Part shown: piece by piece, positions 1-64,000 of the stretch
Layout of the letters: each line of letters opens with the position of its first letter
How positions within the stretch are numbered: the first letter of the stretch is position 1
Origin: an uncultured SAR116 cluster alpha proteobacterium
Lineage (GTDB): Bacteria; Pseudomonadota; Alphaproteobacteria; Puniceispirillales; Marisalimonadaceae
DNA: 64,000 nucleotides
Reading direction: 5' to 3'
Assembly: GCA_902593735.1 (NCBI GenBank)
Contig: CACJJL010000008.1
Coordinates: 1 to 64,000 of the forward strand
Program-made: the position numbers and the translations under genes
Notes under the pieces: generated by a model
Database searches by the model: none
Told to the model about the DNA's origin: nothing
The model's input: the letters and a program-made list of their open reading frames with translations, nothing else

Positions 1-65
1 TTTACAACCACCATCAAAAATTTTTAAAAGATCTAAAACACATAAAACTCTATCATGATCTAACA

Positions 66-66
<1 letters not shown>
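1..66 (-). CDS. 5' end of the gene downstream of guaB, possibly rsmB (partial)
   Basis: The guaB stop codon overlaps an ATG (TAATG arrangement on the minus strand), and the frame stays open for 22 codons to the window edge, reading MLDHDRVLCVLDLLKIF and a few more residues. The overlap suggests translational coupling to guaB. In several alphaproteobacteria guaB is followed by rsmB (16S rRNA C5-methyltransferase) and guaA, and the RVLCVLDLL helix would fit an RsmB N-terminus. That identity is inference from gene order; 22 residues are too few to establish a family. Confidence 0.35.
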
Positions 67-1523
<1,457 letters not shown>

Positions 1524-1562
1524 TTATGCTCGAAACAGAATTCTAAATTAATATTATAGTTT

Positions 1563-1591
1563 TTTATAAACTTTGTAATATATTTTTTCAA
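1563..1591 (-). promoter_or_regulatory. Candidate sigma-70 promoter of guaB
   Basis: Reading the minus strand, TTGAAA (1591-1586) and TATAAA (1568-1563) are separated by exactly 17 bases and lie about 45 bases upstream of the guaB ATG. In such AT-rich DNA similar matches arise by chance, so this is a candidate. Read-through from rlmE remains possible. Confidence 0.4.
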
Positions 1592-1607
1592 AGATTAATT
1601 CTTAAAT

Positions 1608-2315
1608 TTATTTTCCTTTAAAACCTAAGGCAATAACATACTCTTCTACTGATTCTTTTCGACTTGCATCAGGTTTGACGTGATGTACTTTGGAAAAGTT
1701 TTTTTGAATTAAATCTAAAGCTTCCTTTTCTGTTCCTCCTTTGAAACATTTAGCTAAAAAAACACCATTATTATTCAAATTTTCAATTGAAAAGTCTAAA
1801 GCTATTTCTAAAAGATAAGTGGTTCTAATATGATCGGTTTGTCTATGTCCCGTTGTGTTTGCTGCCATATCCGACAAAACTATATCTGGCTTCTGACCTA
1901 GTAATTTAATTAATTGTTCACCAACATTTTTATCATTAATATCCCCAATTATAGATTTACATCCAGGGATATATTCTGTTTTTAAGATATCTACTCCAAG
2001 AACTTTTTCATGACCCGAAATTGACGATACTTTTTCAGATGCTATTTGTAGCCATCCACCTGGAGCACATCCTAGGTCAATCACAGACAGTCCTGGAAGT
2101 AAAAAATTATATTTATCGTTTATTTGTAAAAGTTTGAATGCTGCTCTAGATTTATATCCTCTTTTTTTAGTTTCTAAAACATATGGGTCATTGAGCTGTC
2201 GACCTAGCCACCTTGTACTAGAAGATTTTCTTTTTTTATCTTTTTTGATCTTTTTTGATAAACCTCTAGAACTTCCAAATGAACCAGGATTGTTTTCATT
2301 AATCATGATTAACAT
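1608..2315 (-). CDS. rlmE: 23S rRNA (uridine-2'-O-)-methyltransferase RlmE/FtsJ
   Basis: SAM-dependent 2'-O-methylation of a uridine in the A-loop of 23S rRNA (U2552 in E. coli). The Rossmann SAM site VIDLGCAPGGW is present, as are the K-D-K-E catalytic residues: the Lys in YKSRAAFKL, the Asp in LSDMAANTTGH, the Lys in FLAKCFKGG and the Glu in RKESVEEYV. The 235 residues fit, with a lysine-rich N-terminal tail at about residues 18-32. The reading frame overlaps the end of hisI by 17 bases from ATG 2315, or by 8 bases if the ATG at 2306 is used, so the genes are co-transcribed. Neither start has a convincing ribosome site. Confidence 0.95.
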   Translation of the reverse strand: MLIMINENNPGSFGSSRGLSKKIKKDKKRKSSSTRWLGRQLNDPYVLETKKRGYKSRAAFKLLQINDKYNFLLPGLSVIDLGCAPGGWLQIASEKVSSISGHEKVLGVDILKTEYIPGCKSIIGDINDKNVGEQLIKLLGQKPDIVLSDMAANTTGHRQTDHIRTTYLLEIALDFSIENLNNNGVFLAKCFKGGTEKEALDLIQKNFSKVHHVKPDASRKESVEEYVIALGFKGK

Positions 2316-2670
2316 CTTTTGCAGTTTTAAAAAAACAGCTTTTTGCTCCAGTATGACAGGCAGAACCTGTTTGTTCTATCAAGGCTAACATAGTGTCATT
2401 ATCGCAATCTAATCTAAGTTCACAAAGTTTTTGAAAATGACCACTAGTTTCGCCTTTTTGCCAAAGCTTTTGTCTCGAACGGGAATAGTAATACATATCG
2501 TTAGTATTAATTGTTTTTTTTACAGCCTCTTTATTCATCCAAGCCATCATCAAAACTTTTCCAGAATGGACGCATTGTGCCACGACCGGTATTAAACCTT
2601 TTTCATTAAATTTTATGTCTACTAAGTTAAATTTTTCAGTACTTGAAATGAGGTAATTGTTGTTAACCAT
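2299..2670 (-). CDS. hisI: Phosphoribosyl-AMP cyclohydrolase
   Basis: Third step of histidine biosynthesis: it opens the adenine ring of phosphoribosyl-AMP. The metal-binding signature is intact, with the DCDNDTMLALIEQTG segment followed by ACHTGAKSCFF. The 123-residue length matches stand-alone HisI with no HisE fusion, as in most alphaproteobacteria. The start at ATG 2670 has AAAGAG six bases upstream, inside the end of the RND pump gene; the two genes are one base apart. It therefore lies in an RND adaptor-pump-hisI-rlmE operon instead of a his operon. Confidence 0.95.
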   Translation of the reverse strand: MVNNNYLISSTEKFNLVDIKFNEKGLIPVVAQCVHSGKVLMMAWMNKEAVKKTINTNDMYYYSRSRQKLWQKGETSGHFQKLCELRLDCDNDTMLALIEQTGSACHTGAKSCFFKTAKDVNHD

Positions 2671-2671
2671 G

Positions 2672-5600
2672 TTATACTCTTTTATTAAAATTTTTTATCA
2701 ATTTAGAAATGTCATTACTTATTCCCATAATAGATGGGACAATGACTAATACAAGAAAAGCTGTAACTGCCAAACCAAAAACTATAGTAGCTGCCATAGG
2801 TATTAAAAATTGAGCCTGAAGTGATTTTTCAAAAAGCAAAGCTGATAACCCTCCAATTGTTGTAAGTGAAGTCAATAATACTGGCCTTAATCTATCAACT
2901 ACACCATTAATTATGGCCTCATTAAAAGCGCTACTGTGATCGTCATTTTCTGAAATAAGTTCTTCGTGTCTTCTTTCAATTGTAGAAACTAAAATTATTG
3001 AGTTGTTAACAACTATGCCTGCTAAAGCTAAAAGAGCAAACATAGACAAAATCGACATTGTTAAACCTAATAAATAATGTCCAAAAACAGCTCCTATAAA
3101 TGCGAATGGTATCATTATCATGATTGAAAATGGTCTTGACCACGATTTAAAAACCCAAGCCAAGATAAAATAAATTAACAATAGTCCTATAATCGAACCA
3201 ACCTTCATATCTTCGAATGTTTCTTTTTGTTCTAAATCTCGTCCATCGAACCTGTAATTTAAATCATATTTGTCAGCTATCTCTGGAAGCCCATTTCTTA
3301 ATAAAAAATCTCTTGCTTGTGAAGTGTTCATTAATGCTGGGAATAAATCACCAGATATAGTTACCTCACGAAAACCATTTGTTCTATTTATCGACGCAAA
3401 TGGTAGTTTATCTTTTATTTCTACAATTTCATTTAACTTAAAGCTTATTCCTTTTAAAGAAATTACTCTTAAATCGTTTAACATATCATTAGTTTGCTCA
3501 TTTTTAGGTAACTTTACTCTTACGGAGACTTCCTCATCTCCTTTAGGAAATTGTGAAATTACAACACCATTTATAGCTGATCTAACTTGATCTCCAACTT
3601 CAAATATAGAAAAGCCCAAAGACTGGCCTTTATTTGTTAAACTTAAAATCTTTTCTTGAATACCTAATTCTAAATTGTCACTTAATGATGTGATACCTGG
3701 AATAGTTCTTGCAATTTTAATAAGTTCATCAGAAGCAAATTTTAATGTTTGAAGATCTTCACCCTGAAATCTTACATCTAAATCTCTACCAGGTGGTCCA
3801 CCACTTGGTGATCTTATTGTCAACTTGTCTAGACCAGAAACAAACTGAATATTAGATTTCCAGGCTTTAATAAAATCTGATGTTCGAACTTTTCTTTTGT
3901 CAGCTGTTTTTAATTCAACTACCATTGAACCTAATAGATCACTTCCCTTTGATCCTAAGCCTGCATCATTCGAAAAAGAAGTTCTATCACCTATTGTTGA
4001 CATATGAAAATTTACTAAGTTTCTAGATTTTGGAAATTGATTGATTGTTTTGTCCAAACCTAATTCAACATTTTTTAGCATTTGATGTGTCTGTACTTTT
4101 TTAGTACCAGAATGCATTTTGAAATTAGCAATTATTATATCAGCCTCAGGTGTAGGGAAAAAACTAAATAAAACTCTACCACCAGCCATCATTCCAATAG
4201 AAATACAGAACATACCAACTGCGACCATTAAAGTTACGTATCTAAAGCTAAAAGTTAGGGAAACAAAATTTCTGAAGGAGCTTTCTTGAAACGAACTAAA
4301 TTTTTTGTCAAACCAAATTCTAAATCTTCCTTTTTCAGTTTCTTTTCTATCGAAATGGGCTAAGTGTGCAGGCAGAACAAGAAAACACTCTATCAAACTA
4401 GCAACTAATACAGCGCAAACAACCCAAGGAATAGCAGCAATAATTTCGCCTATTATCCCCTTTACCATAAATAAAGGAACAAATGCGGCCACTGTAGTCA
4501 ACATAGCTGCTATAACAGGCATAGACATTCTCGTTGCTGCAACTGTTGGAGCTTTAGAACTATCGAGTCCTCTTTTATTTTTCAAATGTGAAGAATGCTC
4601 TCCAACAACAATAGCATCATCTACAACAATACCTAACGCCATAATTAAACCAAATAAAGATATCATATTTATTGATTGACCAGATACTAACATAACCCCA
4701 AAAGTTGCTAGAAAAGCTATTGGTATACCCAAAGCTACCCAAATAGCTGTATTTCTGCTTAGAAATAAAAACAGAACCGCTAGAACTACACAAAGACCAC
4801 CTAACCCATTTTTAATTAATAAATTTATTCTTTCTTGAATTAAATTAGCAGCTGTATTGTATGTTTTTATGTTTATGTAATCTTCTAGTGAAGTTTTTGT
4901 CTCTGAGATAACGCTTTCTACATTTTTAGAAACCTCTATTGCATCATTAGATTTACTCCTTCTGACCCATAATTCTACAGCAGGATTTCCGTCAATAAAC
5001 TTTAATTTACTACCTTTTTCGTAGGAAAAGGTAATATCTGCAATATCTTTTAGAAGTATTCTACTTCCTGAACTTGAATTCTTTAATTCTAAATTTTCAA
5101 AAGTTTTGACTAGTCTTTTTTCTCCAATTGTTCTTACTCTTAATGAACCATCAGCAAAACTTCCTCCAGAAACATCTTGGGTTTCTAGCTTAATTAAGTC
5201 AGCAATTTGGTTAAAAGATAATTTTAGCTTTGCTGTTTCTATTTGGGGTATTTCTATGTGAATTTCTTCTTTAGGTAGACCCTGAATATCTACTTTATCA
5301 ACACCTGAGTTTAATAACCTTTCTTTCAAGTTCTTAGACAAACGTCTCAACTCTGATAGAGGCACTTTACCTGTTAATACTATTCTGGTAACAGTATCAA
5401 AAAATTCACCTAAAACAATTTTGGGCTTTTTTGAATTTTTTGGAAAATTTATTCTTGCTACTGCTGTTTCAACATCTGTCCTACCTTTTTGCATGTCATG
5501 ACCATAATTAAACTCAACATTGGTTATCCCAACACCTTCTACAGATTTTGAAAAAACTTTTTTAACTCCTGAGATTGGTCGTAACTCCGGTTCTAGTAAT

Positions 5601-5812
5601 TGAATAATATTTTTGTCAATTTCCTGAGCAGTAGCTCCTGGCCATTCAATGGAAACACCAACTAATTCAACTTCAAAGTCAGGGAAAAATTGTTTATTAA
5701 GCCTATTAACGGAAAGTAGCCCAATTATGATCATTAAAATCATAATAATGTTAGCAGAAGTTCGATGCTCTACAAAGAATTTTAAAAATCCTGATTGTTG
5801 AAACTGTATCAA
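2672..5812 (-). CDS. RND family efflux pump, inner-membrane permease
   Basis: Proton-driven tripartite efflux permease of the AcrB/HAE1 type, 1046 residues with the usual twelve-helix, two-porter-domain duplication. Helix 4 carries the proton-relay pair in GIVVDDAIVVGE (Asp-Asp near residue 395). The helix 10 counterpart reads GIVVNNSIIL, so the Lys940 of AcrB is replaced by Asn; other divergent HAE1 members do the same. It starts at TTG 5812, preceded by TAGGAT at suitable spacing. The membrane-fusion adaptor lies immediately upstream. No TolC-type outer-membrane gene is in the window. The substrate cannot be told from sequence. Confidence 0.92.
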   Translation of the reverse strand: MIQFQQSGFLKFFVEHRTSANIIMILMIIIGLLSVNRLNKQFFPDFEVELVGVSIEWPGATAQEIDKNIIQLLEPELRPISGVKKVFSKSVEGVGITNVEFNYGHDMQKGRTDVETAVARINFPKNSKKPKIVLGEFFDTVTRIVLTGKVPLSELRRLSKNLKERLLNSGVDKVDIQGLPKEEIHIEIPQIETAKLKLSFNQIADLIKLETQDVSGGSFADGSLRVRTIGEKRLVKTFENLELKNSSSGSRILLKDIADITFSYEKGSKLKFIDGNPAVELWVRRSKSNDAIEVSKNVESVISETKTSLEDYINIKTYNTAANLIQERINLLIKNGLGGLCVVLAVLFLFLSRNTAIWVALGIPIAFLATFGVMLVSGQSINMISLFGLIMALGIVVDDAIVVGEHSSHLKNKRGLDSSKAPTVAATRMSMPVIAAMLTTVAAFVPLFMVKGIIGEIIAAIPWVVCAVLVASLIECFLVLPAHLAHFDRKETEKGRFRIWFDKKFSSFQESSFRNFVSLTFSFRYVTLMVAVGMFCISIGMMAGGRVLFSFFPTPEADIIIANFKMHSGTKKVQTHQMLKNVELGLDKTINQFPKSRNLVNFHMSTIGDRTSFSNDAGLGSKGSDLLGSMVVELKTADKRKVRTSDFIKAWKSNIQFVSGLDKLTIRSPSGGPPGRDLDVRFQGEDLQTLKFASDELIKIARTIPGITSLSDNLELGIQEKILSLTNKGQSLGFSIFEVGDQVRSAINGVVISQFPKGDEEVSVRVKLPKNEQTNDMLNDLRVISLKGISFKLNEIVEIKDKLPFASINRTNGFREVTISGDLFPALMNTSQARDFLLRNGLPEIADKYDLNYRFDGRDLEQKETFEDMKVGSIIGLLLIYFILAWVFKSWSRPFSIMIMIPFAFIGAVFGHYLLGLTMSILSMFALLALAGIVVNNSIILVSTIERRHEELISENDDHSSAFNEAIINGVVDRLRPVLLTSLTTIGGLSALLFEKSLQAQFLIPMAATIVFGLAVTAFLVLVIVPSIMGISNDISKLIKNFNKRV

Positions 5813-5830
5813 AATTAAATCCTACAATTT

Positions 5831-6952
5831 TCAATTAGTTAATATTATTACCTTTTTGTTATCAAAAATTTCTGGCATTTTAGTAGAAACAATTAAGTCA
5901 TTTTCTTTTATATTTCCAGTTACCAAGATATATCCTGATCCTTTATAAACTAAATTAACTTTCTTTTTTTTAGCTATACCATTTTCAACTATATAAATTT
6001 TATCACCATATAAACATGTTTCAGGCAACTTAAATACATGTTTGAAACTCCCTTGTGGATAATTTACGCGAACAAATGTGCCTACTGGTATTTTTTCTAG
6101 CTGATTATTAGTATTTATAATTTTGGCAAAAAATTTACCCCCACCATCTTCTTCATTGGTTTTACTATCAGCTCTTAGAATAATAGCATTGATTGATTTT
6201 AGAGAAGTAATCCCGCCCTCCCAAATGACATCAATTTTTTTGCCAATCAGATCTTTTCCATTCGAATATACTTTTGCAGGAACTACAAACTCAACTTCTA
6301 AATTATCAGTTGAAAATATATTAGCAACTTTTTCGTTTCCTGAAATAAACTGCCCTTTGTTAATATTTACGTTAAATAACCTACCGTTAAACTCGGATTT
6401 TAGAATAGTATCTGCCAAATCTTCTTTTGCTTTTGCTAATGAAATTTTAGATCTTACATAATCTGACTTATTTTTTGAAAAAAGAATTAACTCATTATCA
6501 TATTCATTTTGAGAAATTACATTTTTGGATAACATAGATTTGTATCTTTTAACTTGCCTTTGCCTAATATCTAATTGATTTTGTAATTCTTCTGTTTGAG
6601 CTTTTAGTTTTTCTATTTCTAGTAAATAACGTCTCTGATCAAGTTTAGCTAAAATTTGTCCATTTGATACAAATGCACCATTAAGAAAGGAGTCTGAAAT
6701 ATATTTTATTCGTCCTGATACTCCAAATCGAAGATCTCCAGTTCTATTAGATACAACTTTTCCATAAGCATCTTTCGTTGGTGTGTAATTCTGTTTTTTT
6801 GTTGTAACAACATTTACGTAGAATGTTTTTTCTTTGACTTCAATAGGTTCAGCTTCTGGTTTTGTTGAAACTAAATATTTATACGTAAATACCGTTAAAG
6901 CTATTACAATAAAAAAAAGAAACGTTTTTAGATTAATTATTTTCGATACCAT
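5831..6952 (-). CDS. RND efflux periplasmic adaptor (membrane fusion protein)
   Basis: HlyD/AcrA-type adaptor that links the RND permease to an outer-membrane channel. The 373-residue protein has an N-terminal membrane anchor (about residues 8-28). A biotinyl-lipoyl-like half motif (DLRFGVSGRIKYI) leads into a long coiled-coil hairpin at about residues 110-185 rich in Lys, Glu and Gln. The second lipoyl half (FNGRLFNVNINKGQFI) and a beta-barrel domain follow. It starts at ATG 6952 with AGGAAA upstream. It is the first gene of the operon, 18 bases ahead of the permease. There is no lipoprotein cysteine, so it is anchored by the N-terminal helix. Confidence 0.9.
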   Translation of the reverse strand: MVSKIINLKTFLFFIVIALTVFTYKYLVSTKPEAEPIEVKEKTFYVNVVTTKKQNYTPTKDAYGKVVSNRTGDLRFGVSGRIKYISDSFLNGAFVSNGQILAKLDQRRYLLEIEKLKAQTEELQNQLDIRQRQVKRYKSMLSKNVISQNEYDNELILFSKNKSDYVRSKISLAKAKEDLADTILKSEFNGRLFNVNINKGQFISGNEKVANIFSTDNLEVEFVVPAKVYSNGKDLIGKKIDVIWEGGITSLKSINAIILRADSKTNEEDGGGKFFAKIINTNNQLEKIPVGTFVRVNYPQGSFKHVFKLPETCLYGDKIYIVENGIAKKKKVNLVYKGSGYILVTGNIKENDLIVSTKMPEIFDNKKVIILTN

Positions 6953-7028
6953 AAAAATTTCCTAGGCATGATTAACTTAATTTATTGTTTAAATAATTCA
7001 ACGTAAAAAAAAACCGAATTAGATATTA

Positions 7029-7043
7029 TTAGCGAAGTGCTAA
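7029..7043 (-). terminator. Weak hairpin downstream of the DUF1489 gene
   Basis: TTAGC-GAAGT-GCTAA forms a five-pair hairpin shortly after the DUF1489 stop codon (minus strand). A run of nine T follows about 17 bases later, and a longer imperfect pairing may bring the two together. It may end the mgtE-DUF1489 transcript; the weak stem and the distance to the T-run keep confidence low. Confidence 0.25.
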
Positions 7044-7051
7044 ATTCTAAA

Positions 7052-7471
7052 TCAATATAATCCTAATTTAATTAATTCTGAATTTACATCATCTGGTATG
7101 TCTTCGCTTCCGTCTGCATTTATGTTTAGATCAGGTGGAACATCATCTTTCATGTAATATCTCCAACCCTGAAATGGTCTCATTGGTGTTGGTATTACCC
7201 TTATCAATTTAGAGTCTAGTTCTATTTCACAACCTCTGCTTCCATCATTTCTTATAATCGATGTAATGTCCAAAATTTTTTGTCGTACTAATACATTTTT
7301 TTGTATGATCCAAAACATCGAACCAGTTTTTACAAGTTCGTCTTTTTGTTTAGGCATATTTCTTGTAGAGTGAAGAATTTTACCGTAACTGTCGATTAAA
7401 ATTTGTTGTCTGATTTTTAATCTTTCTACTGTTTTGATACCAACTGCTATTTTTTTTAAATTATAAGACAT
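7052..7471 (-). CDS. DUF1489 family protein
   Basis: Conserved alphaproteobacterial protein of unknown function, 139 residues. The family signatures are visible: a central stretch on the pattern GSMFWIIQKNVLVRQKILDI, then RPFQGWRYYMKDDVPPDL near residues 98-115. It is probably cytoplasmic, with no signal peptide or membrane segment. It starts at ATG 7471 with AGG eight bases upstream. It lies 13 bases downstream of mgtE and is likely co-transcribed with it. Function unassigned. Confidence 0.85.
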   Translation of the reverse strand: MSYNLKKIAVGIKTVERLKIRQQILIDSYGKILHSTRNMPKQKDELVKTGSMFWIIQKNVLVRQKILDITSIIRNDGSRGCEIELDSKLIRVIPTPMRPFQGWRYYMKDDVPPDLNINADGSEDIPDDVNSELIKLGLY

Positions 7472-7484
7472 TATAAAAACCTAT

Positions 7485-8897
7485 TTACAAAATGATAATA
7501 GCAGACAGACCTAAAAAGGTAAAAAAACCAATGACGTCAGTAGCTGTTGTTAAAAAGACAGAACTTGAAATAGCAGGATCAATTTTAAATTTTTCTAATG
7601 TAAGTGGAATTAAAGTTCCTAAAATGCCTGCAAAAAGTAGATTTGCTATCATTGCAAGTCCCATAATTATAGCAATTAATTTATCATCAAACCACAAATA
7701 AGCTAGCAAAGCTGATAGAAATGCAAATAAGAAACCATTTAAAAGTCCAACCCAAGTTTCTTTAAGAACAAATTTTTGTAAATTAGTATAGTTCAATTGA
7801 CGAGTGGCCAAAGCCCTTACAGCTACAGTAACTGTTTGGGTTCCTGCATTTCCACCCATTGAAGCTACTATTGGCATTAAAACAGCTAACGCAACTAACT
7901 TTTTAATTTCTTCCTGAAATAATCCAATTACTGAAGAAGCAAGAATTGCTGTAAGCATGTTAAGTATTAACCAAGAAAAACGACCTTTTACAGTTTCAAA
8001 AAAGGATGAACTAATTGATAAGTCACTAACTCCTGTTAACCCTTGTAAGTCTTCTTCAGCTTCTTCATTAATAACATCAACAATGTCATCAACAATTATT
8101 ACACCAAGTAATCTATTGATTTTATCAATAACTGGCATGTCAACTAGTCCATATTGTTGAAACAATAATGCAACTTCTTCTTGATCAGTTTCAACATTTA
8201 CACTTCTAGGATTTGTTTCCATAAGATCTTTTAATCTTATAGGTCTTTTTGCAGATAATAATTTTGACAGTGATATAACTCCTAATAATCTATGAGCGGG
8301 ATCAACGATGTAGATTGAATAAAAATTATCTTCTTCTTGAGGTTGCGCTCTCATGTGATCAATAGTTTGACCAACGGTCCAATTATTAGGAAAAGCAAGA
8401 AATTCCCTTTGCATTAATCTTCCCGCAGATTCTTCTGGAAATGAAAGAGCTTCTTCAACAAGAATCCTATCAGCTTTAGGAAGCTGTTTAATTACTACGT
8501 TTCTTTCCTCTTCCTCAAGTTCCTGAAGTATATCAACTGCATCATCTGAGTGTAATGTAGGTATTGCCTTCGCAAGGGCCCGAGGTCCTATAATGTCAAT
8601 AACTTTTTCTTGGACATTATGATCTAGATACACCAAAACTTCTGGATCAAGAGATTTACCTAATAGAGATATGACTATGTTTAGTTCTTCAGCAGATAGT
8701 CTTTCTAACATATCAGCTTGATCAGCTGGATGAAGAGGAGTAATTAATTTTCTTAATTTTAGTTTATTTTTTTTTCTAATAGTAACTGAAATTGCATTTT
8801 CAACTTTAGGAGTCAGACCATATAAGCTTATGAAGTTTGTTTCTAGCTTAGATCCAACCTTTATATCTGAATTGTCTTTACTTTTATCTAGGTCCAT
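7485..8897 (-). CDS. mgtE: Magnesium transporter MgtE
   Basis: Mg2+-gated magnesium channel of the inner membrane. Domain order is canonical: an N-terminal superhelical domain (about residues 30-130, with LHPADQADMLERL and LHSDDAVDILQELEEEER), a paired CBS domain (about 130-265) and five C-terminal membrane helices (about 280-470) with the pore motif MGGNAGTQT. I chose ATG 8897 because AAGGTG lies just upstream at good spacing. An ATG at 8912 would add five residues and overlaps that ribosome site. The DUF1489 gene follows 13 bases later. Confidence 0.95.
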   Translation of the reverse strand: MDLDKSKDNSDIKVGSKLETNFISLYGLTPKVENAISVTIRKKNKLKLRKLITPLHPADQADMLERLSAEELNIVISLLGKSLDPEVLVYLDHNVQEKVIDIIGPRALAKAIPTLHSDDAVDILQELEEEERNVVIKQLPKADRILVEEALSFPEESAGRLMQREFLAFPNNWTVGQTIDHMRAQPQEEDNFYSIYIVDPAHRLLGVISLSKLLSAKRPIRLKDLMETNPRSVNVETDQEEVALLFQQYGLVDMPVIDKINRLLGVIIVDDIVDVINEEAEEDLQGLTGVSDLSISSSFFETVKGRFSWLILNMLTAILASSVIGLFQEEIKKLVALAVLMPIVASMGGNAGTQTVTVAVRALATRQLNYTNLQKFVLKETWVGLLNGFLFAFLSALLAYLWFDDKLIAIIMGLAMIANLLFAGILGTLIPLTLEKFKIDPAISSSVFLTTATDVIGFFTFLGLSAIIIL

Positions 8898-8961
8898 GAT
8901 TTCACCTTGCATAAAGACTTATATAATATAATTAAAGCCTCAAATTAACAAAATTGATGAG

Positions 8962-9342
8962 TTACTCACCATCTATTTCTTCAAAAACTTCTCTGATTAA
9001 TCTCAATGATTCTAAACCAGCCGGAGCTCCGCAATAAATAGTGATTTGTAAAACAACATCTCTTATTTGTAATCTTGTTAATCCATTATTTATGGCGCCC
9101 CTAACGTGTAGTTTAAATTCATGTGATCTATTTAGAGCTGCAATCATACCTAAGTTTACTAAAGATCTATCCCTATCTGATAAATTTTCCTTATTCCATA
9201 CTTCTCCCCATGCATACTCAGTGATTAACTTTTGCATATCCGCACCCAACTCGTCGGCTGATGCAAGAGCTTTATCAACATACTTATCACCTAGGACTTT
9301 TCTTCTTTTTGCAATACCTTTTTTAAAAATTTCACTTTCCAT
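8962..9342 (-). CDS. Carboxymuconolactone decarboxylase family protein
   Basis: A 126-residue all-helical protein of the PcaC/AhpD superfamily. It matches the 4-carboxymuconolactone decarboxylase pattern: EVWNKENLSDRDRSLVNLG, then an HEFKLHVRGAINNGLT segment and QITIYCGAPAGLESL. It has one Cys (near residue 105) and no CxxC pair, so an AhpD-like peroxidase role is unlikely. It starts at ATG 9342 with GAGG upstream and sits ten bases after a TauE-type permease. No other beta-ketoadipate pathway gene is nearby, so the substrate is open; subfamily placement is inference. Confidence 0.8.
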   Translation of the reverse strand: MESEIFKKGIAKRRKVLGDKYVDKALASADELGADMQKLITEYAWGEVWNKENLSDRDRSLVNLGMIAALNRSHEFKLHVRGAINNGLTRLQIRDVVLQITIYCGAPAGLESLRLIREVFEEIDGE

Positions 9343-9352
9343 AATTATACCT

Positions 9353-10150
9353 CTATAAAGTTTGTTGACCTATTAAATTCAAACCACATATGAAAAGAGC
9401 AAAGTGGCTAATGTGATAAAATAATCGGTCAGATAATTTTTTATTTAAAAACCTACCTAAATAAATACCAATTGGTAATATTGGCAAAGTCAAAATACTC
9501 AATACTATACTTGTAGAAGTAAATAGTTGAAGATCAAAGAAAAAAGGTAATTTTGCTAAATTTATTATTAAAAAATAAAAACTCATAGTTCCTACAAATA
9601 TTTGTCTATCAAGCCCAAGTGGTAATAAAAAAATCTGAGCAGGAATACCTCCTGTTAAAGCCACAAAACTTGAAAAACCAGAAAAACCACACCAACTAAT
9701 AGCTCTTGAAAATGAAGATTTTATATTCACTGTTTTGTTAATTGTCTTATTATGAAAAAAAAATCCTTTAAAATATCTTATTGAAGTAATTAGAGCAAGT
9801 ATTCCTATTAAAATTAAAATATATTTATCATCTAGATACTCAAAACATACCCATCCTAATACTTGTCCTAGGAGACCTCCAAGCACCATCAATTTTAAAA
9901 TCTTTAATGCAGGATATTTTCTCCATATGTATGCAACAAAAATATCTGTAGTTAAATATATCGGCAATAAAATTGCAATTGCTAGTTTAGGTGGAAAAGC
10001 TAAAACCATTACAGGTAAACCCAAAGATCCTAAAGCACCTCCAAATCCAGACTTTGAAATTGCTACAAGAATAACTGAAAGTATCGTTATAGGTATTAAA
10101 ATTTCTAATTGATTTATAAGTTTTAAACTATTTAATGTATCTTCTATCAA
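9353..10150 (-). CDS. TauE/SafE family membrane permease
   Basis: A 265-residue integral membrane protein with about eight hydrophobic helices in two repeats. The first carries the family motif SKSGFGGALGSLGLPVMVL and the second SGFSSFVALTGGIPAQIFLLP. Family members export or import sulfite, sulfoacetate and other small organic anions; nothing here fixes the substrate. It starts at TTG 10150. It is co-oriented with the downstream carboxymuconolactone decarboxylase-like gene and divergent from the pirin gene across about 90 AT-rich bases that must contain both promoters. Confidence 0.88.
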   Translation of the reverse strand: MIEDTLNSLKLINQLEILIPITILSVILVAISKSGFGGALGSLGLPVMVLAFPPKLAIAILLPIYLTTDIFVAYIWRKYPALKILKLMVLGGLLGQVLGWVCFEYLDDKYILILIGILALITSIRYFKGFFFHNKTINKTVNIKSSFSRAISWCGFSGFSSFVALTGGIPAQIFLLPLGLDRQIFVGTMSFYFLIINLAKLPFFFDLQLFTSTSIVLSILTLPILPIGIYLGRFLNKKLSDRLFYHISHFALFICGLNLIGQQTL

Positions 10151-10242
10151 TTTATAATTCCACTTTAATTTATTTTTGATTTATAAGTATTTAAAATAAA
10201 AAACAAAGTATTAATTTAATTTATATTTTTAAGAGAAAAATT

Positions 10243-11148
10243 ATGTCTATAAGACCAATTTTAAATGAAACAGTTTCAAAATCTGTTCTTGAAGGTGCAG
10301 GCGTCAGATTGGATAGAGCTTTTGGATTTGGAAATACGAGTGAGTTTGATCCATTTTTATTACTTGATGATTTCAGAAATAATGATCCTAGAGATTATCA
10401 AATGGGTTTCCCTTGGCACCCTCATAGAGGAATAGAGACTATAACTTATATTTTAAAAGGTTCTGTCGAACATAAAGATTCTTTAGGAAATTCAGGAGAA
10501 TTATCAGATGGTGATGTCCAATGGATGACAGCTGGTTCAGGAATACTTCACCAAGAAATGCCTAGAGGCAATGTTAAAGGCGAAATGCATGGTTTTCAAT
10601 TATGGGCAAATTTACCTTCAAGTCTTAAAATGACAAACCCAAATTATCAAGATATCAAATCAGGCGATATTAAAATAATTCATGAGGATGATGGAACAAT
10701 TATTAAAATTATAATTGGAGATTATAGAGGGTATAAAGGCATTATCAAAGGAATAGCTTCAAACCCAAAATATTTTGACATTTATGTACCCCCAAATAAA
10801 ATAAAGAGTTTCCCAATTTCAACCTACGATAATTGTTTTGCTTACATTTTTGAGGGTGCCGCAAAGTTTGATTATTCTTCTGATCCTAAAGGAATAAAAA
10901 TAGAGAAATCAATAAATAACAAAAAGCACACAATTAGGGATATGAGCGGCAATAAGACTTTAATTACTTTTGATAAAGGAAATAATGTTAAACTTCTTTC
11001 TGGAAATAAAGGTGTAAGATTTCTGTTAGTTTCTGGAAATCCAATTGAAGAACCTGTCGCATGGTATGGACCTATTGTAATGAATACTGACGAAGAAATT
11101 AAACAAGCTATTACCGAATTAAACAATGGAACTTTTATTAGGGAATAA
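10243..11148 (+). CDS. Pirin family protein
   Basis: Bicupin protein of 301 residues. The N-terminal cupin has the full pirin metal site: His59 and His61 in WHPHRGIET, and His103 and Glu105 in GILHQEMPR. Some bacterial pirins are quercetinases; others bind partner proteins, so function is not fixed. The C-terminal domain (about 170-290) includes VRFLLVSGNPIEEPVAWYGPIVMNT in shortened form. It starts at ATG 10243 after AAGAGAAAAATT. The ketopantoate reductase-like gene follows 13 bases after the stop. Confidence 0.93.
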   Translation: MSIRPILNETVSKSVLEGAGVRLDRAFGFGNTSEFDPFLLLDDFRNNDPRDYQMGFPWHPHRGIETITYILKGSVEHKDSLGNSGELSDGDVQWMTAGSGILHQEMPRGNVKGEMHGFQLWANLPSSLKMTNPNYQDIKSGDIKIIHEDDGTIIKIIIGDYRGYKGIIKGIASNPKYFDIYVPPNKIKSFPISTYDNCFAYIFEGAAKFDYSSDPKGIKIEKSINNKKHTIRDMSGNKTLITFDKGNNVKLLSGNKGVRFLLVSGNPIEEPVAWYGPIVMNTDEEIKQAITELNNGTFIRE

Positions 11149-11161
11149 GGGAGAAAAAGAA

Positions 11162-12100
11162 ATGAAAATTGCGATAATTGGGGCAGGTGCAATGGGATCA
11201 ATATATGCATCCTTTCTTTCCAAAAATAATGAGGTTTTAGTAATTGATCTTTGGGAAGAGCACCTTAAAGTTATAAAAAATGATGGATTAAGAGTTTCAG
11301 GTTTTAGTGGCGATAATGTTGTTAAAAATATCAATGTGTCTAGTAATGTTGAAGATGCACTAGGGTGTGAGTTATTTGTAATCGCGACAAAAGCGTCTGG
11401 CGTAGGCATAGTAGCATCAAAGTTAAGTAAAATTATAAATGATGACTCATTAATATTGACTATTCAAAATGGTCTTGGTACAGGAGAAAGAATTGCTAGA
11501 TATATGCCTACAGATAATATCCTTTTAGGTGTTGCTCAGGGTTTTGGAGCCGCAATAAAAGGACCTGGACACGCACATCACAATAATATGAGTATGATTA
11601 GAATAGGTGAAATGAATGGAGGAATAACTCCAAGATTAGAAAAATTAGTAAAGCTATGGTGTGATGCTGGCTTTAATGCAAAAGCTTTTGCTGATATAGA
11701 ACAATTAATATGGGAAAAGTTTATCTGTAATGTGGCATGGAGTGGCTCTTGTTCGATTTTTAGAAAGACTATTGGAGAAGTTATGAATAGTGAACATATG
11801 CTTGATATAGCTAAAGGATGTGCATTAGAGGCAAGAAAAATGGGCGATTTGAAAAATGTTAATTTCACATTTGAAAATACAGTTGAGTACATTACAGAGT
11901 TTGGTAAAAAACTTTTGGACTCTAAACCTTCTATGCTTCAAGATTTAGAAGCAAAAAAATTATGCGAAATTGATGCAATTAATGGAATGGTAGTTTCCTT
12001 AGGAGCAATCTACAATATAAAAACACCATACAATTCTGTTGTAACCTCATTAATTAAGGCACAAGAGTTAGAATATAAAGCAAAAACATACATTAATTGA
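11162..12100 (+). CDS. Ketopantoate reductase family protein (ApbA/PanE)
   Basis: NADPH-dependent reductase of the PanE family, 312 residues from the chosen start. The Rossmann motif IIGAGAMGS is at residues 5-13, the ILTIQNGLGTGE segment near 100, and the catalytic-Lys region is IWEKFICNVAWS near 190. I chose ATG 11162 because AAGGGAGAA sits just upstream; the open frame reaches back to 11126 but that would overlap the pirin gene. True PanE makes pantoate for CoA, but many paralogues act on other 2-oxo acids. No panB or panC is adjacent, so the substrate is unresolved. Confidence 0.88.
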   Translation: MKIAIIGAGAMGSIYASFLSKNNEVLVIDLWEEHLKVIKNDGLRVSGFSGDNVVKNINVSSNVEDALGCELFVIATKASGVGIVASKLSKIINDDSLILTIQNGLGTGERIARYMPTDNILLGVAQGFGAAIKGPGHAHHNNMSMIRIGEMNGGITPRLEKLVKLWCDAGFNAKAFADIEQLIWEKFICNVAWSGSCSIFRKTIGEVMNSEHMLDIAKGCALEARKMGDLKNVNFTFENTVEYITEFGKKLLDSKPSMLQDLEAKKLCEIDAINGMVVSLGAIYNIKTPYNSVVTSLIKAQELEYKAKTYIN

Positions 12101-12240
12101 ATCTTGCTATAATTAGAGATTTTAAATATAGTAAAGTATTTATTAAGTTCATGAATGAATATGCCATGTTTTTTAATAAATTTAAATTATAACAAGATAT
12201 TCTTAGTATTAATTATTAAGAATTAAGAAAAGGAAAAAAA
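12101..12240 (+). promoter_or_regulatory. AT-rich leader of the first cold-shock gene
   Basis: A 140-base gap ahead of the cold-shock gene. TTCTTA (12200-12205) and TAAGAA (12217-12222) can pair just before the ribosome site AAGGA (12231-12235). Cold-shock mRNAs often have structured leaders that respond to temperature; this one is much weaker than the leader of the second copy at 22037-22175. Confidence 0.3.
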
Positions 12241-12447
12241 ATGGCCACAGGAACAGTTAAATGGTTCAATCCTACTAAGGGTTATGGCTTTATTGAACCA
12301 GAAGGGGGAGATAAGGACGTATTTGTTCATATTAGCGCTGTACAAGCTGCAGGAATGACTACCCTTGAACCTGATCAAAAAATTGAGTATGAACTTGAAG
12401 ACGGCAAAGACGGTAAAGTTTCTGCTGGGAACCTTAAAGCTATCTAA
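12241..12447 (+). CDS. Cold-shock protein, CspA family (copy 1)
   Basis: A single cold-shock domain of 68 residues that binds single-stranded nucleic acid and acts as an RNA chaperone. RNP1 (KGYGFIEP) and RNP2 (DVFVHIS) are both intact, after the typical GTVKWFNPTKG start. AAGGA precedes ATG 12241. A second, closely similar copy is at 21830-22036 on the other strand. The trpR operon follows 60 bases later without a clear terminator between them. Confidence 0.97.
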   Translation: MATGTVKWFNPTKGYGFIEPEGGDKDVFVHISAVQAAGMTTLEPDQKIEYELEDGKDGKVSAGNLKAI

Positions 12448-12496
12448 ACTTTAAAAAACAAATTTTCTCAGATAAATATTTTAACTAATAATTAAT

Positions 12497-12508
12497 TGTA
12501 CTAGTACA
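12497..12508. promoter_or_regulatory. Palindrome resembling a TrpR operator, overlapping the trpR start
   Basis: TGTACTAGTACA is a perfect 12-base palindrome whose last base is the A of the trpR ATG. The ACTAGT core and the GTACT/AGTAC arms match half-sites of known E. coli TrpR operators (trp, aroH, mtr). The position over the start codon, with no Shine-Dalgarno sequence, suggests autoregulation of a leaderless or nearly leaderless trpR-trpE-trpG transcript. Binding is inferred. Confidence 0.45.
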
Positions 12509-12801
12509 TGAATACAAACTTACTTGCCAAATTACTCGTAACCACAAATGATTTAAATAATATGAAGTTATTACTTAAAGCTATCTTTACAAGTAAAGAA
12601 TTAAAGGAGTTTGATAATCGTTTAAAAATATTTCAATTGCTAATGCAAGGAAAAAAACATAGAGAAATATCTGAAGATTTAAATGTAGGAATAGCTACGG
12701 TTACAAGAGGCTCTTTAGCATTTGAAAAAGAAGAAATTTTTAAAATGAAAACAAACATAATGGATATTTTAAGATCAAAAAAATTCAATGATGACAAGTA
12801 A
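12508..12801 (+). CDS. trpR: Trp repressor-like transcription factor
   Basis: A 97-residue all-helical protein of the TrpR superfamily. The helix-turn-helix HREISEDLNVGIATVTRGS (about residues 51-69) closely matches the DNA-reading segment of E. coli TrpR, including the GIAT-TRGS signature, and upstream helices DLNNMKLLLKAIFTSKEL align with the dimer core. It lies directly ahead of trpE with a 14-base overlap, which supports control of tryptophan synthesis. TrpR is best known from gammaproteobacteria and chlamydiae, so its presence in an alphaproteobacterial context is notable. ATG 12508 has no ribosome site and carries the operator-like palindrome. Confidence 0.82.
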   Translation: MNTNLLAKLLVTTNDLNNMKLLLKAIFTSKELKEFDNRLKIFQLLMQGKKHREISEDLNVGIATVTRGSLAFEKEEIFKMKTNIMDILRSKKFNDDK

Positions 12802-14194
12802 AAAAGAACAAAAGAAAATTAATATTAATGGTAAGCCTAAATATATTAATTTAGGCACCGATTATAATTTTTTTGAATTATTCCAAAAAATCCAATTAAA
12901 TTTTGTAAATTGTTTCTTATTTGAATCCCTAGGAGAAGAAAGTAACATTTCTCGATATCATATTATCGGTTTTGATCCAAAATATATCATATCTTCTGAA
13001 AATGATAATGAACTAAAAATTAATTGTCCCACAAGTGATGAAACTGACACAATTACTTGTGACAATCCATATTACAAATTAAGAGATATTATTCCTCAAA
13101 ATGTTATTTCAAGAAAATATGCAGGTGGGTTAGTAGGTTATATAAGTTATGACAGTATTAACTACTTTGAGAGTAACTTAAACATAAAAAAACATCCCAA
13201 GTTTGAATCTTTCAAGTTCGGAGTGTTTCTTGATGGTCTTATTTATGATCAAATGACTGGTGAAGTATTTTATTATTATTATGAAGAAAATAAAATCGAG
13301 AAAATAAAAAAAATCATCAAGGAAAAATGTAAAAAAAGTTTAAGTATTCAATGTAAGTTTTTAAATGATTCTATGACAAAGGATCAACATAAAAAAACTG
13401 TTTTAAAAATCAAAGAAGATATTAAAAATGGATTAATTTTTCAATGTGAAGTTGGATTTAAAAGTTATTATGAAATCAAAGGAGATCAAACAGCAATTTA
13501 CGAAAAACTAAGAAACTTGAACCCTTCCCCACATATGTACTTTATGAAATTTTGTGATCAAGTAATAATTGGTGCATCTCCAGAACTACTTTTTAGACTA
13601 AGAAATGGTGAAATGGAAACATTTCCTTTAGCTGGAACAACAAAAAGAGGAAAAGACAAACTTGAAGATCTTAAACTAGCAAGAGAATTATTAAACGATA
13701 AAAAAGAAATTGCAGAACACAATATGCTAGTGGATTTGCATAGAAATGATTTAGGAAGAGTAGCTAAATTTGGTACTGTCAAAGTTAGAAACTTAATGGA
13801 TATTAAAAAATATTCACACGTCCAACATATCTCATCAGAAATTGCTGGTATAATAAGTGAGGAAGAAGATATGTTTTCTGCACTAGCATCAAATTTCCCC
13901 GCAGGTACCTTGTCTGGAGCTCCAAAGATTGAAGCAATGAAAATAATTAATGAAATAGAAGAAGAAGGAAGAGGACCTTACGGAGGTGCAATAGGACAAT
14001 TTGGATTTAATGGTGATTGTACATTTGCAATACCAATTAGATCAATTTTTATAACAGGCGAACAAGCTTATGCTCAGACATGTGGTGGTAATGTATATGA
14101 CTCTGATCCTGATAAAGAATATTTGGAAATAGAAAGAAAACTAGCTGCAATGAAGACAGTACTAGCTTCATTTGAAGAAAAGGAAATTAAATGA
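12788..14194 (+). CDS. trpE: Anthranilate synthase component I
   Basis: Converts chorismate plus ammonia to anthranilate, with TrpG supplying the ammonia. The 468 residues include the chorismate-binding domain with the FPLAGTTKRGKD motif. The Ala at this position is typical of anthranilate synthase; aminodeoxychorismate synthase (PabB) has a Lys there, so I exclude pabB. The HNMLVDLHRNDLGRV, PAGTLSGAPKIEAM and YGGAIGQFGFNG blocks are intact. The N-terminal FLFESLGEE region corresponds to the Trp feedback site. It overlaps trpR by 14 bases and trpG by 4 (ATGA), so the genes are translationally coupled. Confidence 0.95.
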   Translation: MMTSKKEQKKININGKPKYINLGTDYNFFELFQKIQLNFVNCFLFESLGEESNISRYHIIGFDPKYIISSENDNELKINCPTSDETDTITCDNPYYKLRDIIPQNVISRKYAGGLVGYISYDSINYFESNLNIKKHPKFESFKFGVFLDGLIYDQMTGEVFYYYYEENKIEKIKKIIKEKCKKSLSIQCKFLNDSMTKDQHKKTVLKIKEDIKNGLIFQCEVGFKSYYEIKGDQTAIYEKLRNLNPSPHMYFMKFCDQVIIGASPELLFRLRNGEMETFPLAGTTKRGKDKLEDLKLARELLNDKKEIAEHNMLVDLHRNDLGRVAKFGTVKVRNLMDIKKYSHVQHISSEIAGIISEEEDMFSALASNFPAGTLSGAPKIEAMKIINEIEEEGRGPYGGAIGQFGFNGDCTFAIPIRSIFITGEQAYAQTCGGNVYDSDPDKEYLEIERKLAAMKTVLASFEEKEIK

Positions 14195-14853
14195 AAGTTG
14201 TAATAATTGACAATTATGACTCTTTTACTTTTAACCTTTATCAATATTGTGGTGAAATTTTAAATAAAAGAACATTATCTGGCCAATATGAAATAATTGT
14301 TAAAAGAAATGATGAAATAACAGTAAAAAATTTAGAAAATTTTAATCCTGATAAAATAATTATATCGCCGGGCCCAGGTTCTCCAGATAAGAAACAATAT
14401 TTTGGTAATTGCCAGGATATTATTCTTAAATTAGGAAAATCAATTCCTATTTTAGGAATATGTCTAGGAATGCAAGGGATAGTTCATTCTTTTGGGGGCA
14501 AAATAATACATGCAAAAGAACCTATGCATGGAAAAATTTCTTTCTTATTACATGATGAAAAAGGTATATATGAAAAAATCCCTCAAAATATCGAGATTAT
14601 GCGATATCATTCCTTGGTAGTTGACATTGAAACTTTACCTGATTGTTTTGCCATAAATGGAATTTCACAAGAGGATGATAATGAAAATAATATACTGGAA
14701 ATAAAACAAATCACTCCTAAATGTGAAATCATGGCAATATCTCACAAAATCTACCCAATTTATGGTATACAATACCACCCAGAGTCATTTGGCAGTGAGG
14801 GTGGAATAGAGATATTACAAAATTTTTTATTTAATGATAATGGTACTAAATGA
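14191..14853 (+). CDS. trpG: Anthranilate synthase component II (glutamine amidotransferase)
   Basis: Class I glutamine amidotransferase that passes ammonia to TrpE. The nucleophile Cys91 sits in GICLGMQG, the catalytic His and Glu in QYHPESFG near residue 194, and the oxyanion strand in IISPGPGSP at 57-65. At 220 residues it is slightly longer than typical TrpG because of an insert near residues 25-32 and another near 158-170. In some bacteria one TrpG/PabA serves both synthases. It overlaps both neighbours by four bases (ATGA). trpD, trpC, trpB and trpA are not in the window. Confidence 0.95.
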   Translation: MKVVIIDNYDSFTFNLYQYCGEILNKRTLSGQYEIIVKRNDEITVKNLENFNPDKIIISPGPGSPDKKQYFGNCQDIILKLGKSIPILGICLGMQGIVHSFGGKIIHAKEPMHGKISFLLHDEKGIYEKIPQNIEIMRYHSLVVDIETLPDCFAINGISQEDDNENNILEIKQITPKCEIMAISHKIYPIYGIQYHPESFGSEGGIEILQNFLFNDNGTK

Positions 14854-15824
14854 AAACAAAAGTAATCAAGATTTATGAAACTGGTTCAGTGGATGTTCTT
14901 AAAATTGAAGAAGTTGAAATTGATAAACCAGGTTTAAATGATGTTTTAATTGAACACTCCTATGCAGGATTAAATTTCATAGATATTAATCAAAGAAGAG
15001 GCACCTATCCACTTAAAACTCTTCCTCAAATTATGGGAATGGAAGCCTCCGGCATCATTAAAGAAGTAGGACAAAATGTATCAAAATTCAAAATTGGTGA
15101 CAAAGTAACTCATTGTATGAATCTTGGATCCTACTCAAAATTAATGATATTGAATCAGGATAGAGTTATTAAACTCAAAATTGACGTTGATTTAAGTATT
15201 GCTGCGGCCTCAACTTTACAGGGGCTAACAGCACAATATCTTATAAACCACTCTTACAAACTAAAGCCCAACAATACTGTTTTAATTCACGCTATTGCTG
15301 GGGGAGTGGGACAAATACTGAGTCAATGGGCAAAAAATATTGGAGCTTATGTAATTGGTACAGTCAGCAATCCACAAAAAGAGAAAATAGCTAAAATAAA
15401 CGGATGTGATTTTATAATAAATTATACTGAAAATAATTTTGTTGAGAAAATTATAGAAATCACTAAAAAGAAGGGTGTCGATGTTATTTATGATTCTGTT
15501 GGGAAAGATACTTTTTTAAAAGGAATTAAATGTTTAGCACCAAAAGGTAGAATAGTAAGTTTTGGTGTTTCGTCAGGACCGATAGAACCGATTAACATTA
15601 ATTTATTGAGATCATTTTCTGGTTCAATTGCAACTGGAGGTCTGAATACATACATCAAAGACAGTAATGAAATGCAGAATAATGCTGACGCATTTTTTGA
15701 CTTGATTTTAAAAAAAGAAATAGATATCGACATTACAAAAGAATTTAATATTGAAGAAATTCAAAAAGCTCAATTGAGTTTAGAAAGCAGACAAACAACT
15801 GGATCAGTAATTCTTAAATTTTAA
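14850..15824 (+). CDS. Zinc-independent quinone oxidoreductase (MDR family)
   Basis: NADPH-dependent quinone/enone reductase of the QOR/zeta-crystallin type, 324 residues. It lacks the zinc-binding Cys/His pattern of alcohol dehydrogenases and carries the QOR blocks GLTAQYLI and HAIAGGVGQ (dinucleotide site near residues 145-153). YAGLNFIDINQRRGTYP near residue 30-47 is also typical. It is coupled to trpG by an ATGA overlap, so it is expressed with the trp genes although no biochemical link is evident. The physiological substrate is unknown. Confidence 0.9.
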   Translation: MKTKVIKIYETGSVDVLKIEEVEIDKPGLNDVLIEHSYAGLNFIDINQRRGTYPLKTLPQIMGMEASGIIKEVGQNVSKFKIGDKVTHCMNLGSYSKLMILNQDRVIKLKIDVDLSIAAASTLQGLTAQYLINHSYKLKPNNTVLIHAIAGGVGQILSQWAKNIGAYVIGTVSNPQKEKIAKINGCDFIINYTENNFVEKIIEITKKKGVDVIYDSVGKDTFLKGIKCLAPKGRIVSFGVSSGPIEPININLLRSFSGSIATGGLNTYIKDSNEMQNNADAFFDLILKKEIDIDITKEFNIEEIQKAQLSLESRQTTGSVILKF

Positions 15825-15889
15825 ATTTTTTACTTTATAAAGTTACATAATTTATTATCATATAATACTAAAATGGAGTAGAAATATAA

Positions 15890-16993
15890 ATGCTCAATCT
15901 TGGATTATTTATGATGCCACTTCATCCAGCTGATAAAGACTTTGGCATTTCCTATGAAGAGGATAGACAACTAGTTCTTTTAGTAGATAAGCTTAATTAT
16001 AAAGAAGCCTGGATGGGTGAACATTATAGCTCAACTGCTGAACCTGTTACTTCACCATTAATTTTTAATGCTTCATTAATATCAGAGACAAATAACATCA
16101 AATTTGGATCTGGAGTTATTTCCTTACCCCAACAACATCCTGCCGTGATTGCAGGACAAGTTAGTTTATTAGATCATCTCTCTAAGGGGAGAGTCATTAT
16201 GGGTGTAGGTGCTGGTGGATTAGTAAGCGATTGGGAATTGTTTGGCAATGAAGATGGTCGTAAACGTGCAATTACTATGATTGAATCGGTGGAAGCAATC
16301 ATAGAGTTTTGGAAAGATAACGAAAGTTACAATTATAAGGGTGAGTTTCTAGACATATCATTGAATAAAAATATTGTATCTGAACTTGGGATCGGAAAGT
16401 TTGTTAAACCATTTCAAAACCCACATCCAGAAATTGCAGTTTCTTTGAAGAACCCAAATTCTATGACGGCAAAACTTGCGGGTGAAAAAGGATGGATTCC
16501 AATTTCAGGAAATTTTATTGATGCAAAAGATATAGCTACTCACTGGCCTGCTTATCTCGAAGGTGCTAAAAAAGCTGGAAGAAAACCATTATATGATAAA
16601 TGGAGAGTTGGCAGAAGTATTCTAATAACAAATTCAAATGAGGAAGCTAATGAAATTCTTAATAATCCAAACGGTGTTTTTTCAAATTACTTTCTTTACT
16701 TAAATACAGTCTCAAAACTTGCATCAGGTACTGCAAGTAAGGACATTAACATTACAAATGAACTTCCTCATGCTATGAAGAAAGCAAAAGATTTAATAAT
16801 AATTGGCGATCAATCTACTGTTATAGATAAATTAATTGAATTTATAGATATTGTTGGACCTTTTGGAACACTTTTAATTACAGGTCATGATTTTGGTAAT
16901 TCCAGAAAACTATGGGAAAGTTCATTCACTAAAATGGCAGAAAATGTTCAACCAATATTAAGTAAATATTTAAAACAGAAGTTTGCAGCTTAA
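15890..16993 (+). CDS. LLM class flavin-dependent oxidoreductase
   Basis: Bacterial luciferase-like TIM-barrel monooxygenase of 367 residues, presumably using reduced FMN or F420-like flavin. The signature segments include WMGEHYSS near residue 41, FGSGVISLPQQHP near 75-87 and SKGRVIMGVGAGG near 99-111. The subgroup resembles long-chain alkane and limonene monooxygenase-like proteins, but the substrate cannot be assigned. It starts at ATG 15890 behind GGAG with a rather long spacer. It converges with the ExbB/ExbD-like cluster, with three bases between the stop codons. Confidence 0.9.
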   Translation: MLNLGLFMMPLHPADKDFGISYEEDRQLVLLVDKLNYKEAWMGEHYSSTAEPVTSPLIFNASLISETNNIKFGSGVISLPQQHPAVIAGQVSLLDHLSKGRVIMGVGAGGLVSDWELFGNEDGRKRAITMIESVEAIIEFWKDNESYNYKGEFLDISLNKNIVSELGIGKFVKPFQNPHPEIAVSLKNPNSMTAKLAGEKGWIPISGNFIDAKDIATHWPAYLEGAKKAGRKPLYDKWRVGRSILITNSNEEANEILNNPNGVFSNYFLYLNTVSKLASGTASKDINITNELPHAMKKAKDLIIIGDQSTVIDKLIEFIDIVGPFGTLLITGHDFGNSRKLWESSFTKMAENVQPILSKYLKQKFAA

Positions 16994-16996
16994 TAA

Positions 16997-17467
16997 TTAT
17001 TTTGGCATCATTTTCTGAAATGGAAATCTATAAGTTTTCAAAGTAAATTCGTTATTTCTAGACCTTTTGTCTTGATCTTCTTTTACAATTTCACCCATTT
17101 GAGGAACACCAGATCTTTCTGCATTTCTTTTAGCCTGATCTAGTGCTTCTTCGTTTTCTTCTGTGTATGGAAATTTAAACAGCTTATTTATACCATCTTT
17201 AATAGCCCATAAAATAATAAATCTATCTCCTTGTTCATATACTACTGAATGATGTTCATAAACAAATTGTTCAGGAGGTCTATCAAACATAGGTCGCCCA
17301 ATGAACTCATGATTGGTATAAAAACTAAGCCAAATTGCTATAAAAATTATTGGAACAGTAAAAAACCTTTGCCATATATTTTTAGTAAAAAAAGGTAGAC
17401 AACAAATGGCCCCTGCAAATGACCAAATAAGCATTAACTGACCTGAACTTATTGTGAAATCAATCAT
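16997..17467 (-). CDS. Hypothetical membrane protein linked to an ExbB/ExbD-like pair
   Basis: A 156-residue protein with two likely membrane helices (about residues 10-27 and 33-50) and a charged soluble tail at about 55-156. I do not recognise the family. Its start codon overlaps the stop codon of the ExbD-like gene by one base (TAATG), so it is translationally coupled and probably works with that pair. The soluble part is rich in Glu, Lys and Arg, and WAIKDGINKLFKFPY is the most regular segment. Confidence 0.6.
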   Translation of the reverse strand: MIDFTISSGQLMLIWSFAGAICCLPFFTKNIWQRFFTVPIIFIAIWLSFYTNHEFIGRPMFDRPPEQFVYEHHSVVYEQGDRFIILWAIKDGINKLFKFPYTEENEEALDQAKRNAERSGVPQMGEIVKEDQDKRSRNNEFTLKTYRFPFQKMMPK

Positions 17468-18087
17468 TATACCCCACTCTTCTTTCTAATGATCTCACCA
17501 TCAATTATAAGCTCATTTGTTGGATCTACATGAACTATGCCGTTGTAATCGACTCTAAATTTAAATGCAGGAAGTTCTTGTCCTTCTGCGCTAAAAAATA
17601 ATTTTTTTGTGTATTCTTCTTTATATGGATTTACCTTAAGTAATTTTACTGTAGCATGCGTAAGTGGAGCAGGAAATTTTCTAGCATTATAAAAATGTAT
17701 TGTTACAAGATACGATCTTGCTTCAGGTGTCCTGATTGCGACTACTTCCCGATTTTCTTTTAAATAAACAGTTTTACCATTCTGATCTACATAAGTATCA
17801 TTTACAGTTCCTAAATCATCTCTTTCTAAATGAATTAGAGCATCATCAGGTCTCCTAAAACTAACAATATGTCCCATATTATCTTTTACCCAAATATCAA
17901 GATCGAATGGTTTTTCTCCGTCCCATTCAAGCTCTATAAAATACTCCGCTTTTGGTTTTATGGTCTCTTTCTTTGCAACTGGGTTTATTAATAAAAAAGC
18001 AAGCATAAAAAGAAAAACAAAGCCAATCAGCATATTAAATAAAAGGTCAATGAACCCAAAAGATGATCTATATCTTGGATCACTCAT
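17467..18087 (-). CDS. ExbD/MotB-like stator protein with a novel periplasmic domain
   Basis: A 206-residue protein with a short cytoplasmic N-terminus, one membrane helix (about 12-36) and a periplasmic domain of about 165 residues. The helix begins GFIDLLFNMLIGF, placing Asp14 where ExbD, TolR and MotB have their proton-carrying Asp. The periplasmic part has an ELEWDGEKPFDLDIWVKDNMG segment (shown in part) reminiscent of beta-sandwich domains with Asp-rich turns. It has no OmpA-like peptidoglycan motif. It overlaps the ExbB-like gene by eight bases. The role is unassigned. Confidence 0.65.
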   Translation of the reverse strand: MSDPRYRSSFGFIDLLFNMLIGFVFLFMLAFLLINPVAKKETIKPKAEYFIELEWDGEKPFDLDIWVKDNMGHIVSFRRPDDALIHLERDDLGTVNDTYVDQNGKTVYLKENREVVAIRTPEARSYLVTIHFYNARKFPAPLTHATVKLLKVNPYKEEYTKKLFFSAEGQELPAFKFRVDYNGIVHVDPTNELIIDGEIIRKKSGV

Positions 18088-18538
18088 ATTTTGTATTATT
18101 CTCTAAAATTACCATTTGAATTTTTGTTAGTACACTTCCAACCAAACCTGAAAGTGTTGTACATAGGGCAGTACTCATACCAAGTGCCATATTTGAAATT
18201 ACTTTCTGAACATTTTCAACGTTACTTACATCTAAATTATCAAATGCAGAACTCAACATCAGTAAAAAGCCTGCTACTGTTCCAATTAATCCAAGTGTGA
18301 CCATTGTCTCCGAAGCAAACCAAATGTAGTTACTGAGTTTTATATATTGGGTATCAGATCTAAAACTTAGAAATCCTGTTGCAATAGAAGTCGAAACAAA
18401 GATTGTTATTATTATAAAACTAATTTTTGTTTGATCTGCATTCCATAATTCATCAAACCAACCATAAGTAAATATTAAAATAGCTGCAAACGAAACAGTA
18501 ACTACCTGTATCCACCATAATAAAAAAGCTTTAGACAA
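18080..18538 (-). CDS. MotA/TolQ/ExbB proton channel family protein
   Basis: A 152-residue membrane protein with about four hydrophobic helices. Two TolQ-type pore helices are recognisable: ETMVTLGLIGTVAGFLLML near residues 79-97 and NMALGMSTALCTTLSGLVG near 116-134, with the conserved small and Thr residues lining a proton path. It is shorter than ExbB, TolQ or MotA because the cytoplasmic loop is almost absent. With the downstream ExbD-like gene it would form a proton-driven stator. No TonB, TolA, TolB or flagellar gene is nearby. Confidence 0.75.
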   Translation of the reverse strand: MSKAFLLWWIQVVTVSFAAILIFTYGWFDELWNADQTKISFIIITIFVSTSIATGFLSFRSDTQYIKLSNYIWFASETMVTLGLIGTVAGFLLMLSSAFDNLDVSNVENVQKVISNMALGMSTALCTTLSGLVGSVLTKIQMVILENNTKYE

Positions 18539-18826
18539 TTTTTTTTATTACCTCCTACTCAATATTGCTACTATTCAAAAAAAAATGCTAGAATTATATA
18601 TTAAGTGTGCTTTTATTAATTAAAATTTAATTAAAATAGCTCAATTTATTATCTTATTATTTATATAACCACAAACTTAGCATATTGTTTCCTATATGAG
18701 GCCAATTATGTTACAATTATGTTAATTGCTTCTATTTTGGAAAGAATTATATTCCATTTACCTATATTCTCTTATGCATTTTTTTATCTTATATATATTA
18801 ATATGAAGGAATAAACCTTCTCTAAT
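18539..18826 (+). other. 288-base intergenic region ahead of the DUF1127 gene
   Basis: Divergent spacer between the ExbB-like gene and the DUF1127 gene, with no credible reading frame. A sigma-70-like pair TTGCTT (18726-18731) and TATATT (18748-18753) with a 16-base spacer could drive the DUF1127 gene. A second TA-rich box lies at 18791-18800. I saw no clear heat-shock-type promoter. Confidence 0.35.
18805..18820 (+). promoter_or_regulatory. Hairpin in the DUF1127 leader
   Basis: GAAGG (18805-18809) and CCTTC (18816-18820) flank AATAAA, so the only purine-rich ribosome-site-like sequence ahead of the DUF1127 ATG can be masked in a five-pair hairpin. It may modulate translation. The stem is short and could be chance. 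Confidence 0.35.
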
Positions 18827-19099
18827 ATGAAAGAAAAAGAAAAGACAATGAAAAATGCATTTTTAGCAAGATTAAATAATTATATTACGACCGCTTTTGA
18901 AAATATTGCTTTAACTAGAACAAGACAAGCATTAATTAGCTTAGACGATCGTACATTGGCTGATATTGGATACACAAGACAGCAAGTATTAAACGGAGAG
19001 TTCTTTAACGTAACAGACGTAGTTGACTTCCCAGCAGGTAAGTTAGGTGTAGAAAAGTCAACACAAGATAATAAGGCTAATGAAAAGGAAGCTGCGTAA
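18827..19099 (+). CDS. DUF1127 family small protein
   Basis: A 90-residue protein whose DUF1127 motif LISLDDRTLADIGYTRQQV lies at about residues 36-54. Proteins of this family in alphaproteobacteria are small, stress-regulated and Arg/Lys-rich; CcaF1 of Rhodobacter sphaeroides binds RNA. ATG 18827 and ATG 18848 (MKNAFLARL) are both possible starts; the second begins at the usual family N-terminus. The 3' region carries two CCUCC-loop hairpins and a strong terminator, the layout known for ccaF1 and its CcsR RNAs. Confidence 0.9.
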   Translation: MKEKEKTMKNAFLARLNNYITTAFENIALTRTRQALISLDDRTLADIGYTRQQVLNGEFFNVTDVVDFPAGKLGVEKSTQDNKANEKEAA

Positions 19100-19104
19100 G
19101 GAAT

Positions 19105-19145
19105 TTAAGAATTAGTATCCTATCCTCCTCCCCTGGATATTAATG
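19105..19145 (+). ncRNA. CcsR/cuckoo-like hairpin RNA, copy 1
   Basis: Ten-pair stem ATTAGTATCC (19111-19120) with GGATATTAAT (19135-19144), including one G-U pair. It displays a 14-base loop that contains CCTCCTCCC at 19124-19132. That loop is complementary to Shine-Dalgarno sequences and is the defining motif of CcsR/cuckoo RNAs, which lie downstream of DUF1127 genes in other alphaproteobacteria. It begins 12 bases after the DUF1127 stop and would be processed from the 3' UTR. Assignment rests on structure, motif and position. Confidence 0.75.
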
Positions 19146-19150
19146 AAAGA

Positions 19151-19205
19151 TGGTGACATAACATAGAACTCAAATCCTCCCCCAAGGAAGTCATTATGTC
19201 ATCTG
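19151..19205 (+). ncRNA. CcsR/cuckoo-like hairpin RNA, copy 2
   Basis: Outer stem TGACATAA (19154-19161) pairs with TTATGTCA (19194-19201). The enclosed region carries CCTCCCCC at 19176-19183, a variant of the anti-Shine-Dalgarno loop motif. Inner pairing is weak. It directly follows copy 1 and precedes the shared terminator, so both are likely produced from the DUF1127 transcript. It is more diverged than copy 1, so confidence is lower. Confidence 0.6.
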
Positions 19206-19212
19206 AATAAGC

Positions 19213-19243
19213 AAGGACGAAGGTCACATCCTTCGTCCTTTTT
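19213..19243 (+). terminator. Rho-independent terminator of the DUF1127-sRNA transcript
   Basis: Perfect eleven-pair stem AAGGACGAAGG (19213-19223) with CCTTCGTCCTT (19230-19240), loop TCACAT, followed by further T residues. It is one of the strongest hairpins in the window and ends the DUF1127 and small-RNA transcript. Confidence 0.92.
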
Positions 19244-19297
19244 CGTTTGGGAATAAAATTTCAATGACTAATTAAAGAAAATTTAATATGTTAAGTA

Positions 19298-20188
19298 ATG
19301 CCTAAATTTTACCTTCACTACTTTAACCAAAGATTATCAAATACATTAATTGGGACTATTTTACTCATTTTAACTTATTTATTTTTCTCCGTTATGGAAT
19401 TAACAGCAAAAGAATTAGTATTAAGATTTAATCCTTTTTTAATTGTATTTGCTCGTTATTTATCTCAATTAATTTTATTACTTATAATATTCAATAAACA
19501 ATTTAAAACACACCTTAAAAGTAATTATAAACCATTACAAATTCTTAGGGGCGCATTATTAATGATAACAACCTGTTTTATGTTCACTGGTTTAGCATAC
19601 CTACAATTTGCAGAAAATATTTCAATTTACATGATTGGTCCTGTAATAACTACTATATTAGCCATTTTAATCTTAAAAGAAAAAATATCATTTACGCAAA
19701 TATTAGTAGTGATTATTGGTCTAATTGGTGCATTAATTATAGCTTCTCCCAATAAAGGTGAATTTAATTATGCCGTTATTTTCCCATTTTTAGCAGCTTT
19801 GTGTTTTGCTTTTTTTACTATTTCAACAAAATTTCTAAATACATCTGATAGCAATCAAACTACTCTTTTATTTACAGCTATAACTGGTACTATTTTGTCA
19901 TTACCGTTTATAATATATTTTTGGAAATGGCCAAACTTAAGCGACAGTATTTTAATGTTTTGTTTAGGTTTTTTAGCCACAGCAGGTCATTTCTTATTTA
20001 TTGAAGCTCTAAAATTAATTAATGCTTCTTTTGCTGCTCCATTTGTATATTTAACAGTACTTCTAGCGGCTTTTTGGGGGTATCTCTTATATGATGAGAC
20101 ACCAAGTCAGAATACATTTATTGGTGCATTCTTAATTATTACTTCTGGATTTATAATTACACGATTAAAAAAGAAAAATTTCAAATAA
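19298..20188 (+). CDS. DMT family transporter (EamA domains)
   Basis: A 296-residue protein with ten predicted membrane helices in two EamA repeats (about residues 15-145 and 155-290). The helix-3/4 region with RGALLMITTCFMFTGLAYL and the repeat-2 end VYLTVLLAAFWGYLLYDE are family hallmarks. Members export or import metabolites such as amino acids; the substrate is not predictable. It starts at ATG 19298 with no strong ribosome site. The AEC permease follows 30 bases downstream and may be co-transcribed. Confidence 0.88.
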   Translation: MPKFYLHYFNQRLSNTLIGTILLILTYLFFSVMELTAKELVLRFNPFLIVFARYLSQLILLLIIFNKQFKTHLKSNYKPLQILRGALLMITTCFMFTGLAYLQFAENISIYMIGPVITTILAILILKEKISFTQILVVIIGLIGALIIASPNKGEFNYAVIFPFLAALCFAFFTISTKFLNTSDSNQTTLLFTAITGTILSLPFIIYFWKWPNLSDSILMFCLGFLATAGHFLFIEALKLINASFAAPFVYLTVLLAAFWGYLLYDETPSQNTFIGAFLIITSGFIITRLKKKNFK

Positions 20189-20218
20189 AGGGCTTACCCA
20201 ATTTAATGAGAAAATTAA

Positions 20219-21133
20219 TTGATTAACTTACTTATAAACTCATTTGCACCAGTTGCAATATTAATTTTAATAGGCTATATTTCAGCAAAAAAATCAATAT
20301 TTAGTAACGAAAATTCCATCGCAATTATTAAATATGTCGGTGTAATTGCAGTACCAGCATTAACTTTAAAAATTATTTTATCTATAAATATTTCTAATGT
20401 TAATTGGACTCTTATTTTTAGCTATGTTTTTTCTGAATTAATTATTTATGTAACCGCATTATTAATTGGGAAATACATATTTAATCTTAAATGGAATGAA
20501 GCCATTTTAATTGGTATGGCCTCATCATTTGCTAATCACCTTTTATTTGTGTACCCTATTGCGTTAAATGAATATGAAGCAGATTTAATTCATCCAATAG
20601 TAGCAATAATAGGCTTTGATGTAATCTTTTTAGTTATAAATCTAATGATATTAGATCTTATAAAATTTAAAAATCTAAAATTAAAAAATATATTTATAAA
20701 ACAATTCTCTAATCTACCGCTTTTAGCACTTCTCTTAGGTTTAACTATAATTTTTCTTGATATTGAGATACCTATCAGTATTGATAGGGCACTCGATTTT
20801 ATTGCAAATTCTGCGGCACCATGTGCTCTATTTGCAGCTGGTATTATACTTTCCCAAAAATTAGAAAAAACTGAAATGAAAATTTCAAATTTAATTATCT
20901 TGTTCAAAATAATTCTTCATCCAGTTTTATTAATATTGATTATATGGAATTTAGATAATATTGATTTCTCATTAGCTGAAACAACCATCATGGTTGCATC
21001 TGCGCCAGTAGGATTAATGGCATTAATTTTCTCTACTCAATACGGTGTAAATCCAAATGCAATTACAAGAGCATTGATGATTACAACTTTATTTTCTATA
21101 GTAACGGTACCTTTAGCAAGTATGTTTGGATAA
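20219..21133 (+). CDS. AEC family transporter
   Basis: A 304-residue protein with about ten membrane helices of the auxin-efflux-carrier family (bacterial members such as MdcF move malonate and other organic acids). The N-terminal IGYISAKKSIFS, the helix-2 IAVPALTLKII, and the C-terminal SAPVGLMALIFSTQYGVNP are typical. It begins at TTG 20219; the nearby ATG at 20206 leads to a stop after six codons. The substrate is unknown. Confidence 0.85.
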   Translation: MINLLINSFAPVAILILIGYISAKKSIFSNENSIAIIKYVGVIAVPALTLKIILSINISNVNWTLIFSYVFSELIIYVTALLIGKYIFNLKWNEAILIGMASSFANHLLFVYPIALNEYEADLIHPIVAIIGFDVIFLVINLMILDLIKFKNLKLKNIFIKQFSNLPLLALLLGLTIIFLDIEIPISIDRALDFIANSAAPCALFAAGIILSQKLEKTEMKISNLIILFKIILHPVLLILIIWNLDNIDFSLAETTIMVASAPVGLMALIFSTQYGVNPNAITRALMITTLFSIVTVPLASMFG

Positions 21134-21209
21134 TAAAACTAAATCCCAGCGTAAAATTTAAACCCAATATACTCAAATTTTTTTGACAATTTGGTTCTAT
21201 TTTTTCCAT

Positions 21210-21740
21210 TTAACTAGCTGCAAAAGGTATAAATGAAATATCATTTATATAATGTACACCTGCAGAAATTATAACTTATTAAAGGCCTTCTTCTTTCACA
21301 ATTTTTGTAAAAGATCTACATACACGAGGTGGTATAGAGTTTGTATCATGTTTTTTTCAAACTAACTCTTCTGATCCATCATTATTCCACTTGATAAGAA
21401 ATTCTCCCTCTAAAACTGTAAAAGTGTCTAAAGTTGCTTGATGTTTGTGAAGGACTGGGCCTTTACCAACAGGACAATTAGCTAAAGACATTGTAATTCT
21501 TCAGCTCCATCTATAGGTGCATCTGTGTTGTTAGGGGTTTTACCTTCTGAGGGATCAAGCCCGGTTACAGAAAGTAATTCACATGCATAAACAATATTTT
21601 ATCTACTTGAGGAATATCTTTGTCAATTCGAATAGGTAGTGGCTTTAATTTAGCAAATCTAGAAATATTTTTTCGATTGTTGGTTTTTGTTATTTTTAAA
21701 GTTTTAATAATATCCTCATCAATAATTATTAATTATAATA
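21210..21740 (-). pseudogene. Degraded cupin-domain protein gene
   Basis: The 696 bases between the AEC gene and the second cold-shock gene contain no intact frame. The minus strand encodes successive blocks of one cupin protein: AKLKPLPIRIDKDIPQ, YACELLSVTGLDPSEG, CPVGKGPVLHKHQATL then DTFTVLEGEFLIKW, HDTNSIPPRVCRSF and VIISAGVHYINDI. At least two frame changes separate the first three blocks. Stop codons interrupt the rest: a TGA near 21358, and two adjacent TAA at 21276-21281. The order and spacing match a single-domain cupin of about 170 residues. Decay looks recent because the blocks remain readable. Confidence 0.75.
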
Positions 21741-21829
21741 ATTAAAATAATATAAATTAAAAGAAACTTTAAAAATCTCTAAAAATAAAGTAGGGCGAAA
21801 AGCTTTTTTATAAAAAATAAAAATATCAA

Positions 21830-22036
21830 CTATAATGGTTGAATATTAACAGCTGCTTCTTTACCATTTTTACCAGTTTCAAGATCAAAACTAATTTTTG
21901 CACCATCGTTCAATGTATTCATTCCAGCAGCCTCTACAGCAGAAATATGAACAAAAACATCTTTCGATCCACCTATAGGTTCTATAAAACCATAACCTTT
22001 GTTTGCATTAAACCATTTAACTGTACCATTTGGCAT
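21830..22036 (-). CDS. Cold-shock protein, CspA family (copy 2)
   Basis: Single cold-shock domain of 68 residues with RNP1 KGYGFIEP and RNP2 DVFVHIS intact. It is closely similar to copy 1 but ends in KNGKEAAVNIQPL. It has a strong ribosome site, AAGGAG, eight bases ahead of ATG 22036, and a long structured leader. It likely acts as an RNA chaperone at low temperature or during growth arrest. Confidence 0.97.
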   Translation of the reverse strand: MPNGTVKWFNANKGYGFIEPIGGSKDVFVHISAVEAAGMNTLNDGAKISFDLETGKNGKEAAVNIQPL

Positions 22037-22175
22037 AATAAACTCCTTGTTGTTAGCTTAAATGTTAAGCTTTATTGTTCAATCAAAACACGCTTGACTA
22101 TATTGAACATTACATGACCAAGGAAGTCGATCGTATTAGTCAGACTTACTGACTGCCTTCTTAGGCTTAGATAAA
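22037..22175 (-). promoter_or_regulatory. Structured 5' leader of cold-shock copy 2
   Basis: Three inverted repeats fill the leader: AGCTTAA/TTAAGCT (22055-22061 and 22065-22071) right before the ribosome site, TGTTCAAT/ATTGAACA (22076-22083 and 22102-22109), and AGTCAG/CTGACT (22138-22143 and 22149-22154). A long foldable leader resembles the temperature-responsive leader of E. coli cspA. The AT-rich stretch beyond 22170 (for example the TATATT-like box near 22175-22185) probably holds the promoter. Confidence 0.45.
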
Positions 22176-22219
22176 TATATCATTATTCTATAATTTTAAA
22201 TTTAGCAAATAAAATAAAT

Positions 22220-22660
22220 TTAATTTATTATTAAAATCTCTAAAGAATTTAAAAATTTACCTTTGTCTGCTTTAGTGAAATTTTTATTTTTCCCTTGTAA
22301 AAAAGGATCTGATGACCTTAAGTCAGACATTAAATCTCTAGTGGCTAGTAAATTTCCAATATTCTTTAAATTTAAAATTAAACCATCGTGTTTTAAAACA
22401 GATGCGCCTTTATCAATGCACTTTGATGCCAATGAAATATCAGAGGTTACAACAATATCTTTTGGATTTATATTTTCAAATATCCATTTATCTGCTTCAT
22501 CTGATCCTTGAGGAACTATAATTAAATTTATTAAATTATTTCTAAACGGCCTTATACCTCCATTACAAACCATAAAAACCTCAATTTTATGGCGTGTAGC
22601 AACTTTCATTATTTCGTCTTTAACTGGACATGCATCAGCGTCAACGTAAATTTTTTTCAT
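22220..22660 (-). CDS. YaiI/YqxD family protein (DUF188)
   Basis: A 146-residue protein of the PIN-like YaiI/YqxD family. It opens with IYVDADACPVKDEI, holds QGSDEADKWI near residues 51-60 and DIVVTSDISLA near 68-78, and ends with the conserved R-DLMS-LR block. The acidic residues suggest a metal-dependent nuclease fold, but function is not established. It overlaps the upstream 95-residue gene by four bases (ATGA) and is probably co-translated. Confidence 0.9.
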   Translation of the reverse strand: MKKIYVDADACPVKDEIMKVATRHKIEVFMVCNGGIRPFRNNLINLIIVPQGSDEADKWIFENINPKDIVVTSDISLASKCIDKGASVLKHDGLILNLKNIGNLLATRDLMSDLRSSDPFLQGKNKNFTKADKGKFLNSLEILIIN

Positions 22661-22944
22661 AATCTTATGATTTTGTCTTCTAATTCTAATTGAGGAATTA
22701 ATCCTTTTAACCTTTTAAAAGACTCATTTTCGGACAAAGCTGGCACTATTGCGATACCTTTCATATTTTCTATTTCTATTGCAATATCAGAATTATTTTC
22801 ATTTCTAAAAAGAACACACTCTTCAGGCAAGGAAAATATTAGTTTCCAAACAGGCACTTTTCTTGGATAACTTAAATATCTATTAACTCTTGAAGCATCA
22901 ATAGTTAATTTTTCAATTGTTTTAATTCTCTCACCAGTATTCAA
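22657..22944 (-). CDS. Hypothetical protein upstream of yaiI
   Basis: A 95-residue soluble protein I do not recognise, with no membrane segment or signal peptide. It includes a VPVWKLIFSLPEECVLFRN stretch and a mixed alpha/beta pattern. It overlaps yaiI by four bases, which argues that it is a real gene. A short region of about 80 bases separates it from the divergent NIPSNAP gene. Confidence 0.6.
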   Translation of the reverse strand: MNTGERIKTIEKLTIDASRVNRYLSYPRKVPVWKLIFSLPEECVLFRNENNSDIAIEIENMKGIAIVPALSENESFKRLKGLIPQLELEDKIIRL

Positions 22945-23040
22945 TTTATATCCCTAGAATTATAAAGTTTAATAATCCTTTAAAATTATATATAAAAAAT
23001 GTTAATAATTTATTTATTTTAATTTTTGAAGGAAAAATTT

Positions 23041-23364
23041 ATGCTTTTGGATGTTAGAACCTATAGATGCAAACCTGGTACAATTAATACTCATCTTAAA
23101 CTTTATAGTGAAAAGGGTAAGCCAGCACAATCAAAGCATTTAGGACAACCACTACTTTTTGCAACCACAGAGACTGGTAATCCAAATGAATATACTCATA
23201 TATGGGTATATAAAAATGCTGACGACAGAGAAATGAAGAGAGCAGCTATGTGGTCTGATCAAGATTGGATTAATTACACTCAAGAAAGCGCAAAACTAGG
23301 TGCATTAGAGTCCCAAGAAAACAAGTTGCTTAAACCTGTAGATTTTTATGATTTGAAAATTTAA
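23041..23364 (+). CDS. NIPSNAP family protein
   Basis: A 107-residue ferredoxin-like (dimeric alpha/beta barrel) protein of the NIPSNAP family. It begins LLDVRTYRCKPGTINTHL and contains YTHIWVYKNADDREMKRAAM near residues 60-80, both typical. NIPSNAP-like proteins often accompany catabolic genes, but their reaction is mostly unknown. I chose ATG 23041 because GAAGGA sits at good spacing ahead of it. A TTG at 23026 is in frame but would put that ribosome site inside the gene. Confidence 0.85.
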   Translation: MLLDVRTYRCKPGTINTHLKLYSEKGKPAQSKHLGQPLLFATTETGNPNEYTHIWVYKNADDREMKRAAMWSDQDWINYTQESAKLGALESQENKLLKPVDFYDLKI

Positions 23365-23372
23365 TTAGATAC

Positions 23373-24509
23373 TTACGCAGGTTTTGCTGTTCTATCTAAG
23401 AATTCGTCTCTTCGAGATAAATAAAAAGAATAACTATCTGGAAGATAATCCTTTGCATTTTCTAAATTAAAGTGTGTAGCAGCTTTGTAAACCCATTGTG
23501 TATCTGCAAGTAACTCTCTACCCATAGCCACTAAATCAGCTCTATTATTTACAATAATATTATTAGCTTGTTCTCCGTTAATTATAGCGCCAACAGCCAT
23601 TGTGCTAATATCGGCATCCTTCTTAATTTTTTCAGAGTACGGAACTTGGAATCCTGGAATAATTTTTGATTTAGTGAGGACAGGTGATCCTGTAATACCA
23701 CCTGATGAACAATCTATTACATCTACACCAGCTTGCTTTAACACTTTTGCTAATGAAACGTTATCTTCTAAAGTAGCACCTTCACCTGGTGCATCAATTG
23801 AAGACAATCTATAAAAAATTGGCTTTCTATTAGGCCAAACTGATTTAATGTCAGCAATAATTTCTTTAGCAAATCTTATTCTGTTCTCAAATGATCCTCC
23901 ATATTGATCACTTCTATGGTTAGATATTGGAGAGAAAAAAGAATGTAATAAATAGCCATGTGCTCCATGAATTTCAATTAGATCAAAACCAGCCTTATCT
24001 GCTCTTTGTGCTGCTACTTTAAAAGCTTGTTTAACACTATTTATATCTTCTACAGTCATTTCTCTTGGCACTGGCAAATTTTCATTGATTGGAATAGCAC
24101 TAGGACCAATAGTTTGCCATGCAGGTTCTCTTTTATCATCTTTAGTGATTGGAGAAGCTCCATCCCATGGTCTTAAAAAACTAGCTTTTCTTCCAGCATG
24201 AGCAAGTTGTATTCCACTTACACAATTATATTCTTTAAAGGTTTTAGCAATTTTCGATAAACCTTCTATGTGATCGTCACTCCAAATTCCAGTACACCCA
24301 TGACCAATTCTACCTTCAGGCGAAACGCCAGTTGCTTCAATAAAAGCAGCCCCTAATCCAGAAAAAGCAAATCTTGAATAATGTTGTAAGTGCCAGTCAC
24401 TTATAATACCGTTTTTAGCTTTATATTGACACATAGGAGATAAAACCACCCTATTTCTAAGGGTTATGGATTTTATACTTAAAGGGGAAAACAAAGGTAC
24501 TTCATTCAT
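23373..24509 (-). CDS. NADH:flavin oxidoreductase, Old Yellow Enzyme family (YqjM-like)
   Basis: FMN-dependent ene-reductase of 378 residues. The thermophilic-like/YqjM signatures are present: the Cys27 motif LSPMCQY, the IQLAHAGRKAS block and the substrate-binding IEIHGAHGYLLHSF with its His pair. SPISNHRSDQYGGSFENR is also intact. These enzymes reduce activated C=C bonds, and some members act on nitro compounds. It is likely co-transcribed with the upstream HpcH/HpaI aldolase gene (18 bases apart), which suggests use of an unsaturated organic acid. Confidence 0.93.
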   Translation of the reverse strand: MNEVPLFSPLSIKSITLRNRVVLSPMCQYKAKNGIISDWHLQHYSRFAFSGLGAAFIEATGVSPEGRIGHGCTGIWSDDHIEGLSKIAKTFKEYNCVSGIQLAHAGRKASFLRPWDGASPITKDDKREPAWQTIGPSAIPINENLPVPREMTVEDINSVKQAFKVAAQRADKAGFDLIEIHGAHGYLLHSFFSPISNHRSDQYGGSFENRIRFAKEIIADIKSVWPNRKPIFYRLSSIDAPGEGATLEDNVSLAKVLKQAGVDVIDCSSGGITGSPVLTKSKIIPGFQVPYSEKIKKDADISTMAVGAIINGEQANNIIVNNRADLVAMGRELLADTQWVYKAATHFNLENAKDYLPDSYSFYLSRRDEFLDRTAKPA

Positions 24510-24527
24510 TTATAATTCCTCAAAATG

Positions 24528-25313
24528 CTAATTTTGTAATTTAAAATAAGATCTGAGTTTATTAGATCTTTGAAAAGCTGATTGCATCATAAACGAAAGA
24601 TCGGAACCGGACAATATGAATCGCATTCCCATTTTAATATACTCAGACATAAGCTCTTCATTATAAACACCTCCCATTCCAGGTGTTTTTCCATATTTTA
24701 AACACGCTTCTATCACTTTGATATAAGCATCTTTCACTTTTAGATTAGAGTAATCACCTGGAATACCCATCTCCATGCATAAATCATTGGTGCCTATCAA
24801 TACAACATCAACGCCATCAATTGCAGCTATGCTATCAACATTATCTATAGCTTCTGGACTTTCTAACATTATAACTATCAGCATATTTTTATTAATTGTA
24901 TTTGCTACATCTGCTATTGGCTGTTGTTTAAAATCTAATTGTGGCAAAACTCCTGTCATTGATCTTTGACCTTTGGGTGGATAAAGACAATATGAAACTA
25001 ATTTTTTGGCAATATCTGCATTTTCAACGTGTGGGAATACTACTCCCATCGCTCCACAATCAAGAACTCTTGTAGCGTGATGATGAGCAAAGTCTGGTAC
25101 CCTTACAATTGGAGTTATTCCTGCATCTTGAGCGGCAACTGAAATTTGCGATGCAACATCAATATCCATACTATTATGTTCCATATCAATGAACAACCAA
25201 TCATAACCACTTGTGGCCATTATTTTGCCTACATCAACAGTTCTGCTTTGCCTTAATCCAACTCCTAAACATAACTCATTTTTTAATATTTTCTCTTTCG
25301 CAATATTCTTCAT
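24528..25313 (-). CDS. HpcH/HpaI aldolase/citrate lyase family protein
   Basis: Class II 2-oxo acid aldolase of about 261 residues. The metal site and family motifs are visible: LFIDMEHNSMD near residue 40, ITPIVRVPD near 70, and VVFPHVENAD near 95. Members split 2,4-dihydroxy-hept-2-ene-dioate or related keto acids into pyruvate and an aldehyde. I chose ATG 25313; the open frame continues to a TTG at 25346, which would add eleven residues not typical of the family. It is divergent from an HpaR-like regulator, the usual arrangement for control. Confidence 0.9.
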   Translation of the reverse strand: MKNIAKEKILKNELCLGVGLRQSRTVDVGKIMATSGYDWLFIDMEHNSMDIDVASQISVAAQDAGITPIVRVPDFAHHHATRVLDCGAMGVVFPHVENADIAKKLVSYCLYPPKGQRSMTGVLPQLDFKQQPIADVANTINKNMLIVIMLESPEAIDNVDSIAAIDGVDVVLIGTNDLCMEMGIPGDYSNLKVKDAYIKVIEACLKYGKTPGMGGVYNEELMSEYIKMGMRFILSGSDLSFMMQSAFQRSNKLRSYFKLQN

Positions 25314-25526
25314 AAATCTTATCCACACTTTTTTACAATTAAGCAATAACTATAAAATAAAATTAACATCTTAAATATTTTTTTAAACAAAAATATATTT
25401 TTTGATTTAAATAAATCTACATGTTGTTATATTATTCGATAATTTTTATCTTAATGGGGGTATAGAAAAATCAAAGAATTAAACCCAATTCCTTTTCCAG
25501 AAACAAGCAAAGCTCTGCCAATAGCA

Positions 25527-25919
25527 ATGCTCAGAGCAAGAGAAGCTCTAATGTTATCCTTCAGACCAATCCTAGCAAAACACGGTTTCACAGAACAACA
25601 ATGGAGAGTATTAAGAGTACTTGGTGAAAAAGGTCCTTCTGATGCCGGTCAAGTAGCATTTGATGCTTGCATATTAGCTCCAAGTCTTTCAAGAATTATT
25701 GGAAAACTTGAAAATGAAAAATTTATTTCTCGGTTTGTTGATCGAAAAGATGGAAGAAGGGTAAATTTAGTCCTTACAAATCTAGGAGAAGAAATTTTGA
25801 ATAAAATTGTTCCTGACATGGATGTAGTTTATAAAGCAATTCAAAAACGTTATGGTGAAGAAAAACTTGCAAAATTACTTGAATTACTTGGAAGTGTAAG
25901 CGAATGGAGAGGAAGATAA
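25527..25919 (+). CDS. MarR family regulator, HpaR-like
   Basis: Winged-helix regulator that resembles HpaR, the repressor of homoprotocatechuate operons. The core TEQQWRVLRVLGEKGP, the recognition helix region CILAPSLSRIIGKLE and the wing VDRKDGRRVNLVLT are intact. ATG 25527 gives 130 residues, but conserved sequence (PETSKALPIA) reads through in frame further upstream with no canonical start. An ATG at 25454 followed by a run of G would be in frame if one G were missing. The true start, or a frameshift, therefore needs checking. It is divergent from the HpaI-type aldolase. Confidence 0.85.
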   Translation: MLRAREALMLSFRPILAKHGFTEQQWRVLRVLGEKGPSDAGQVAFDACILAPSLSRIIGKLENEKFISRFVDRKDGRRVNLVLTNLGEEILNKIVPDMDVVYKAIQKRYGEEKLAKLLELLGSVSEWRGR

Positions 25920-25921
25920 AC

Positions 25922-26962
25922 TTATAAAAAAACTAAATCAAATTTTCTAGAGATATCATCTAAAGTCATTAAAGTTTGTTTACTAAATTTAATACCATTT
26001 TGAATGGCCTCTTTCCTGTTCAATAGTGCTTTTTGTCCAGGCATTCTTACTTTACTATTTTTATTAATAGGAGGATTATTAACACATTCATTATAAAGAA
26101 AACTCATTTCATTTTTAAAAGCTTTCAAACCAGCAAAAGCTTCAGGATCAATCACTTGAATGTAAATAGATAGATTCATAGATTTAAGTTTTCTACTTCT
26201 TCCAGATCCTGATAGACCTTGGGATAATGCTTCAATTCCTAAGGCAAGTCCAAATCCTTTATGCCCATACTCCAGACCTCCTAGAGGCATCACTGTTCCA
26301 TCATTTTCAAAAACTTCTTTAGGGTCATTTGTAGGAATTCCATCCCTAGTAAGCAAACAATTAAAATCAAACATCTCTTTTTTGACTATTTTATCTGCAA
26401 TCATATTATTGGTTGTGATTGAAGCACTTATATCTATTAGTACAGGTTCATAATTTGTTGGAAATGCTAAAGCCATTGGATCTGGAGTAAGTAAAGCTTT
26501 AGTTCCACCAAATGGGGCAACTGTTGCAGAGGAAGGTACTGAACATTTAATCATTGGTACTAAACCTTGTTCAACTATTGGTAATAGATAAGCTACTAAT
26601 GCGCCATTATGATGACTATTCTTAATTAAAACAGTTGAAACGCCGTGGATTTTTGCACGTTCAGATGATAATTTTAATCCACGTTTAGTTAACCATATAC
26701 CAGGAAGTTTTTCACCATCTATTGTTATACAACTTCCAGTATCATTAATTATGGTTTGATTGCCAGTAATATTCATATTACCTGCTTCAATATCTTTAAT
26801 ATAAAGTGGTAAAAGTCTAACACCATGAGTTGAGTGTCCCATCATGTCTGCTTCAACTAAAACTTCTGAAGTGTCTTTTGCCTTTTCATAATCCATTCCT
26901 AATTTTTTAAAGATTGAAGTACAAAATTTTTTTAATTTAGATTGGATTATTATTCTAGACAT
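25922..26962 (-). CDS. Ldh family NAD(P)-dependent oxidoreductase
   Basis: A 346-residue member of the malate/L-lactate/L-sulfolactate/ureidoglycolate dehydrogenase family. DMMGHSTHGVRLLPLYI near residues 39-55, the catalytic-His region IKNSHHNGALVAYLLPI near 123-139 and GLEYGHKGFGLALGIEAL near 232-249 are present. Members use 2-hydroxy acids as substrates; AllD (ureidoglycolate dehydrogenase) belongs here too. AllA is already present at 52.9 kb, so an AllD role is possible but unsupported. Its stop codon is two bases from the end of the convergent hpaR-like gene. Confidence 0.88.
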   Translation of the reverse strand: MSRIIIQSKLKKFCTSIFKKLGMDYEKAKDTSEVLVEADMMGHSTHGVRLLPLYIKDIEAGNMNITGNQTIINDTGSCITIDGEKLPGIWLTKRGLKLSSERAKIHGVSTVLIKNSHHNGALVAYLLPIVEQGLVPMIKCSVPSSATVAPFGGTKALLTPDPMALAFPTNYEPVLIDISASITTNNMIADKIVKKEMFDFNCLLTRDGIPTNDPKEVFENDGTVMPLGGLEYGHKGFGLALGIEALSQGLSGSGRSRKLKSMNLSIYIQVIDPEAFAGLKAFKNEMSFLYNECVNNPPINKNSKVRMPGQKALLNRKEAIQNGIKFSKQTLMTLDDISRKFDLVFL

Positions 26963-26991
26963 TAGTTAGCTCATCAAGTTAGTAATTATAA

Positions 26992-27378
26992 TCACTTAAT
27001 TTCATTACATAAATATCTTGTAATGGAAGCATTTGCCGCCAAAATAAAAGATAAAACATTATTATCTAGAAAAAATATATCTTGTATATGTGTCCAAGGT
27101 TCATTTCTATCAAAAGCATATGCCTTACCAGTTCCTAAATCCAATATTTCATATTTTGATTTATTAACAATAAAATATCCAGATTCAGTTCCTTTACCAT
27201 CTTTTATGGTAATTTCCACAGGCTTTTCTTTACCACTTATTTTAAAAACTTGTATTCCATTTGATCTAACAGCAGCAGCATTTTTAGGTTTACAACTATA
27301 CTTTGTTTCTTTTGCATAAGAGTTGAAAGAAAACAAAATAATTGAGAGTGAGATAATTATATATTTAGTAATTAACAT
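26992..27378 (-). CDS. Hypothetical secreted protein
   Basis: A 128-residue protein with a clear Sec signal peptide, a hydrophobic core at about residues 5-18 followed by NSYA and a predicted cleavage before KETKYS. There is no lipobox. Two Cys in the mature part could form a disulphide. The mature domain alternates short beta strands and resembles small periplasmic domains of unknown function. I do not recognise the family. It is co-oriented with and 24 bases downstream of the malonyl-CoA decarboxylase gene. Confidence 0.6.
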   Translation of the reverse strand: MLITKYIIISLSIILFSFNSYAKETKYSCKPKNAAAVRSNGIQVFKISGKEKPVEITIKDGKGTESGYFIVNKSKYEILDLGTGKAYAFDRNEPWTHIQDIFFLDNNVLSFILAANASITRYLCNEIK

Positions 27379-27402
27379 TTTTTTCCTTTAAATTAAACTG
27401 AT

Positions 27403-28701
27403 CTATTTATTATAATATTTCATTAAACTGTTTTGAGCATTTTTTGAAATATTAATTTTTTTTTCTAATATAAATGTTTCATGGTTTTGCTCTACTACTT
27501 CAAGATCATATAAATAATTTACCATTAATCCCCCAGATAAATCTATTCCGTTTGATGAGACATCTCCTAAAAAGTTTATTTGTTCCAAAGAAGCACCATT
27601 TCCTAGATGAAATCTTGCAACTGTATCATTTGGCATTTGATCAGATCTTTCAGATTTGAAGAAATATTCACCTAGACAATTAAGTAAATCATCTTTTATT
27701 TTTGACAACTGATCTGGTTTTTTAACTTTTTCTATTTTTAAATCTAATTTAGGATATTTATTTTTCATCCATTTTCTGAAACCAGGAATCGGTGATAGTG
27801 TTACAAATTTTTTCAAATTTTTTAATTCGAAACTTAAATCAGTAGCAACTTGTTTAATTAAAAAATTACCAAACGATATACCAGTTAATCCTTTTTGACA
27901 GTTTGAAATAGAATAAAAAACAGCAACTTTAGCCTCTTCAGGATCAACAAAGACACGTTCTTTCTGAAGTACATTTTGTATATTTGATGGTATTTCCCTG
28001 GTTAAGGCAACCTCCACAAATATTATTGGTTCATCTTGCATTGCAGGATGAAAAAAAGCGAAACACCTACGATCTTTTGGAGCTAATCGCGCTCTTAATT
28101 CATCCCATGAATTTATTTCGTGAACTGCTTCGTAGGCTATAATTTTTTCTAATATATGAGCAGGAGTTTCCCAATTAATTGGTCTTAAAATCAAAAAGCC
28201 TCTATTGAACCAATTTTTGAATAAATAAACTAAATCAAAATCAACAGCTCTTAATTCTGGTTTTTTTATAGTAAATTCTAATAATCTTTGTCTCAAATTT
28301 ACTAATCTTACCGTACCTCTTGAAATAGCATTACATCTTCTAAATATATCTCTTCTTAAAGGTTCAGACAGTTTCATTAATTTAACTAAATTTTCAGATG
28401 TTTTTTTTATTTCATAATTTTGCATAGCTAATAATAAATCATCTGTATTAACTTCATAATTTTTTCTTAATAACTCAAAAAACTTAATTAATTCACTGTC
28501 GTTAAGATGCTCACAATGAGTAATCAACAGTTCTGCATGGCCAAGTGCAGAAACTTCACCTTTTGCAGTGGCAACATTCTCAACATATTCTTCCGTTGTA
28601 AGAGGTTTCTTTTTATCAAATAAGAAATTTAAAGATTTATTAATCTTTGGTTTTTCAAATAAAGAATTTATCAATTCTTGAAAGAACTTTATTTTTGTCA
28701 C
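27403..28701 (-). CDS. Malonyl-CoA decarboxylase
   Basis: Decarboxylates malonyl-CoA to acetyl-CoA, 432 residues. The N-terminal helical domain covers about residues 40-170. The GNAT-like catalytic domain holds the family blocks FFHPAMQDEPIIFVEVALT and ISNCQKGLTGISFGNFL. The conserved Ser lies in VTLSPIPGF and the conserved His in ARFHLGNGA; these are the catalytic pair proposed for this family. It starts at GTG 28701 and overlaps the TRAP permease stop (GTGA). Lying in a TRAP operon, it suggests malonate use. MatB (malonyl-CoA synthetase) is not in the window. Confidence 0.93.
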   Translation of the reverse strand: MTKIKFFQELINSLFEKPKINKSLNFLFDKKKPLTTEEYVENVATAKGEVSALGHAELLITHCEHLNDSELIKFFELLRKNYEVNTDDLLLAMQNYEIKKTSENLVKLMKLSEPLRRDIFRRCNAISRGTVRLVNLRQRLLEFTIKKPELRAVDFDLVYLFKNWFNRGFLILRPINWETPAHILEKIIAYEAVHEINSWDELRARLAPKDRRCFAFFHPAMQDEPIIFVEVALTREIPSNIQNVLQKERVFVDPEEAKVAVFYSISNCQKGLTGISFGNFLIKQVATDLSFELKNLKKFVTLSPIPGFRKWMKNKYPKLDLKIEKVKKPDQLSKIKDDLLNCLGEYFFKSERSDQMPNDTVARFHLGNGASLEQINFLGDVSSNGIDLSGGLMVNYLYDLEVVEQNHETFILEKKINISKNAQNSLMKYYNK

Positions 28702-30014
28702 AATACTTCACCCATAATATGATTAGGTAACCAAGTGGCAATTTCAGGAAAAAAACACAATAAAATAATTGCTATAACCATACATAAAACAAAAGGTAGT
28801 GAACCTCTTAAAATTTTGTTTAATGGAATTTCAGGTGCTATTCCATTTATTACATAAAGATTTAACCCTACAGGTGGAGAAATGAGTCCAATCTCCATGT
28901 TTATTGTTAAAATTACAGCAAACCAATATGGGTCGAAACCTGCATTTACAATTATGGGTAATAAAATTGGGGCTGCCATTACAATAACAGCAACTGGTGG
29001 GAGAAAAAATCCTGCTATGAGAAGGAATATGTTAATTGTAAACATCAAAATCCATCTATTTACTTCAAGTGTACCTATCCACTCAGCAATACTTTGGGTT
29101 ATAAACAAACTAGATAACATGTAAGAAAAGACACCAGCCGCACCAATTATAAAAAGAATCATAATGGACTCTCGGGTGGAGTCCCTTAAGACTATCCATA
29201 ATGACTTTGGTGCCCAGAGTTTATATATTATTATTGCTACCAGTAGACATAATATTGCTCCCACTGCAGCAGTTTCTGATGGAGTTGCAACCCCACCGTA
29301 TAAAGAATAAAGTACTCCAAGAATAATTGCAAAGAAAGGTATAACTCTAGGTAATATCTCAACTCTTTCTCTCCAACTAAAAATCTTTCTATTCAATGCT
29401 TCTACATTTCCAGATTTCCAAGTGGAAAATATTGACCAAAGCATAAAAAGTAATACTAACAAAAGTCCCGGAAGCGCACCTGCTAAGAAAAGTCTCCCAA
29501 TAGAGGTTTCAGTTGAGATACCATACACAATCATTGTTACTGAAGGTGGTATTAATATGCCTAAAGTGCCGCCAGCTGCAATTGATCCAGATGCAACTTC
29601 GTCAGAATACCCTCTTTTTTTCATTTCAGGTATGCCCATTTTACCTATAGCAGCACAAGTGGCAGGACTTGATCCTGACATCGCTGCAAAAAGTGCACAT
29701 GCACCTAAGTTTGAAATTACCAAACCTCCAGGAACCCTAGTGAGCCATCTATCAAGTGCTTCATATAAATCTGCACCAGCTCTTGTGGAAGATATTGCAG
29801 CTCCCATAATAATAAACATTGGAATTGACAAAAGAGCAAAATTATCTAAATGACCATAAAAGATTTCTGGCATTAATTCTAATGATCTAAATCCATCAAA
29901 TATAAATAAGAAAAGACACGATACTATTAATAATCCATTAGCAACTGATACGCCTGAAAATAATATAAATACTGTTGTGAATGCAACTAACAAACCTAAA
30001 GATAATGGATCCAT
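28698..30014 (-). CDS. TRAP transporter large permease (DctM type)
   Basis: The 438-residue membrane subunit that carries out sodium-driven transport. It has about twelve helices and the typical blocks GSSPATCAAIGKMGIPEMKK near residues 113-132 and GTLGILIPPSVTMIVYG near 150-166. GGVATPSETAAVGA near 245 is also typical. It follows dctQ immediately and overlaps the malonyl-CoA decarboxylase start. TRAP transporters carry dicarboxylates and related acids; with the decarboxylase next door, malonate is the best guess (compare MatPQM in rhizobia). Confidence 0.93.
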   Translation of the reverse strand: MDPLSLGLLVAFTTVFILFSGVSVANGLLIVSCLFLFIFDGFRSLELMPEIFYGHLDNFALLSIPMFIIMGAAISSTRAGADLYEALDRWLTRVPGGLVISNLGACALFAAMSGSSPATCAAIGKMGIPEMKKRGYSDEVASGSIAAGGTLGILIPPSVTMIVYGISTETSIGRLFLAGALPGLLLVLLFMLWSIFSTWKSGNVEALNRKIFSWRERVEILPRVIPFFAIILGVLYSLYGGVATPSETAAVGAILCLLVAIIIYKLWAPKSLWIVLRDSTRESIMILFIIGAAGVFSYMLSSLFITQSIAEWIGTLEVNRWILMFTINIFLLIAGFFLPPVAVIVMAAPILLPIIVNAGFDPYWFAVILTINMEIGLISPPVGLNLYVINGIAPEIPLNKILRGSLPFVLCMVIAIILLCFFPEIATWLPNHIMGEVL

Positions 30015-30527
30015 CTAATGTTCACCTTTTTCGAAAGGAGCTTCTTTTCCTGTTATCATTAATAAAAAGTCAGATATTAATTGATTTAAAAATAACCCAA
30101 ATCCAATTGGTAAAGCTGCATATGGATATTTTAATGGAACTGCAGTGACTGTGTCAGAAGTCCAATTTCTTTCATATGCAACAAACCAGTAATCAAATCC
30201 ATAAATAAACATTATTGTTACTATAATTATACTTGTAAAACCTGTCACAATTGCCAGAGGTTTTTTATATATTGGCTTAATAAAAGTTGGTAACAAATCA
30301 ACATTTACGTGTCCACGTAAAAGTTGTATATAAGACAATCCAATTAATGTTGCCCCTACCATCATATAAATAACAGTTTCAGTTTGCCAAGCAGTTGAGA
30401 GATTTAACACAAATCTTACCCAGATCATTTGTACTGTGATTAAAACTGCTATTAAGATCATAAAAGCAGCGATTACCCCGGCTAATCTAGAAATATTTTT
30501 TGTAAAATTGACGTAATTATCTAACAT
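30015..30527 (-). CDS. TRAP transporter small permease (DctQ type)
   Basis: Four-helix membrane subunit of 170 residues that partners the large permease. The helix-2 WQTETVIYMMVGATLIGLSYI and LRGHVNVDLLP segment are family features. It sits directly ahead of dctM (one base apart). A strong hairpin at 30548-30574 separates it from the binding-protein gene, so it is probably expressed at a lower level than that gene. Confidence 0.9.
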   Translation of the reverse strand: MLDNYVNFTKNISRLAGVIAAFMILIAVLITVQMIWVRFVLNLSTAWQTETVIYMMVGATLIGLSYIQLLRGHVNVDLLPTFIKPIYKKPLAIVTGFTSIIIVTIMFIYGFDYWFVAYERNWTSDTVTAVPLKYPYAALPIGFGLFLNQLISDFLLMITGKEAPFEKGEH

Positions 30528-30547
30528 AAATTTTTCTAAATTTACAA

Positions 30548-30574
30548 AAAGTGGCAGGTATTACCTGCCACTTT
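30548..30574 (-). terminator. Intra-operon hairpin between TRAP binding protein and permease genes
   Basis: AAAGTGGCAGGTA and TACCTGCCACTTT form a 13-base perfect inverted repeat around a single base. On the minus strand it is followed by a T-rich stretch. It is 6 bases after the dctP stop codon. It can act as a partial terminator or as a 3'-stabilising hairpin that raises the level of the binding protein over the permeases. Confidence 0.75.
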
Positions 30575-30580
30575 AGAGTT

Positions 30581-31564
30581 TTAATCAACTGCTAAAGCTA
30601 AATCTAATAGTCTTTGTCCATCTTTATAACCGGAAACAAACTTTTTATAAGAAGTTTCTTTTGCTATTTCACGCCATGCATTAAATTCTTCTGTAGACAT
30701 TTCTTTTATCTCAACACCATTTTTCTTAAAAACATTTACAGATGCCTGATCTTCTTTTTTAGCTTCGGCAAGATAATAAGCCTCAGCTTTTTTTGCACCA
30801 TCCATAATAGCTTTTTGCTGATTTTTATTTAATTTTTCAAATACTGTTTTGTTCATTAGGAGAGGTTGATACATAAACCATAAAGCAGTTTTACCAGCAG
30901 GAGTATAGCATTTCACTTGCTCATAAATTCTATATGATACAAAAGATGAAGAAGAAGTATTTGCAGCTTGCAAAACGCCAGTTTGCATAGCATTATATAT
31001 AGCTGAAGAAGGCATTGAAGCTATTGAGGCACCGGCGCCAACTAACATAGTTTCGAATGCTTTTCCCGCCGCCCTCGTCTGTAAACCTTTAACGTCATTT
31101 GGGCTAGTAATACACTTATTTTTACCAGCAAATCCCCCTGCAAGATATCCATGAACAACCACCATTACGTCGTCACCTGCCATTATCTTTTGGATTTCTT
31201 TCATAAATGGGGAATAATTCAATCTAGCAGCATGATCATGATTTTTTACTAAACCAGGCATTAAAGTTAAATTATAAGCTGGTTGTTGGCCACCTGCATA
31301 AGACAATGGAAATACTGTCATATCTAATTGACCTCTAGTAAGAGGTTTGTATTGCTCTTTTGGCTTGAACAGTGATTTAGAAGGGAAAATTTTTATTTTC
31401 AAACCAACATTTGATGATTCCACATGATCAGCAAGAATTTGCGCAAATTTATGTCTGACATCTTTTGTAGACCATTGATGAGACAACCTTAATTCTTTGG
31501 CAGAAACTGACACTGAGAGCAGTATTGATCCTATTGTCGCAATTGATAAACTTTTAAAATTCAT
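30581..31564 (-). CDS. TRAP transporter substrate-binding protein (DctP type)
   Basis: Periplasmic binding protein of 327 residues with a Sec signal peptide (about 1-22, ending VSA-KEL). The DctP fold is recognisable from LRLSHQWSTKDVRHKFAQIL, LTRGQLDMTVFPLSYAGG and VKGLQTRAAGKAFETMLVGA in shortened form, with the conserved Arg in LQTRAAGKAF that binds substrate carboxylate. I chose ATG 31564 because AGAGGAA lies upstream and the signal peptide begins there. An open frame extends to 31720 but has no signal-like start. Malonate is a candidate ligand from gene context. Confidence 0.92.
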   Translation of the reverse strand: MNFKSLSIATIGSILLSVSVSAKELRLSHQWSTKDVRHKFAQILADHVESSNVGLKIKIFPSKSLFKPKEQYKPLTRGQLDMTVFPLSYAGGQQPAYNLTLMPGLVKNHDHAARLNYSPFMKEIQKIMAGDDVMVVVHGYLAGGFAGKNKCITSPNDVKGLQTRAAGKAFETMLVGAGASIASMPSSAIYNAMQTGVLQAANTSSSSFVSYRIYEQVKCYTPAGKTALWFMYQPLLMNKTVFEKLNKNQQKAIMDGAKKAEAYYLAEAKKEDQASVNVFKKNGVEIKEMSTEEFNAWREIAKETSYKKFVSGYKDGQRLLDLALAVD

Positions 31565-31649
31565 TATCGAATTCCTCTCTTTAATATTGTTAAATTTAAT
31601 TTTTATTAATACACATATATGATAACTATAAAACTTAAATATTTGAAAG

Positions 31650-32822
31650 TTATTTATTAAGCAAGATCTCTTTTGCTTTAGAAATCCCGCCTTTTTGATA
31701 AGGAATACCAGCCATTTCAAAACCTATTTCAATTCCATTTAAAGTACCCATCAACATTAAATCATTGAAATCACCAAGATGGCCTATTCTAAAAACCCTT
31801 CCTGCAAGTTTTGACAATCCTCCACCTAGAGACATATTTAAATTTTCTAAAATTATTTTTCGAAAATTATCAGCATTATGTTTTTCTGGTAACATAACAG
31901 CTGTTAACACATTTGAAAAATCCTTTTTTTCTTTACATACATTTTCAAAACCCCATGCTTGGACAGCAGCCCTTGTTGCTAGTGCATGTTTTTCATGCCT
32001 CTTAAAAACATTATCAAGTCCTTCTTCGTGAAGCATATTAATAGCTTCTTTTAATCCATATAATAGATTAGTTGCAGGTGTATACGGAAAAGAACCAGAT
32101 TTGTTCGCTTCAATTTGCTCTTCCCAATCCCAATATGATCTTCGCATCCCTGAAATTTTGGCTATTCTTAGTGCCTTATCTGATATTGCATTGAAAGATA
32201 ACCCAGGTGGTAACATAAGCCCTTTTTGAGATCCAGAAACTGTAATGTCAACACCCCATTCATCATGTTTATAATCCATGGATGCTAAACCTGAAATAGA
32301 ATCAACCATTAGCAAGGCGTCATGGTTAGCCGAATTCAATGCCTTCCTTACTTCTTCAATCCTTGAAGTACAACCAGTTGATGTCTCATTATGAACTACA
32401 CACACTGCTTTAATTTGATTTTTAATATCTTTTTGCAATCTATCAAAAAGTTTTTCTGGTATGACGCCACTTCTCCAGTCTGTCTTCAAAAACTCAGTTT
32501 TAATACCAAGTCTTAGCGCCATTTTATTCCATAAAGATGCAAAATGTCCAGTTTCAACCATAAGAACTAATTCGTTTTCTCTAATTGTATTAACGAGTGC
32601 AGCTTCCCATGCACCAGTTCCTGAAGCAGGATAGATAATTACATTAGATTTAGTTTTAAAAATTGTCTTTATTCCTTCAAGACAATCATTAGCTAAATCA
32701 GAAAACTGAGGTCCTCTATGATCTATAGTAGGATAATCCATTGCACGCAAAATTCTGTCTGGAACGTTAGAGGGACCTGGTAACTGAAGAAAATGTTTTC
32801 CTGGCATATATTTTTTACTCAT
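31650..32822 (-). CDS. Serine/alanine-glyoxylate aminotransferase family protein
   Basis: Class V PLP-dependent aminotransferase of 390 residues. The PLP lysine is in the SGSQKGLMLPPGL motif near residue 203. The glyoxylate-aminotransferase hallmarks PGPSNVPDRILRAMD, IDHRGPQF and IIYPASGTGAWEAALV are intact. It transfers an amino group to glyoxylate, most likely from Ser or Ala. Glyoxylate is produced by the allantoin route later in the window, so a detoxifying or assimilating role fits. A ureidoglycine aminotransferase (PucG-type) role cannot be excluded by eye. It is 85 bases upstream of the TRAP dctP start and may be co-transcribed. Confidence 0.9.
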   Translation of the reverse strand: MSKKYMPGKHFLQLPGPSNVPDRILRAMDYPTIDHRGPQFSDLANDCLEGIKTIFKTKSNVIIYPASGTGAWEAALVNTIRENELVLMVETGHFASLWNKMALRLGIKTEFLKTDWRSGVIPEKLFDRLQKDIKNQIKAVCVVHNETSTGCTSRIEEVRKALNSANHDALLMVDSISGLASMDYKHDEWGVDITVSGSQKGLMLPPGLSFNAISDKALRIAKISGMRRSYWDWEEQIEANKSGSFPYTPATNLLYGLKEAINMLHEEGLDNVFKRHEKHALATRAAVQAWGFENVCKEKKDFSNVLTAVMLPEKHNADNFRKIILENLNMSLGGGLSKLAGRVFRIGHLGDFNDLMLMGTLNGIEIGFEMAGIPYQKGGISKAKEILLNK

Positions 32823-32935
32823 TAATAAATCCTAATTAAAAATTATCTTTATTTGAATATTTTGAGAATATGTTTTATTAGTTATACACTTAATTACATT
32901 AATTTCTATTTTATTTCTCATTGAAGGTTATTTTA

Positions 32936-35890
32936 ATGCCAGATGGTCATATCGATCGATTACTTAATACCTTAGAAAGAAAAACTTCTGCCGAAGTTTA
33001 CTATGATAACTTTAATAAAGGAAGATATGCTACTGATGCATCGATATATCAAATGATGCCATACGGGGTTTTAATACCTAAATCAAAAGCAGATCTAGTT
33101 GAAACAATAAATTTTGCCAGGGAAAGTAAGGTTCCGGTACTGGCCCGTGGTGGTGGTACTTCTCAATGTGGTCAAACTGTTAACAATGCCATAGTTATTG
33201 ACAATTCGAAATATCTTAACAAAGTTTTGGAATTTAATAAAGAAAGTATGACGTGTGTTGTTCAGCCTGGAATTGTGTTGGATGAGCTTAATCGTTTTTT
33301 AAAACCATATGGTTTGTGGTTTCCAGTTGATGTTTCAACTTCAAGTAGGGCAACAATTGGTGGCATGACGGGTAATAATAGTTGCGGTGGTAGATCAATT
33401 AGATATGGAATGATGAGAGACAACGTTATTGATATTGAAGCTATTTTATATGATGGATCATCTTACAACTTTGGAAAAATAGAAAATAATAGTCTTGCAA
33501 TTAGCAACGGTGTTGCACCTGAAATTATAAATAACCTTCTAAATCTAGCTAATGATAATAAAATAGAAATTCTAAATAAATTTCCTAAGGTTCTTAGAAG
33601 AGTTGGCGGTTACAATATTGATGCATTACTTCCTGATGCAATGGCAAGCAGACCCCATGGCAAAATTGGTGACGGAATTAATTTGTCTCATTTGTTAGTT
33701 GGATCCGAAGGAACACTTGCTTATTCGTCTGCGATTACCCTTAAATTGTCTCCACTTCCTTCAAAAAAAATAATGGGTGTATGTCATTTTCCATCCTTTT
33801 ACGAAGCAATGGATGCTGCACAACATATAGTTACATTAAATCCAGTTGCAGTCGAATTAGTTGATGACACTATGATAAGACTAGCTCACAAAATTGATAT
33901 GTTCAAACCTACGGTAGAAGCTGTAGTAAAAGGTAATCCAAAATCTCTACTTTTAGTTGAATTTGCAGAAGAACAGATGGATGAAAATCATTGGAGGTTA
34001 AAAAAACTCCATCAGCTAATGGGTGACCTTGGATATTCTTGGAATAAAACCAAGAAAATTGGTGGTGTTGTTGATGTCATTGATGACAAACTTCAGTCTA
34101 AAGTTAGTGAAATGAGAAAATCTGGTTTGAATATTATGATGTCCATGAAAGAAGATGCAAAACCAGTTTCATTTATTGAGGATTGTGCAGTTCAATTAAA
34201 AGATTTAGCAGAATATACCGACGGATTAAACAAAATTTTTGATAAATATAACGTTAAAGGTACTTGGTATGCTCACGCTTCAGTTGGTTGCTTACACGTC
34301 AGACCTGTTTTAAATATGAAAATTCAAGATGACATTAAAAAAATGAGAAATATTGCTAATGAAACAAGTACCTTAGTAAAAAAATTTAATGGTTCATATT
34401 CAGGTGAGCACGGTGACGGTATTGCCCGATCTGAATTTAATGAGGTAATGTTTGGGAAAAAAATGATAAAAATTTTTAAATTCATTAAAGACTCATTTGA
34501 TCCATTTAATATTTTTAATCCAGGAAAAATTGTGGATGCTCCAAAATTAGATAGTAGAAATCTTTTCAGATATGCACCTTCTTATAACGCTCAGAATATT
34601 AATACTATTTTAGATTGGTCAGCTTGGACAGGTGCCAGTGGTGGTCTTCAAGGTGCTATTGAAATGTGCAACAATAATGGCTCGTGTAGAAAATTAGACG
34701 GCGGTGTAATGTGTCCGTCTTTTAGAGTAACTAAAGATGAAAAAGACTCTACAAGAGGAAGAGCTAATTCTCTTAGATTGGCAATTTCAGGACAGCTTGG
34801 GAAAGATGCTTTAATTAGTGATAAAATGAATGACACCATGAAACTTTGTGTTTCTTGCAAGGCATGTAAACGTGAATGCCCAACGGGAGTTGATATGTCA
34901 AAAATGAAAATTGAAATATCATCCCTAAGAGCAAAAAAATTTGGTTTAGACTTAAACAGTAAACTTGTGGCTTTTCTACCTTACTATGCACCAATAGCTT
35001 CAAAGTTTCCTTTAATCATGAATCTCAGAGATGATTTGCCTGGATTAGCAAAACTTAGTGAAATATTTCTTGGGTTTACATCTAAAAGACCTCTTCCAAA
35101 ATGGAGAAGAAACTATTTTAAAAATAATGAATTACCAAATGATTTAAATAGAAATAAAAATACTACTCCTGTTATTTTGTTTGTCGATACTTTCAATCGG
35201 TATTACGAACCAGAAAATGTTAGATCAGCGATTAATGTTTTAAAAAAAGCAGGATATTATCCATTTATCCCTACATTATCAAATTCAAATAAAATATTAT
35301 GTTGCGGTAGAACTTATCTCAGCAACGGTTTGATAGATAATGCAAAAAAAGAAATGTTGAATATCTTAAATGCCTTCAGGCCATATATTAAGCAAGGAAT
35401 TTCTGTTGTTGGATTGGAACCATCATGCATACTTTCTTTTAGAGATGAAATTCCAAATTTGATTAAAAATGAAGATACTGAATACTTAAAAAATAATTCT
35501 TATACATTTGAAGAATTACTAATAAAGAAAAGTAAAAAAATAAAATTTAGAAGCATAAACAAAAAAGTTCTAATACATGGTCATTGTCATCAAAAGGCTT
35601 TTGATGCAGTAAAACCAATTGAAAGTTTATTAAATAAAATTGAAGGATTAGAAGTAGAAAATATTCAGACGAGTTGTTGTGGCATGGCAGGCTCGTTTGG
35701 TTATGGAAAAGATACTTATGAAATATCAATGAAAATGGCTAATGAAAGACTCTTTCCAACGATTAAAGACAATTCTAATGAGGTCATTGTTATAGCTGAT
35801 GGAACATCATGTAGATGTCAGATTAAAGACGGACTTAATAGAAAAGCAATTCATCTAGCAAAATTTCTTGATGAAAATATAATTTACTAA
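32936..35890 (+). CDS. FAD-linked D-2-hydroxyacid dehydrogenase with Fe-S/CCG domains (YdiJ-like)
   Basis: A 984-residue multidomain flavoprotein. The N-terminal FAD_binding_4 domain (about 45-240) has ARGGGTSQCGQTV and NNSCGGRSIRYGMMRDNV, and the FAD-oxidase C-terminal domain covers about 270-540. Two Fe-S motifs follow: NGSCRKLDGGVMCPSFRVT, and CVSCKACKRECPTG near residue 637-650. Two cysteine-rich CCG segments come last, CCGRTYLSNG and the HGHCHQKAF...CCGMAGSFGY pair. The architecture matches YdiJ, reported to oxidise D-2-hydroxyglutarate, and related D-lactate dehydrogenases. I chose ATG 32936 because GAAGG precedes it; TTG 32921 is in frame but less likely. The next gene encodes a molybdoenzyme. 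Confidence 0.9.
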   Translation: MPDGHIDRLLNTLERKTSAEVYYDNFNKGRYATDASIYQMMPYGVLIPKSKADLVETINFARESKVPVLARGGGTSQCGQTVNNAIVIDNSKYLNKVLEFNKESMTCVVQPGIVLDELNRFLKPYGLWFPVDVSTSSRATIGGMTGNNSCGGRSIRYGMMRDNVIDIEAILYDGSSYNFGKIENNSLAISNGVAPEIINNLLNLANDNKIEILNKFPKVLRRVGGYNIDALLPDAMASRPHGKIGDGINLSHLLVGSEGTLAYSSAITLKLSPLPSKKIMGVCHFPSFYEAMDAAQHIVTLNPVAVELVDDTMIRLAHKIDMFKPTVEAVVKGNPKSLLLVEFAEEQMDENHWRLKKLHQLMGDLGYSWNKTKKIGGVVDVIDDKLQSKVSEMRKSGLNIMMSMKEDAKPVSFIEDCAVQLKDLAEYTDGLNKIFDKYNVKGTWYAHASVGCLHVRPVLNMKIQDDIKKMRNIANETSTLVKKFNGSYSGEHGDGIARSEFNEVMFGKKMIKIFKFIKDSFDPFNIFNPGKIVDAPKLDSRNLFRYAPSYNAQNINTILDWSAWTGASGGLQGAIEMCNNNGSCRKLDGGVMCPSFRVTKDEKDSTRGRANSLRLAISGQLGKDALISDKMNDTMKLCVSCKACKRECPTGVDMSKMKIEISSLRAKKFGLDLNSKLVAFLPYYAPIASKFPLIMNLRDDLPGLAKLSEIFLGFTSKRPLPKWRRNYFKNNELPNDLNRNKNTTPVILFVDTFNRYYEPENVRSAINVLKKAGYYPFIPTLSNSNKILCCGRTYLSNGLIDNAKKEMLNILNAFRPYIKQGISVVGLEPSCILSFRDEIPNLIKNEDTEYLKNNSYTFEELLIKKSKKIKFRSINKKVLIHGHCHQKAFDAVKPIESLLNKIEGLEVENIQTSCCGMAGSFGYGKDTYEISMKMANERLFPTIKDNSNEVIVIADGTSCRCQIKDGLNRKAIHLAKFLDENIIY

Positions 35891-35930
35891 AAACAATTTA
35901 AGATCTAATCTATTGTTTTAAGAGGTAGAT

Positions 35931-38276
35931 ATGCCAAGCAAAATAAAAAAACCAACGTCATTTCATTGGGGTAGTTACTACGCTGAAATTGAAAATGAAA
36001 AGATTGTTAGCATGCGTCCTTATGAAAATGATAAAGACCCATCAAAGATTGCGAATGGTATAATAAACAGCATTGATGATGAATTACGAATAAGAGTTCC
36101 TCATATTCGAAAAGGTTACTTGAGAGAAATCCGTAAAGAATTAGCAAATAGTAAAATGGCATTGACTGGAAAACGAAGTAGGGAAAAAAGAGGTTCAGAT
36201 AATTTTGTGACTGTTACCTGGGAAGAAGCAATTGATATTGTTGCTTTTGAGCTGAATAGAGTTAAAAAAAGATATAAGAATAAAGCCTTCTTTGCTGGCT
36301 CATACGGTTGGGGTTCTGCTGGAAGGTTTCATCATGCCCAAAGTCAACTTCATAGATTTTTTAACTGCTATGGTGGATATACTAAGTCTGTAAATACCTA
36401 TTCTTATGCAGCTAGTGAAACAATCATACCTCATGTAATTGGTATGAAGTATCGGCAATTTCTTGATACTCATACCGATTGGAATAATATCAAAGATAAT
36501 TCTGAATTAATTGTAATGTTTGGTGGTTTACCTCTTAAAAATGCCCAAGTAAACTCAGGTGGAGTTGGAAAACATACAACCAAAGAATATATAAAAAAAT
36601 GTGCACAAAAAGGCATAAAATTTATTAATATCAGCCCAATGGAAATGGAAGCTGATATAATATGTAAAGCTGAATGGGTTAAAATAAGACCGGGTACTGA
36701 TACAGCATTGATGCTTGGTATTGCATTTATTTTAGAAACAGAAAGCCTTGCTGATAGAGAATTTCTTAATAAATATTGTGTTGGATATGAAAAATTTCTT
36801 CAATATCTAAAGGGTATAACTGATGGTAAAGCCAAAACGCACTTTTGGGCATCTAAAATCACAGGTATTCCAAGTAATACAATATATAATATAGCAAAAA
36901 AAATGTATTCAAACAGAACGATGATTACTGGAGCTTGGGCATTGCAACGTCAGCAGTATGGAGAACAACCACACTGGATGATAATAGTCCTTGCCTGTAT
37001 GTTAGGGCAAATAGGATTACCAGGTGGAGGTTTTGGACTAGGATATAGTGCAGAAAACGGTATTGGGAATCCAGTTCAACATTTTAAGTGGCCTTCTTTT
37101 GAACAATTTAAAAATCCTATACCCGAATTTATTCCAGTGGCTAGAATTTCAGACATGTTATTACAGCCTGGAAAAGTTTTTTCTTATAATGGAAACGAAA
37201 TTAAATACCCTGACATAAAATTAGTATATTGGGCAGGTGGTAATCCATTTCATCATCAGATGAACTTAAAAAAGTTAATTAAAGCTTTTAAGCAACCAGA
37301 CACTATAATTGTAAATGAAATCTGGTGGAATAGTCTTTCACGACACTCAGACATAATATTACCAGCAACAACTTCTTTAGAAAGAAATGATATTAGTGTA
37401 AAACATTGGGATCAAACAATTTCACCAATGTATAAAGCAATTGAACCCATAGGCGAGTCAAAATCAGACTATGAGATTTTTTCTGAAATTTCTTCAAAAT
37501 TAAATTTCAAAGATAAATTTACTGAAGGTAAGGATGAAGATAAATGGTTGAAATTTATTTGGGAAGAAGCAAAAAACAAAGCAAAAGAAGAGGGATTTAC
37601 TTTACCTGAATTTGAAAAATTTTGGAAAAATGGCTTTCAAGAAGTCTTATCACCTAAAAAACAAACGATTTTGTTAGAAGAATTTAGAATGGATCCAGAA
37701 AATCATCCCATTTCTACTCCCTCAGGAAAAATAGAAATTTTTTCTGAAACAATAGATAGCTTTAACTATAAAGACTGTCCAGGTCATCCCACTTGGTTGG
37801 AACAAGAAGAGTGGTTAGGCTCAAATTTAACAAAACAATTCCCACTTCAACTTATATCAGGACAACCTCACAATAGATTGCACAGTCAACTTGATAATGG
37901 TTCTGAAAGCCAAAATGAAAAAATACGAGGAAGAGAACCAATTAAAATTCATCCTCAAGACGCTCAAACTAGAAAATTAGAAAATGGTGATATTGTTGAA
38001 GTCTTTAACAAAAGAGGTAAATGCCTTGCAGGAGTTATTATCAGTGAAGAAGTCATGAAAGGTGTGGTTTTTCTTCCCGTAGGTGCTTGGTATGACCCTA
38101 TTGACGACGGTGCTTACTGTATACACGGAAATCCAAATGTTTTGACAGAAGATATTGGTACATCCTCCCTAGCCCAAGGTCCGTCTGCTCATTCTACTTT
38201 AGTTGAAATTAAAAAATATACCAAAGAATTACCAGAAATTACCGTTTTTGATAAACCTAAAATCGTGAATAAATAG
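35931..38276 (+). CDS. Molybdopterin oxidoreductase, BisC/TorA-like
   Basis: DMSO-reductase family molybdoenzyme of 781 residues. It lacks an N-terminal Fe-S Cys motif and has no Tat or Sec signal, so like E. coli BisC it is cytoplasmic. Ser158 in NTYSYAASE aligns with the Mo-ligand Ser of DMSO/TMAO reductase. The C-terminal molybdopterin domain has LISGQPHNRLHSQLDNGS, GREPIKIHPQDAQ, KRGKCLAGVIIS and the HGNPNVLTEDIGTSSLAQGP region in shortened form, closely resembling BisC. Known relatives reduce biotin or methionine sulfoxides; here the gene stands between a YdiJ-like enzyme and a degenerate racemase, so the substrate is open. Confidence 0.9.
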   Translation: MPSKIKKPTSFHWGSYYAEIENEKIVSMRPYENDKDPSKIANGIINSIDDELRIRVPHIRKGYLREIRKELANSKMALTGKRSREKRGSDNFVTVTWEEAIDIVAFELNRVKKRYKNKAFFAGSYGWGSAGRFHHAQSQLHRFFNCYGGYTKSVNTYSYAASETIIPHVIGMKYRQFLDTHTDWNNIKDNSELIVMFGGLPLKNAQVNSGGVGKHTTKEYIKKCAQKGIKFINISPMEMEADIICKAEWVKIRPGTDTALMLGIAFILETESLADREFLNKYCVGYEKFLQYLKGITDGKAKTHFWASKITGIPSNTIYNIAKKMYSNRTMITGAWALQRQQYGEQPHWMIIVLACMLGQIGLPGGGFGLGYSAENGIGNPVQHFKWPSFEQFKNPIPEFIPVARISDMLLQPGKVFSYNGNEIKYPDIKLVYWAGGNPFHHQMNLKKLIKAFKQPDTIIVNEIWWNSLSRHSDIILPATTSLERNDISVKHWDQTISPMYKAIEPIGESKSDYEIFSEISSKLNFKDKFTEGKDEDKWLKFIWEEAKNKAKEEGFTLPEFEKFWKNGFQEVLSPKKQTILLEEFRMDPENHPISTPSGKIEIFSETIDSFNYKDCPGHPTWLEQEEWLGSNLTKQFPLQLISGQPHNRLHSQLDNGSESQNEKIRGREPIKIHPQDAQTRKLENGDIVEVFNKRGKCLAGVIISEEVMKGVVFLPVGAWYDPIDDGAYCIHGNPNVLTEDIGTSSLAQGPSAHSTLVEIKKYTKELPEITVFDKPKIVNK

Positions 38277-38287
38277 AGAACTTAAAC

Positions 38288-38992
38288 TTGAGCATTGAAA
38301 TTTGTATAATTAATCCGTATTCATCTGCTATATCGAACGAAAAAATTAAGAATTGTGCTTTAAAAGTAAGTTGCAAAGATTCTAGTTTATTCATTAACAA
38401 AAAAAACTCTCAAGAAAACTATTTTGACTTACATAGTGAATCAATAAATATTTCAAAATTACTTAAAGTAGTTGAAATAAATAATTCGTCGGACGCTTTT
38501 ATAATTGTTTCTTTTGAAGATATTGGCGTCGATACAATTAGAAAAATTACCTCTAAACCAATTATTGGTCTTGGTGAAGCTTCTTTTTATACTGCAAATA
38601 TGATTGCAAATAAGTTTTCAATAATTACAAATTTATCTAATTCACATGAAGCATTAAAAAATAACTTAATAAAATATGACATGGATCATAAATGCGTCTC
38701 TATAAAATCAATTGAAGTTCCAGTTTTAGATATGGAAACAATGTCTAAATCTAACCTAACAAAATTGGATAACGAAATTCAAAGAACAATCACAGAAGAT
38801 AATCCAGAGGCTATAATTATAACAAGCCCAAGCATTTATAATTTATCAAAAAACTTAAGTAAAAAGTTCAACATTCAAATTATTGAAGGTATAACAGCTG
38901 CCACAGCTTTAATAGAAAATTTTGCTAAATTAGATTTACAAATAAAAAAATTTGCGACTAAACCTAATAGAAATTTTGGAATACCAATTTAA
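38288..38992 (+). CDS. Hydantoin-racemase-like protein lacking catalytic cysteines (paralogue 1)
   Basis: A 234-residue member of the Asp/Glu-hydantoin racemase family. It aligns with the hydantoin racemase at 62956-63687 through IIGLGEASFYTANMIANKF, SIEVPVLDMET and IIEGITAAT. Both catalytic Cys are replaced: Ser75 in IIVSFEDIG (Cys76 in the other) and Ser180 in IIITSPSIY (Cys181 there). The INPNTT start is INPYSS. It starts at TTG 38288, 11 bases after the molybdoenzyme gene. It is probably not a two-base racemase; a binding, lyase or decaying role is possible. Confidence 0.75.
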   Translation: MSIEICIINPYSSAISNEKIKNCALKVSCKDSSLFINKKNSQENYFDLHSESINISKLLKVVEINNSSDAFIIVSFEDIGVDTIRKITSKPIIGLGEASFYTANMIANKFSIITNLSNSHEALKNNLIKYDMDHKCVSIKSIEVPVLDMETMSKSNLTKLDNEIQRTITEDNPEAIIITSPSIYNLSKNLSKKFNIQIIEGITAATALIENFAKLDLQIKKFATKPNRNFGIPI

Positions 38993-38997
38993 ACTAA

Positions 38998-40629
38998 TCA
39001 TAAAAATTCATTTTCTAAATCTTTATTTAATAGAGACTGTTCTCTTTCAGAGTAATCACCTAGACCGGCGCCTCCAGGTGTGTAAATCTGAAGGATATCA
39101 CCTGCTTTAATAAGTTGTGTACCCTTACCATTTAGTCTACCTTTACCTTTAATTGACACTTGTCCAGGTTTACCATTGCTTCCATCCAAGCGTCCTCTTG
39201 CTGGAAATTTAATTCTATCAAAAGAAGCTAAAAGGTCCATATCCTCATCTATTGCTGATTTAATTTCTATTACTTGACCCAGGCCTCCATTATACTTTCC
39301 CTTACCACCACTTCCTGGATTATATTCTTTTTTTAGAAATAATAATGGAGCAACTGCTTCATTAATTTCAACTGGAGTTCCTTTTACACCTGAAGGGTAG
39401 GCAGTAGCAGATAATCCATCCTTATTTGGTCTTGCTCCTGTTCCACCATTAACTACAGCAGTAACTGCAAACAACGAGTTTTTATTAGCTCCCCTATCAG
39501 TCTTTCCACGAAATGTAATGTTCCATAAACAGGAAGCTCCTTCTGCAGGCACTTTTTCCGGTATGGCTTTTTCTAAACAACCAAAAACTACATCCGGAAG
39601 CATTTGACCAATAATATGTCTTGCGCATACTGCAGCAGGATAAGGCGCATTTAAAATCGAACCCAATGGCGCATCAATTTCAAAAGGTTTAAGAGATCCT
39701 GCATTATTTGGAACTTCTGCGCTTACAAGACAACTCAATCCAAAACAAGTGTAAGCCTTGGTATATGATAATGGTACATTAATACCAAATTTTGATTTAT
39801 CAGAAGTACCTGTATAATCTACTGTTATTGAATTATTTGAAACTGTTAGTTTAGCTTCTAAATTAATATCTTTTTCAAATCCATCTATCATCATAGAATT
39901 TTTATATTCACCATTTGGGATTTTCTTAATTTCATTTTCTACAGCAGATAATGACTTGTCGTATATAAAATCAGATAATTTTTTTAAATCATCAATTTCA
40001 AATTCTTTCATCATTTCAACTAATCTAGTGCAACCTATATCATTACATGCAGCCAATGAATAAACATCACCTTCAGTTTCTACAGGTTGTCTTGTGTTTT
40101 GGCTAACTAGTTTTAACAATGTTTTATTCATTACACCTCTATCAGCTAATTTCAACATAGGTATGTAAAGTCCTTCCATGTGAATATCAGTAGCATCGGG
40201 ACCTACTCCTAATCCTCCGATATCTGTCAAATGAGATGTACAAGAAAAAAGACCAACTATTTTGTTATCTTTGAAACAAGGGGTTGTTAGTACAAAATCG
40301 TTCAAATGCCCAGTACCCATCCATGGATCATTTGTAATAAATATGTCTCCTTCATTCATTGTGTTTATTGGAAAATGATAGATAAAATGCTTTACCGACT
40401 CTGCCATAGAATTAACATGGCCAGGAGTACCTGTAACTGCTTGAGCCATCATTCTACCTTCTAAATCAAATACACCAGCAGAAATATCTCCACATTCACG
40501 AACAATTGGACTAAATGCAGTTCTGACTAGTGTTTGACCTTGCTCTTCAACAACAGACAGAAGTCTATTCCACATTACTTGATTTTTAATATTATTTTTG
40601 TCATCAATTAAATTATTCTTATTCATCAT
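38998..40629 (-). CDS. hyuB: Hydantoinase B/oxoprolinase family protein
   Basis: The 543-residue B subunit of an ATP-dependent cyclic amide hydrolase (N-methylhydantoinase or 5-oxoprolinase type), acting with HyuA. Family blocks include VRECGDISAGVFDLEGRM, PGHVNSMAESVKHF, DIFITNDPWMGTGHLNDF, TSHLTDIGGLGVG and the C-terminal GGKGKYNGGLGQVIEIKS and YTPGGAGLGD. It overlaps the end of hyuA by 11 bases. It is the last gene of the eight-gene operon and converges with the plus-strand racemase paralogue. The substrate (hydantoin, oxoproline, other imide or lactam) is unresolved. Confidence 0.92.
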   Translation of the reverse strand: MMNKNNLIDDKNNIKNQVMWNRLLSVVEEQGQTLVRTAFSPIVRECGDISAGVFDLEGRMMAQAVTGTPGHVNSMAESVKHFIYHFPINTMNEGDIFITNDPWMGTGHLNDFVLTTPCFKDNKIVGLFSCTSHLTDIGGLGVGPDATDIHMEGLYIPMLKLADRGVMNKTLLKLVSQNTRQPVETEGDVYSLAACNDIGCTRLVEMMKEFEIDDLKKLSDFIYDKSLSAVENEIKKIPNGEYKNSMMIDGFEKDINLEAKLTVSNNSITVDYTGTSDKSKFGINVPLSYTKAYTCFGLSCLVSAEVPNNAGSLKPFEIDAPLGSILNAPYPAAVCARHIIGQMLPDVVFGCLEKAIPEKVPAEGASCLWNITFRGKTDRGANKNSLFAVTAVVNGGTGARPNKDGLSATAYPSGVKGTPVEINEAVAPLLFLKKEYNPGSGGKGKYNGGLGQVIEIKSAIDEDMDLLASFDRIKFPARGRLDGSNGKPGQVSIKGKGRLNGKGTQLIKAGDILQIYTPGGAGLGDYSEREQSLLNKDLENEFL

Positions 40630-42688
40630 TTCTATGTTCCATTTGCAAAAAATTATTACTTAAAACTTTTGTATTAAAATTATTAGAAACAACTATTGTA
40701 GTTTGGTCTTCTGTAATTACACATTGACCCTGTATCATATCTCCAGGATTTAACATTGCCCTTTCATAATTTGGTATTTTAATTTTTTTTCCACTTTCAT
40801 AATCACAAAAATCAATTAGGGTATCTACTTTTATATTATTATAAGCATCTCGTTCTATATATTCACTGGAGGTCGCATCTATAATAGATAATGACAAAGA
40901 CCAAGTTAAAATTTCTACGTCAGCGTTTGGCAATATTCGAGAATATAGTTTTTCGTAATTTGTTTCAAAAGAGTCTTTGATTTTGTTTTCATCTCTAGTT
41001 GACAATACTTCATTTTCTATAGGCACTTTGATTTCATGCCCTTGTCCAGCATATCGCATAAATGCGAAACGCTCTTCGATATATTCTGTTTTTTCAGAGT
41101 TGATTTGTATAATTTTTTTTGCTTCATCCCTCATGGAACTTAGTAAATTATTAACTTTTTCAAAGTTAAATTTATTTAATAACATTCTAAGACTTTTAAC
41201 TACTTCATATCCAACAGGTGCTTTCAAAAAACCGACTGCTGAACCTACACTTGCATTTGTAGGGATGATAATTTTTTTTACTCTTAATTTTTCTGCAACT
41301 CTTGAGATATGAAGAGGGGCAGCCCCTCCAAATCCAATGAGAGTTCTGTTTGATGTTTCGTGACCTTGTTCAACAGTGTGAACTCTAGCTGCATTTGACA
41401 TGGTTTCATCTACTATTTCAGATATTGCTAATGCAGCTGTTTCAGTCTTAATGTTAAGCTTTTCGCTTATATTTTTTGTAATTGCATTTTTAGCAAATTC
41501 TTTGGATAGGTTTATTTTGCCCCCAGCAAATTTATCAGCATCAATCTTTCCTATTACTAAATCAGCATCCGTTATTGTTGGATTATTACCCCCGTTTGAG
41601 TAACATGCTGGGCCTGGATTTGAACCAGCACTGTCTGGCCCAGTTATTATTTGTTCTAACTTATTTACCCGTGCTATGGATCCACCTCCAGCACCAATTT
41701 CAACCATTTCAATTACGGGGATTCTTAATGGTAAACCACTTCCTTTTTTGAACCTTGCTTTTCTGTCAACTTCAAACTCTCGAGCTTTAATTGCTTTCTG
41801 GTTTTCAATTATGGTTATCTTAGCCGTTGTTCCACCCATATCGAATGATATCACTTTATCTAATTTCAAATCTTCAGCAATAGATGTTGCCAAAATAGCA
41901 CCACCAGCAGGACCAGACTCAACTAATCTAACTGGATTGTTACATGCACTTAAAACATTAGTTAAAGTTCCACCAGAGGTCATTAATAAGAGCGGACAAT
42001 TGAAACCTTTTTGCTTTAATTCAGTATCTAATTTTTTTAAATAAGAAGATATTAAAGGTTTTATATATGAGTTTACTACAGTAGTGGTAAAACGTTCATA
42101 TTCTCTTATTTCTGGGCAGACATCAGAAGAAATACTTACTTCTACATCTGGTAAGTATTTTAATAAAAATTCTTTTAGTTCATTTTCATTTTTAGAATTT
42201 GCATAAGAATGAAGAAAGCCAATTCCAACACTTTCAAATTTTTCATTTTTTATTGTATCAACTAAACTGTGAAATTTTTTCGTATTTATAGGCTTAATAA
42301 TATTTCCATTAATATCCGTTCTTTCTTCTATTACATATCTATGCTTCCTTGGAACAAGTGACATTGTTTTTTCAATAAGTATGTCATACTGATCAAATCT
42401 ACTTTCATAACCAATATCTAAAACATCCCTAAAACCCTCGGTTGTTATAAAACAAGTTTTGGCACCCTTTCTTTCAATGACTGAATTTGTAGCCAAAGTC
42501 GTACCATGAATAATCATCTTTATATCTGAAGAATTTATTTTATTTTCATGTAATAGTTCAACTACGCCTTGAATTACCGCAACTTCAGGTTGAGAGGAGG
42601 AAGTAAGCACTTTTTTAGTGAAAAGTTCTTTTTTGTTTTCTAAAACTATGTCTGTAAAAGTTCCACCAATATCAATAGCAAGTCTCAT
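40619..42688 (-). CDS. hyuA: Hydantoinase/oxoprolinase A family protein
   Basis: The 689-residue ATP-binding A subunit. The ASKHA-type phosphate-binding motif is IDIGGTFTDIVLE near residues 4-16, and SFDMGGTTAKITI near 282-294 and the GFGGAAPLHISRVAE region near 450 are conserved. HGTTLATNSVIERKGAKTCF completes the N-terminal domain. It forms an operon with hyuB (11-base overlap). ATP cleavage drives opening of a lactam or ureide ring. Being downstream of a TRAP transporter and a PuuE-like enzyme, it likely handles a related imported compound. Confidence 0.93.
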   Translation of the reverse strand: MRLAIDIGGTFTDIVLENKKELFTKKVLTSSSQPEVAVIQGVVELLHENKINSSDIKMIIHGTTLATNSVIERKGAKTCFITTEGFRDVLDIGYESRFDQYDILIEKTMSLVPRKHRYVIEERTDINGNIIKPINTKKFHSLVDTIKNEKFESVGIGFLHSYANSKNENELKEFLLKYLPDVEVSISSDVCPEIREYERFTTTVVNSYIKPLISSYLKKLDTELKQKGFNCPLLLMTSGGTLTNVLSACNNPVRLVESGPAGGAILATSIAEDLKLDKVISFDMGGTTAKITIIENQKAIKAREFEVDRKARFKKGSGLPLRIPVIEMVEIGAGGGSIARVNKLEQIITGPDSAGSNPGPACYSNGGNNPTITDADLVIGKIDADKFAGGKINLSKEFAKNAITKNISEKLNIKTETAALAISEIVDETMSNAARVHTVEQGHETSNRTLIGFGGAAPLHISRVAEKLRVKKIIIPTNASVGSAVGFLKAPVGYEVVKSLRMLLNKFNFEKVNNLLSSMRDEAKKIIQINSEKTEYIEERFAFMRYAGQGHEIKVPIENEVLSTRDENKIKDSFETNYEKLYSRILPNADVEILTWSLSLSIIDATSSEYIERDAYNNIKVDTLIDFCDYESGKKIKIPNYERAMLNPGDMIQGQCVITEDQTTIVVSNNFNTKVLSNNFLQMEHRNDE

Positions 42689-42712
42689 TAATTGAAATCC
42701 TTTAAAACATTA

Positions 42713-44011
42713 TCATTGGATCATAAAATTGACGGGTGCTGTAACAATTTGAGGAAAAATTACAATTATAACTATGCTTAATAACATTAAAAAGAAAAAG
42801 GGCAAGGCTGCTTTTGTAACTTTTAATATATCTCTACCTGTCATTCCTTGAAGAACAAATAAATTAAATCCTACTGGAGGAGTAATCTGGGCCATTTCAA
42901 CAACTATTACAGTAAAAATTCCAAACCAAATTAAGTCTATGCCAGCTGTCTGGACCATTGGTAAAACCACAGATGCTGTCAAAACCATCATGGATGTTCC
43001 CTCAAGGAAACAACCAAGGAAAATGTATAATATTGTTAAAATTGCTAAAAGTGAAAGTTGTGATAATTCAAAGTCATTAACTATTTGTCCTAATTGTTTT
43101 GGGATACCAGTATAACCCATTGCAACTGAAAGAAAGGCAGCTCCCACAATTATAAAATTGATCATGCAGGAGGTCTTTACAGCTCCCATTAAGCTAGCCA
43201 TAAAACTTTTAAAATTAAGTGATTTTGAAGACCATGCAAGAATAAGCGCTCCAATCACACCAATAGTTGCAGCCTCTGTTGGGGTAGCATAACCACCATA
43301 AATTGATCCAAGAACAAAAAATATTAATGCAACTACTGGAAGCAAGTTTCTTGCTGCTTTTATTTTTTCAAAAAAAGTATAACTTACATTTTGTTTTGGT
43401 GCTAAAGAAGGATTAAGTTTAGATCTAATTGCTATATATGACATAAAAATTAAAATAATCATTATACCTGGCAGAACACCAGCTATGAAAAGTCTTGAAA
43501 TAGACACTTGAGCTAAAACACCATAAACAATAAGCATAATTGAAGGTGGAATTAACAATCCTAATGTGCCGGAACCTGCTAAAGAACCTATGCTGAGGGT
43601 CTCGTCATAATTTCTTTTCTTTAATTCAGGTATACTCATTCTACCTATAGTGGCACAAGTGACTGCGCTAGAGCCTGCAACAGCAGCCATTATACCACAA
43701 CCAACTACATTTACATGCAACAAACCTCCAGGTAAATTAGATAACATTGGTGAAAGACCTTTAAACATTTCTGAAGAAAGTCTTGTTCTAAAAAGTATTT
43801 CGCCCATCCAAATAAATAAAGGTAAGGCTGTTAATGCCCAATTCCAACTTGCATCCCATAATGTGCTTGCAAGGAGTGATCCTACGGGTGCTGGTGTGAA
43901 AAATTCTAGTAATATATAACCCAAGGTAATTAATGCTGGAGCTACCCAGATACCTAACGATAAAAGAAACAATAATAAGATAAATAAAATTAATGATAAT
44001 CCAGTAGCCAT
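42713..44011 (-). CDS. TRAP transporter large permease (DctM type)
   Basis: A 432-residue membrane permease with about twelve helices. Core blocks are GSSAVTCATIGRMSIPELKK and GTLGLLIPPSIMLIVYG near residues 114-165, plus GGYATPTEAATIGVIGAL near 240-257. It is distinct in sequence from the permease at 28698-30014. It is followed at 24 bases by hyuA and preceded by its DctQ partner. The transported substrate probably feeds the HyuAB and PuuE-like enzymes. Confidence 0.92.
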   Translation of the reverse strand: MATGLSLILFILLLFLLSLGIWVAPALITLGYILLEFFTPAPVGSLLASTLWDASWNWALTALPLFIWMGEILFRTRLSSEMFKGLSPMLSNLPGGLLHVNVVGCGIMAAVAGSSAVTCATIGRMSIPELKKRNYDETLSIGSLAGSGTLGLLIPPSIMLIVYGVLAQVSISRLFIAGVLPGIMIILIFMSYIAIRSKLNPSLAPKQNVSYTFFEKIKAARNLLPVVALIFFVLGSIYGGYATPTEAATIGVIGALILAWSSKSLNFKSFMASLMGAVKTSCMINFIIVGAAFLSVAMGYTGIPKQLGQIVNDFELSQLSLLAILTILYIFLGCFLEGTSMMVLTASVVLPMVQTAGIDLIWFGIFTVIVVEMAQITPPVGFNLFVLQGMTGRDILKVTKAALPFFFLMLLSIVIIVIFPQIVTAPVNFMIQ

Positions 44012-44023
44012 ATATTTTCTCTT

Positions 44024-44539
44024 TTAAGTATTATCCTTTAATATTGGATCAGCATTTTTTACATAAGACGGCTGTTCCTTTTTCCAAACTGTAAAAAAAT
44101 CGTCAATAAGAGCAATTAGAAATATAGTTACGCCTATAGACATACTTATCCTCGGTATCCAAAAAGGAATAGCTAATAGACCAGGGCTGATGTCGTCGAA
44201 AATAAATGAAAAGTAGACAAAGTCCCAGCTCCAATATGTTAAATAACTAGTGATTATAATACAAAAAGACAATGAGAAGAGTTCTTGGTATCTTCTAACT
44301 TTTTTTCCTAATAATCTTGTGAATAAAGTTACTCTTATGTGTTCACCACTGTTAAAAGTATATGAAAGCCCAAAAAAAGTTAAAGCTGCCAGACTAAAGC
44401 CAGCAGTTTCAGTAGAATCTACTGTGATATTTACAAATCTTCCTAAAATTTGAGCGACTATGGTCATAGCGATCAAGACCATAAAAAAAGCAGAAAGATA
44501 GCCACTGTATAAATATAATTTGTTCAATTTATTTCTCAT
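44024..44539 (-). CDS. TRAP transporter small permease (DctQ type)
   Basis: A 171-residue four-helix DctQ subunit. AETAGFSLAALTFFGLSYTF-like helix 2 and the GEHIRVTLFTRLL segment fit the family. It lies 12 bases upstream of its large permease and 18 bases downstream of the binding-protein gene. Confidence 0.88.
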   Translation of the reverse strand: MRNKLNKLYLYSGYLSAFFMVLIAMTIVAQILGRFVNITVDSTETAGFSLAALTFFGLSYTFNSGEHIRVTLFTRLLGKKVRRYQELFSLSFCIIITSYLTYWSWDFVYFSFIFDDISPGLLAIPFWIPRISMSIGVTIFLIALIDDFFTVWKKEQPSYVKNADPILKDNT

Positions 44540-44557
44540 GACTATCTCTCTAAGATT

Positions 44558-45532
44558 TTAACGCATAGATAAATATCTATCTAATACCGCATTAGCTTCT
44601 GGGCTAGCTTTTGACCTCCAATTTTTCATCATTTCGAGACCAATGCTTTTCATTTTGCTAATCACCTCGTCAGGAGCATTTTTGGAAGACATTCCATTTT
44701 TCTTTAGAATATCAATTTGCTTTTTAGTAGTTTCAGCACTCATTTCCCAACCTCTAAGCTCAGCTTTTTTTGCAGCAGCTAACATGTTACTCTGATCACC
44801 TTTAGATAGAGCATTGAATGCTTTTTTAGTTACAACTACGGCATTTTTACTAAATATAGCTCCAGCATATGTAAAATGTTTTGTATTGTCCCATGCTTGA
44901 ATATCTATACCTGTTTGCGGACTAGTAAATAAAGCTTCAATAAGACCTGTAGAAAATGCCTGAGGAATTTCTGCGAAAGGTAGAATTGTTGCATTAAATC
45001 CTAGCATAGATCCCATTTGTTGTGTGGCTGTAGAATATATTCTAAGTTTTTTACCACTAAAGTCAGAAACACTATTCACAGGAAACTTAGTATAAAAACC
45101 TTGTCCTGGCCATGGGGCAGTATATAAAATCATAAGTCCTTTTTTATCGAATTTTTCTTGAAGATATTCCATCTGCACATCTTTTAGTAACCAAGCACTT
45201 GAATAGTCTGGTGCAATAAAAGGTAATCCAGCTAAAATATACATTGGGTCTTCATTACCATAAATACCTAACCTAATTTCACCAATTGGAATTTGACCTC
45301 TTTGAAGAGAAGTTTTTATAGCATCTAATTTAATTAGAGTGTCATTGGGATTTAAATTGATATTGACTGAAGTATTAGTCTTAACATCATCTATAAATTT
45401 AATTATATTTTGTGTATGAAAGTTACTTTTTGGATAACCTGAAGCCATTGTCCAATCTGCTGCATGCAAATTGAAACTAAAAATAGATACGGCTACAAAA
45501 AGAAACATTCTCTTAAAAATTATTGTAAACAT
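44558..45532 (-). CDS. TRAP transporter substrate-binding protein (DctP type)
   Basis: A 324-residue binding protein with a Sec signal (about 1-24, hydrophobic core MFLFVAVSIFSFNLHA). The DctP blocks QRGQIPIGEIRLGIYGNED, SDFSGKKLRIYSTATQQMGS in part and ALFTSPQTGIDIQAWDN mark the fold, with the carboxylate-binding Arg in KLRIYSTAT. AAGGA precedes ATG 45532. The fold variant resembles C4-type DctP only loosely, so the ligand is open. Confidence 0.9.
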   Translation of the reverse strand: MFTIIFKRMFLFVAVSIFSFNLHAADWTMASGYPKSNFHTQNIIKFIDDVKTNTSVNINLNPNDTLIKLDAIKTSLQRGQIPIGEIRLGIYGNEDPMYILAGLPFIAPDYSSAWLLKDVQMEYLQEKFDKKGLMILYTAPWPGQGFYTKFPVNSVSDFSGKKLRIYSTATQQMGSMLGFNATILPFAEIPQAFSTGLIEALFTSPQTGIDIQAWDNTKHFTYAGAIFSKNAVVVTKKAFNALSKGDQSNMLAAAKKAELRGWEMSAETTKKQIDILKKNGMSSKNAPDEVISKMKSIGLEMMKNWRSKASPEANAVLDRYLSMR

Positions 45533-45653
45533 TTTAAATTCCTTTCATAGTATTTGTACAATAATTAAGCATTCAGAATAATAAAGAGTCAAATTGAATT
45601 AAAGGTGAGCAAAAATTTAATTAGATAACTTGATATAAATGTAAAAAAATTAA

Positions 45654-46556
45654 TCAGAAAAAATTGAATAAATTTTTTTCTAAGCAGTATTTTGCTATTT
45701 CTATCCTCTTTGGTATCCATACATTTTGATAAGTTTTTATATGTTTGATAAAATCTTCAAGTCCCTTAATTCTTCCTGGTCTTCCGATAATTCTGGGATG
45801 TAGTCCAATAGACATCATTCTTAGGGAACCATCATCTGTTTCTGAGAGAAGTTGATTGAATGATTCTTTACAATAAATATTAAAATCATCACCTTTTACA
45901 AAACCATTGTTCCCATCAAATCTCATGTCATTAGTATCAAATGAATATGGAATAATCACAAATTTCCGATTATTTTTTTTTATTACATAAGGTATATCAT
46001 CGTTATACGCATTAGAATCATAAATAAAACCTCCATGTTCTATTAAAAGATCTCTTGTTAATGGTGACGTACTTGATTTTGTATGCCAACCTTGTGGAGG
46101 ATAACCAGAAAGTTTTAGAATTGACGAGTAACAATCATCAATTATTTTTTTTTCTTCTTCTCTACTTAGATAAGCATGAGAAATCCATTTAACGCCATGA
46201 GCGGATATTTCATGTTTTCTATTTAAAATTTCTTCTATCAACCAAGGAGAATTTTCTAGAGCTGAAGAACAACAACTAAATGTTGCTTTGATATTATATT
46301 TATCAAAAACGTCAAAAATGCGCCAAATTCCTGATCTTAAACCATATTCAAAATGAGATTCCATACAAAGATCTGGGATGTCTAATATTTTAATTTTATT
46401 ATTTTCGTATACATGCTCATTTTGACTATCGCCTGATGAAATTGAAAGCTCTGCACCCTCTTCAATGTTTACAACAAATGATATTGCAAGTTTATTTTCT
46501 TGAGGCCAAAGAATTTTTGGCTTTTCTTTCCCATAACCAATAAAATTTCTTTTCAT
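45654..46556 (-). CDS. Polysaccharide deacetylase-fold hydrolase, allantoinase PuuE-like
   Basis: A 300-residue carbohydrate-esterase-4 fold protein. It has the PuuE-type blocks GYGKEKPKILWP, FVVNIEEGAELS, MESHFEYGLRSGIWRIFDV, AHGVKWISHAYL and GLHPRIIGRPGRIKGLEDF. It has no signal peptide, so it acts in the cytoplasm. PuuE of Pseudomonas opens allantoin to allantoate; some relatives act on other cyclic amides. Its ATG immediately follows the stop of the racemase-family gene. Other operon members (HyuAB, TRAP) suggest a related ureide or imide. A peptidoglycan deacetylase role is unlikely for this clade and location. Confidence 0.82.
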   Translation of the reverse strand: MKRNFIGYGKEKPKILWPQENKLAISFVVNIEEGAELSISSGDSQNEHVYENNKIKILDIPDLCMESHFEYGLRSGIWRIFDVFDKYNIKATFSCCSSALENSPWLIEEILNRKHEISAHGVKWISHAYLSREEEKKIIDDCYSSILKLSGYPPQGWHTKSSTSPLTRDLLIEHGGFIYDSNAYNDDIPYVIKKNNRKFVIIPYSFDTNDMRFDGNNGFVKGDDFNIYCKESFNQLLSETDDGSLRMMSIGLHPRIIGRPGRIKGLEDFIKHIKTYQNVWIPKRIEIAKYCLEKNLFNFF

Positions 46557-47306
46557 TTATGAACCATCATCAACTTTGTGAGCAATCAATTCCGATAAAT
46601 TTTTATCAACCCCAATAGATGATTTAGGAGGTAATTTATGTTTATTTATAGTATTTTGATTCATAACGACAGCTAATTCTGCTTGCTTTACAGCTGCTTC
46701 AGCACAATCAATCACAGGGACACTAATTTCTTTTTGAACAACTTTTTTAAATCCAGACAATGGAGCCCCTGCAAATATAACCACCTCACCACCATCAATA
46801 TTGATAGCATTTTTAGCAGATTCAACTAAAGATTTCTTCTGAAGCGATTGGATTTTATCTATAGTCAAATTGACACCATCTATAGCTCTAAATCCTGCAT
46901 ATCTAGACTGTAATCCTAGTAATTCAACACTTTCTTCATACCAAGACGCCATTGCATTAGTAAATGAGATAATTGAGAATTTTTTACCAAATAGGCAAGC
47001 ACTTAACATAGCGGCCTCCCCTAGTCCAATTATCGGCAAGTTAAACAAATTTTTTGCTGGTATCAGACCTGGATCACCAAAGGCGGCTATAATTATAGCA
47101 TCATATTGTGAGTGTATTTCTGCTATTTTTTCTAGAACTAAAGTGCCAGTGATTTGGGCCTCAACTTTAGTTGATATGTATGGAAAACCCTTTTCTGCTG
47201 TTTTAGGAATTAAGGTTGTTTCACTATTTACTACCAACTTGGCAGTTTCATAAAGTTTTTCTGTTATAGATTCAGAAGTATTTGGGTTATACAGTAATAT
47301 TTTCAT
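46557..47306 (-). CDS. Asp/Glu-hydantoin racemase family protein (paralogue 2)
   Basis: A 249-residue member of the racemase superfamily with NPNTSESITEKL at the start and GLGEAAMLSACLFGKKF near residues 94-110. The positions of the two catalytic Cys are Ala (Ala75 in IIIAAFGDPG and Ala181 in IFAGAPLSG). The AAF-DPG and AGAP pattern recurs in a conserved clade of this superfamily, so it is probably functional but not a Cys-Cys racemase. It sits between a DapA-like aldolase and the PuuE-like gene and shares their operon. Confidence 0.82.
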   Translation of the reverse strand: MKILLYNPNTSESITEKLYETAKLVVNSETTLIPKTAEKGFPYISTKVEAQITGTLVLEKIAEIHSQYDAIIIAAFGDPGLIPAKNLFNLPIIGLGEAAMLSACLFGKKFSIISFTNAMASWYEESVELLGLQSRYAGFRAIDGVNLTIDKIQSLQKKSLVESAKNAINIDGGEVVIFAGAPLSGFKKVVQKEISVPVIDCAEAAVKQAELAVVMNQNTINKHKLPPKSSIGVDKNLSELIAHKVDDGS

Positions 47307-47310
47307 GCTT

Positions 47311-48264
47311 CTAATTAATTCCTTTTGGAATTGGAAGACCTTTTTCAGTTAATTTTAAGTGTAATCTTTTTAATAAATAATTGATCTCTCCAATATCATC
47401 ATCAGTAAGAACTGGACCAGGAGATCTCACATTTAACGATTTAATAATACCCCTTTTTTGCAAAACAAATTTTCTTAAACCTAAACCTATTCCAAATTGC
47501 TGTTCATGCCTAATGAGTGGTAAATATATATCAAATAAGTCTTCTGCTTTTTCTTTATCATGATTAGAAAACAAATTATGTAAATTTACCAACATTTCAG
47601 TGAATGCAAAACCAGTCATAATTCCGTCAGCACCTCTTTCAAGTTCTTGGGGAACATATAATCCTCCATTTCCTACAAAGACACTATATTTTCTGTTTAA
47701 ATGATTGTCTCTATATCTAAGAAGTCTTGATAATTTATTATGTCCTGGGCAATCTTCATGCTTAAACATCTCAATTGAAGGATGATTTTCCATTATAGTG
47801 TTTATAACACTTTCAGAAAAATAAACATTAGTAGTGGGTGGATAATCCTGCAAACAAATTGGAATATCTTGAGTGCGATCTACAACTTGATTGAAGTATG
47901 ATTTGATTTGATCGTCATTTTTTAGACCATTATTACCAGATACCATAACTCCAGAGGCACCAGTATCCATTGAAAATTTTGAAAGTAATTCTAAGTTATC
48001 AAGACCAGCATTAGAGACCCCTACAATTACTGGAACAATATTAATTAAGTTATTTACGTATCTTTTTATTAATGTTTTTTGTTCTTCAATATTAAGTTTG
48101 TGAGCCTCTCCCATAACCCCAAGGATTGTAACCCCTGAAACTTTACTTTCTATGTAATAATTTGAAAGTCTATCGACTGATTCAAAATCAATTAAGTTTT
48201 CATTGTTAAAAGGTGTTGTTGCAATGGCAATAACACCTTTCATATCCTTAAATTCTTTTGTCAT
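47311..48264 (-). CDS. Dihydrodipicolinate synthase (DapA) family aldolase
   Basis: TIM-barrel aldolase or lyase of 317 residues that forms a Schiff base. The Schiff-base Lys168 is in IEMFKHEDCPG, the conserved Tyr141 in LQDYPPTTN, and the GVMGEAHKL motif near 49-57 corresponds to the GTTGES loop of DapA with a Met in place of Thr. It is not a housekeeping dapA by context. It is the first gene of the operon that carries the racemase-like, PuuE-like, TRAP and hyuAB genes. It likely cleaves or forms a keto acid derived from the ring-opened product. Confidence 0.85.
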   Translation of the reverse strand: MTKEFKDMKGVIAIATTPFNNENLIDFESVDRLSNYYIESKVSGVTILGVMGEAHKLNIEEQKTLIKRYVNNLINIVPVIVGVSNAGLDNLELLSKFSMDTGASGVMVSGNNGLKNDDQIKSYFNQVVDRTQDIPICLQDYPPTTNVYFSESVINTIMENHPSIEMFKHEDCPGHNKLSRLLRYRDNHLNRKYSVFVGNGGLYVPQELERGADGIMTGFAFTEMLVNLHNLFSNHDKEKAEDLFDIYLPLIRHEQQFGIGLGLRKFVLQKRGIIKSLNVRSPGPVLTDDDIGEINYLLKRLHLKLTEKGLPIPKGIN

Positions 48265-48308
48265 TTAACTTCCTAAAATTTATTTGTAATAAAAATTAAA
48301 TTAGCTAC

Positions 48309-48830
48309 TTAATAAGTCAAATCTTTAATTCTTAGTTCAGCAATTTTGTGAATTTCACTAATAGCAGTTTCAAATTCTTTAGTTTTGCTGTTATTAATTC
48401 TCTTTTGCATATTATCTATGATCTGATTTTTATTTAAACCTTTTACTGCAATTATAAATGGAAATTTAAATTTTAATCTATATTCATTGTTGAGATTAGT
48501 TAAAATTTTAAATTCTTCATCAGAGCATTGATCTAAACCAGCAGACTTTTGTTCATCTTCCGAAAACTTTGTTAATTTTTCTTTTTTTTGAAGTTTTTTT
48601 CCAAGTTCAGGATGAGCATTAATCAAATTTAATTTCTGTGTTTCTGAAGAATCATCAACTATTTTTCTCATCATCAATTGTAATTCTTCTTTTGTTTGAA
48701 TCTCACTAATATTCTCATTTAACAATCTTTCTGGTACCCATTTAGAATGCTCATAAACACTTTTTAGTAGATCTATTATTTCTTCTCTTTCCATTTTTTT
48801 AGAAAGAAATTTGAAAGTTTTATTGTACAT
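48309..48830 (-). CDS. uraD: OHCU decarboxylase (UraD)
   Basis: Decarboxylates 2-oxo-4-hydroxy-4-carboxy-5-ureidoimidazoline to S-allantoin. The active-site His is in LINAHPELG, and the EQKSAGLD and KFKFPFIIAVKG segments are conserved. I chose ATG 48830 because TCAGG lies just upstream; an ATG at 48845 would add five residues. It is about 70 bases from the divergently transcribed uraH, a common pairing in urate degradation. It also lies 45 bases upstream of the DapA-like gene and may head that operon. Confidence 0.93.
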   Translation of the reverse strand: MYNKTFKFLSKKMEREEIIDLLKSVYEHSKWVPERLLNENISEIQTKEELQLMMRKIVDDSSETQKLNLINAHPELGKKLQKKEKLTKFSEDEQKSAGLDQCSDEEFKILTNLNNEYRLKFKFPFIIAVKGLNKNQIIDNMQKRINNSKTKEFETAISEIHKIAELRIKDLTY

Positions 48831-48898
48831 TATTTTACCTGACATTATTATATCAGTTAATTTAAGTACATTTTATACAAATTTAAATAGAGAAATAT

Positions 48899-49249
48899 AT
48901 GGCAGGTCTTTCAACTCATGTTTTAGATACTAGCAAGGGTAAACCCGCAGTAGAATTGAAAATTGAATTGTACAAAATATTGGATATTGAGAAAATTTTG
49001 ATTAAAACTGTTTTGACTAATGAGGATGGTAGAATTGACGAACCATTGTTATCTGCAAAAAGCTTAGAGGAAATTAATTACGAATTATTATTTTTTGCTG
49101 GTGATTATCTGAAAAAACAAAATAGTGAACTTAAACATGTTTTTCTTGATAAAATACCCATTAGATTTTTTGTAAATAATAAATCTGAACATTACCATGT
49201 ACCACTATTACTATCTCCTTTTGGCTATAGTACTTATAGAGGGAGCTAA
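48899..49249 (+). CDS. uraH: 5-Hydroxyisourate hydrolase (transthyretin-like)
   Basis: Hydrolyses 5-hydroxyisourate to OHCU. At 116 residues it has the diagnostic N-terminal LSTHVLDTSKGKPA (His7) and C-terminal YRGS tetrapeptide, with the HYHVPLLLSPFGYST strand before it. It is the first gene of a plus-strand operon with puuD, a dihydropyrimidinase-like enzyme, allantoicase and allA. Its stop is three bases ahead of the puuD TTG. Confidence 0.96.
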   Translation: MAGLSTHVLDTSKGKPAVELKIELYKILDIEKILIKTVLTNEDGRIDEPLLSAKSLEEINYELLFFAGDYLKKQNSELKHVFLDKIPIRFFVNNKSEHYHVPLLLSPFGYSTYRGS

Positions 49250-49252
49250 TTT

Positions 49253-50476
49253 TTGATATTTTTATTAGAAGAATGGACTGAACTAATTTTGAGATGGTTC
49301 CATGTCATTGCAGGTATTGCATGGATTGGCTCAAGCTTTTATTTTATTGCTTTAGATTTAAGTTTAAAACAAAATAAGAATCTTCCAGATAAATCTCATG
49401 GAGAAGCTTGGCAAGTTCATGGAGGTGGATTTTATCACTTAGTTAAATATCTTGTTGCACCGTCAAAAATGCCTTCAGAATTAACCTGGTTTAAATGGGA
49501 AGCCTATGCAACTTGGGTATCAGGTTTTGCTTTGTTAGCTCTTATATATTACGCAGGTGCTGAATTATACATGATCGATATTGTCAAATATGATTTAGAA
49601 AAATATGAAGCAGTAATAATTTCATTACTAGGCGTCGTCTTTGGTTGGGTAATTTATGATTTCGTGTGCAGATTATCATTAAAAACAAATGTCTATGTAT
49701 TAATCAGTTCTATATTTATTTTAATCACTGTCATGTCGTGGGCTTATTCTGAAATATTTAGTTATAGAGGCGCATTTATGCAGATAGGAACAGTTTTAGG
49801 TACTATTATGGTTGCTAATGTTCTTATGATTATAATTCCTGGTCAGAAAAAAGTTGTAGCTAGTTTGCTAGCAAATGAGACCCCTAACCCAATTCATGGT
49901 GCTATTGCAAAACAACGATCTCTTCATAACAATTACTTAACATTACCTGTGATTTTTATTATGATTTCAAATCATTATCCTTTAATTTATGCTACAAAAT
50001 ATTCTTGGATGATCATTTCAATTATTCTAATAATTGGAGCGCTCATTAGACATTTTTTTAATATTAAACATACTGGAGCCAAACCACCTTACTGGGTATG
50101 TGTTCCAATAATTATTCTAGGTTCAATAATTTTTTATATTTCAGACTTGGGCAAACCAAAACTAAATAACCTTAAAAACACAGCTACATTGATTGAATTA
50201 ATCCCAGAAAAAACTATGGTGAGTGCTCAAGAAATCATTGTGTCTAAATGTTCTATGTGTCACGCGAAAGAGCCTTTATGGGAAAATATGAAAAATGCAC
50301 CAAAATTAGTCAATTTAGAAACACCTACAGATATAATTAATAACATTGATAATATATATAAACAGTCTGTGTTATCCTACGCAATGCCACCTGGAAATAT
50401 TTCTTTTCTTGAAGATAATGAACGAAGTTTGATTAATCAACTTTATATGAGCGTGCATAATATAAAAAATAAATAG
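49253..50476 (+). CDS. puuD: Membrane urate hydroxylase PuuD with C-terminal cytochrome c
   Basis: Oxidises urate to 5-hydroxyisourate at the membrane without the soluble uricase. The 407 residues contain eight membrane helices (about 10-300) with conserved His in FHVIAGIAWIGSSFYFIALD. A C-terminal cytochrome c domain follows with heme motif CSMCH (Cys333, Cys336, His337) and a later MPPGN that likely gives the Met ligand. TTG 49253 is preceded by GGGAG. This form implies a periplasmic respiratory link and no soluble uricase (PucL/UaZ) is seen. It is part of the uraH operon. Confidence 0.93.
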   Translation: MIFLLEEWTELILRWFHVIAGIAWIGSSFYFIALDLSLKQNKNLPDKSHGEAWQVHGGGFYHLVKYLVAPSKMPSELTWFKWEAYATWVSGFALLALIYYAGAELYMIDIVKYDLEKYEAVIISLLGVVFGWVIYDFVCRLSLKTNVYVLISSIFILITVMSWAYSEIFSYRGAFMQIGTVLGTIMVANVLMIIIPGQKKVVASLLANETPNPIHGAIAKQRSLHNNYLTLPVIFIMISNHYPLIYATKYSWMIISIILIIGALIRHFFNIKHTGAKPPYWVCVPIIILGSIIFYISDLGKPKLNNLKNTATLIELIPEKTMVSAQEIIVSKCSMCHAKEPLWENMKNAPKLVNLETPTDIINNIDNIYKQSVLSYAMPPGNISFLEDNERSLINQLYMSVHNIKNK

Positions 50477-50493
50477 TCATTGGAGAATAGTTC

Positions 50494-51900
50494 ATGAAAA
50501 ATATTGACATAATTTTTAAAAACGGAAAAACAGTAACTGAAAATGGTATAGAAGATTGTGACATTGCTGTTACTGATGGAAAAATTTGTGAAATAGGCAA
50601 GATTAATGCAACAGCAAAAATTGTAGAGGATGTTTCTAATCTATTAGTTTTGCCTGGCGGTATAGATTCTCATGTCCACATAGATCAGCCATCAGGACCA
50701 GATGTTGAGATGGCTGACAACTTTCAAAGCGCAACAAAATCTGCCGCAGCTGGAGGCAATACCACAGTTTTACCCTTTGCTATGCAAGAAAAAGGACAAT
50801 CCCTTAGAGAATGTGTAAAAAATTATCATGAAAAGGCTAATGGCAATTTGTATGTAGACACTTCATTTCACTTGATTATAAGTGATCCCTCACCACAAGT
50901 TTTAGGACAAGAGCTCCCTGCACTAGCAAGAGATGGTTATACATCTTTCAAAGTGTTTATGACATATGATGATCTAGTTTTAAATGATGAAGAACTCCTG
51001 AAAGTTTTCGAAGTTGCTAAAAATGAGAAAACGTTAGTTATGGTTCATGCTGAAGGATATGATGCTATTAGATTTTTAACTAAAAAGTTAGAGAATGAAG
51101 GAAAATTAGCTCCATATTATCATGGCTTGTCTAGGCCTCAAATTGTGGAAAGAGAAGCAACACACAGAGCCATAAGTCACGCCCAAATTGTTGATATTCC
51201 AATTGTAATTGTTCATGTTTCGGGAGAAGAAGCACTATCTCAAATTAAATGGGCAAAAGATAGAGGAATTAAGATTTTTTCTGAAACTTGCCCTCAATAT
51301 ATTTGTTTAACTGAAGATGATATGAAGGGACTAAATATGGATTTTGAAGGAGCAAAATACGTATGTTCTCCTCCACCAAGAGATTTGGAAAGTCAACAGG
51401 CTATTTGGGATGGATTAATTGACGGAACTTTCGATATCTTTTCATCAGATCATTGTCCATTTCGTTTTAAAGATAGTAAAGGTAAAGATAGGCCTGGAGC
51501 AAGAACATCATTTAAATGGGTTCCAAATGGTATTCCTGGAGTAGAAACAAGGCTGCCAATTTTATTTTCTGAAGGAGTAAGCAAAAATAGAATTAGTTTG
51601 GAAAGATTTGTTGAGCTAACTTCTACAAATCCAGCCAAAATGTATGGCCTTTATCCTCAAAAAGGATCAATTAAAGTTGGATCTGATGCTGATATAACAA
51701 TTTGGGATCCTAATAAAAAAAATAAAATTCAACAAATTAATCTAAGCCATGGCTCTGATTATACACCCTATGAAGGTTTAGATATTACTGGATGGCCTAT
51801 ACAAACTTGGTTAAGAGGGAATAAAATCTACGATCAGAATGAATTCATAGTTAACAAAAATTTAGGAAAATATATTTCTAGAGATTTTTGTATGCTTTAA
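50494..51900 (+). CDS. Dihydropyrimidinase/D-hydantoinase-type cyclic amidohydrolase
   Basis: A 468-residue TIM-barrel amidohydrolase with a binuclear metal site. GGIDSHVHID supplies His60 and His62, and the carboxylated lysine is Lys153 in TSFKVFM. Further ligands lie in MVHAEGYD and IVHVSGEE, and the Asp in SSDHCPF. The PNGIPGVETRLP motif marks the dihydropyrimidinase/hydantoinase group and differs from classical AllB allantoinase. It lies in the uraH-puuD-alc-allA operon, so allantoin is a plausible substrate. Gene context and subfamily disagree, so the exact substrate is open. Confidence 0.88.
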   Translation: MKNIDIIFKNGKTVTENGIEDCDIAVTDGKICEIGKINATAKIVEDVSNLLVLPGGIDSHVHIDQPSGPDVEMADNFQSATKSAAAGGNTTVLPFAMQEKGQSLRECVKNYHEKANGNLYVDTSFHLIISDPSPQVLGQELPALARDGYTSFKVFMTYDDLVLNDEELLKVFEVAKNEKTLVMVHAEGYDAIRFLTKKLENEGKLAPYYHGLSRPQIVEREATHRAISHAQIVDIPIVIVHVSGEEALSQIKWAKDRGIKIFSETCPQYICLTEDDMKGLNMDFEGAKYVCSPPPRDLESQQAIWDGLIDGTFDIFSSDHCPFRFKDSKGKDRPGARTSFKWVPNGIPGVETRLPILFSEGVSKNRISLERFVELTSTNPAKMYGLYPQKGSIKVGSDADITIWDPNKKNKIQQINLSHGSDYTPYEGLDITGWPIQTWLRGNKIYDQNEFIVNKNLGKYISRDFCML

Positions 51901-51916
51901 GATAAATAGGAAAAAA

Positions 51917-52909
51917 ATGAGTGCAAACAATAAAAATCAAAATTTAACTAATCTAGCTTCTCCAAAAATTGGTACAAAAATAATTGAAGTTTCTGATGAT
52001 TTCTTCGGTGAAGCTTCACGTATGCTAGATGATAAAGAACCAGTTTTCATTGAAGATAAGTATGATAAACATGGAAAGTGGATGGATGGATGGGAGAGTA
52101 AAAGAAGAAGAGATGGTGGCAATGATTGGGCTATAATAGAGTTAGGATCTCCAGGAATTATTTCTGAGGTAGATATTGATACAAGTTTTTTCACTGGAAA
52201 TTTTCCTCCTTTTGCTTCAATTGAAGGTTTATACAGCGATCAAAAACCTAATAAAGACTCTGACTGGATTGAGATAATATCTAAAACATCTTTAAAGGGA
52301 GACTCCAGTAATAAATTTAATATTCAATCAAAATCAAAAGTAAATTACATAAAATTACAAATTTTTCCTGATGGAGGGGTTGCAAGATTAAGATTGTTTG
52401 GTGCAGTAAAACTTGATTGGGATATTTATAATAATAAAAAAGATCTAATTGAATTATCATCCTTAAAATTAGGTGGTTCTATTATTGCTTATAATAATGC
52501 TCACTATGGTGACGTATCAGCTCTTCTATCCGATGGAAGAGGAAAAACAATGGGTGATGGTTGGGAAACAAGAAGGAGAAGAGAACCCGGTTATGACTGG
52601 ATTATAGTTAAATTAGCAACTAAAGGTTTAATAAAAAAAATTGAAGTAGATACCGCTCATTTTAAAGGAAATTATCCAGATCAAGCATCAGTGCAGGCAT
52701 CAAACTTGGACGAAAATAAAAGTTTAGAAGAAGTTATTAATGACTCACAGAACTGGAAATACATATTGGATAAATCTAAATTACAAGCAGACAATATACA
52801 TAATTACGAAGTTGATGATACGTCTACTGAAGGTGCAACTTATGTTAAATTGAATATTTATCCGGATGGAGGGGTATCAAGATTAAGAATTTTTGGTTTA
52901 AAATTTTAA
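51917..52909 (+). CDS. alc: Allantoicase
   Basis: Hydrolyses allantoate to S-ureidoglycolate and urea. The 330-residue protein shows the tandem allantoicase repeat: MDGWESKRRRDGGNDWAII near 50-70 and MGDGWETRRRREPGYDWII near 210-230, each followed by the acidic/Phe-containing strand FTGNFPPFASIEG and FKGNYPDQASVQA. Using allantoicase in preference to allantoate amidohydrolase means urea is released twice. No urease genes are in the window. It is separated from allA by a single base. Confidence 0.94.
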   Translation: MSANNKNQNLTNLASPKIGTKIIEVSDDFFGEASRMLDDKEPVFIEDKYDKHGKWMDGWESKRRRDGGNDWAIIELGSPGIISEVDIDTSFFTGNFPPFASIEGLYSDQKPNKDSDWIEIISKTSLKGDSSNKFNIQSKSKVNYIKLQIFPDGGVARLRLFGAVKLDWDIYNNKKDLIELSSLKLGGSIIAYNNAHYGDVSALLSDGRGKTMGDGWETRRRREPGYDWIIVKLATKGLIKKIEVDTAHFKGNYPDQASVQASNLDENKSLEEVINDSQNWKYILDKSKLQADNIHNYEVDDTSTEGATYVKLNIYPDGGVSRLRIFGLKF

Positions 52910-52910
52910 A

Positions 52911-53423
52911 ATGAAAAAAATTTCAATCGAGCAAATAGATATTAAAAATTTTTCTAGATTTGGAAATATTATAGAAAAGAAAAATGCATCAGAATTACGT
53001 TCTATCAATCAAGGAACCACTACTAGGTATCATAATATTTCTGAGTTAGATTTAGAAAGTAAAAATGGAAATTCAAGTATTTCTATCTTTTCTGGTTTAC
53101 CAAGAGAGCTTCCTGTAGAAATAAAGATTTTGGAGAAACATCCTGTTGCTTCTCAAAGTTTTCTTCCTATTCAAAATTATGATTGGTTAATAGTTGTTTG
53201 CGAAGAAAAAAATAAAGTACCAGATTTGAGTACTTTAAGATGTTTCCATATAAATGGGGATACTGGTATCACATACAATAAAAATGTTTGGCACCACCCT
53301 CTTTTAGTTAAAAAGAAACAAGATTTTTGGGTAATTGACAGAATAAATGACCAAGAAGATTCTTTTATTAATTTAAAAGAATATCATTTCACAAATAATG
53401 AAACTAGATTCATAAATCTATAA
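52911..53423 (+). CDS. allA: Ureidoglycolate lyase
   Basis: Splits ureidoglycolate to glyoxylate and urea. The 170-residue cupin-like protein has the conserved block HINGDTGITYNKNVWHHPLL near residues 112-131 and EKHPVASQSFLPI near 71-83. It is the last gene of the plus-strand allantoin operon, six bases overlapping the end of the convergent deaminase gene. The glyoxylate made could feed the glyoxylate aminotransferase at 31650-32822. Confidence 0.94.
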   Translation: MKKISIEQIDIKNFSRFGNIIEKKNASELRSINQGTTTRYHNISELDLESKNGNSSISIFSGLPRELPVEIKILEKHPVASQSFLPIQNYDWLIVVCEEKNKVPDLSTLRCFHINGDTGITYNKNVWHHPLLVKKKQDFWVIDRINDQEDSFINLKEYHFTNNETRFINL

Positions 53424-54776
53424 ATCCAGTAATCTTTTTGATGCAACCTTATGTTTTTCTAAAGATAAATTATGATCAAAATTATTTAAATGACCATTTT
53501 GAGAGATTATCTTTCCATTGCAAATAGTGTAAGCAGTTTCAGCAGGGGTACATAATACCAAAGCAGCCAAAGGATCACTCCAAGCTCCAGACATAGCAAT
53601 TTTATTCAAATCATATATTGCAAAATCTGCCGCTTTACCAAAAGAAATCTGACCAATATCATTTCTGTTCAATACTTCTGCACCACCCCTTGTTGCAGTA
53701 AATAATGCTTCTCTTGGTGAAAATTTATTAGCACCTAAGTTTACTCTCTGTAATAACATTGCTTGGCGAGCTTCATTCAAAAGATGCCCACTATCATTTG
53801 AGCTTGAACCATCTACGCCTAAACCTACTTTCACACCTTCATCTATCCACATTCTCAAAGGGGCTATCCCACTTGCAAGTCTCATATTTGAACAAGGACA
53901 ATGCGCAATACCAGTACCCGTTCTAGAAAATAATTCAATTTCATCTTTATTTAGTTTTACACAATGAGCATGCCAAACATCATCTCCAACCCAGCCTAGA
54001 TCTTTAATATACTCACCTGGGGTCATACCAAAATTTTCTTTGGTATAAACAATATCTTCATCATTTTCTGCCAGATGTGTATGCATACTAACCGAGTAAT
54101 TTCGAGCTAACCTAGCAGTCTCCTTCATCAAATCTGGACTAACACTAAATGGGGAACAAGGTGCTAATGCAATTTTTAACATTGAAAATTCTGATGAATC
54201 GTGAAAATCTTCAATCACCCTTTGGCAATCTTTTATAATTGAATTTTCATTTTCAGTGAGTGTGTCTGGCGGAAGCCCTCCTTTACTTACACCTATACTC
54301 ATAGAACCTCTTGTTGCGTGAAACCTACAACCAACCTCACTTGCTGCTTCAATTTGATTTTCAAGCTTTGATCCATTTGGAAAGAGGTATAAATGATCAC
54401 TAGATGTAGTACACCCACTAATAACCATTTCAGATAATCCAATTAAAGTTGAAATATAAATATCAGATGGTAAAATTTTATTCCAAATAGGGTATAAATT
54501 TGTAAGCCATCCAAATAATGATTCATTTTGGGAGCCAGGATAACAGCGTGTCAAATTTTGAAATAAATGATGATGAGTGTTTACTAAACCAGGAATAACA
54601 ACCATTTCATGTGCATCAATAATTAATCCTGGATTATAATTAAAATTTTCAAGATCTCCAATATCAATAATTTTGCCATTTTCACAATAAATAGATTTGT
54701 TAGATATTTCTTTTCTATCATCATCCATTGTTGCAATAATGTGAGCATTTTTAATTAATAAATTTGCCATTTTCAT
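53418..54776 (-). CDS. 8-Oxoguanine/guanine-type deaminase (amidohydrolase)
   Basis: Metal-dependent amidohydrolase of the COG0402 group, 452 residues from the chosen start. The metal motif VNTHHHLFQNLTR, the SMHTHLAENDED block, the WHAHCVKLNKDEIE segment and the GLGVDGSSSND motif (metal Asp) are intact, and the profile resembles 8-oxoguanine deaminase. It would deaminate guanine or 8-oxoguanine to xanthine or urate, the entry to the pathway next door. I chose ATG 54776; the frame reaches TTG 54815, but the enzyme family starts near MKMANLLIKN. It is downstream of and in line with xdhB. Confidence 0.88.
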   Translation of the reverse strand: MKMANLLIKNAHIIATMDDDRKEISNKSIYCENGKIIDIGDLENFNYNPGLIIDAHEMVVIPGLVNTHHHLFQNLTRCYPGSQNESLFGWLTNLYPIWNKILPSDIYISTLIGLSEMVISGCTTSSDHLYLFPNGSKLENQIEAASEVGCRFHATRGSMSIGVSKGGLPPDTLTENENSIIKDCQRVIEDFHDSSEFSMLKIALAPCSPFSVSPDLMKETARLARNYSVSMHTHLAENDEDIVYTKENFGMTPGEYIKDLGWVGDDVWHAHCVKLNKDEIELFSRTGTGIAHCPCSNMRLASGIAPLRMWIDEGVKVGLGVDGSSSNDSGHLLNEARQAMLLQRVNLGANKFSPREALFTATRGGAEVLNRNDIGQISFGKAADFAIYDLNKIAMSGAWSDPLAALVLCTPAETAYTICNGKIISQNGHLNNFDHNLSLEKHKVASKRLLDL

Positions 54777-54915
54777 ACTAAAGCTCGAAACTTTTTTTGT
54801 ATTGTAATGTAACAATATTAATCAAACTTTTAAATGCATAATTATTGTAAAGATGAAGATTGAAATTTTCACGAATTCCAAAAATAGCAGTTGTTAGAGA
54901 AGATATTGTTGATAA

Positions 54916-57207
54916 CTAAACTTTTAAGACTCTCAAAATTTCTGATGGTGTGGCTGGAGAATTAAGAAGCTCAGGTTTTGAATTTGTTGAAGAAGCCCTA
55001 ATTGCTTCTTTCAGCGCCAGAAAATGAGAAATTGCAAGTAGTAGAGGCGGCTCACCCACAGCTTTTGATCTAAAGATGGTTTTTTCTTCATTATCTGCTT
55101 TTTCTAGTAATTTAACATTGAAGATTTGAGGAATATCTCTACTCCCTGGTAATTTATATGTAGACGGACCAGTTGTAAGTAATTTTCCTTCTTTGGAAAA
55201 ACATAGTTCTTCACATGTCAACCACCCTAAACCTTGAATAAAACCTCCTTCAATTTGACCAATATCAATATTTTCATTAAGAGAATTTCCACAATCTTGA
55301 ACAATATCAGCTCTTAGTATTCTACTCTCTCCGGTGTTAATATCTAATAAGGCCTCAGAAATTGCAGCTCCCCATGTAAAATAAAAATAAGGATGGCCTC
55401 TCAACTTATCTTGATCCCATGAAATTTTGGGAGTTTTATAGTAACCTGTAGAAGATAAAGAAATTCGATTTTCCCAACAGGAAAATGCTAACTCTGAAAA
55501 AGATAAACTTCTGTTACCGCAAATAATTCTGCCTTCACTGAGAACAACGTCTTTTTTATTTTTTTTTAATAATTTTGCAGCATGGTTGATCATTCTGTTT
55601 TTTATGACATTTGATGCATTCCATGCAGCCATACCATTTAAATCTGAACCAGAAGAAGCTGCTGTAGCTGAGGTGTTTGGTACTTCTGCAGTATTGGTTG
55701 AAGTAATGTGAATTTGTTCAAGAGGAACCTTAAAACATTCAGCAACTACTTGGGCAACTTTAATCAATAACCCTTGGCCCATCTCAGTCCCGCCATGATT
55801 TAATCTAATTGATCCATCAGAGTAGACATGGACTAAAGCTCCTCCTTGATTTAAGGATGGTTTATTAAATGAAATGCCAAACTTTGCTGGCATCAGGGCA
55901 ATACCTTTTCTAAAAGGCAAATTATTAGCTTTTTGATTTAAATTAAACTTATTAATATTTCTAAGTCTGTTTTTATAATCACTTAACTTATAGACCTCAT
56001 CTAAAATCCTATCAATCCTAAGGTTTTTTACAATTTGACCGTATGGTGTTTTAAGACCATTTAATCTTGAGTAATAGTTGATTTGGCGAATTTCATCTAT
56101 TGGCTTTTGTAAATATTGACTAACTGAATAAAGTATATTTTCAATAGTCAACATTCCTTGTGGACCTCCAAAACCTCTAAAGGCTGTATTTGAAACTGTA
56201 TTAGTTTTACACACATACCCAATAGCTTTTAGTGATTTTATAAAGTAACAATTATCAAGATGAGTTAAAGCTCTTGTCATAACAGGCCCTGAAAGATCTA
56301 AAACATTACCACCATTACTTAGAAGTTTTATATCCAAAGCCAGAATCTTGCCAGTAACTGTAAATCCTACTGTGTAATATATTTTAAAGTCATGTCTTTT
56401 CCCTGAGGCTGTCATATCATTATGTCTGTTAAGACGTATCTTTACAGGCTTTTGTGTTAAATAGGTTCCCAAAGCAGACATTGCTGCAAAAATAGTTGCT
56501 TGGCTCTCTTTTCCGCCAAATCCACCTCCTAACCTTCTAACTTTACTATCAATTTTAGCTGATGGTATATTTAACACCTTTCCAACACCGTGTTGAACCT
56601 CAGTAGGATGCTGAGTACTTGACCAGACAACGTATTCGTCATTTTCTCCCGGAAAAGTTATGGCAACATGAGTTTCTAAATAAAAGTGATCTTGTCCACC
56701 AATTTCAAAATCACCAGATAAAGTATAATTTGATTTAGACATATCTTTTTTTATGTTGCCTTTTTCTAAAATCATTGGATCTTCTAAAAAAGATTTTTGT
56801 TTATAAGCGTCATCTAAATTAAGAATAGGTTTAGTTATAAACTCCAGTTCAATTTCAACTAAGCTACTCGCATAAATGGCTTCTTGATGTGTTTTTGCCA
56901 ATACAATTGCGACTGGTTGGCCTAAATATGAAAAAAATTCATCTGCCAAAACTGGTTCACCAGTTTTGATAGGACCAATTTCATTTTCGCCAGGGATATC
57001 TTTTGCAGTTATGATTTTTGTAAAAAATGGTAGATCGTTTAGTTTGTCAGAATTGATACTTTTTATTTTTCCACATGCAAATTTTGATAAAACAGGCGCC
57101 CCATGTAATAAATTTTCTTGTTCAGGCATATCATCGATATAAATTGCCTGACCCGTGGAATGCCTTAACGAGGAATCATGAATTGGAATTTTATTTAAAT
57201 TATTCAT
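54916..57207 (-). CDS. xdhB: Xanthine dehydrogenase molybdopterin-binding subunit
   Basis: Oxidises hypoxanthine and xanthine to urate together with XdhA. The 763 residues carry the molybdopterin-binding GGGFGGKESQAT, the AFRGFGGPQGM loop with the substrate Arg, the cofactor motif GGTEMGQGL and the C-terminal catalytic Glu in SKAVGEPPLLLA. The length matches Rhodobacter-type XdhB. It lies one base after xdhA. XdhC, which inserts the molybdenum cofactor, is not in the window. Confidence 0.96.
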   Translation of the reverse strand: MNNLNKIPIHDSSLRHSTGQAIYIDDMPEQENLLHGAPVLSKFACGKIKSINSDKLNDLPFFTKIITAKDIPGENEIGPIKTGEPVLADEFFSYLGQPVAIVLAKTHQEAIYASSLVEIELEFITKPILNLDDAYKQKSFLEDPMILEKGNIKKDMSKSNYTLSGDFEIGGQDHFYLETHVAITFPGENDEYVVWSSTQHPTEVQHGVGKVLNIPSAKIDSKVRRLGGGFGGKESQATIFAAMSALGTYLTQKPVKIRLNRHNDMTASGKRHDFKIYYTVGFTVTGKILALDIKLLSNGGNVLDLSGPVMTRALTHLDNCYFIKSLKAIGYVCKTNTVSNTAFRGFGGPQGMLTIENILYSVSQYLQKPIDEIRQINYYSRLNGLKTPYGQIVKNLRIDRILDEVYKLSDYKNRLRNINKFNLNQKANNLPFRKGIALMPAKFGISFNKPSLNQGGALVHVYSDGSIRLNHGGTEMGQGLLIKVAQVVAECFKVPLEQIHITSTNTAEVPNTSATAASSGSDLNGMAAWNASNVIKNRMINHAAKLLKKNKKDVVLSEGRIICGNRSLSFSELAFSCWENRISLSSTGYYKTPKISWDQDKLRGHPYFYFTWGAAISEALLDINTGESRILRADIVQDCGNSLNENIDIGQIEGGFIQGLGWLTCEELCFSKEGKLLTTGPSTYKLPGSRDIPQIFNVKLLEKADNEEKTIFRSKAVGEPPLLLAISHFLALKEAIRASSTNSKPELLNSPATPSEILRVLKV

Positions 57208-57208
57208 T

Positions 57209-58609
57209 TTACAAATCCATAATTGAAAAACTTTTTTTATCTTGATTTAGGCAAATTTGTAATCTTTTAAATAATCCTTTAATTGACTCTAATCTATAAT
57301 TACTTGAACCTCTGAAATCCGAAATTGGTTGGATATGTTTTTCTAAATTTTTAGTTGCAAAATCTATTGCATCATCTAATTTTTTTTGAATCATTGATTT
57401 ACATAATTTATCAAGACACTTTGGTGTTAGTGCGACTCCTCCTGCAGCCATTTGTATTTCTTTTATTATATTCTTTTGAGTTTGTACATTTATTGCTAGA
57501 GAAACAGTCGATATATCCTGATCATATCGTTTAGAAAGCTTCCAAGAAAAAATTTTATTTTTTTTGTTTGGATAAGGTATTTCGATGGACAAAATTATCT
57601 CGTCATTTTTCAAAATGTTTTTTCGGTAGCCCTTGAAAAAGTTTTTTATGTTTATTTTTTTAATACCATTCTTTCCAAAAACATTTATATCAGAATTCAA
57701 AACCATTAATAATGGGGCCATGTCTCCAATTGGACTTGATGTACACAAATTTCCTCCAATAGTTCCTTGATTTCTAATTTGAGGTGATCCAAACCTCTGA
57801 AGAATCTCTTTTAATTCAGGCATTTTTGATCTAACTGAATCAAGAAAATTTTCAATTGTGACTGCTCCTCCAAGAACCATTTTTTCTTTAAATTTTTTGA
57901 TGAAGTTCAACTCTTTGATGGAACTTAAACATATAATATTATTTTCTTTTCTATTGATAATAGGTCTTTGAAGATTTAGATCAGTACCACCTGCAATAAA
58001 TTGAAGATTCTTTACTTCTAAATATTTTTTGAGCTCTTTTAAATTATTGGGTTTTAAATATGTTATGTTTCCAAGTCGAATTTTTTTTTGTTTATTAATA
58101 ATTTGAACTTTTTTTAATATTGTTTTTCTATCTGATACAGATTTAATTGCCTTTATTATTGGAGAGTAACCGGTGCATCTACATAAATTTCCTGAAATTG
58201 CGTCATTTATTGTATCATTATTAATTACTTTGCCAGAATTTATTAAGCTAACACCTGATATAATAAATCCTGGCGTACAATATCCACATTGAGAAGCATA
58301 CTCATTCGAAAAGGCCGTTTGCAAAGGATGAGGATTTTTATCACAACCTAAACCCTCTATGGTTGTAATGTTACTACCTATGACTTGGCCTAATCTAACT
58401 AAGCACGAGTTTATGGGTTTTGAATTCTTTTTATTTTTTTCATCTATTATAACTGAACATGCTCCGCAATCTCCTTCTGCACAACCTTCTTTTGTTCCAG
58501 TTATTTTATAATAATTTCTCAACCAATCTAATAAAGTAATATCGTGATAGACATTTTTCACCTCTACTTTTTTATTATTTATATAGATAAAATATGTTGA
58601 ACTAGTCAA
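57209..58609 (-). CDS. xdhA: Xanthine dehydrogenase Fe-S/FAD subunit
   Basis: A 466-residue subunit. The N-terminal plant-type [2Fe-2S] domain has Cys43, Cys48 and Cys51 in GCAEGDCGACSV, the second [2Fe-2S] domain has CGYCTPGFI and CRCTGYSPI, and the FAD domain has RFGSPQIRNQGTIGGNLCT. It passes electrons to NAD. It starts at TTG 58609, with AAGG upstream. It is the first gene of the xdhAB-deaminase operon and lies divergent to nothing nearby; the ABC ATPase gene upstream runs in the same direction 80 bases away. Confidence 0.95.
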   Translation of the reverse strand: MTSSTYFIYINNKKVEVKNVYHDITLLDWLRNYYKITGTKEGCAEGDCGACSVIIDEKNKKNSKPINSCLVRLGQVIGSNITTIEGLGCDKNPHPLQTAFSNEYASQCGYCTPGFIISGVSLINSGKVINNDTINDAISGNLCRCTGYSPIIKAIKSVSDRKTILKKVQIINKQKKIRLGNITYLKPNNLKELKKYLEVKNLQFIAGGTDLNLQRPIINRKENNIICLSSIKELNFIKKFKEKMVLGGAVTIENFLDSVRSKMPELKEILQRFGSPQIRNQGTIGGNLCTSSPIGDMAPLLMVLNSDINVFGKNGIKKINIKNFFKGYRKNILKNDEIILSIEIPYPNKKNKIFSWKLSKRYDQDISTVSLAINVQTQKNIIKEIQMAAGGVALTPKCLDKLCKSMIQKKLDDAIDFATKNLEKHIQPISDFRGSSNYRLESIKGLFKRLQICLNQDKKSFSIMDL

Positions 58610-58688
58610 AGACCATTACCTTAGATGTATCAATTATATTAAGATTATAACTTCTTAATTTTAAAAAAATCAATAAAGATAAATAAGA

Positions 58689-59675
58689 TTATACCAATGA
58701 ATTTTCTTTTGTTTTATCCCAACTTATAAAAATTTCGTCATCAACATCAAATTTATTTTTCAAAAAAATCTCATCACCTAGAGATACACTTAAACGTCCA
58801 AAATCTTTAGATATTCCTGTAACTTTTACAATTTGACCTTGATATTCAATTTCATTCACTATCATTGGATAGGAATTTTTTGATTTTTTATTATTGATTA
58901 TTTGTATGTGATCCATTCTGATTGAATAAAATTTTTTGTTTTTTGATATTACATTGTGTCCACCAACAAAATTTGCAATGAACTCGTTTTTAGGCTTATT
59001 AAAAACTTCATAGGGGTTGCCAACTTGTTCAATTTTCCCGTTATTCATTACAACAATCATATCAGCTAAAGCCATTGCTTCATCTTGAGAATGAGTTACA
59101 TGAATGAATGATATGCCTAGCTTTTTTTGTAATGTTTTTAATTCACTTCTCATTTTTATTCTCAAAAAAGGGTCTAAGGCTGATAAAGGTTCATCTAAAA
59201 GCAATATAGAAGGATTAGTAATCAAAGCTCTTGCTAAAGCTACTCGTTGTTGTTGTCCTCCCGAAAGTTGGTTAGGATATCTATCAGAATAATTTTCCAT
59301 TTGAACTAATTTGAGAATTTCTAGAGATTTATTATACCTTTCGTTTTTTTTTATGCCACGCATCTTTAAAGCAAATGCAACATTGTCCAGACATGATAAA
59401 TGAGGAAAAAGAGCATAATTTTGAAACATCATTGCAGTCCCACGTTTTGCTGGGGGCAAATCATTTATGATATTTGAACCTAAAAGAATGTCACCACCTG
59501 AAATTTCTTCGTGTCCAGCTATCATTCTCAGTGTCGAGGTTTTACCACAACCTGAAGGACCAAGAAAACAACAATATGTTCCTGCTGGAATTTTTAGATT
59601 TATACTGTTAACAGCTATAGTTTCACCATATTTTTTAGTGAGAATCGCAAATTCTAAATTTTCTGGATTATTCAT
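58689..59675 (-). CDS. ABC transporter ATP-binding protein (PotA-like)
   Basis: A 328-residue ATPase of the spermidine/putrescine and iron-type uptake family. It has Walker A GPSGCGKTS near residue 38, the Q-loop FQNYALFPH, the signature LSGGQQQRVALAR near 135, Walker B ILLLDEPLSALD, an H-loop THSQDEA and a TOBE domain at about 250-328. It lies divergent from the binding-protein and permease genes of what is clearly the same transporter. Either xdhAB is co-transcribed with it or it has its own promoter. Confidence 0.92.
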   Translation of the reverse strand: MNNPENLEFAILTKKYGETIAVNSINLKIPAGTYCCFLGPSGCGKTSTLRMIAGHEEISGGDILLGSNIINDLPPAKRGTAMMFQNYALFPHLSCLDNVAFALKMRGIKKNERYNKSLEILKLVQMENYSDRYPNQLSGGQQQRVALARALITNPSILLLDEPLSALDPFLRIKMRSELKTLQKKLGISFIHVTHSQDEAMALADMIVVMNNGKIEQVGNPYEVFNKPKNEFIANFVGGHNVISKNKKFYSIRMDHIQIINNKKSKNSYPMIVNEIEYQGQIVKVTGISKDFGRLSVSLGDEIFLKNKFDVDDEIFISWDKTKENSLV

Positions 59676-59759
59676 TTTTTTGCCTAAATATTATTTATTA
59701 TCTTAATCCATAAATTAAAATTGACTAGACTTTAATCAATTTAAAAAAAAAACATTTGA

Positions 59760-59778
59760 TTGCATAAAATATATGCAA
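59760..59778. promoter_or_regulatory. Inverted repeat between divergent ABC transporter genes
   Basis: TTGCAT (59760-59765) and ATGCAA (59773-59778) flank AAAATAT in the 183-base divergent spacer between the ATPase gene and the substrate-binding gene. The symmetry and position suit an operator for a regulator acting on both promoters. TATATT (59780-59785) could be the -10 box toward the plus strand. The repeat is AT-rich, so chance is possible. Confidence 0.35.
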
Positions 59779-59858
59779 CATATATTTTAAAATTATTATA
59801 TTTTTAATACACAAATATCTAATTTACAACTTTAACATTAACAAATTTGGAGGTTAAT

Positions 59859-61130
59859 ATGAAGAAAAGTTTAACAAGACGTAATATGCTCAAGACCTCG
59901 ACTGCAGCAATTGGTGCGGTCGCCGGTGCAGGGTTGCTTAAAGGTTTTCCAGCAATACACGCTGCTGATGCCCCAGTTATTAGATATCTAGGAACAGCTG
60001 TTAATATGGGTGATGCAGTTCAAAAAAGATTATTTGATGATACAGGAATTAAAGTTAAATTTATTGTTAAAACAACTGATGAGGTTGTTAAAACAATTTT
60101 TACACAACCAAATAGTTTCGATATAGTTGATTCTGAATATTTTAGTATGCCTAAATTGGTACCTTCTGGAAATTTATTGGGTATGGATACCAAAAGAATT
60201 AAAGAATGGGACAACGTAACTTCTGCTTTTACTAAAGGTGAAGTTGCAGGAAAGAAAATTGGAGATCAAGGAACCGCCCCAAAAAAGGTTATGTACCTTA
60301 AAGGTGCCAAATCCAAAGAATTTGCCTCAGAGCCAACTCAATACGTAACATTAATACCTACCGTTTATAACGCTGATACTTTAGGTATAAGACCTGATTT
60401 AATTAAAAGACCAATTAATACTTGGGCAGAATTGTTAAATCCAGAATTCAAAGGTAAAGCTTCAATTTTAAATATACCATCAATTGGTATAATGGATGCT
60501 GCCATGGTGGTAGAAGCCATGGGTGAGTATAAGTATCCTGATAAAGGAAACATGACTAAAGAAGAAATTGATTTAACAATGAAAATTTTCACAGAAGCAA
60601 AGAAAGCAGGTCAATTTAGAGCTTTCTGGAGTGATTTTAACGAAAGTGTAAATTTAATGGCCTCTGGTGAAGTGGTAATACAATCAATGTGGTCACCAGC
60701 AATCACTGCAGTTAGAACAAAAGGTATTCCATGTGTCTATCAACCTCTTAAAGAGGGTTACAGAGCCTGGGCAGCAGGTTTTGGATTACCTTCTACTACA
60801 AAAGGAAGACAGGCTGATATTTGCTACGAATTTATAAATTGGTATTTATCTGGTTGGGTAGGTGCTTATTTAAATCGTCAAGGTTACTATTCAGCTGTTA
60901 TTCCAACTGCAAAGAAGTATATGAAAGCTTATGAGTGGGATTATTGGATGATGGGTAAACCTGCAACGGCTGACATTATGAGTCCAGAAGGTAAAAAATT
61001 AGCTTCTAAAGGTGAAGTAAGAGATGGCGGATCTTACGAAGCAAGAATGGGCGGTGTTGCATGCTGGAATGCTACCATGGACGAAAATAAATACATGGTA
61101 AGAAAATGGAATGAGATGATCGCATCCTAA
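59859..61130 (+). CDS. ABC transporter substrate-binding protein (PotD-like, Tat signal)
   Basis: A 423-residue extracellular binding protein with a twin-arginine signal (LTRRNMLKT, followed by a hydrophobic stretch and FPAIHA cleavage region, mature near residue 36). It has the PotD/Fbp fold; WNATMDENKYMVRKWNEMI closes it. I chose ATG 59859, with GGAGG upstream; TTG 59847 would overlap that ribosome site. Tat export of a binding protein suggests folding or cofactor needs or just tight control. The ligand is unknown; hydantoins, pyrimidines or allantoin are plausible from the neighbouring racemase and upp. Confidence 0.92.
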   Translation: MKKSLTRRNMLKTSTAAIGAVAGAGLLKGFPAIHAADAPVIRYLGTAVNMGDAVQKRLFDDTGIKVKFIVKTTDEVVKTIFTQPNSFDIVDSEYFSMPKLVPSGNLLGMDTKRIKEWDNVTSAFTKGEVAGKKIGDQGTAPKKVMYLKGAKSKEFASEPTQYVTLIPTVYNADTLGIRPDLIKRPINTWAELLNPEFKGKASILNIPSIGIMDAAMVVEAMGEYKYPDKGNMTKEEIDLTMKIFTEAKKAGQFRAFWSDFNESVNLMASGEVVIQSMWSPAITAVRTKGIPCVYQPLKEGYRAWAAGFGLPSTTKGRQADICYEFINWYLSGWVGAYLNRQGYYSAVIPTAKKYMKAYEWDYWMMGKPATADIMSPEGKKLASKGEVRDGGSYEARMGGVACWNATMDENKYMVRKWNEMIAS

Positions 61131-61141
61131 ATAAATATTCA

Positions 61142-61174
61142 AAAATAGGGTAACTAATGTTACCCTATTTTTTT
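61142..61174 (+). terminator. Intra-operon hairpin after the ABC binding-protein gene
   Basis: A 13-pair stem AAAATAGGGTAAC (61142-61154) with GTTACCCTATTTT (61159-61171), loop TAAT, then T residues. It stands between the binding-protein gene and the first permease gene, so it likely sets the excess of binding protein over permease. Confidence 0.85.
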
Positions 61175-61194
61175 ATAATTGATTAAATATAAGT

Positions 61195-62079
61195 ATGATG
61201 AAATTCTTAAAGCTAAAACCCACCGTTGGTTTACTATCAATACCTTATAGTTTAATATTTATATTTTTCTTCTTCATCCCTCTAACATTAACCTTCATTA
61301 TAAGTTTTTGGGATTATAATGAATACTCAATAATACCTGATTTTATTTTTGAAAATTACTCATATATTTTTAAAGATTGCTTCAACTTTGAAAAAGATAT
61401 GTGTGTTACTTTTAAAACATATTTATCAACATTTATATTTTGTTTTGTTACATGGTTTTTCACATTAATTATTGGTTTTTTTGTAGCTTATTTTCTTGCT
61501 TTTTACGTTAATTCAATTACTTGGCAGATTGTATTATTTTTGCTTTGTACAATTCCGTTTTGGACCTCTAATGTCATTAGAATGATTTCATGGATACCTC
61601 TTTTAGGTAGGAATGGACTTGTAAATGATTTCTTACTTTCAACTGGTTTGGCTGATGCACCACAAGAGTGGCTTTTATATTCTGGCTTTTCAATTGTTTT
61701 AGCATTTGTACATTTATATACGTTATTTATGATAGTCCCAATTTTTAATTCTATGATGAGAATTGATAAATCAATTATTGAAGCAGCATATGACAATGGC
61801 GCAAATGGGTTTCAAATATTATGGAATATCATTATACCATTATGTAAACCTGGAATTGTAATTGGATCTATTTTTGTCATCACAGTAGTTATGGGTGATT
61901 TCATTACTATAGGTATAATGGGCGGACAACAAATTCCATCTATCGGTAAAATAATTTATGTAGAAATGAGTTATCTTCAATTACCTGCTGCAGCAGCAAA
62001 TGCAGTAATTTTACTAGCATTAACACTTTTGATTATATGGATAATGACTAAAATGATTGACATTCGAAAAGAGCTTTAA
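61195..62079 (+). CDS. ABC transporter permease (PotB-like)
   Basis: A 294-residue membrane subunit with six helices. The EAA motif EAAYDNGANGFQILWNIIIP near residues 198-217 contacts the ATPase. ATG 61195 follows the terminator hairpin by about 20 bases, so translation depends on read-through transcription. Paired with the second permease gene downstream. Confidence 0.9.
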   Translation: MMKFLKLKPTVGLLSIPYSLIFIFFFFIPLTLTFIISFWDYNEYSIIPDFIFENYSYIFKDCFNFEKDMCVTFKTYLSTFIFCFVTWFFTLIIGFFVAYFLAFYVNSITWQIVLFLLCTIPFWTSNVIRMISWIPLLGRNGLVNDFLLSTGLADAPQEWLLYSGFSIVLAFVHLYTLFMIVPIFNSMMRIDKSIIEAAYDNGANGFQILWNIIIPLCKPGIVIGSIFVITVVMGDFITIGIMGGQQIPSIGKIIYVEMSYLQLPAAAANAVILLALTLLIIWIMTKMIDIRKEL

Positions 62080-62080
62080 A

Positions 62081-62950
62081 ATGTTGAATAAAAAAAATAA
62101 AACTTATTATGTTTGTGTTTTCTTTTTTTGTTTATTTGTTTTATTTCTATATGGCCCAACATTCACAATTATTCTTTTAAGCTTTCAGGGACCTGATGGA
62201 GGTTTAACCTTCCCGCTCAACGGAGTTTCAACATATTGGTTCGAAGAATTATGGCGAGGTGGTTCTGTTGTAGATATTGGTTCAGCATTTAAAAGATCAA
62301 TTATTTTAGGTGTAATAGTTATGGTATTAACAGTTCTTTTATCTGTTAGTGCAGGCCTGGCGTTTAGAAAAAAATTTTGGGGATCTGATACACTTTTCTT
62401 TGCAACAGTAGCAAGCTTAATTGTACCATCGATAGTATTGTCACTTGGGGTTGCTCTTCAATTTAGATTACTTGATGATTTTACTAAATGGCTTGGTTCA
62501 ACTTTTGATATAAATTATATTAATGAATTTTTTCAAACTACTTTAGGAATGTTTACAAGTGGATTAGGCGCACAATTGACATGGACACTTCCTTTTGGAT
62601 TATTAATTATGTTTGCAGTTTTTAATAGATTTGACAAATCTTATGAGGAAGCAGCTAGAGATCTTGGCGCAACTCCTTGGAAAACTTTTAAAGAAGTTGT
62701 TTTTCCACTAATTGCTCCTAGCATAATTGGAATTGCGTTGTTTGGATTTACATTATCATATGATGAGTTAGCAAGATCATCTCAAGTTATGGGAGCTGGT
62801 AACACACTACCACTAGAGTTAAAAGGACTTACTACAACAGTTACAACTCCAGTAATATACGCACTAGGTACAGTCACTACCTTCGTATCTTTTAGCGTAA
62901 TTGGCATTTCTATAGCTTGTTATATTTGGCTTAAAAGAAAAAAAGGATAA
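62081..62950 (+). CDS. ABC transporter permease (PotC-like)
   Basis: The second membrane subunit, 289 residues with six helices. The EAA motif is EEAARDLGATPWKTFKEVVFP near residues 187-207. I chose ATG 62081, one base after the stop codon of the first permease, as more likely than an in-frame TTG at 62057. It completes the transporter with the ATPase encoded on the other strand. Confidence 0.9.
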   Translation: MLNKKNKTYYVCVFFFCLFVLFLYGPTFTIILLSFQGPDGGLTFPLNGVSTYWFEELWRGGSVVDIGSAFKRSIILGVIVMVLTVLLSVSAGLAFRKKFWGSDTLFFATVASLIVPSIVLSLGVALQFRLLDDFTKWLGSTFDINYINEFFQTTLGMFTSGLGAQLTWTLPFGLLIMFAVFNRFDKSYEEAARDLGATPWKTFKEVVFPLIAPSIIGIALFGFTLSYDELARSSQVMGAGNTLPLELKGLTTTVTTPVIYALGTVTTFVSFSVIGISIACYIWLKRKKG

Positions 62951-62955
62951 TTATT

Positions 62956-63687
62956 TTGAAGAGAAAAATTTGTATAATTAATCCTAATACCACTAAATCT
63001 ATGACGCATAAAATAGATTTAACTGCAAAGAAATTTGCAAATGAAGATACCGAGATTATTTCAGTTGAACCAAATATTGGTCCAGAGAGCATTGAAGGTT
63101 TTTATGATGAAGCTTTTTGTATTCCTGGGTTAGTTGAAGAAGTTAAAAAGAATAGTGACGCTCAAGCATATATCATTGCATGTTTTGATGATACAGGTTT
63201 AGAAGTAGTTAGATCAATTACGGAAAAACCTGTAATAGGTATTGGAGAAGCAGCATATCATGTTGCGTCCATGGTAGCTGGTAATTTTACAGTGATAACA
63301 ACTTTATCCCGATCTATTAGACCTTTAACTCATAACTTGAAAAAATATGGTCTTTTTGAAAATTGTGTCAAAGTTACTGCCATTGACGTTCCAGTTTTAG
63401 ATTTAGAAAATATTTCTGAAAAAAACTTAGATAAATTAAATACATGTATTAATGATACCATACAAAACGATAATGCAGAAGCTATCATTTTAGGATGTGC
63501 TGGCATGGCTGATTTGGCCAAAAACTTAGAAATAAAACATAAATTACCAGTTATCGAGGGGATGTCATCTGCAGTTGTATTAGCCGAAAGTTTAGTAAAA
63601 TTAAAAATCAAAACCAGTAAGGTTGGATCTTATGCATTACCCAGAAATAAAAGATATATTGGTTATTTGAATAAATTCAAACCTTAG
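62956..63687 (+). CDS. hyuE: Hydantoin racemase (paralogue 3)
   Basis: A 243-residue racemase with both catalytic cysteines, Cys76 in IIACFDDTG and Cys181 in ILGCAGM, plus INPNTTKSMT at the start. It interconverts 5-substituted hydantoin enantiomers; the family also contains allantoin racemases. Its start is TTG 62956 with AAAGGA upstream. It follows the ABC permease gene by five bases and precedes upp, which suggests hydantoin or allantoin uptake. It is the only one of three racemase paralogues in this window with the Cys pair. Confidence 0.9.
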   Translation: MKRKICIINPNTTKSMTHKIDLTAKKFANEDTEIISVEPNIGPESIEGFYDEAFCIPGLVEEVKKNSDAQAYIIACFDDTGLEVVRSITEKPVIGIGEAAYHVASMVAGNFTVITTLSRSIRPLTHNLKKYGLFENCVKVTAIDVPVLDLENISEKNLDKLNTCINDTIQNDNAEAIILGCAGMADLAKNLEIKHKLPVIEGMSSAVVLAESLVKLKIKTSKVGSYALPRNKRYIGYLNKFKP

Positions 63688-63698
63688 GGAAAGATATA

Positions 63699-64000
63699 AT
63701 GAAAGTAAAAGTCCTAAATCACCCGCTAATTAATGTTTACATGACTATATTAAGGTCAAAAGATACACAAAGTAATAAGTTTAGATTTTTAGCACGAAAA
63801 ATATCTTCGCTCATGGCTTTTGAAATTTTTGAGGATTTAAGAGTTTTACCCAAAACTATCGAAACGCCACTAGAAAAATATAATGGTGTAACATTAAGTG
63901 ATCCAAAACCATGTGTCATATCCATTTTAAGGGCCGGATTAATAATGAGCGATGGTATTACAGATATATTTGACTTAGTATCAATTGGTCATATAGGTAT
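63699..64000 (+). CDS. upp: Uracil phosphoribosyltransferase (5' part)
   Basis: The first 100 codons to the window edge. It converts uracil and PRPP to UMP. The family blocks HPLINVYMTILR, the FRFLARKISSLMAFE helix, ETPLEKYNG and CVISILRAGLIMSDGI followed by SIGHIG are recognisable. It starts at ATG 63699 behind AGGGAAAG. It is truncated by the window end, before the PRPP-binding loop. It lies in the ABC-hyuE operon and links the transport unit to nucleobase salvage. Confidence 0.9.
   Translation, partial: MKVKVLNHPLINVYMTILRSKDTQSNKFRFLARKISSLMAFEIFEDLRVLPKTIETPLEKYNGVTLSDPKPCVISILRAGLIMSDGITDIFDLVSIGHIG

Follow-up and report, generated by a model that had tools for sequence, protein, structure and literature searches.

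The locus described here raises the question of whether the hairpins that follow a short DUF1127 gene in an uncultured SAR116 bacterium of the ocean, with a streamlined genome, are regulatory RNAs acting on other messages, or whether they form only the folded end of the message that carries them. The gene lies in a stretch of 64,000 nucleotides that was analysed as a whole and is called the window throughout. Our best explanation, to which we give a probability of about 0.72, is a CIN1-type locus in which a single transcript would yield both a DUF1127 protein and cuckoo/CcsR-like anti-Shine-Dalgarno (anti-SD) RNAs that block ribosome-binding sites. The two parts of this reading differ in strength: that the locus is a CIN1-type RNA locus we predict with high confidence, and production of the RNAs and their binding to Shine-Dalgarno (SD) sites are likely by analogy with characterised systems. 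Where published systems are described below, the descriptions follow extracts of the papers cited.

The folded region behind the DUF1127 gene

The features of the locus, all of them on the forward strand, are the following.

18729..18759, + strand: conserved upstream element TTTCYATTTTRGAAA...TTCCATTT, a putative operator or promoter, recognised by eye in relatives and by a pattern scan
18805..18820, + strand: short hairpin GAAGGAATAAACCTTC in what is presumably the 5' leader, seen in the sequence and assigned with low confidence
18848..19099, + strand: gene for a small DUF1127 protein of 83 aa (PF06568, E 3.8e-7, residues 24-47; also from relatives)
19111..19144, + strand: hairpin 1, with the anti-Shine-Dalgarno loop CCTCCTCCC at 19124-19132, from the fold and comparison with relatives
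19152..19203, + strand: hairpin 2, with the diverged loop CCTCCCCC at 19176-19183, from the fold and comparison with relatives
19213..19243, + strand: intrinsic terminator of eleven pairs followed by a T-run, also present in 23/23 aligned loci

The DUF1127 stop codon occupies 19097-19099 and hairpin 1 begins 12 bases on; at the other end of the gene, an alternative start at 18827 is unlikely, since many relatives carry in-frame stops between 18827 and 18848. Hairpin 1 consists of ten pairs (19111-19120 with 19135-19144) around a loop at 19121-19134 that reads UAUCCUCCUCCCCU. The outer stem of hairpin 2 likewise has ten pairs (19152-19161 with 19194-19203) and encloses CCUCCCCC, part of which forms, in the predicted fold, a small inner stem of CCU with AGG, while the terminator pairs 19213-19223 with 19230-19240 before running into T's. 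An earlier sequence-only reading of this DNA had described the ten-pair hairpin with CCTCCTCCC, the second hairpin with CCTCCCCC and the eleven-pair terminator, and folding confirmed all three. Additionally, a mini-ORF within hairpin 2 (ATG-GTG-ACA-TAA) was considered and dropped, its letters being accounted for by pairing alone.

Taken as a whole, the 3' region is more stable than its shuffled versions, with 199/200 dinucleotide shuffles folding worse (z -3.41). The window contains a single copy of the CCTCCTCCC nonamer, where chance would give 0.05, and its two further copies in the genome lie within or antisense to coding sequence. Hairpin 1 by itself is not significant in the window sequence when set against shuffled flanks, 86 of 300 shuffles folding equally well, so its support is the comparison with relatives. 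Single sequences from most loci of the genus do not stand clear of shuffles either, with 6 to 113 of 300 folding equally well, and in genera g2 and g4 the energy of hairpin 1 clearly beats shuffles (0 to 2 of 300 as good). The description of the region as a GC-rich island is weak: the 144 bases have 39.6% G+C against 31.3% for the window, and 6.7% of all 144-base stretches are equally high. Searches with Rfam 15 returned no match at gathering score in the whole window, and the eight matches at E up to 10 in 18700-19400 were every one far under their gathering scores.

Conservation in the family and the known RNA families

A protein search of 101 genomes gave a DUF1127 match in 35, namely 34 of the 58 genomes of the window's family (36 loci) and one genome from another family of the order. 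Comparison across relatives was the test that the sequence-only reading had set for itself, and it did not refute that reading: the loop core is present in every one of the 36 family loci, and there are compensatory changes in the stems. In 36/36 TCCTCC is no more than 75 bases away from the stop codon and is unpaired in the predicted fold. Hairpin 1, hairpin 2 and terminator occur together in 22 loci of the genus and one locus of genus g3; in genera g2 and g4 the 13 loci carry a single hairpin with other stem letters, and a terminator.

When the 23 loci with both hairpins are aligned, 16 of them have the full CCTCCTCCC nonamer in hairpin 1 and the remaining seven retain TCCTCCC, the loop thus varying outside its core. 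The loop of hairpin 2 reads CCTCCCCC in 17/23 and CCTCCCC in 6/23; its divergence, already pointed out from the single sequence, extends to the whole alignment, with CCTCCTCCC absent from hairpin 2 in 23/23. In these loci 99.1% of stem cells are paired, and double-sided changes occur in 10 cells against 3.0 in shuffles (0/500 shuffles as high), but few pairs are affected (3 of 35 overall and 2 of 10 in hairpin 1), and further pair types were not above shuffles (10 against 9.3; 149/500). Related sequences may exceed shuffles without any structure, as the tool itself warns, so we give greater weight to the sister genera, in which the stems have been replaced. Constraint was measured on 21 of the 23 loci, leaving out one with a cut gene (L026) and one from the other genus (L045). 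Mean pairwise identity was 88.5% in the 3' UTR versus 68.1% at the fourfold-degenerate sites of the DUF1127 gene, and reached 100% for TCCTCCC, 94.4% for the hairpin 2 stem, 89.7% for the hairpin 1 arms, 82.1% for the whole hairpin 1 loop and 76.7% for the linkers.

These patterns bear on an alternative that we consider rather improbable, according to which the hairpins are a structured 3' UTR and nothing else, shielding the DUF1127 mRNA from 3' exonucleases and setting its half-life, with loops that have no outside partner. Such a role would suit hairpins placed between a stop codon and a strong terminator, and it would sit well with the rarity of strong SD partners, which precede 28/778 ORFs against 11-15 for control motifs. 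However, protection needs no invariant loop core, and here TCCTCCC is invariant in 21 loci of the genus, while TCCTCC stays unpaired in all 36 family loci although the stems around it have been replaced. Furthermore, the same combination of loop and gene type defines a characterised RNA family elsewhere.

A covariance model run against the 101 genomes returned its 23 source loci as strong matches, all behind DUF1127 genes, and under stricter filters no further strong matches in that set. We saw no orphan copies of the RNA, the weak model matches (34 bits or less) falling mostly on the opposite strand of the same terminators.

RS0680a is one of the CcsR RNAs of Rhodobacter sphaeroides. Anti-SD loops have been reported for it (PMC3927594), and CIN1, the association of short DUF1127 proteins with CcsR-like sRNAs, is described as frequent in alphaproteobacteria (PMC10253847). 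The R. sphaeroides-like architecture that the sequence-only reading had proposed, with a DUF1127 gene, anti-SD hairpins and a terminator, is indeed the CIN1 arrangement given in that source. As in the CcsR1-4/ccaF1 locus of R. sphaeroides (PMC10253847, PMC8625941), we find a DUF1127 gene, candidate sRNAs in its 3' UTR, an intrinsic terminator and one presumed transcript. There are also differences: four CcsR RNAs are described there, whereas the SAR116 window has two hairpins and its sister genera one; an RpoHI/RpoHII promoter is reported there, whereas the candidate promoter here is a conserved upstream element; and the SAR116 locus, unlike CcsR, combines 31% G+C with a diverged second loop.

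The cuckoo family, as presented with CIN1 in PMC10253847 and PMC10746234, shares with SAR116 the CCUCCUCCC loops, the variable stems and the adjoining short DUF1127 gene, and hairpin 1 has just this constitution, with CCUCCUCCC in a constant loop on stems that vary. Multi-hairpin members of that family (alpha-r14, SmelA075/A099) are described as carrying the motif in every hairpin, whereas hairpin 2 of SAR116 is without it in 23/23 loci; the SAR116 RNAs also differ in the 7/23 hairpin 1 loops that retain TCCTCCC only and in having no Rfam 15 family match. Families with three and four hairpins and CCUCCUCCC-type loops have been reported (PMC3927594), as has the alpha-r14 family with three (PMC10746234). 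The tandem CCUCCUCCC-loop hairpins of Sinorhizobium NfeR1/alpha-r14 and SmelA075/SmelA099 (PMC10746234, PMC3927594) resemble the arrangement seen here, and in that system pairing at a translation start has been shown for ntrB. The Sinorhizobium sRNAs are described as trans-encoded, whereas those of SAR116 lie in the 3' UTR of the DUF1127 gene; and NfeR1 is described as having its own sigma-70 promoter, under LsrB and NtrC control. On the sequence evidence, the SAR116 locus fits the known families in its order of genes, in hairpin 1 and in the terminator, and departs from them in hairpin 2, in the number of hairpins and paralogues and in genome context. The family is therefore one already known; among the literature matches listed we found no report of such RNAs in SAR116, whose membership appears to be new within that set.

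In the CIN1-type reading that we prefer, a transcript starting upstream of the DUF1127 gene and ending at the terminator would be processed in its 3' UTR, probably by RNase E as in R. sphaeroides, to release one or two short RNAs. Hairpin 1 would then offer CCUCCUCCC for pairing with GGAGG-type sites, leaving the mRNA untranslated or destabilised. The DUF1127 protein would probably aid RNA maturation, like CcaF1. Hairpin 2, with its partly closed and diverged loop and its sequence-conserved stem, could speculatively be an element for processing or protein recognition, or else a weaker anti-SD hairpin. As the sequence-only reading proposed, the module may serve stress regulation and hairpin 2 may have a different target range. 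One line of published work counts against our best explanation: DUF1127 proteins act on PhoR in A. tumefaciens, and YjiS of Salmonella shows no RNA binding (both in extracts of PMC12501420), so by analogy these proteins may instead act via protein-protein contact.

Shine-Dalgarno sites and candidate targets

If the RNAs act as proposed, the messages within their reach should be few. The 16S rRNA 3' end encoded in the genome is GGATCACCTCCTT, which has CCTCCT in common with the hairpin loop. GGAGG precedes the start in just 1 of 54 window ORFs of 120 aa or more, and GGAGG-N4-9-ATG occurs 168 times over the available genome, as opposed to 99 times for the reversed control. The 28 of 778 ORFs mentioned above, with GGAGG at SD spacing, come from 858 kb (47% of the genome), and since control motifs of the same composition gave 11-15, roughly half of these sites may be genuine. 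An anti-SD RNA in this genome would accordingly be expected to affect a small set of mRNAs, and the scarcity of strong sites makes the real targets of anti-SD sRNAs a question small enough for testing.

As to which messages these might be, Pfam searches of the 28 GGAGG genes identified five solute-binding proteins (SBP_bac_8, TctC and three DctP), and none among 40 ORFs drawn at random from the 750 without GGAGG, although a DctM permease and an ABC ATPase did turn up there. A homology search seeded by the five binding proteins added three more, all without GGAGG, and a Fisher test on this set is circular because the five GGAGG proteins had seeded it. Signal peptides were not enriched among the GGAGG genes (7/28 against 161/750, p 0.40). 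One of the candidate targets lies in the window itself, an SBP_bac_8 solute-binding gene at 59847-61127 (+ strand) with GGAGG before its start. Candidate targets of NfeR1 are described as mostly encoding ABC transport systems (PMC10746234). The idea that solute-binding mRNAs are selective targets is a post hoc and speculative lead.

Two further alternatives can be weighed. It seems very unlikely that the anti-SD loops act in cis, binding the leader or ribosome-binding site of the DUF1127 mRNA to which they belong and limiting its translation: AAGGA before the DUF1127 start in sister genus g2 and GAAGGA in the window's leader, both seen by eye, would offer partners, but the predicted pairing of the loops with their own start region is nil (-0.7 and +0.2 kcal/mol), and GGAGG was not seen by eye at the DUF1127 start region in the genus. 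The least credible account, in which the loops imitate the 16S 3' end and either titrate an SD-binding factor or rival 30S subunits on many mRNAs, can draw on the shared CCTCCT but would encounter few bindable mRNA sites, and two gene copies would hardly match the rRNA.

Upstream control, paralogues and lineage

The element at 18729..18759 is the probable operator or promoter of the locus. A scan with the 31-base pattern, allowing up to three mismatches, found it only at the two DUF1127 loci of a genome sequence that is 84% complete (reversed control 0), and by eye it is kept between genera. A sigma-70 consensus scan of the promoter region yielded nothing above chance. Many relatives of the genus, though not all, have by eye a GAAGG...CCTTC akin to the leader hairpin. 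At the other end of the gene, all 37 DUF1127 proteins listed have a C-terminus in -AA (e.g., KEAA or KKAA; in the window at 19076-19099), which we take to resemble a ClpX-type C-terminal degron, and the proteins may thus be short-lived. A tmRNA (RF01849), sought for comparison of its tag with the -AA ends, was not found in the incomplete genome.

The module is present twice in the genome. Locus A, in the window, is flanked by an ExbB-like gene on one side and EamA on the other, and locus B (L042, G000:C9:33552-34050) precedes a ChrR-like cupin gene. A tree of the 3' UTRs intermingles the two, the locus label needing 8 changes compared with a shuffle mean of 6.8-6.9 in a tree where most forks are weakly supported. 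In genome G013 the nearest 3' UTR of each copy is the other copy, which is not so in G000; in G030 the contigs leading toward EamA and toward the cupin gene begin with identical 77 bases of UTR; and in G041 lineage-specific letters are common to both copies. With just two genomes having both copies whole, this suggests homogenisation between loci A and B, which would account for contig breaks at the module.

Such breaks bear on whether the module is truly lost from the 24 genomes of the family that gave no hit in the DUF1127 protein search. The EamA gene was found in 10 of them and not in 14, and in all ten the contig ends shortly before the EamA start codon, at 122 bases in G030 and at 3-10 bases in the other nine. 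This last interval recurs beside the repeated 3' UTR in nine assemblies (L194-L200, L202, L203). The exact position of the break may be due to the trimming of contigs when single-cell genomes are assembled, a protocol of this kind being given in one unrelated paper (PMC10262491). Since contigs of several assemblies break beside the repeated 3' UTR, gene-content tables may miss a module that is present.

The low-G+C subclade of the lineage is described as having 30.55% G+C and median intergenic spacers of less than 25 bases (PMC8547437), and the window, with 31% G+C, appears to belong to it, an assignment made by similarity and not by a tree. That a region of about 145 bases is retained twice under strong constraint despite such short spacers argues that it is needed. 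A bolder version of our reading, which we regard as doubtful, is that, in a streamlined genome that has lost most strong SD sites, an anti-SD RNA once of broad reach now selectively controls the few mRNAs that retain such a site, including those of high-affinity nutrient-binding proteins, with two homogenised-looking loci supplying the same RNA from two contexts and hairpin 2 providing the DUF1127 protein with a handle.

Of the 35 named records with a DUF1127 alignment, 27 are labelled as SAR116 cluster, 7 have no finer label than alphaproteobacterium or Proteobacteria, and the last is labelled Cryomorphaceae. In this last record, a metagenome-assembled genome (L066), a close DUF1127 relative adjoins an ExbB-like gene; the label is probably a binning error. 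Outside the family, a DUF1127 match occurs in 29 genomes from two further families of the order, and 16 loci were read, one per genome. CCTCC stands between stop and terminator in 10 of these, all from family f4, and the other six, including all three f2 loci read, lack a CCTCC hairpin there. When the ten f4 loci were folded with 30 bases of gene end, CCTCC lay in a stem-loop in 10/10 and was unpaired in 9/10, being partly paired in L121. In genus g17 (L122, L123, L124, L127) the anti-SD hairpin begins while still in the coding region, its 5' arm being made up of the final codons together with the stop codon, and its loop follows directly behind the stop. Both loci from genus g13, which belongs to a different SAR116 family (L116, L117), have an extra CCTCC-loop hairpin upstream, and the DUF1127 gene is thus placed between anti-SD hairpins, one on each side. 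Across a class-wide sample, DUF1127 occurs in 90 of 240 genomes; 30 loci were read, and in two of them the full nonamer appears no more than 300 bases away. One of these two (L148) carries five copies of CCTCCTCCC in the 300 bases behind its DUF1127 gene.
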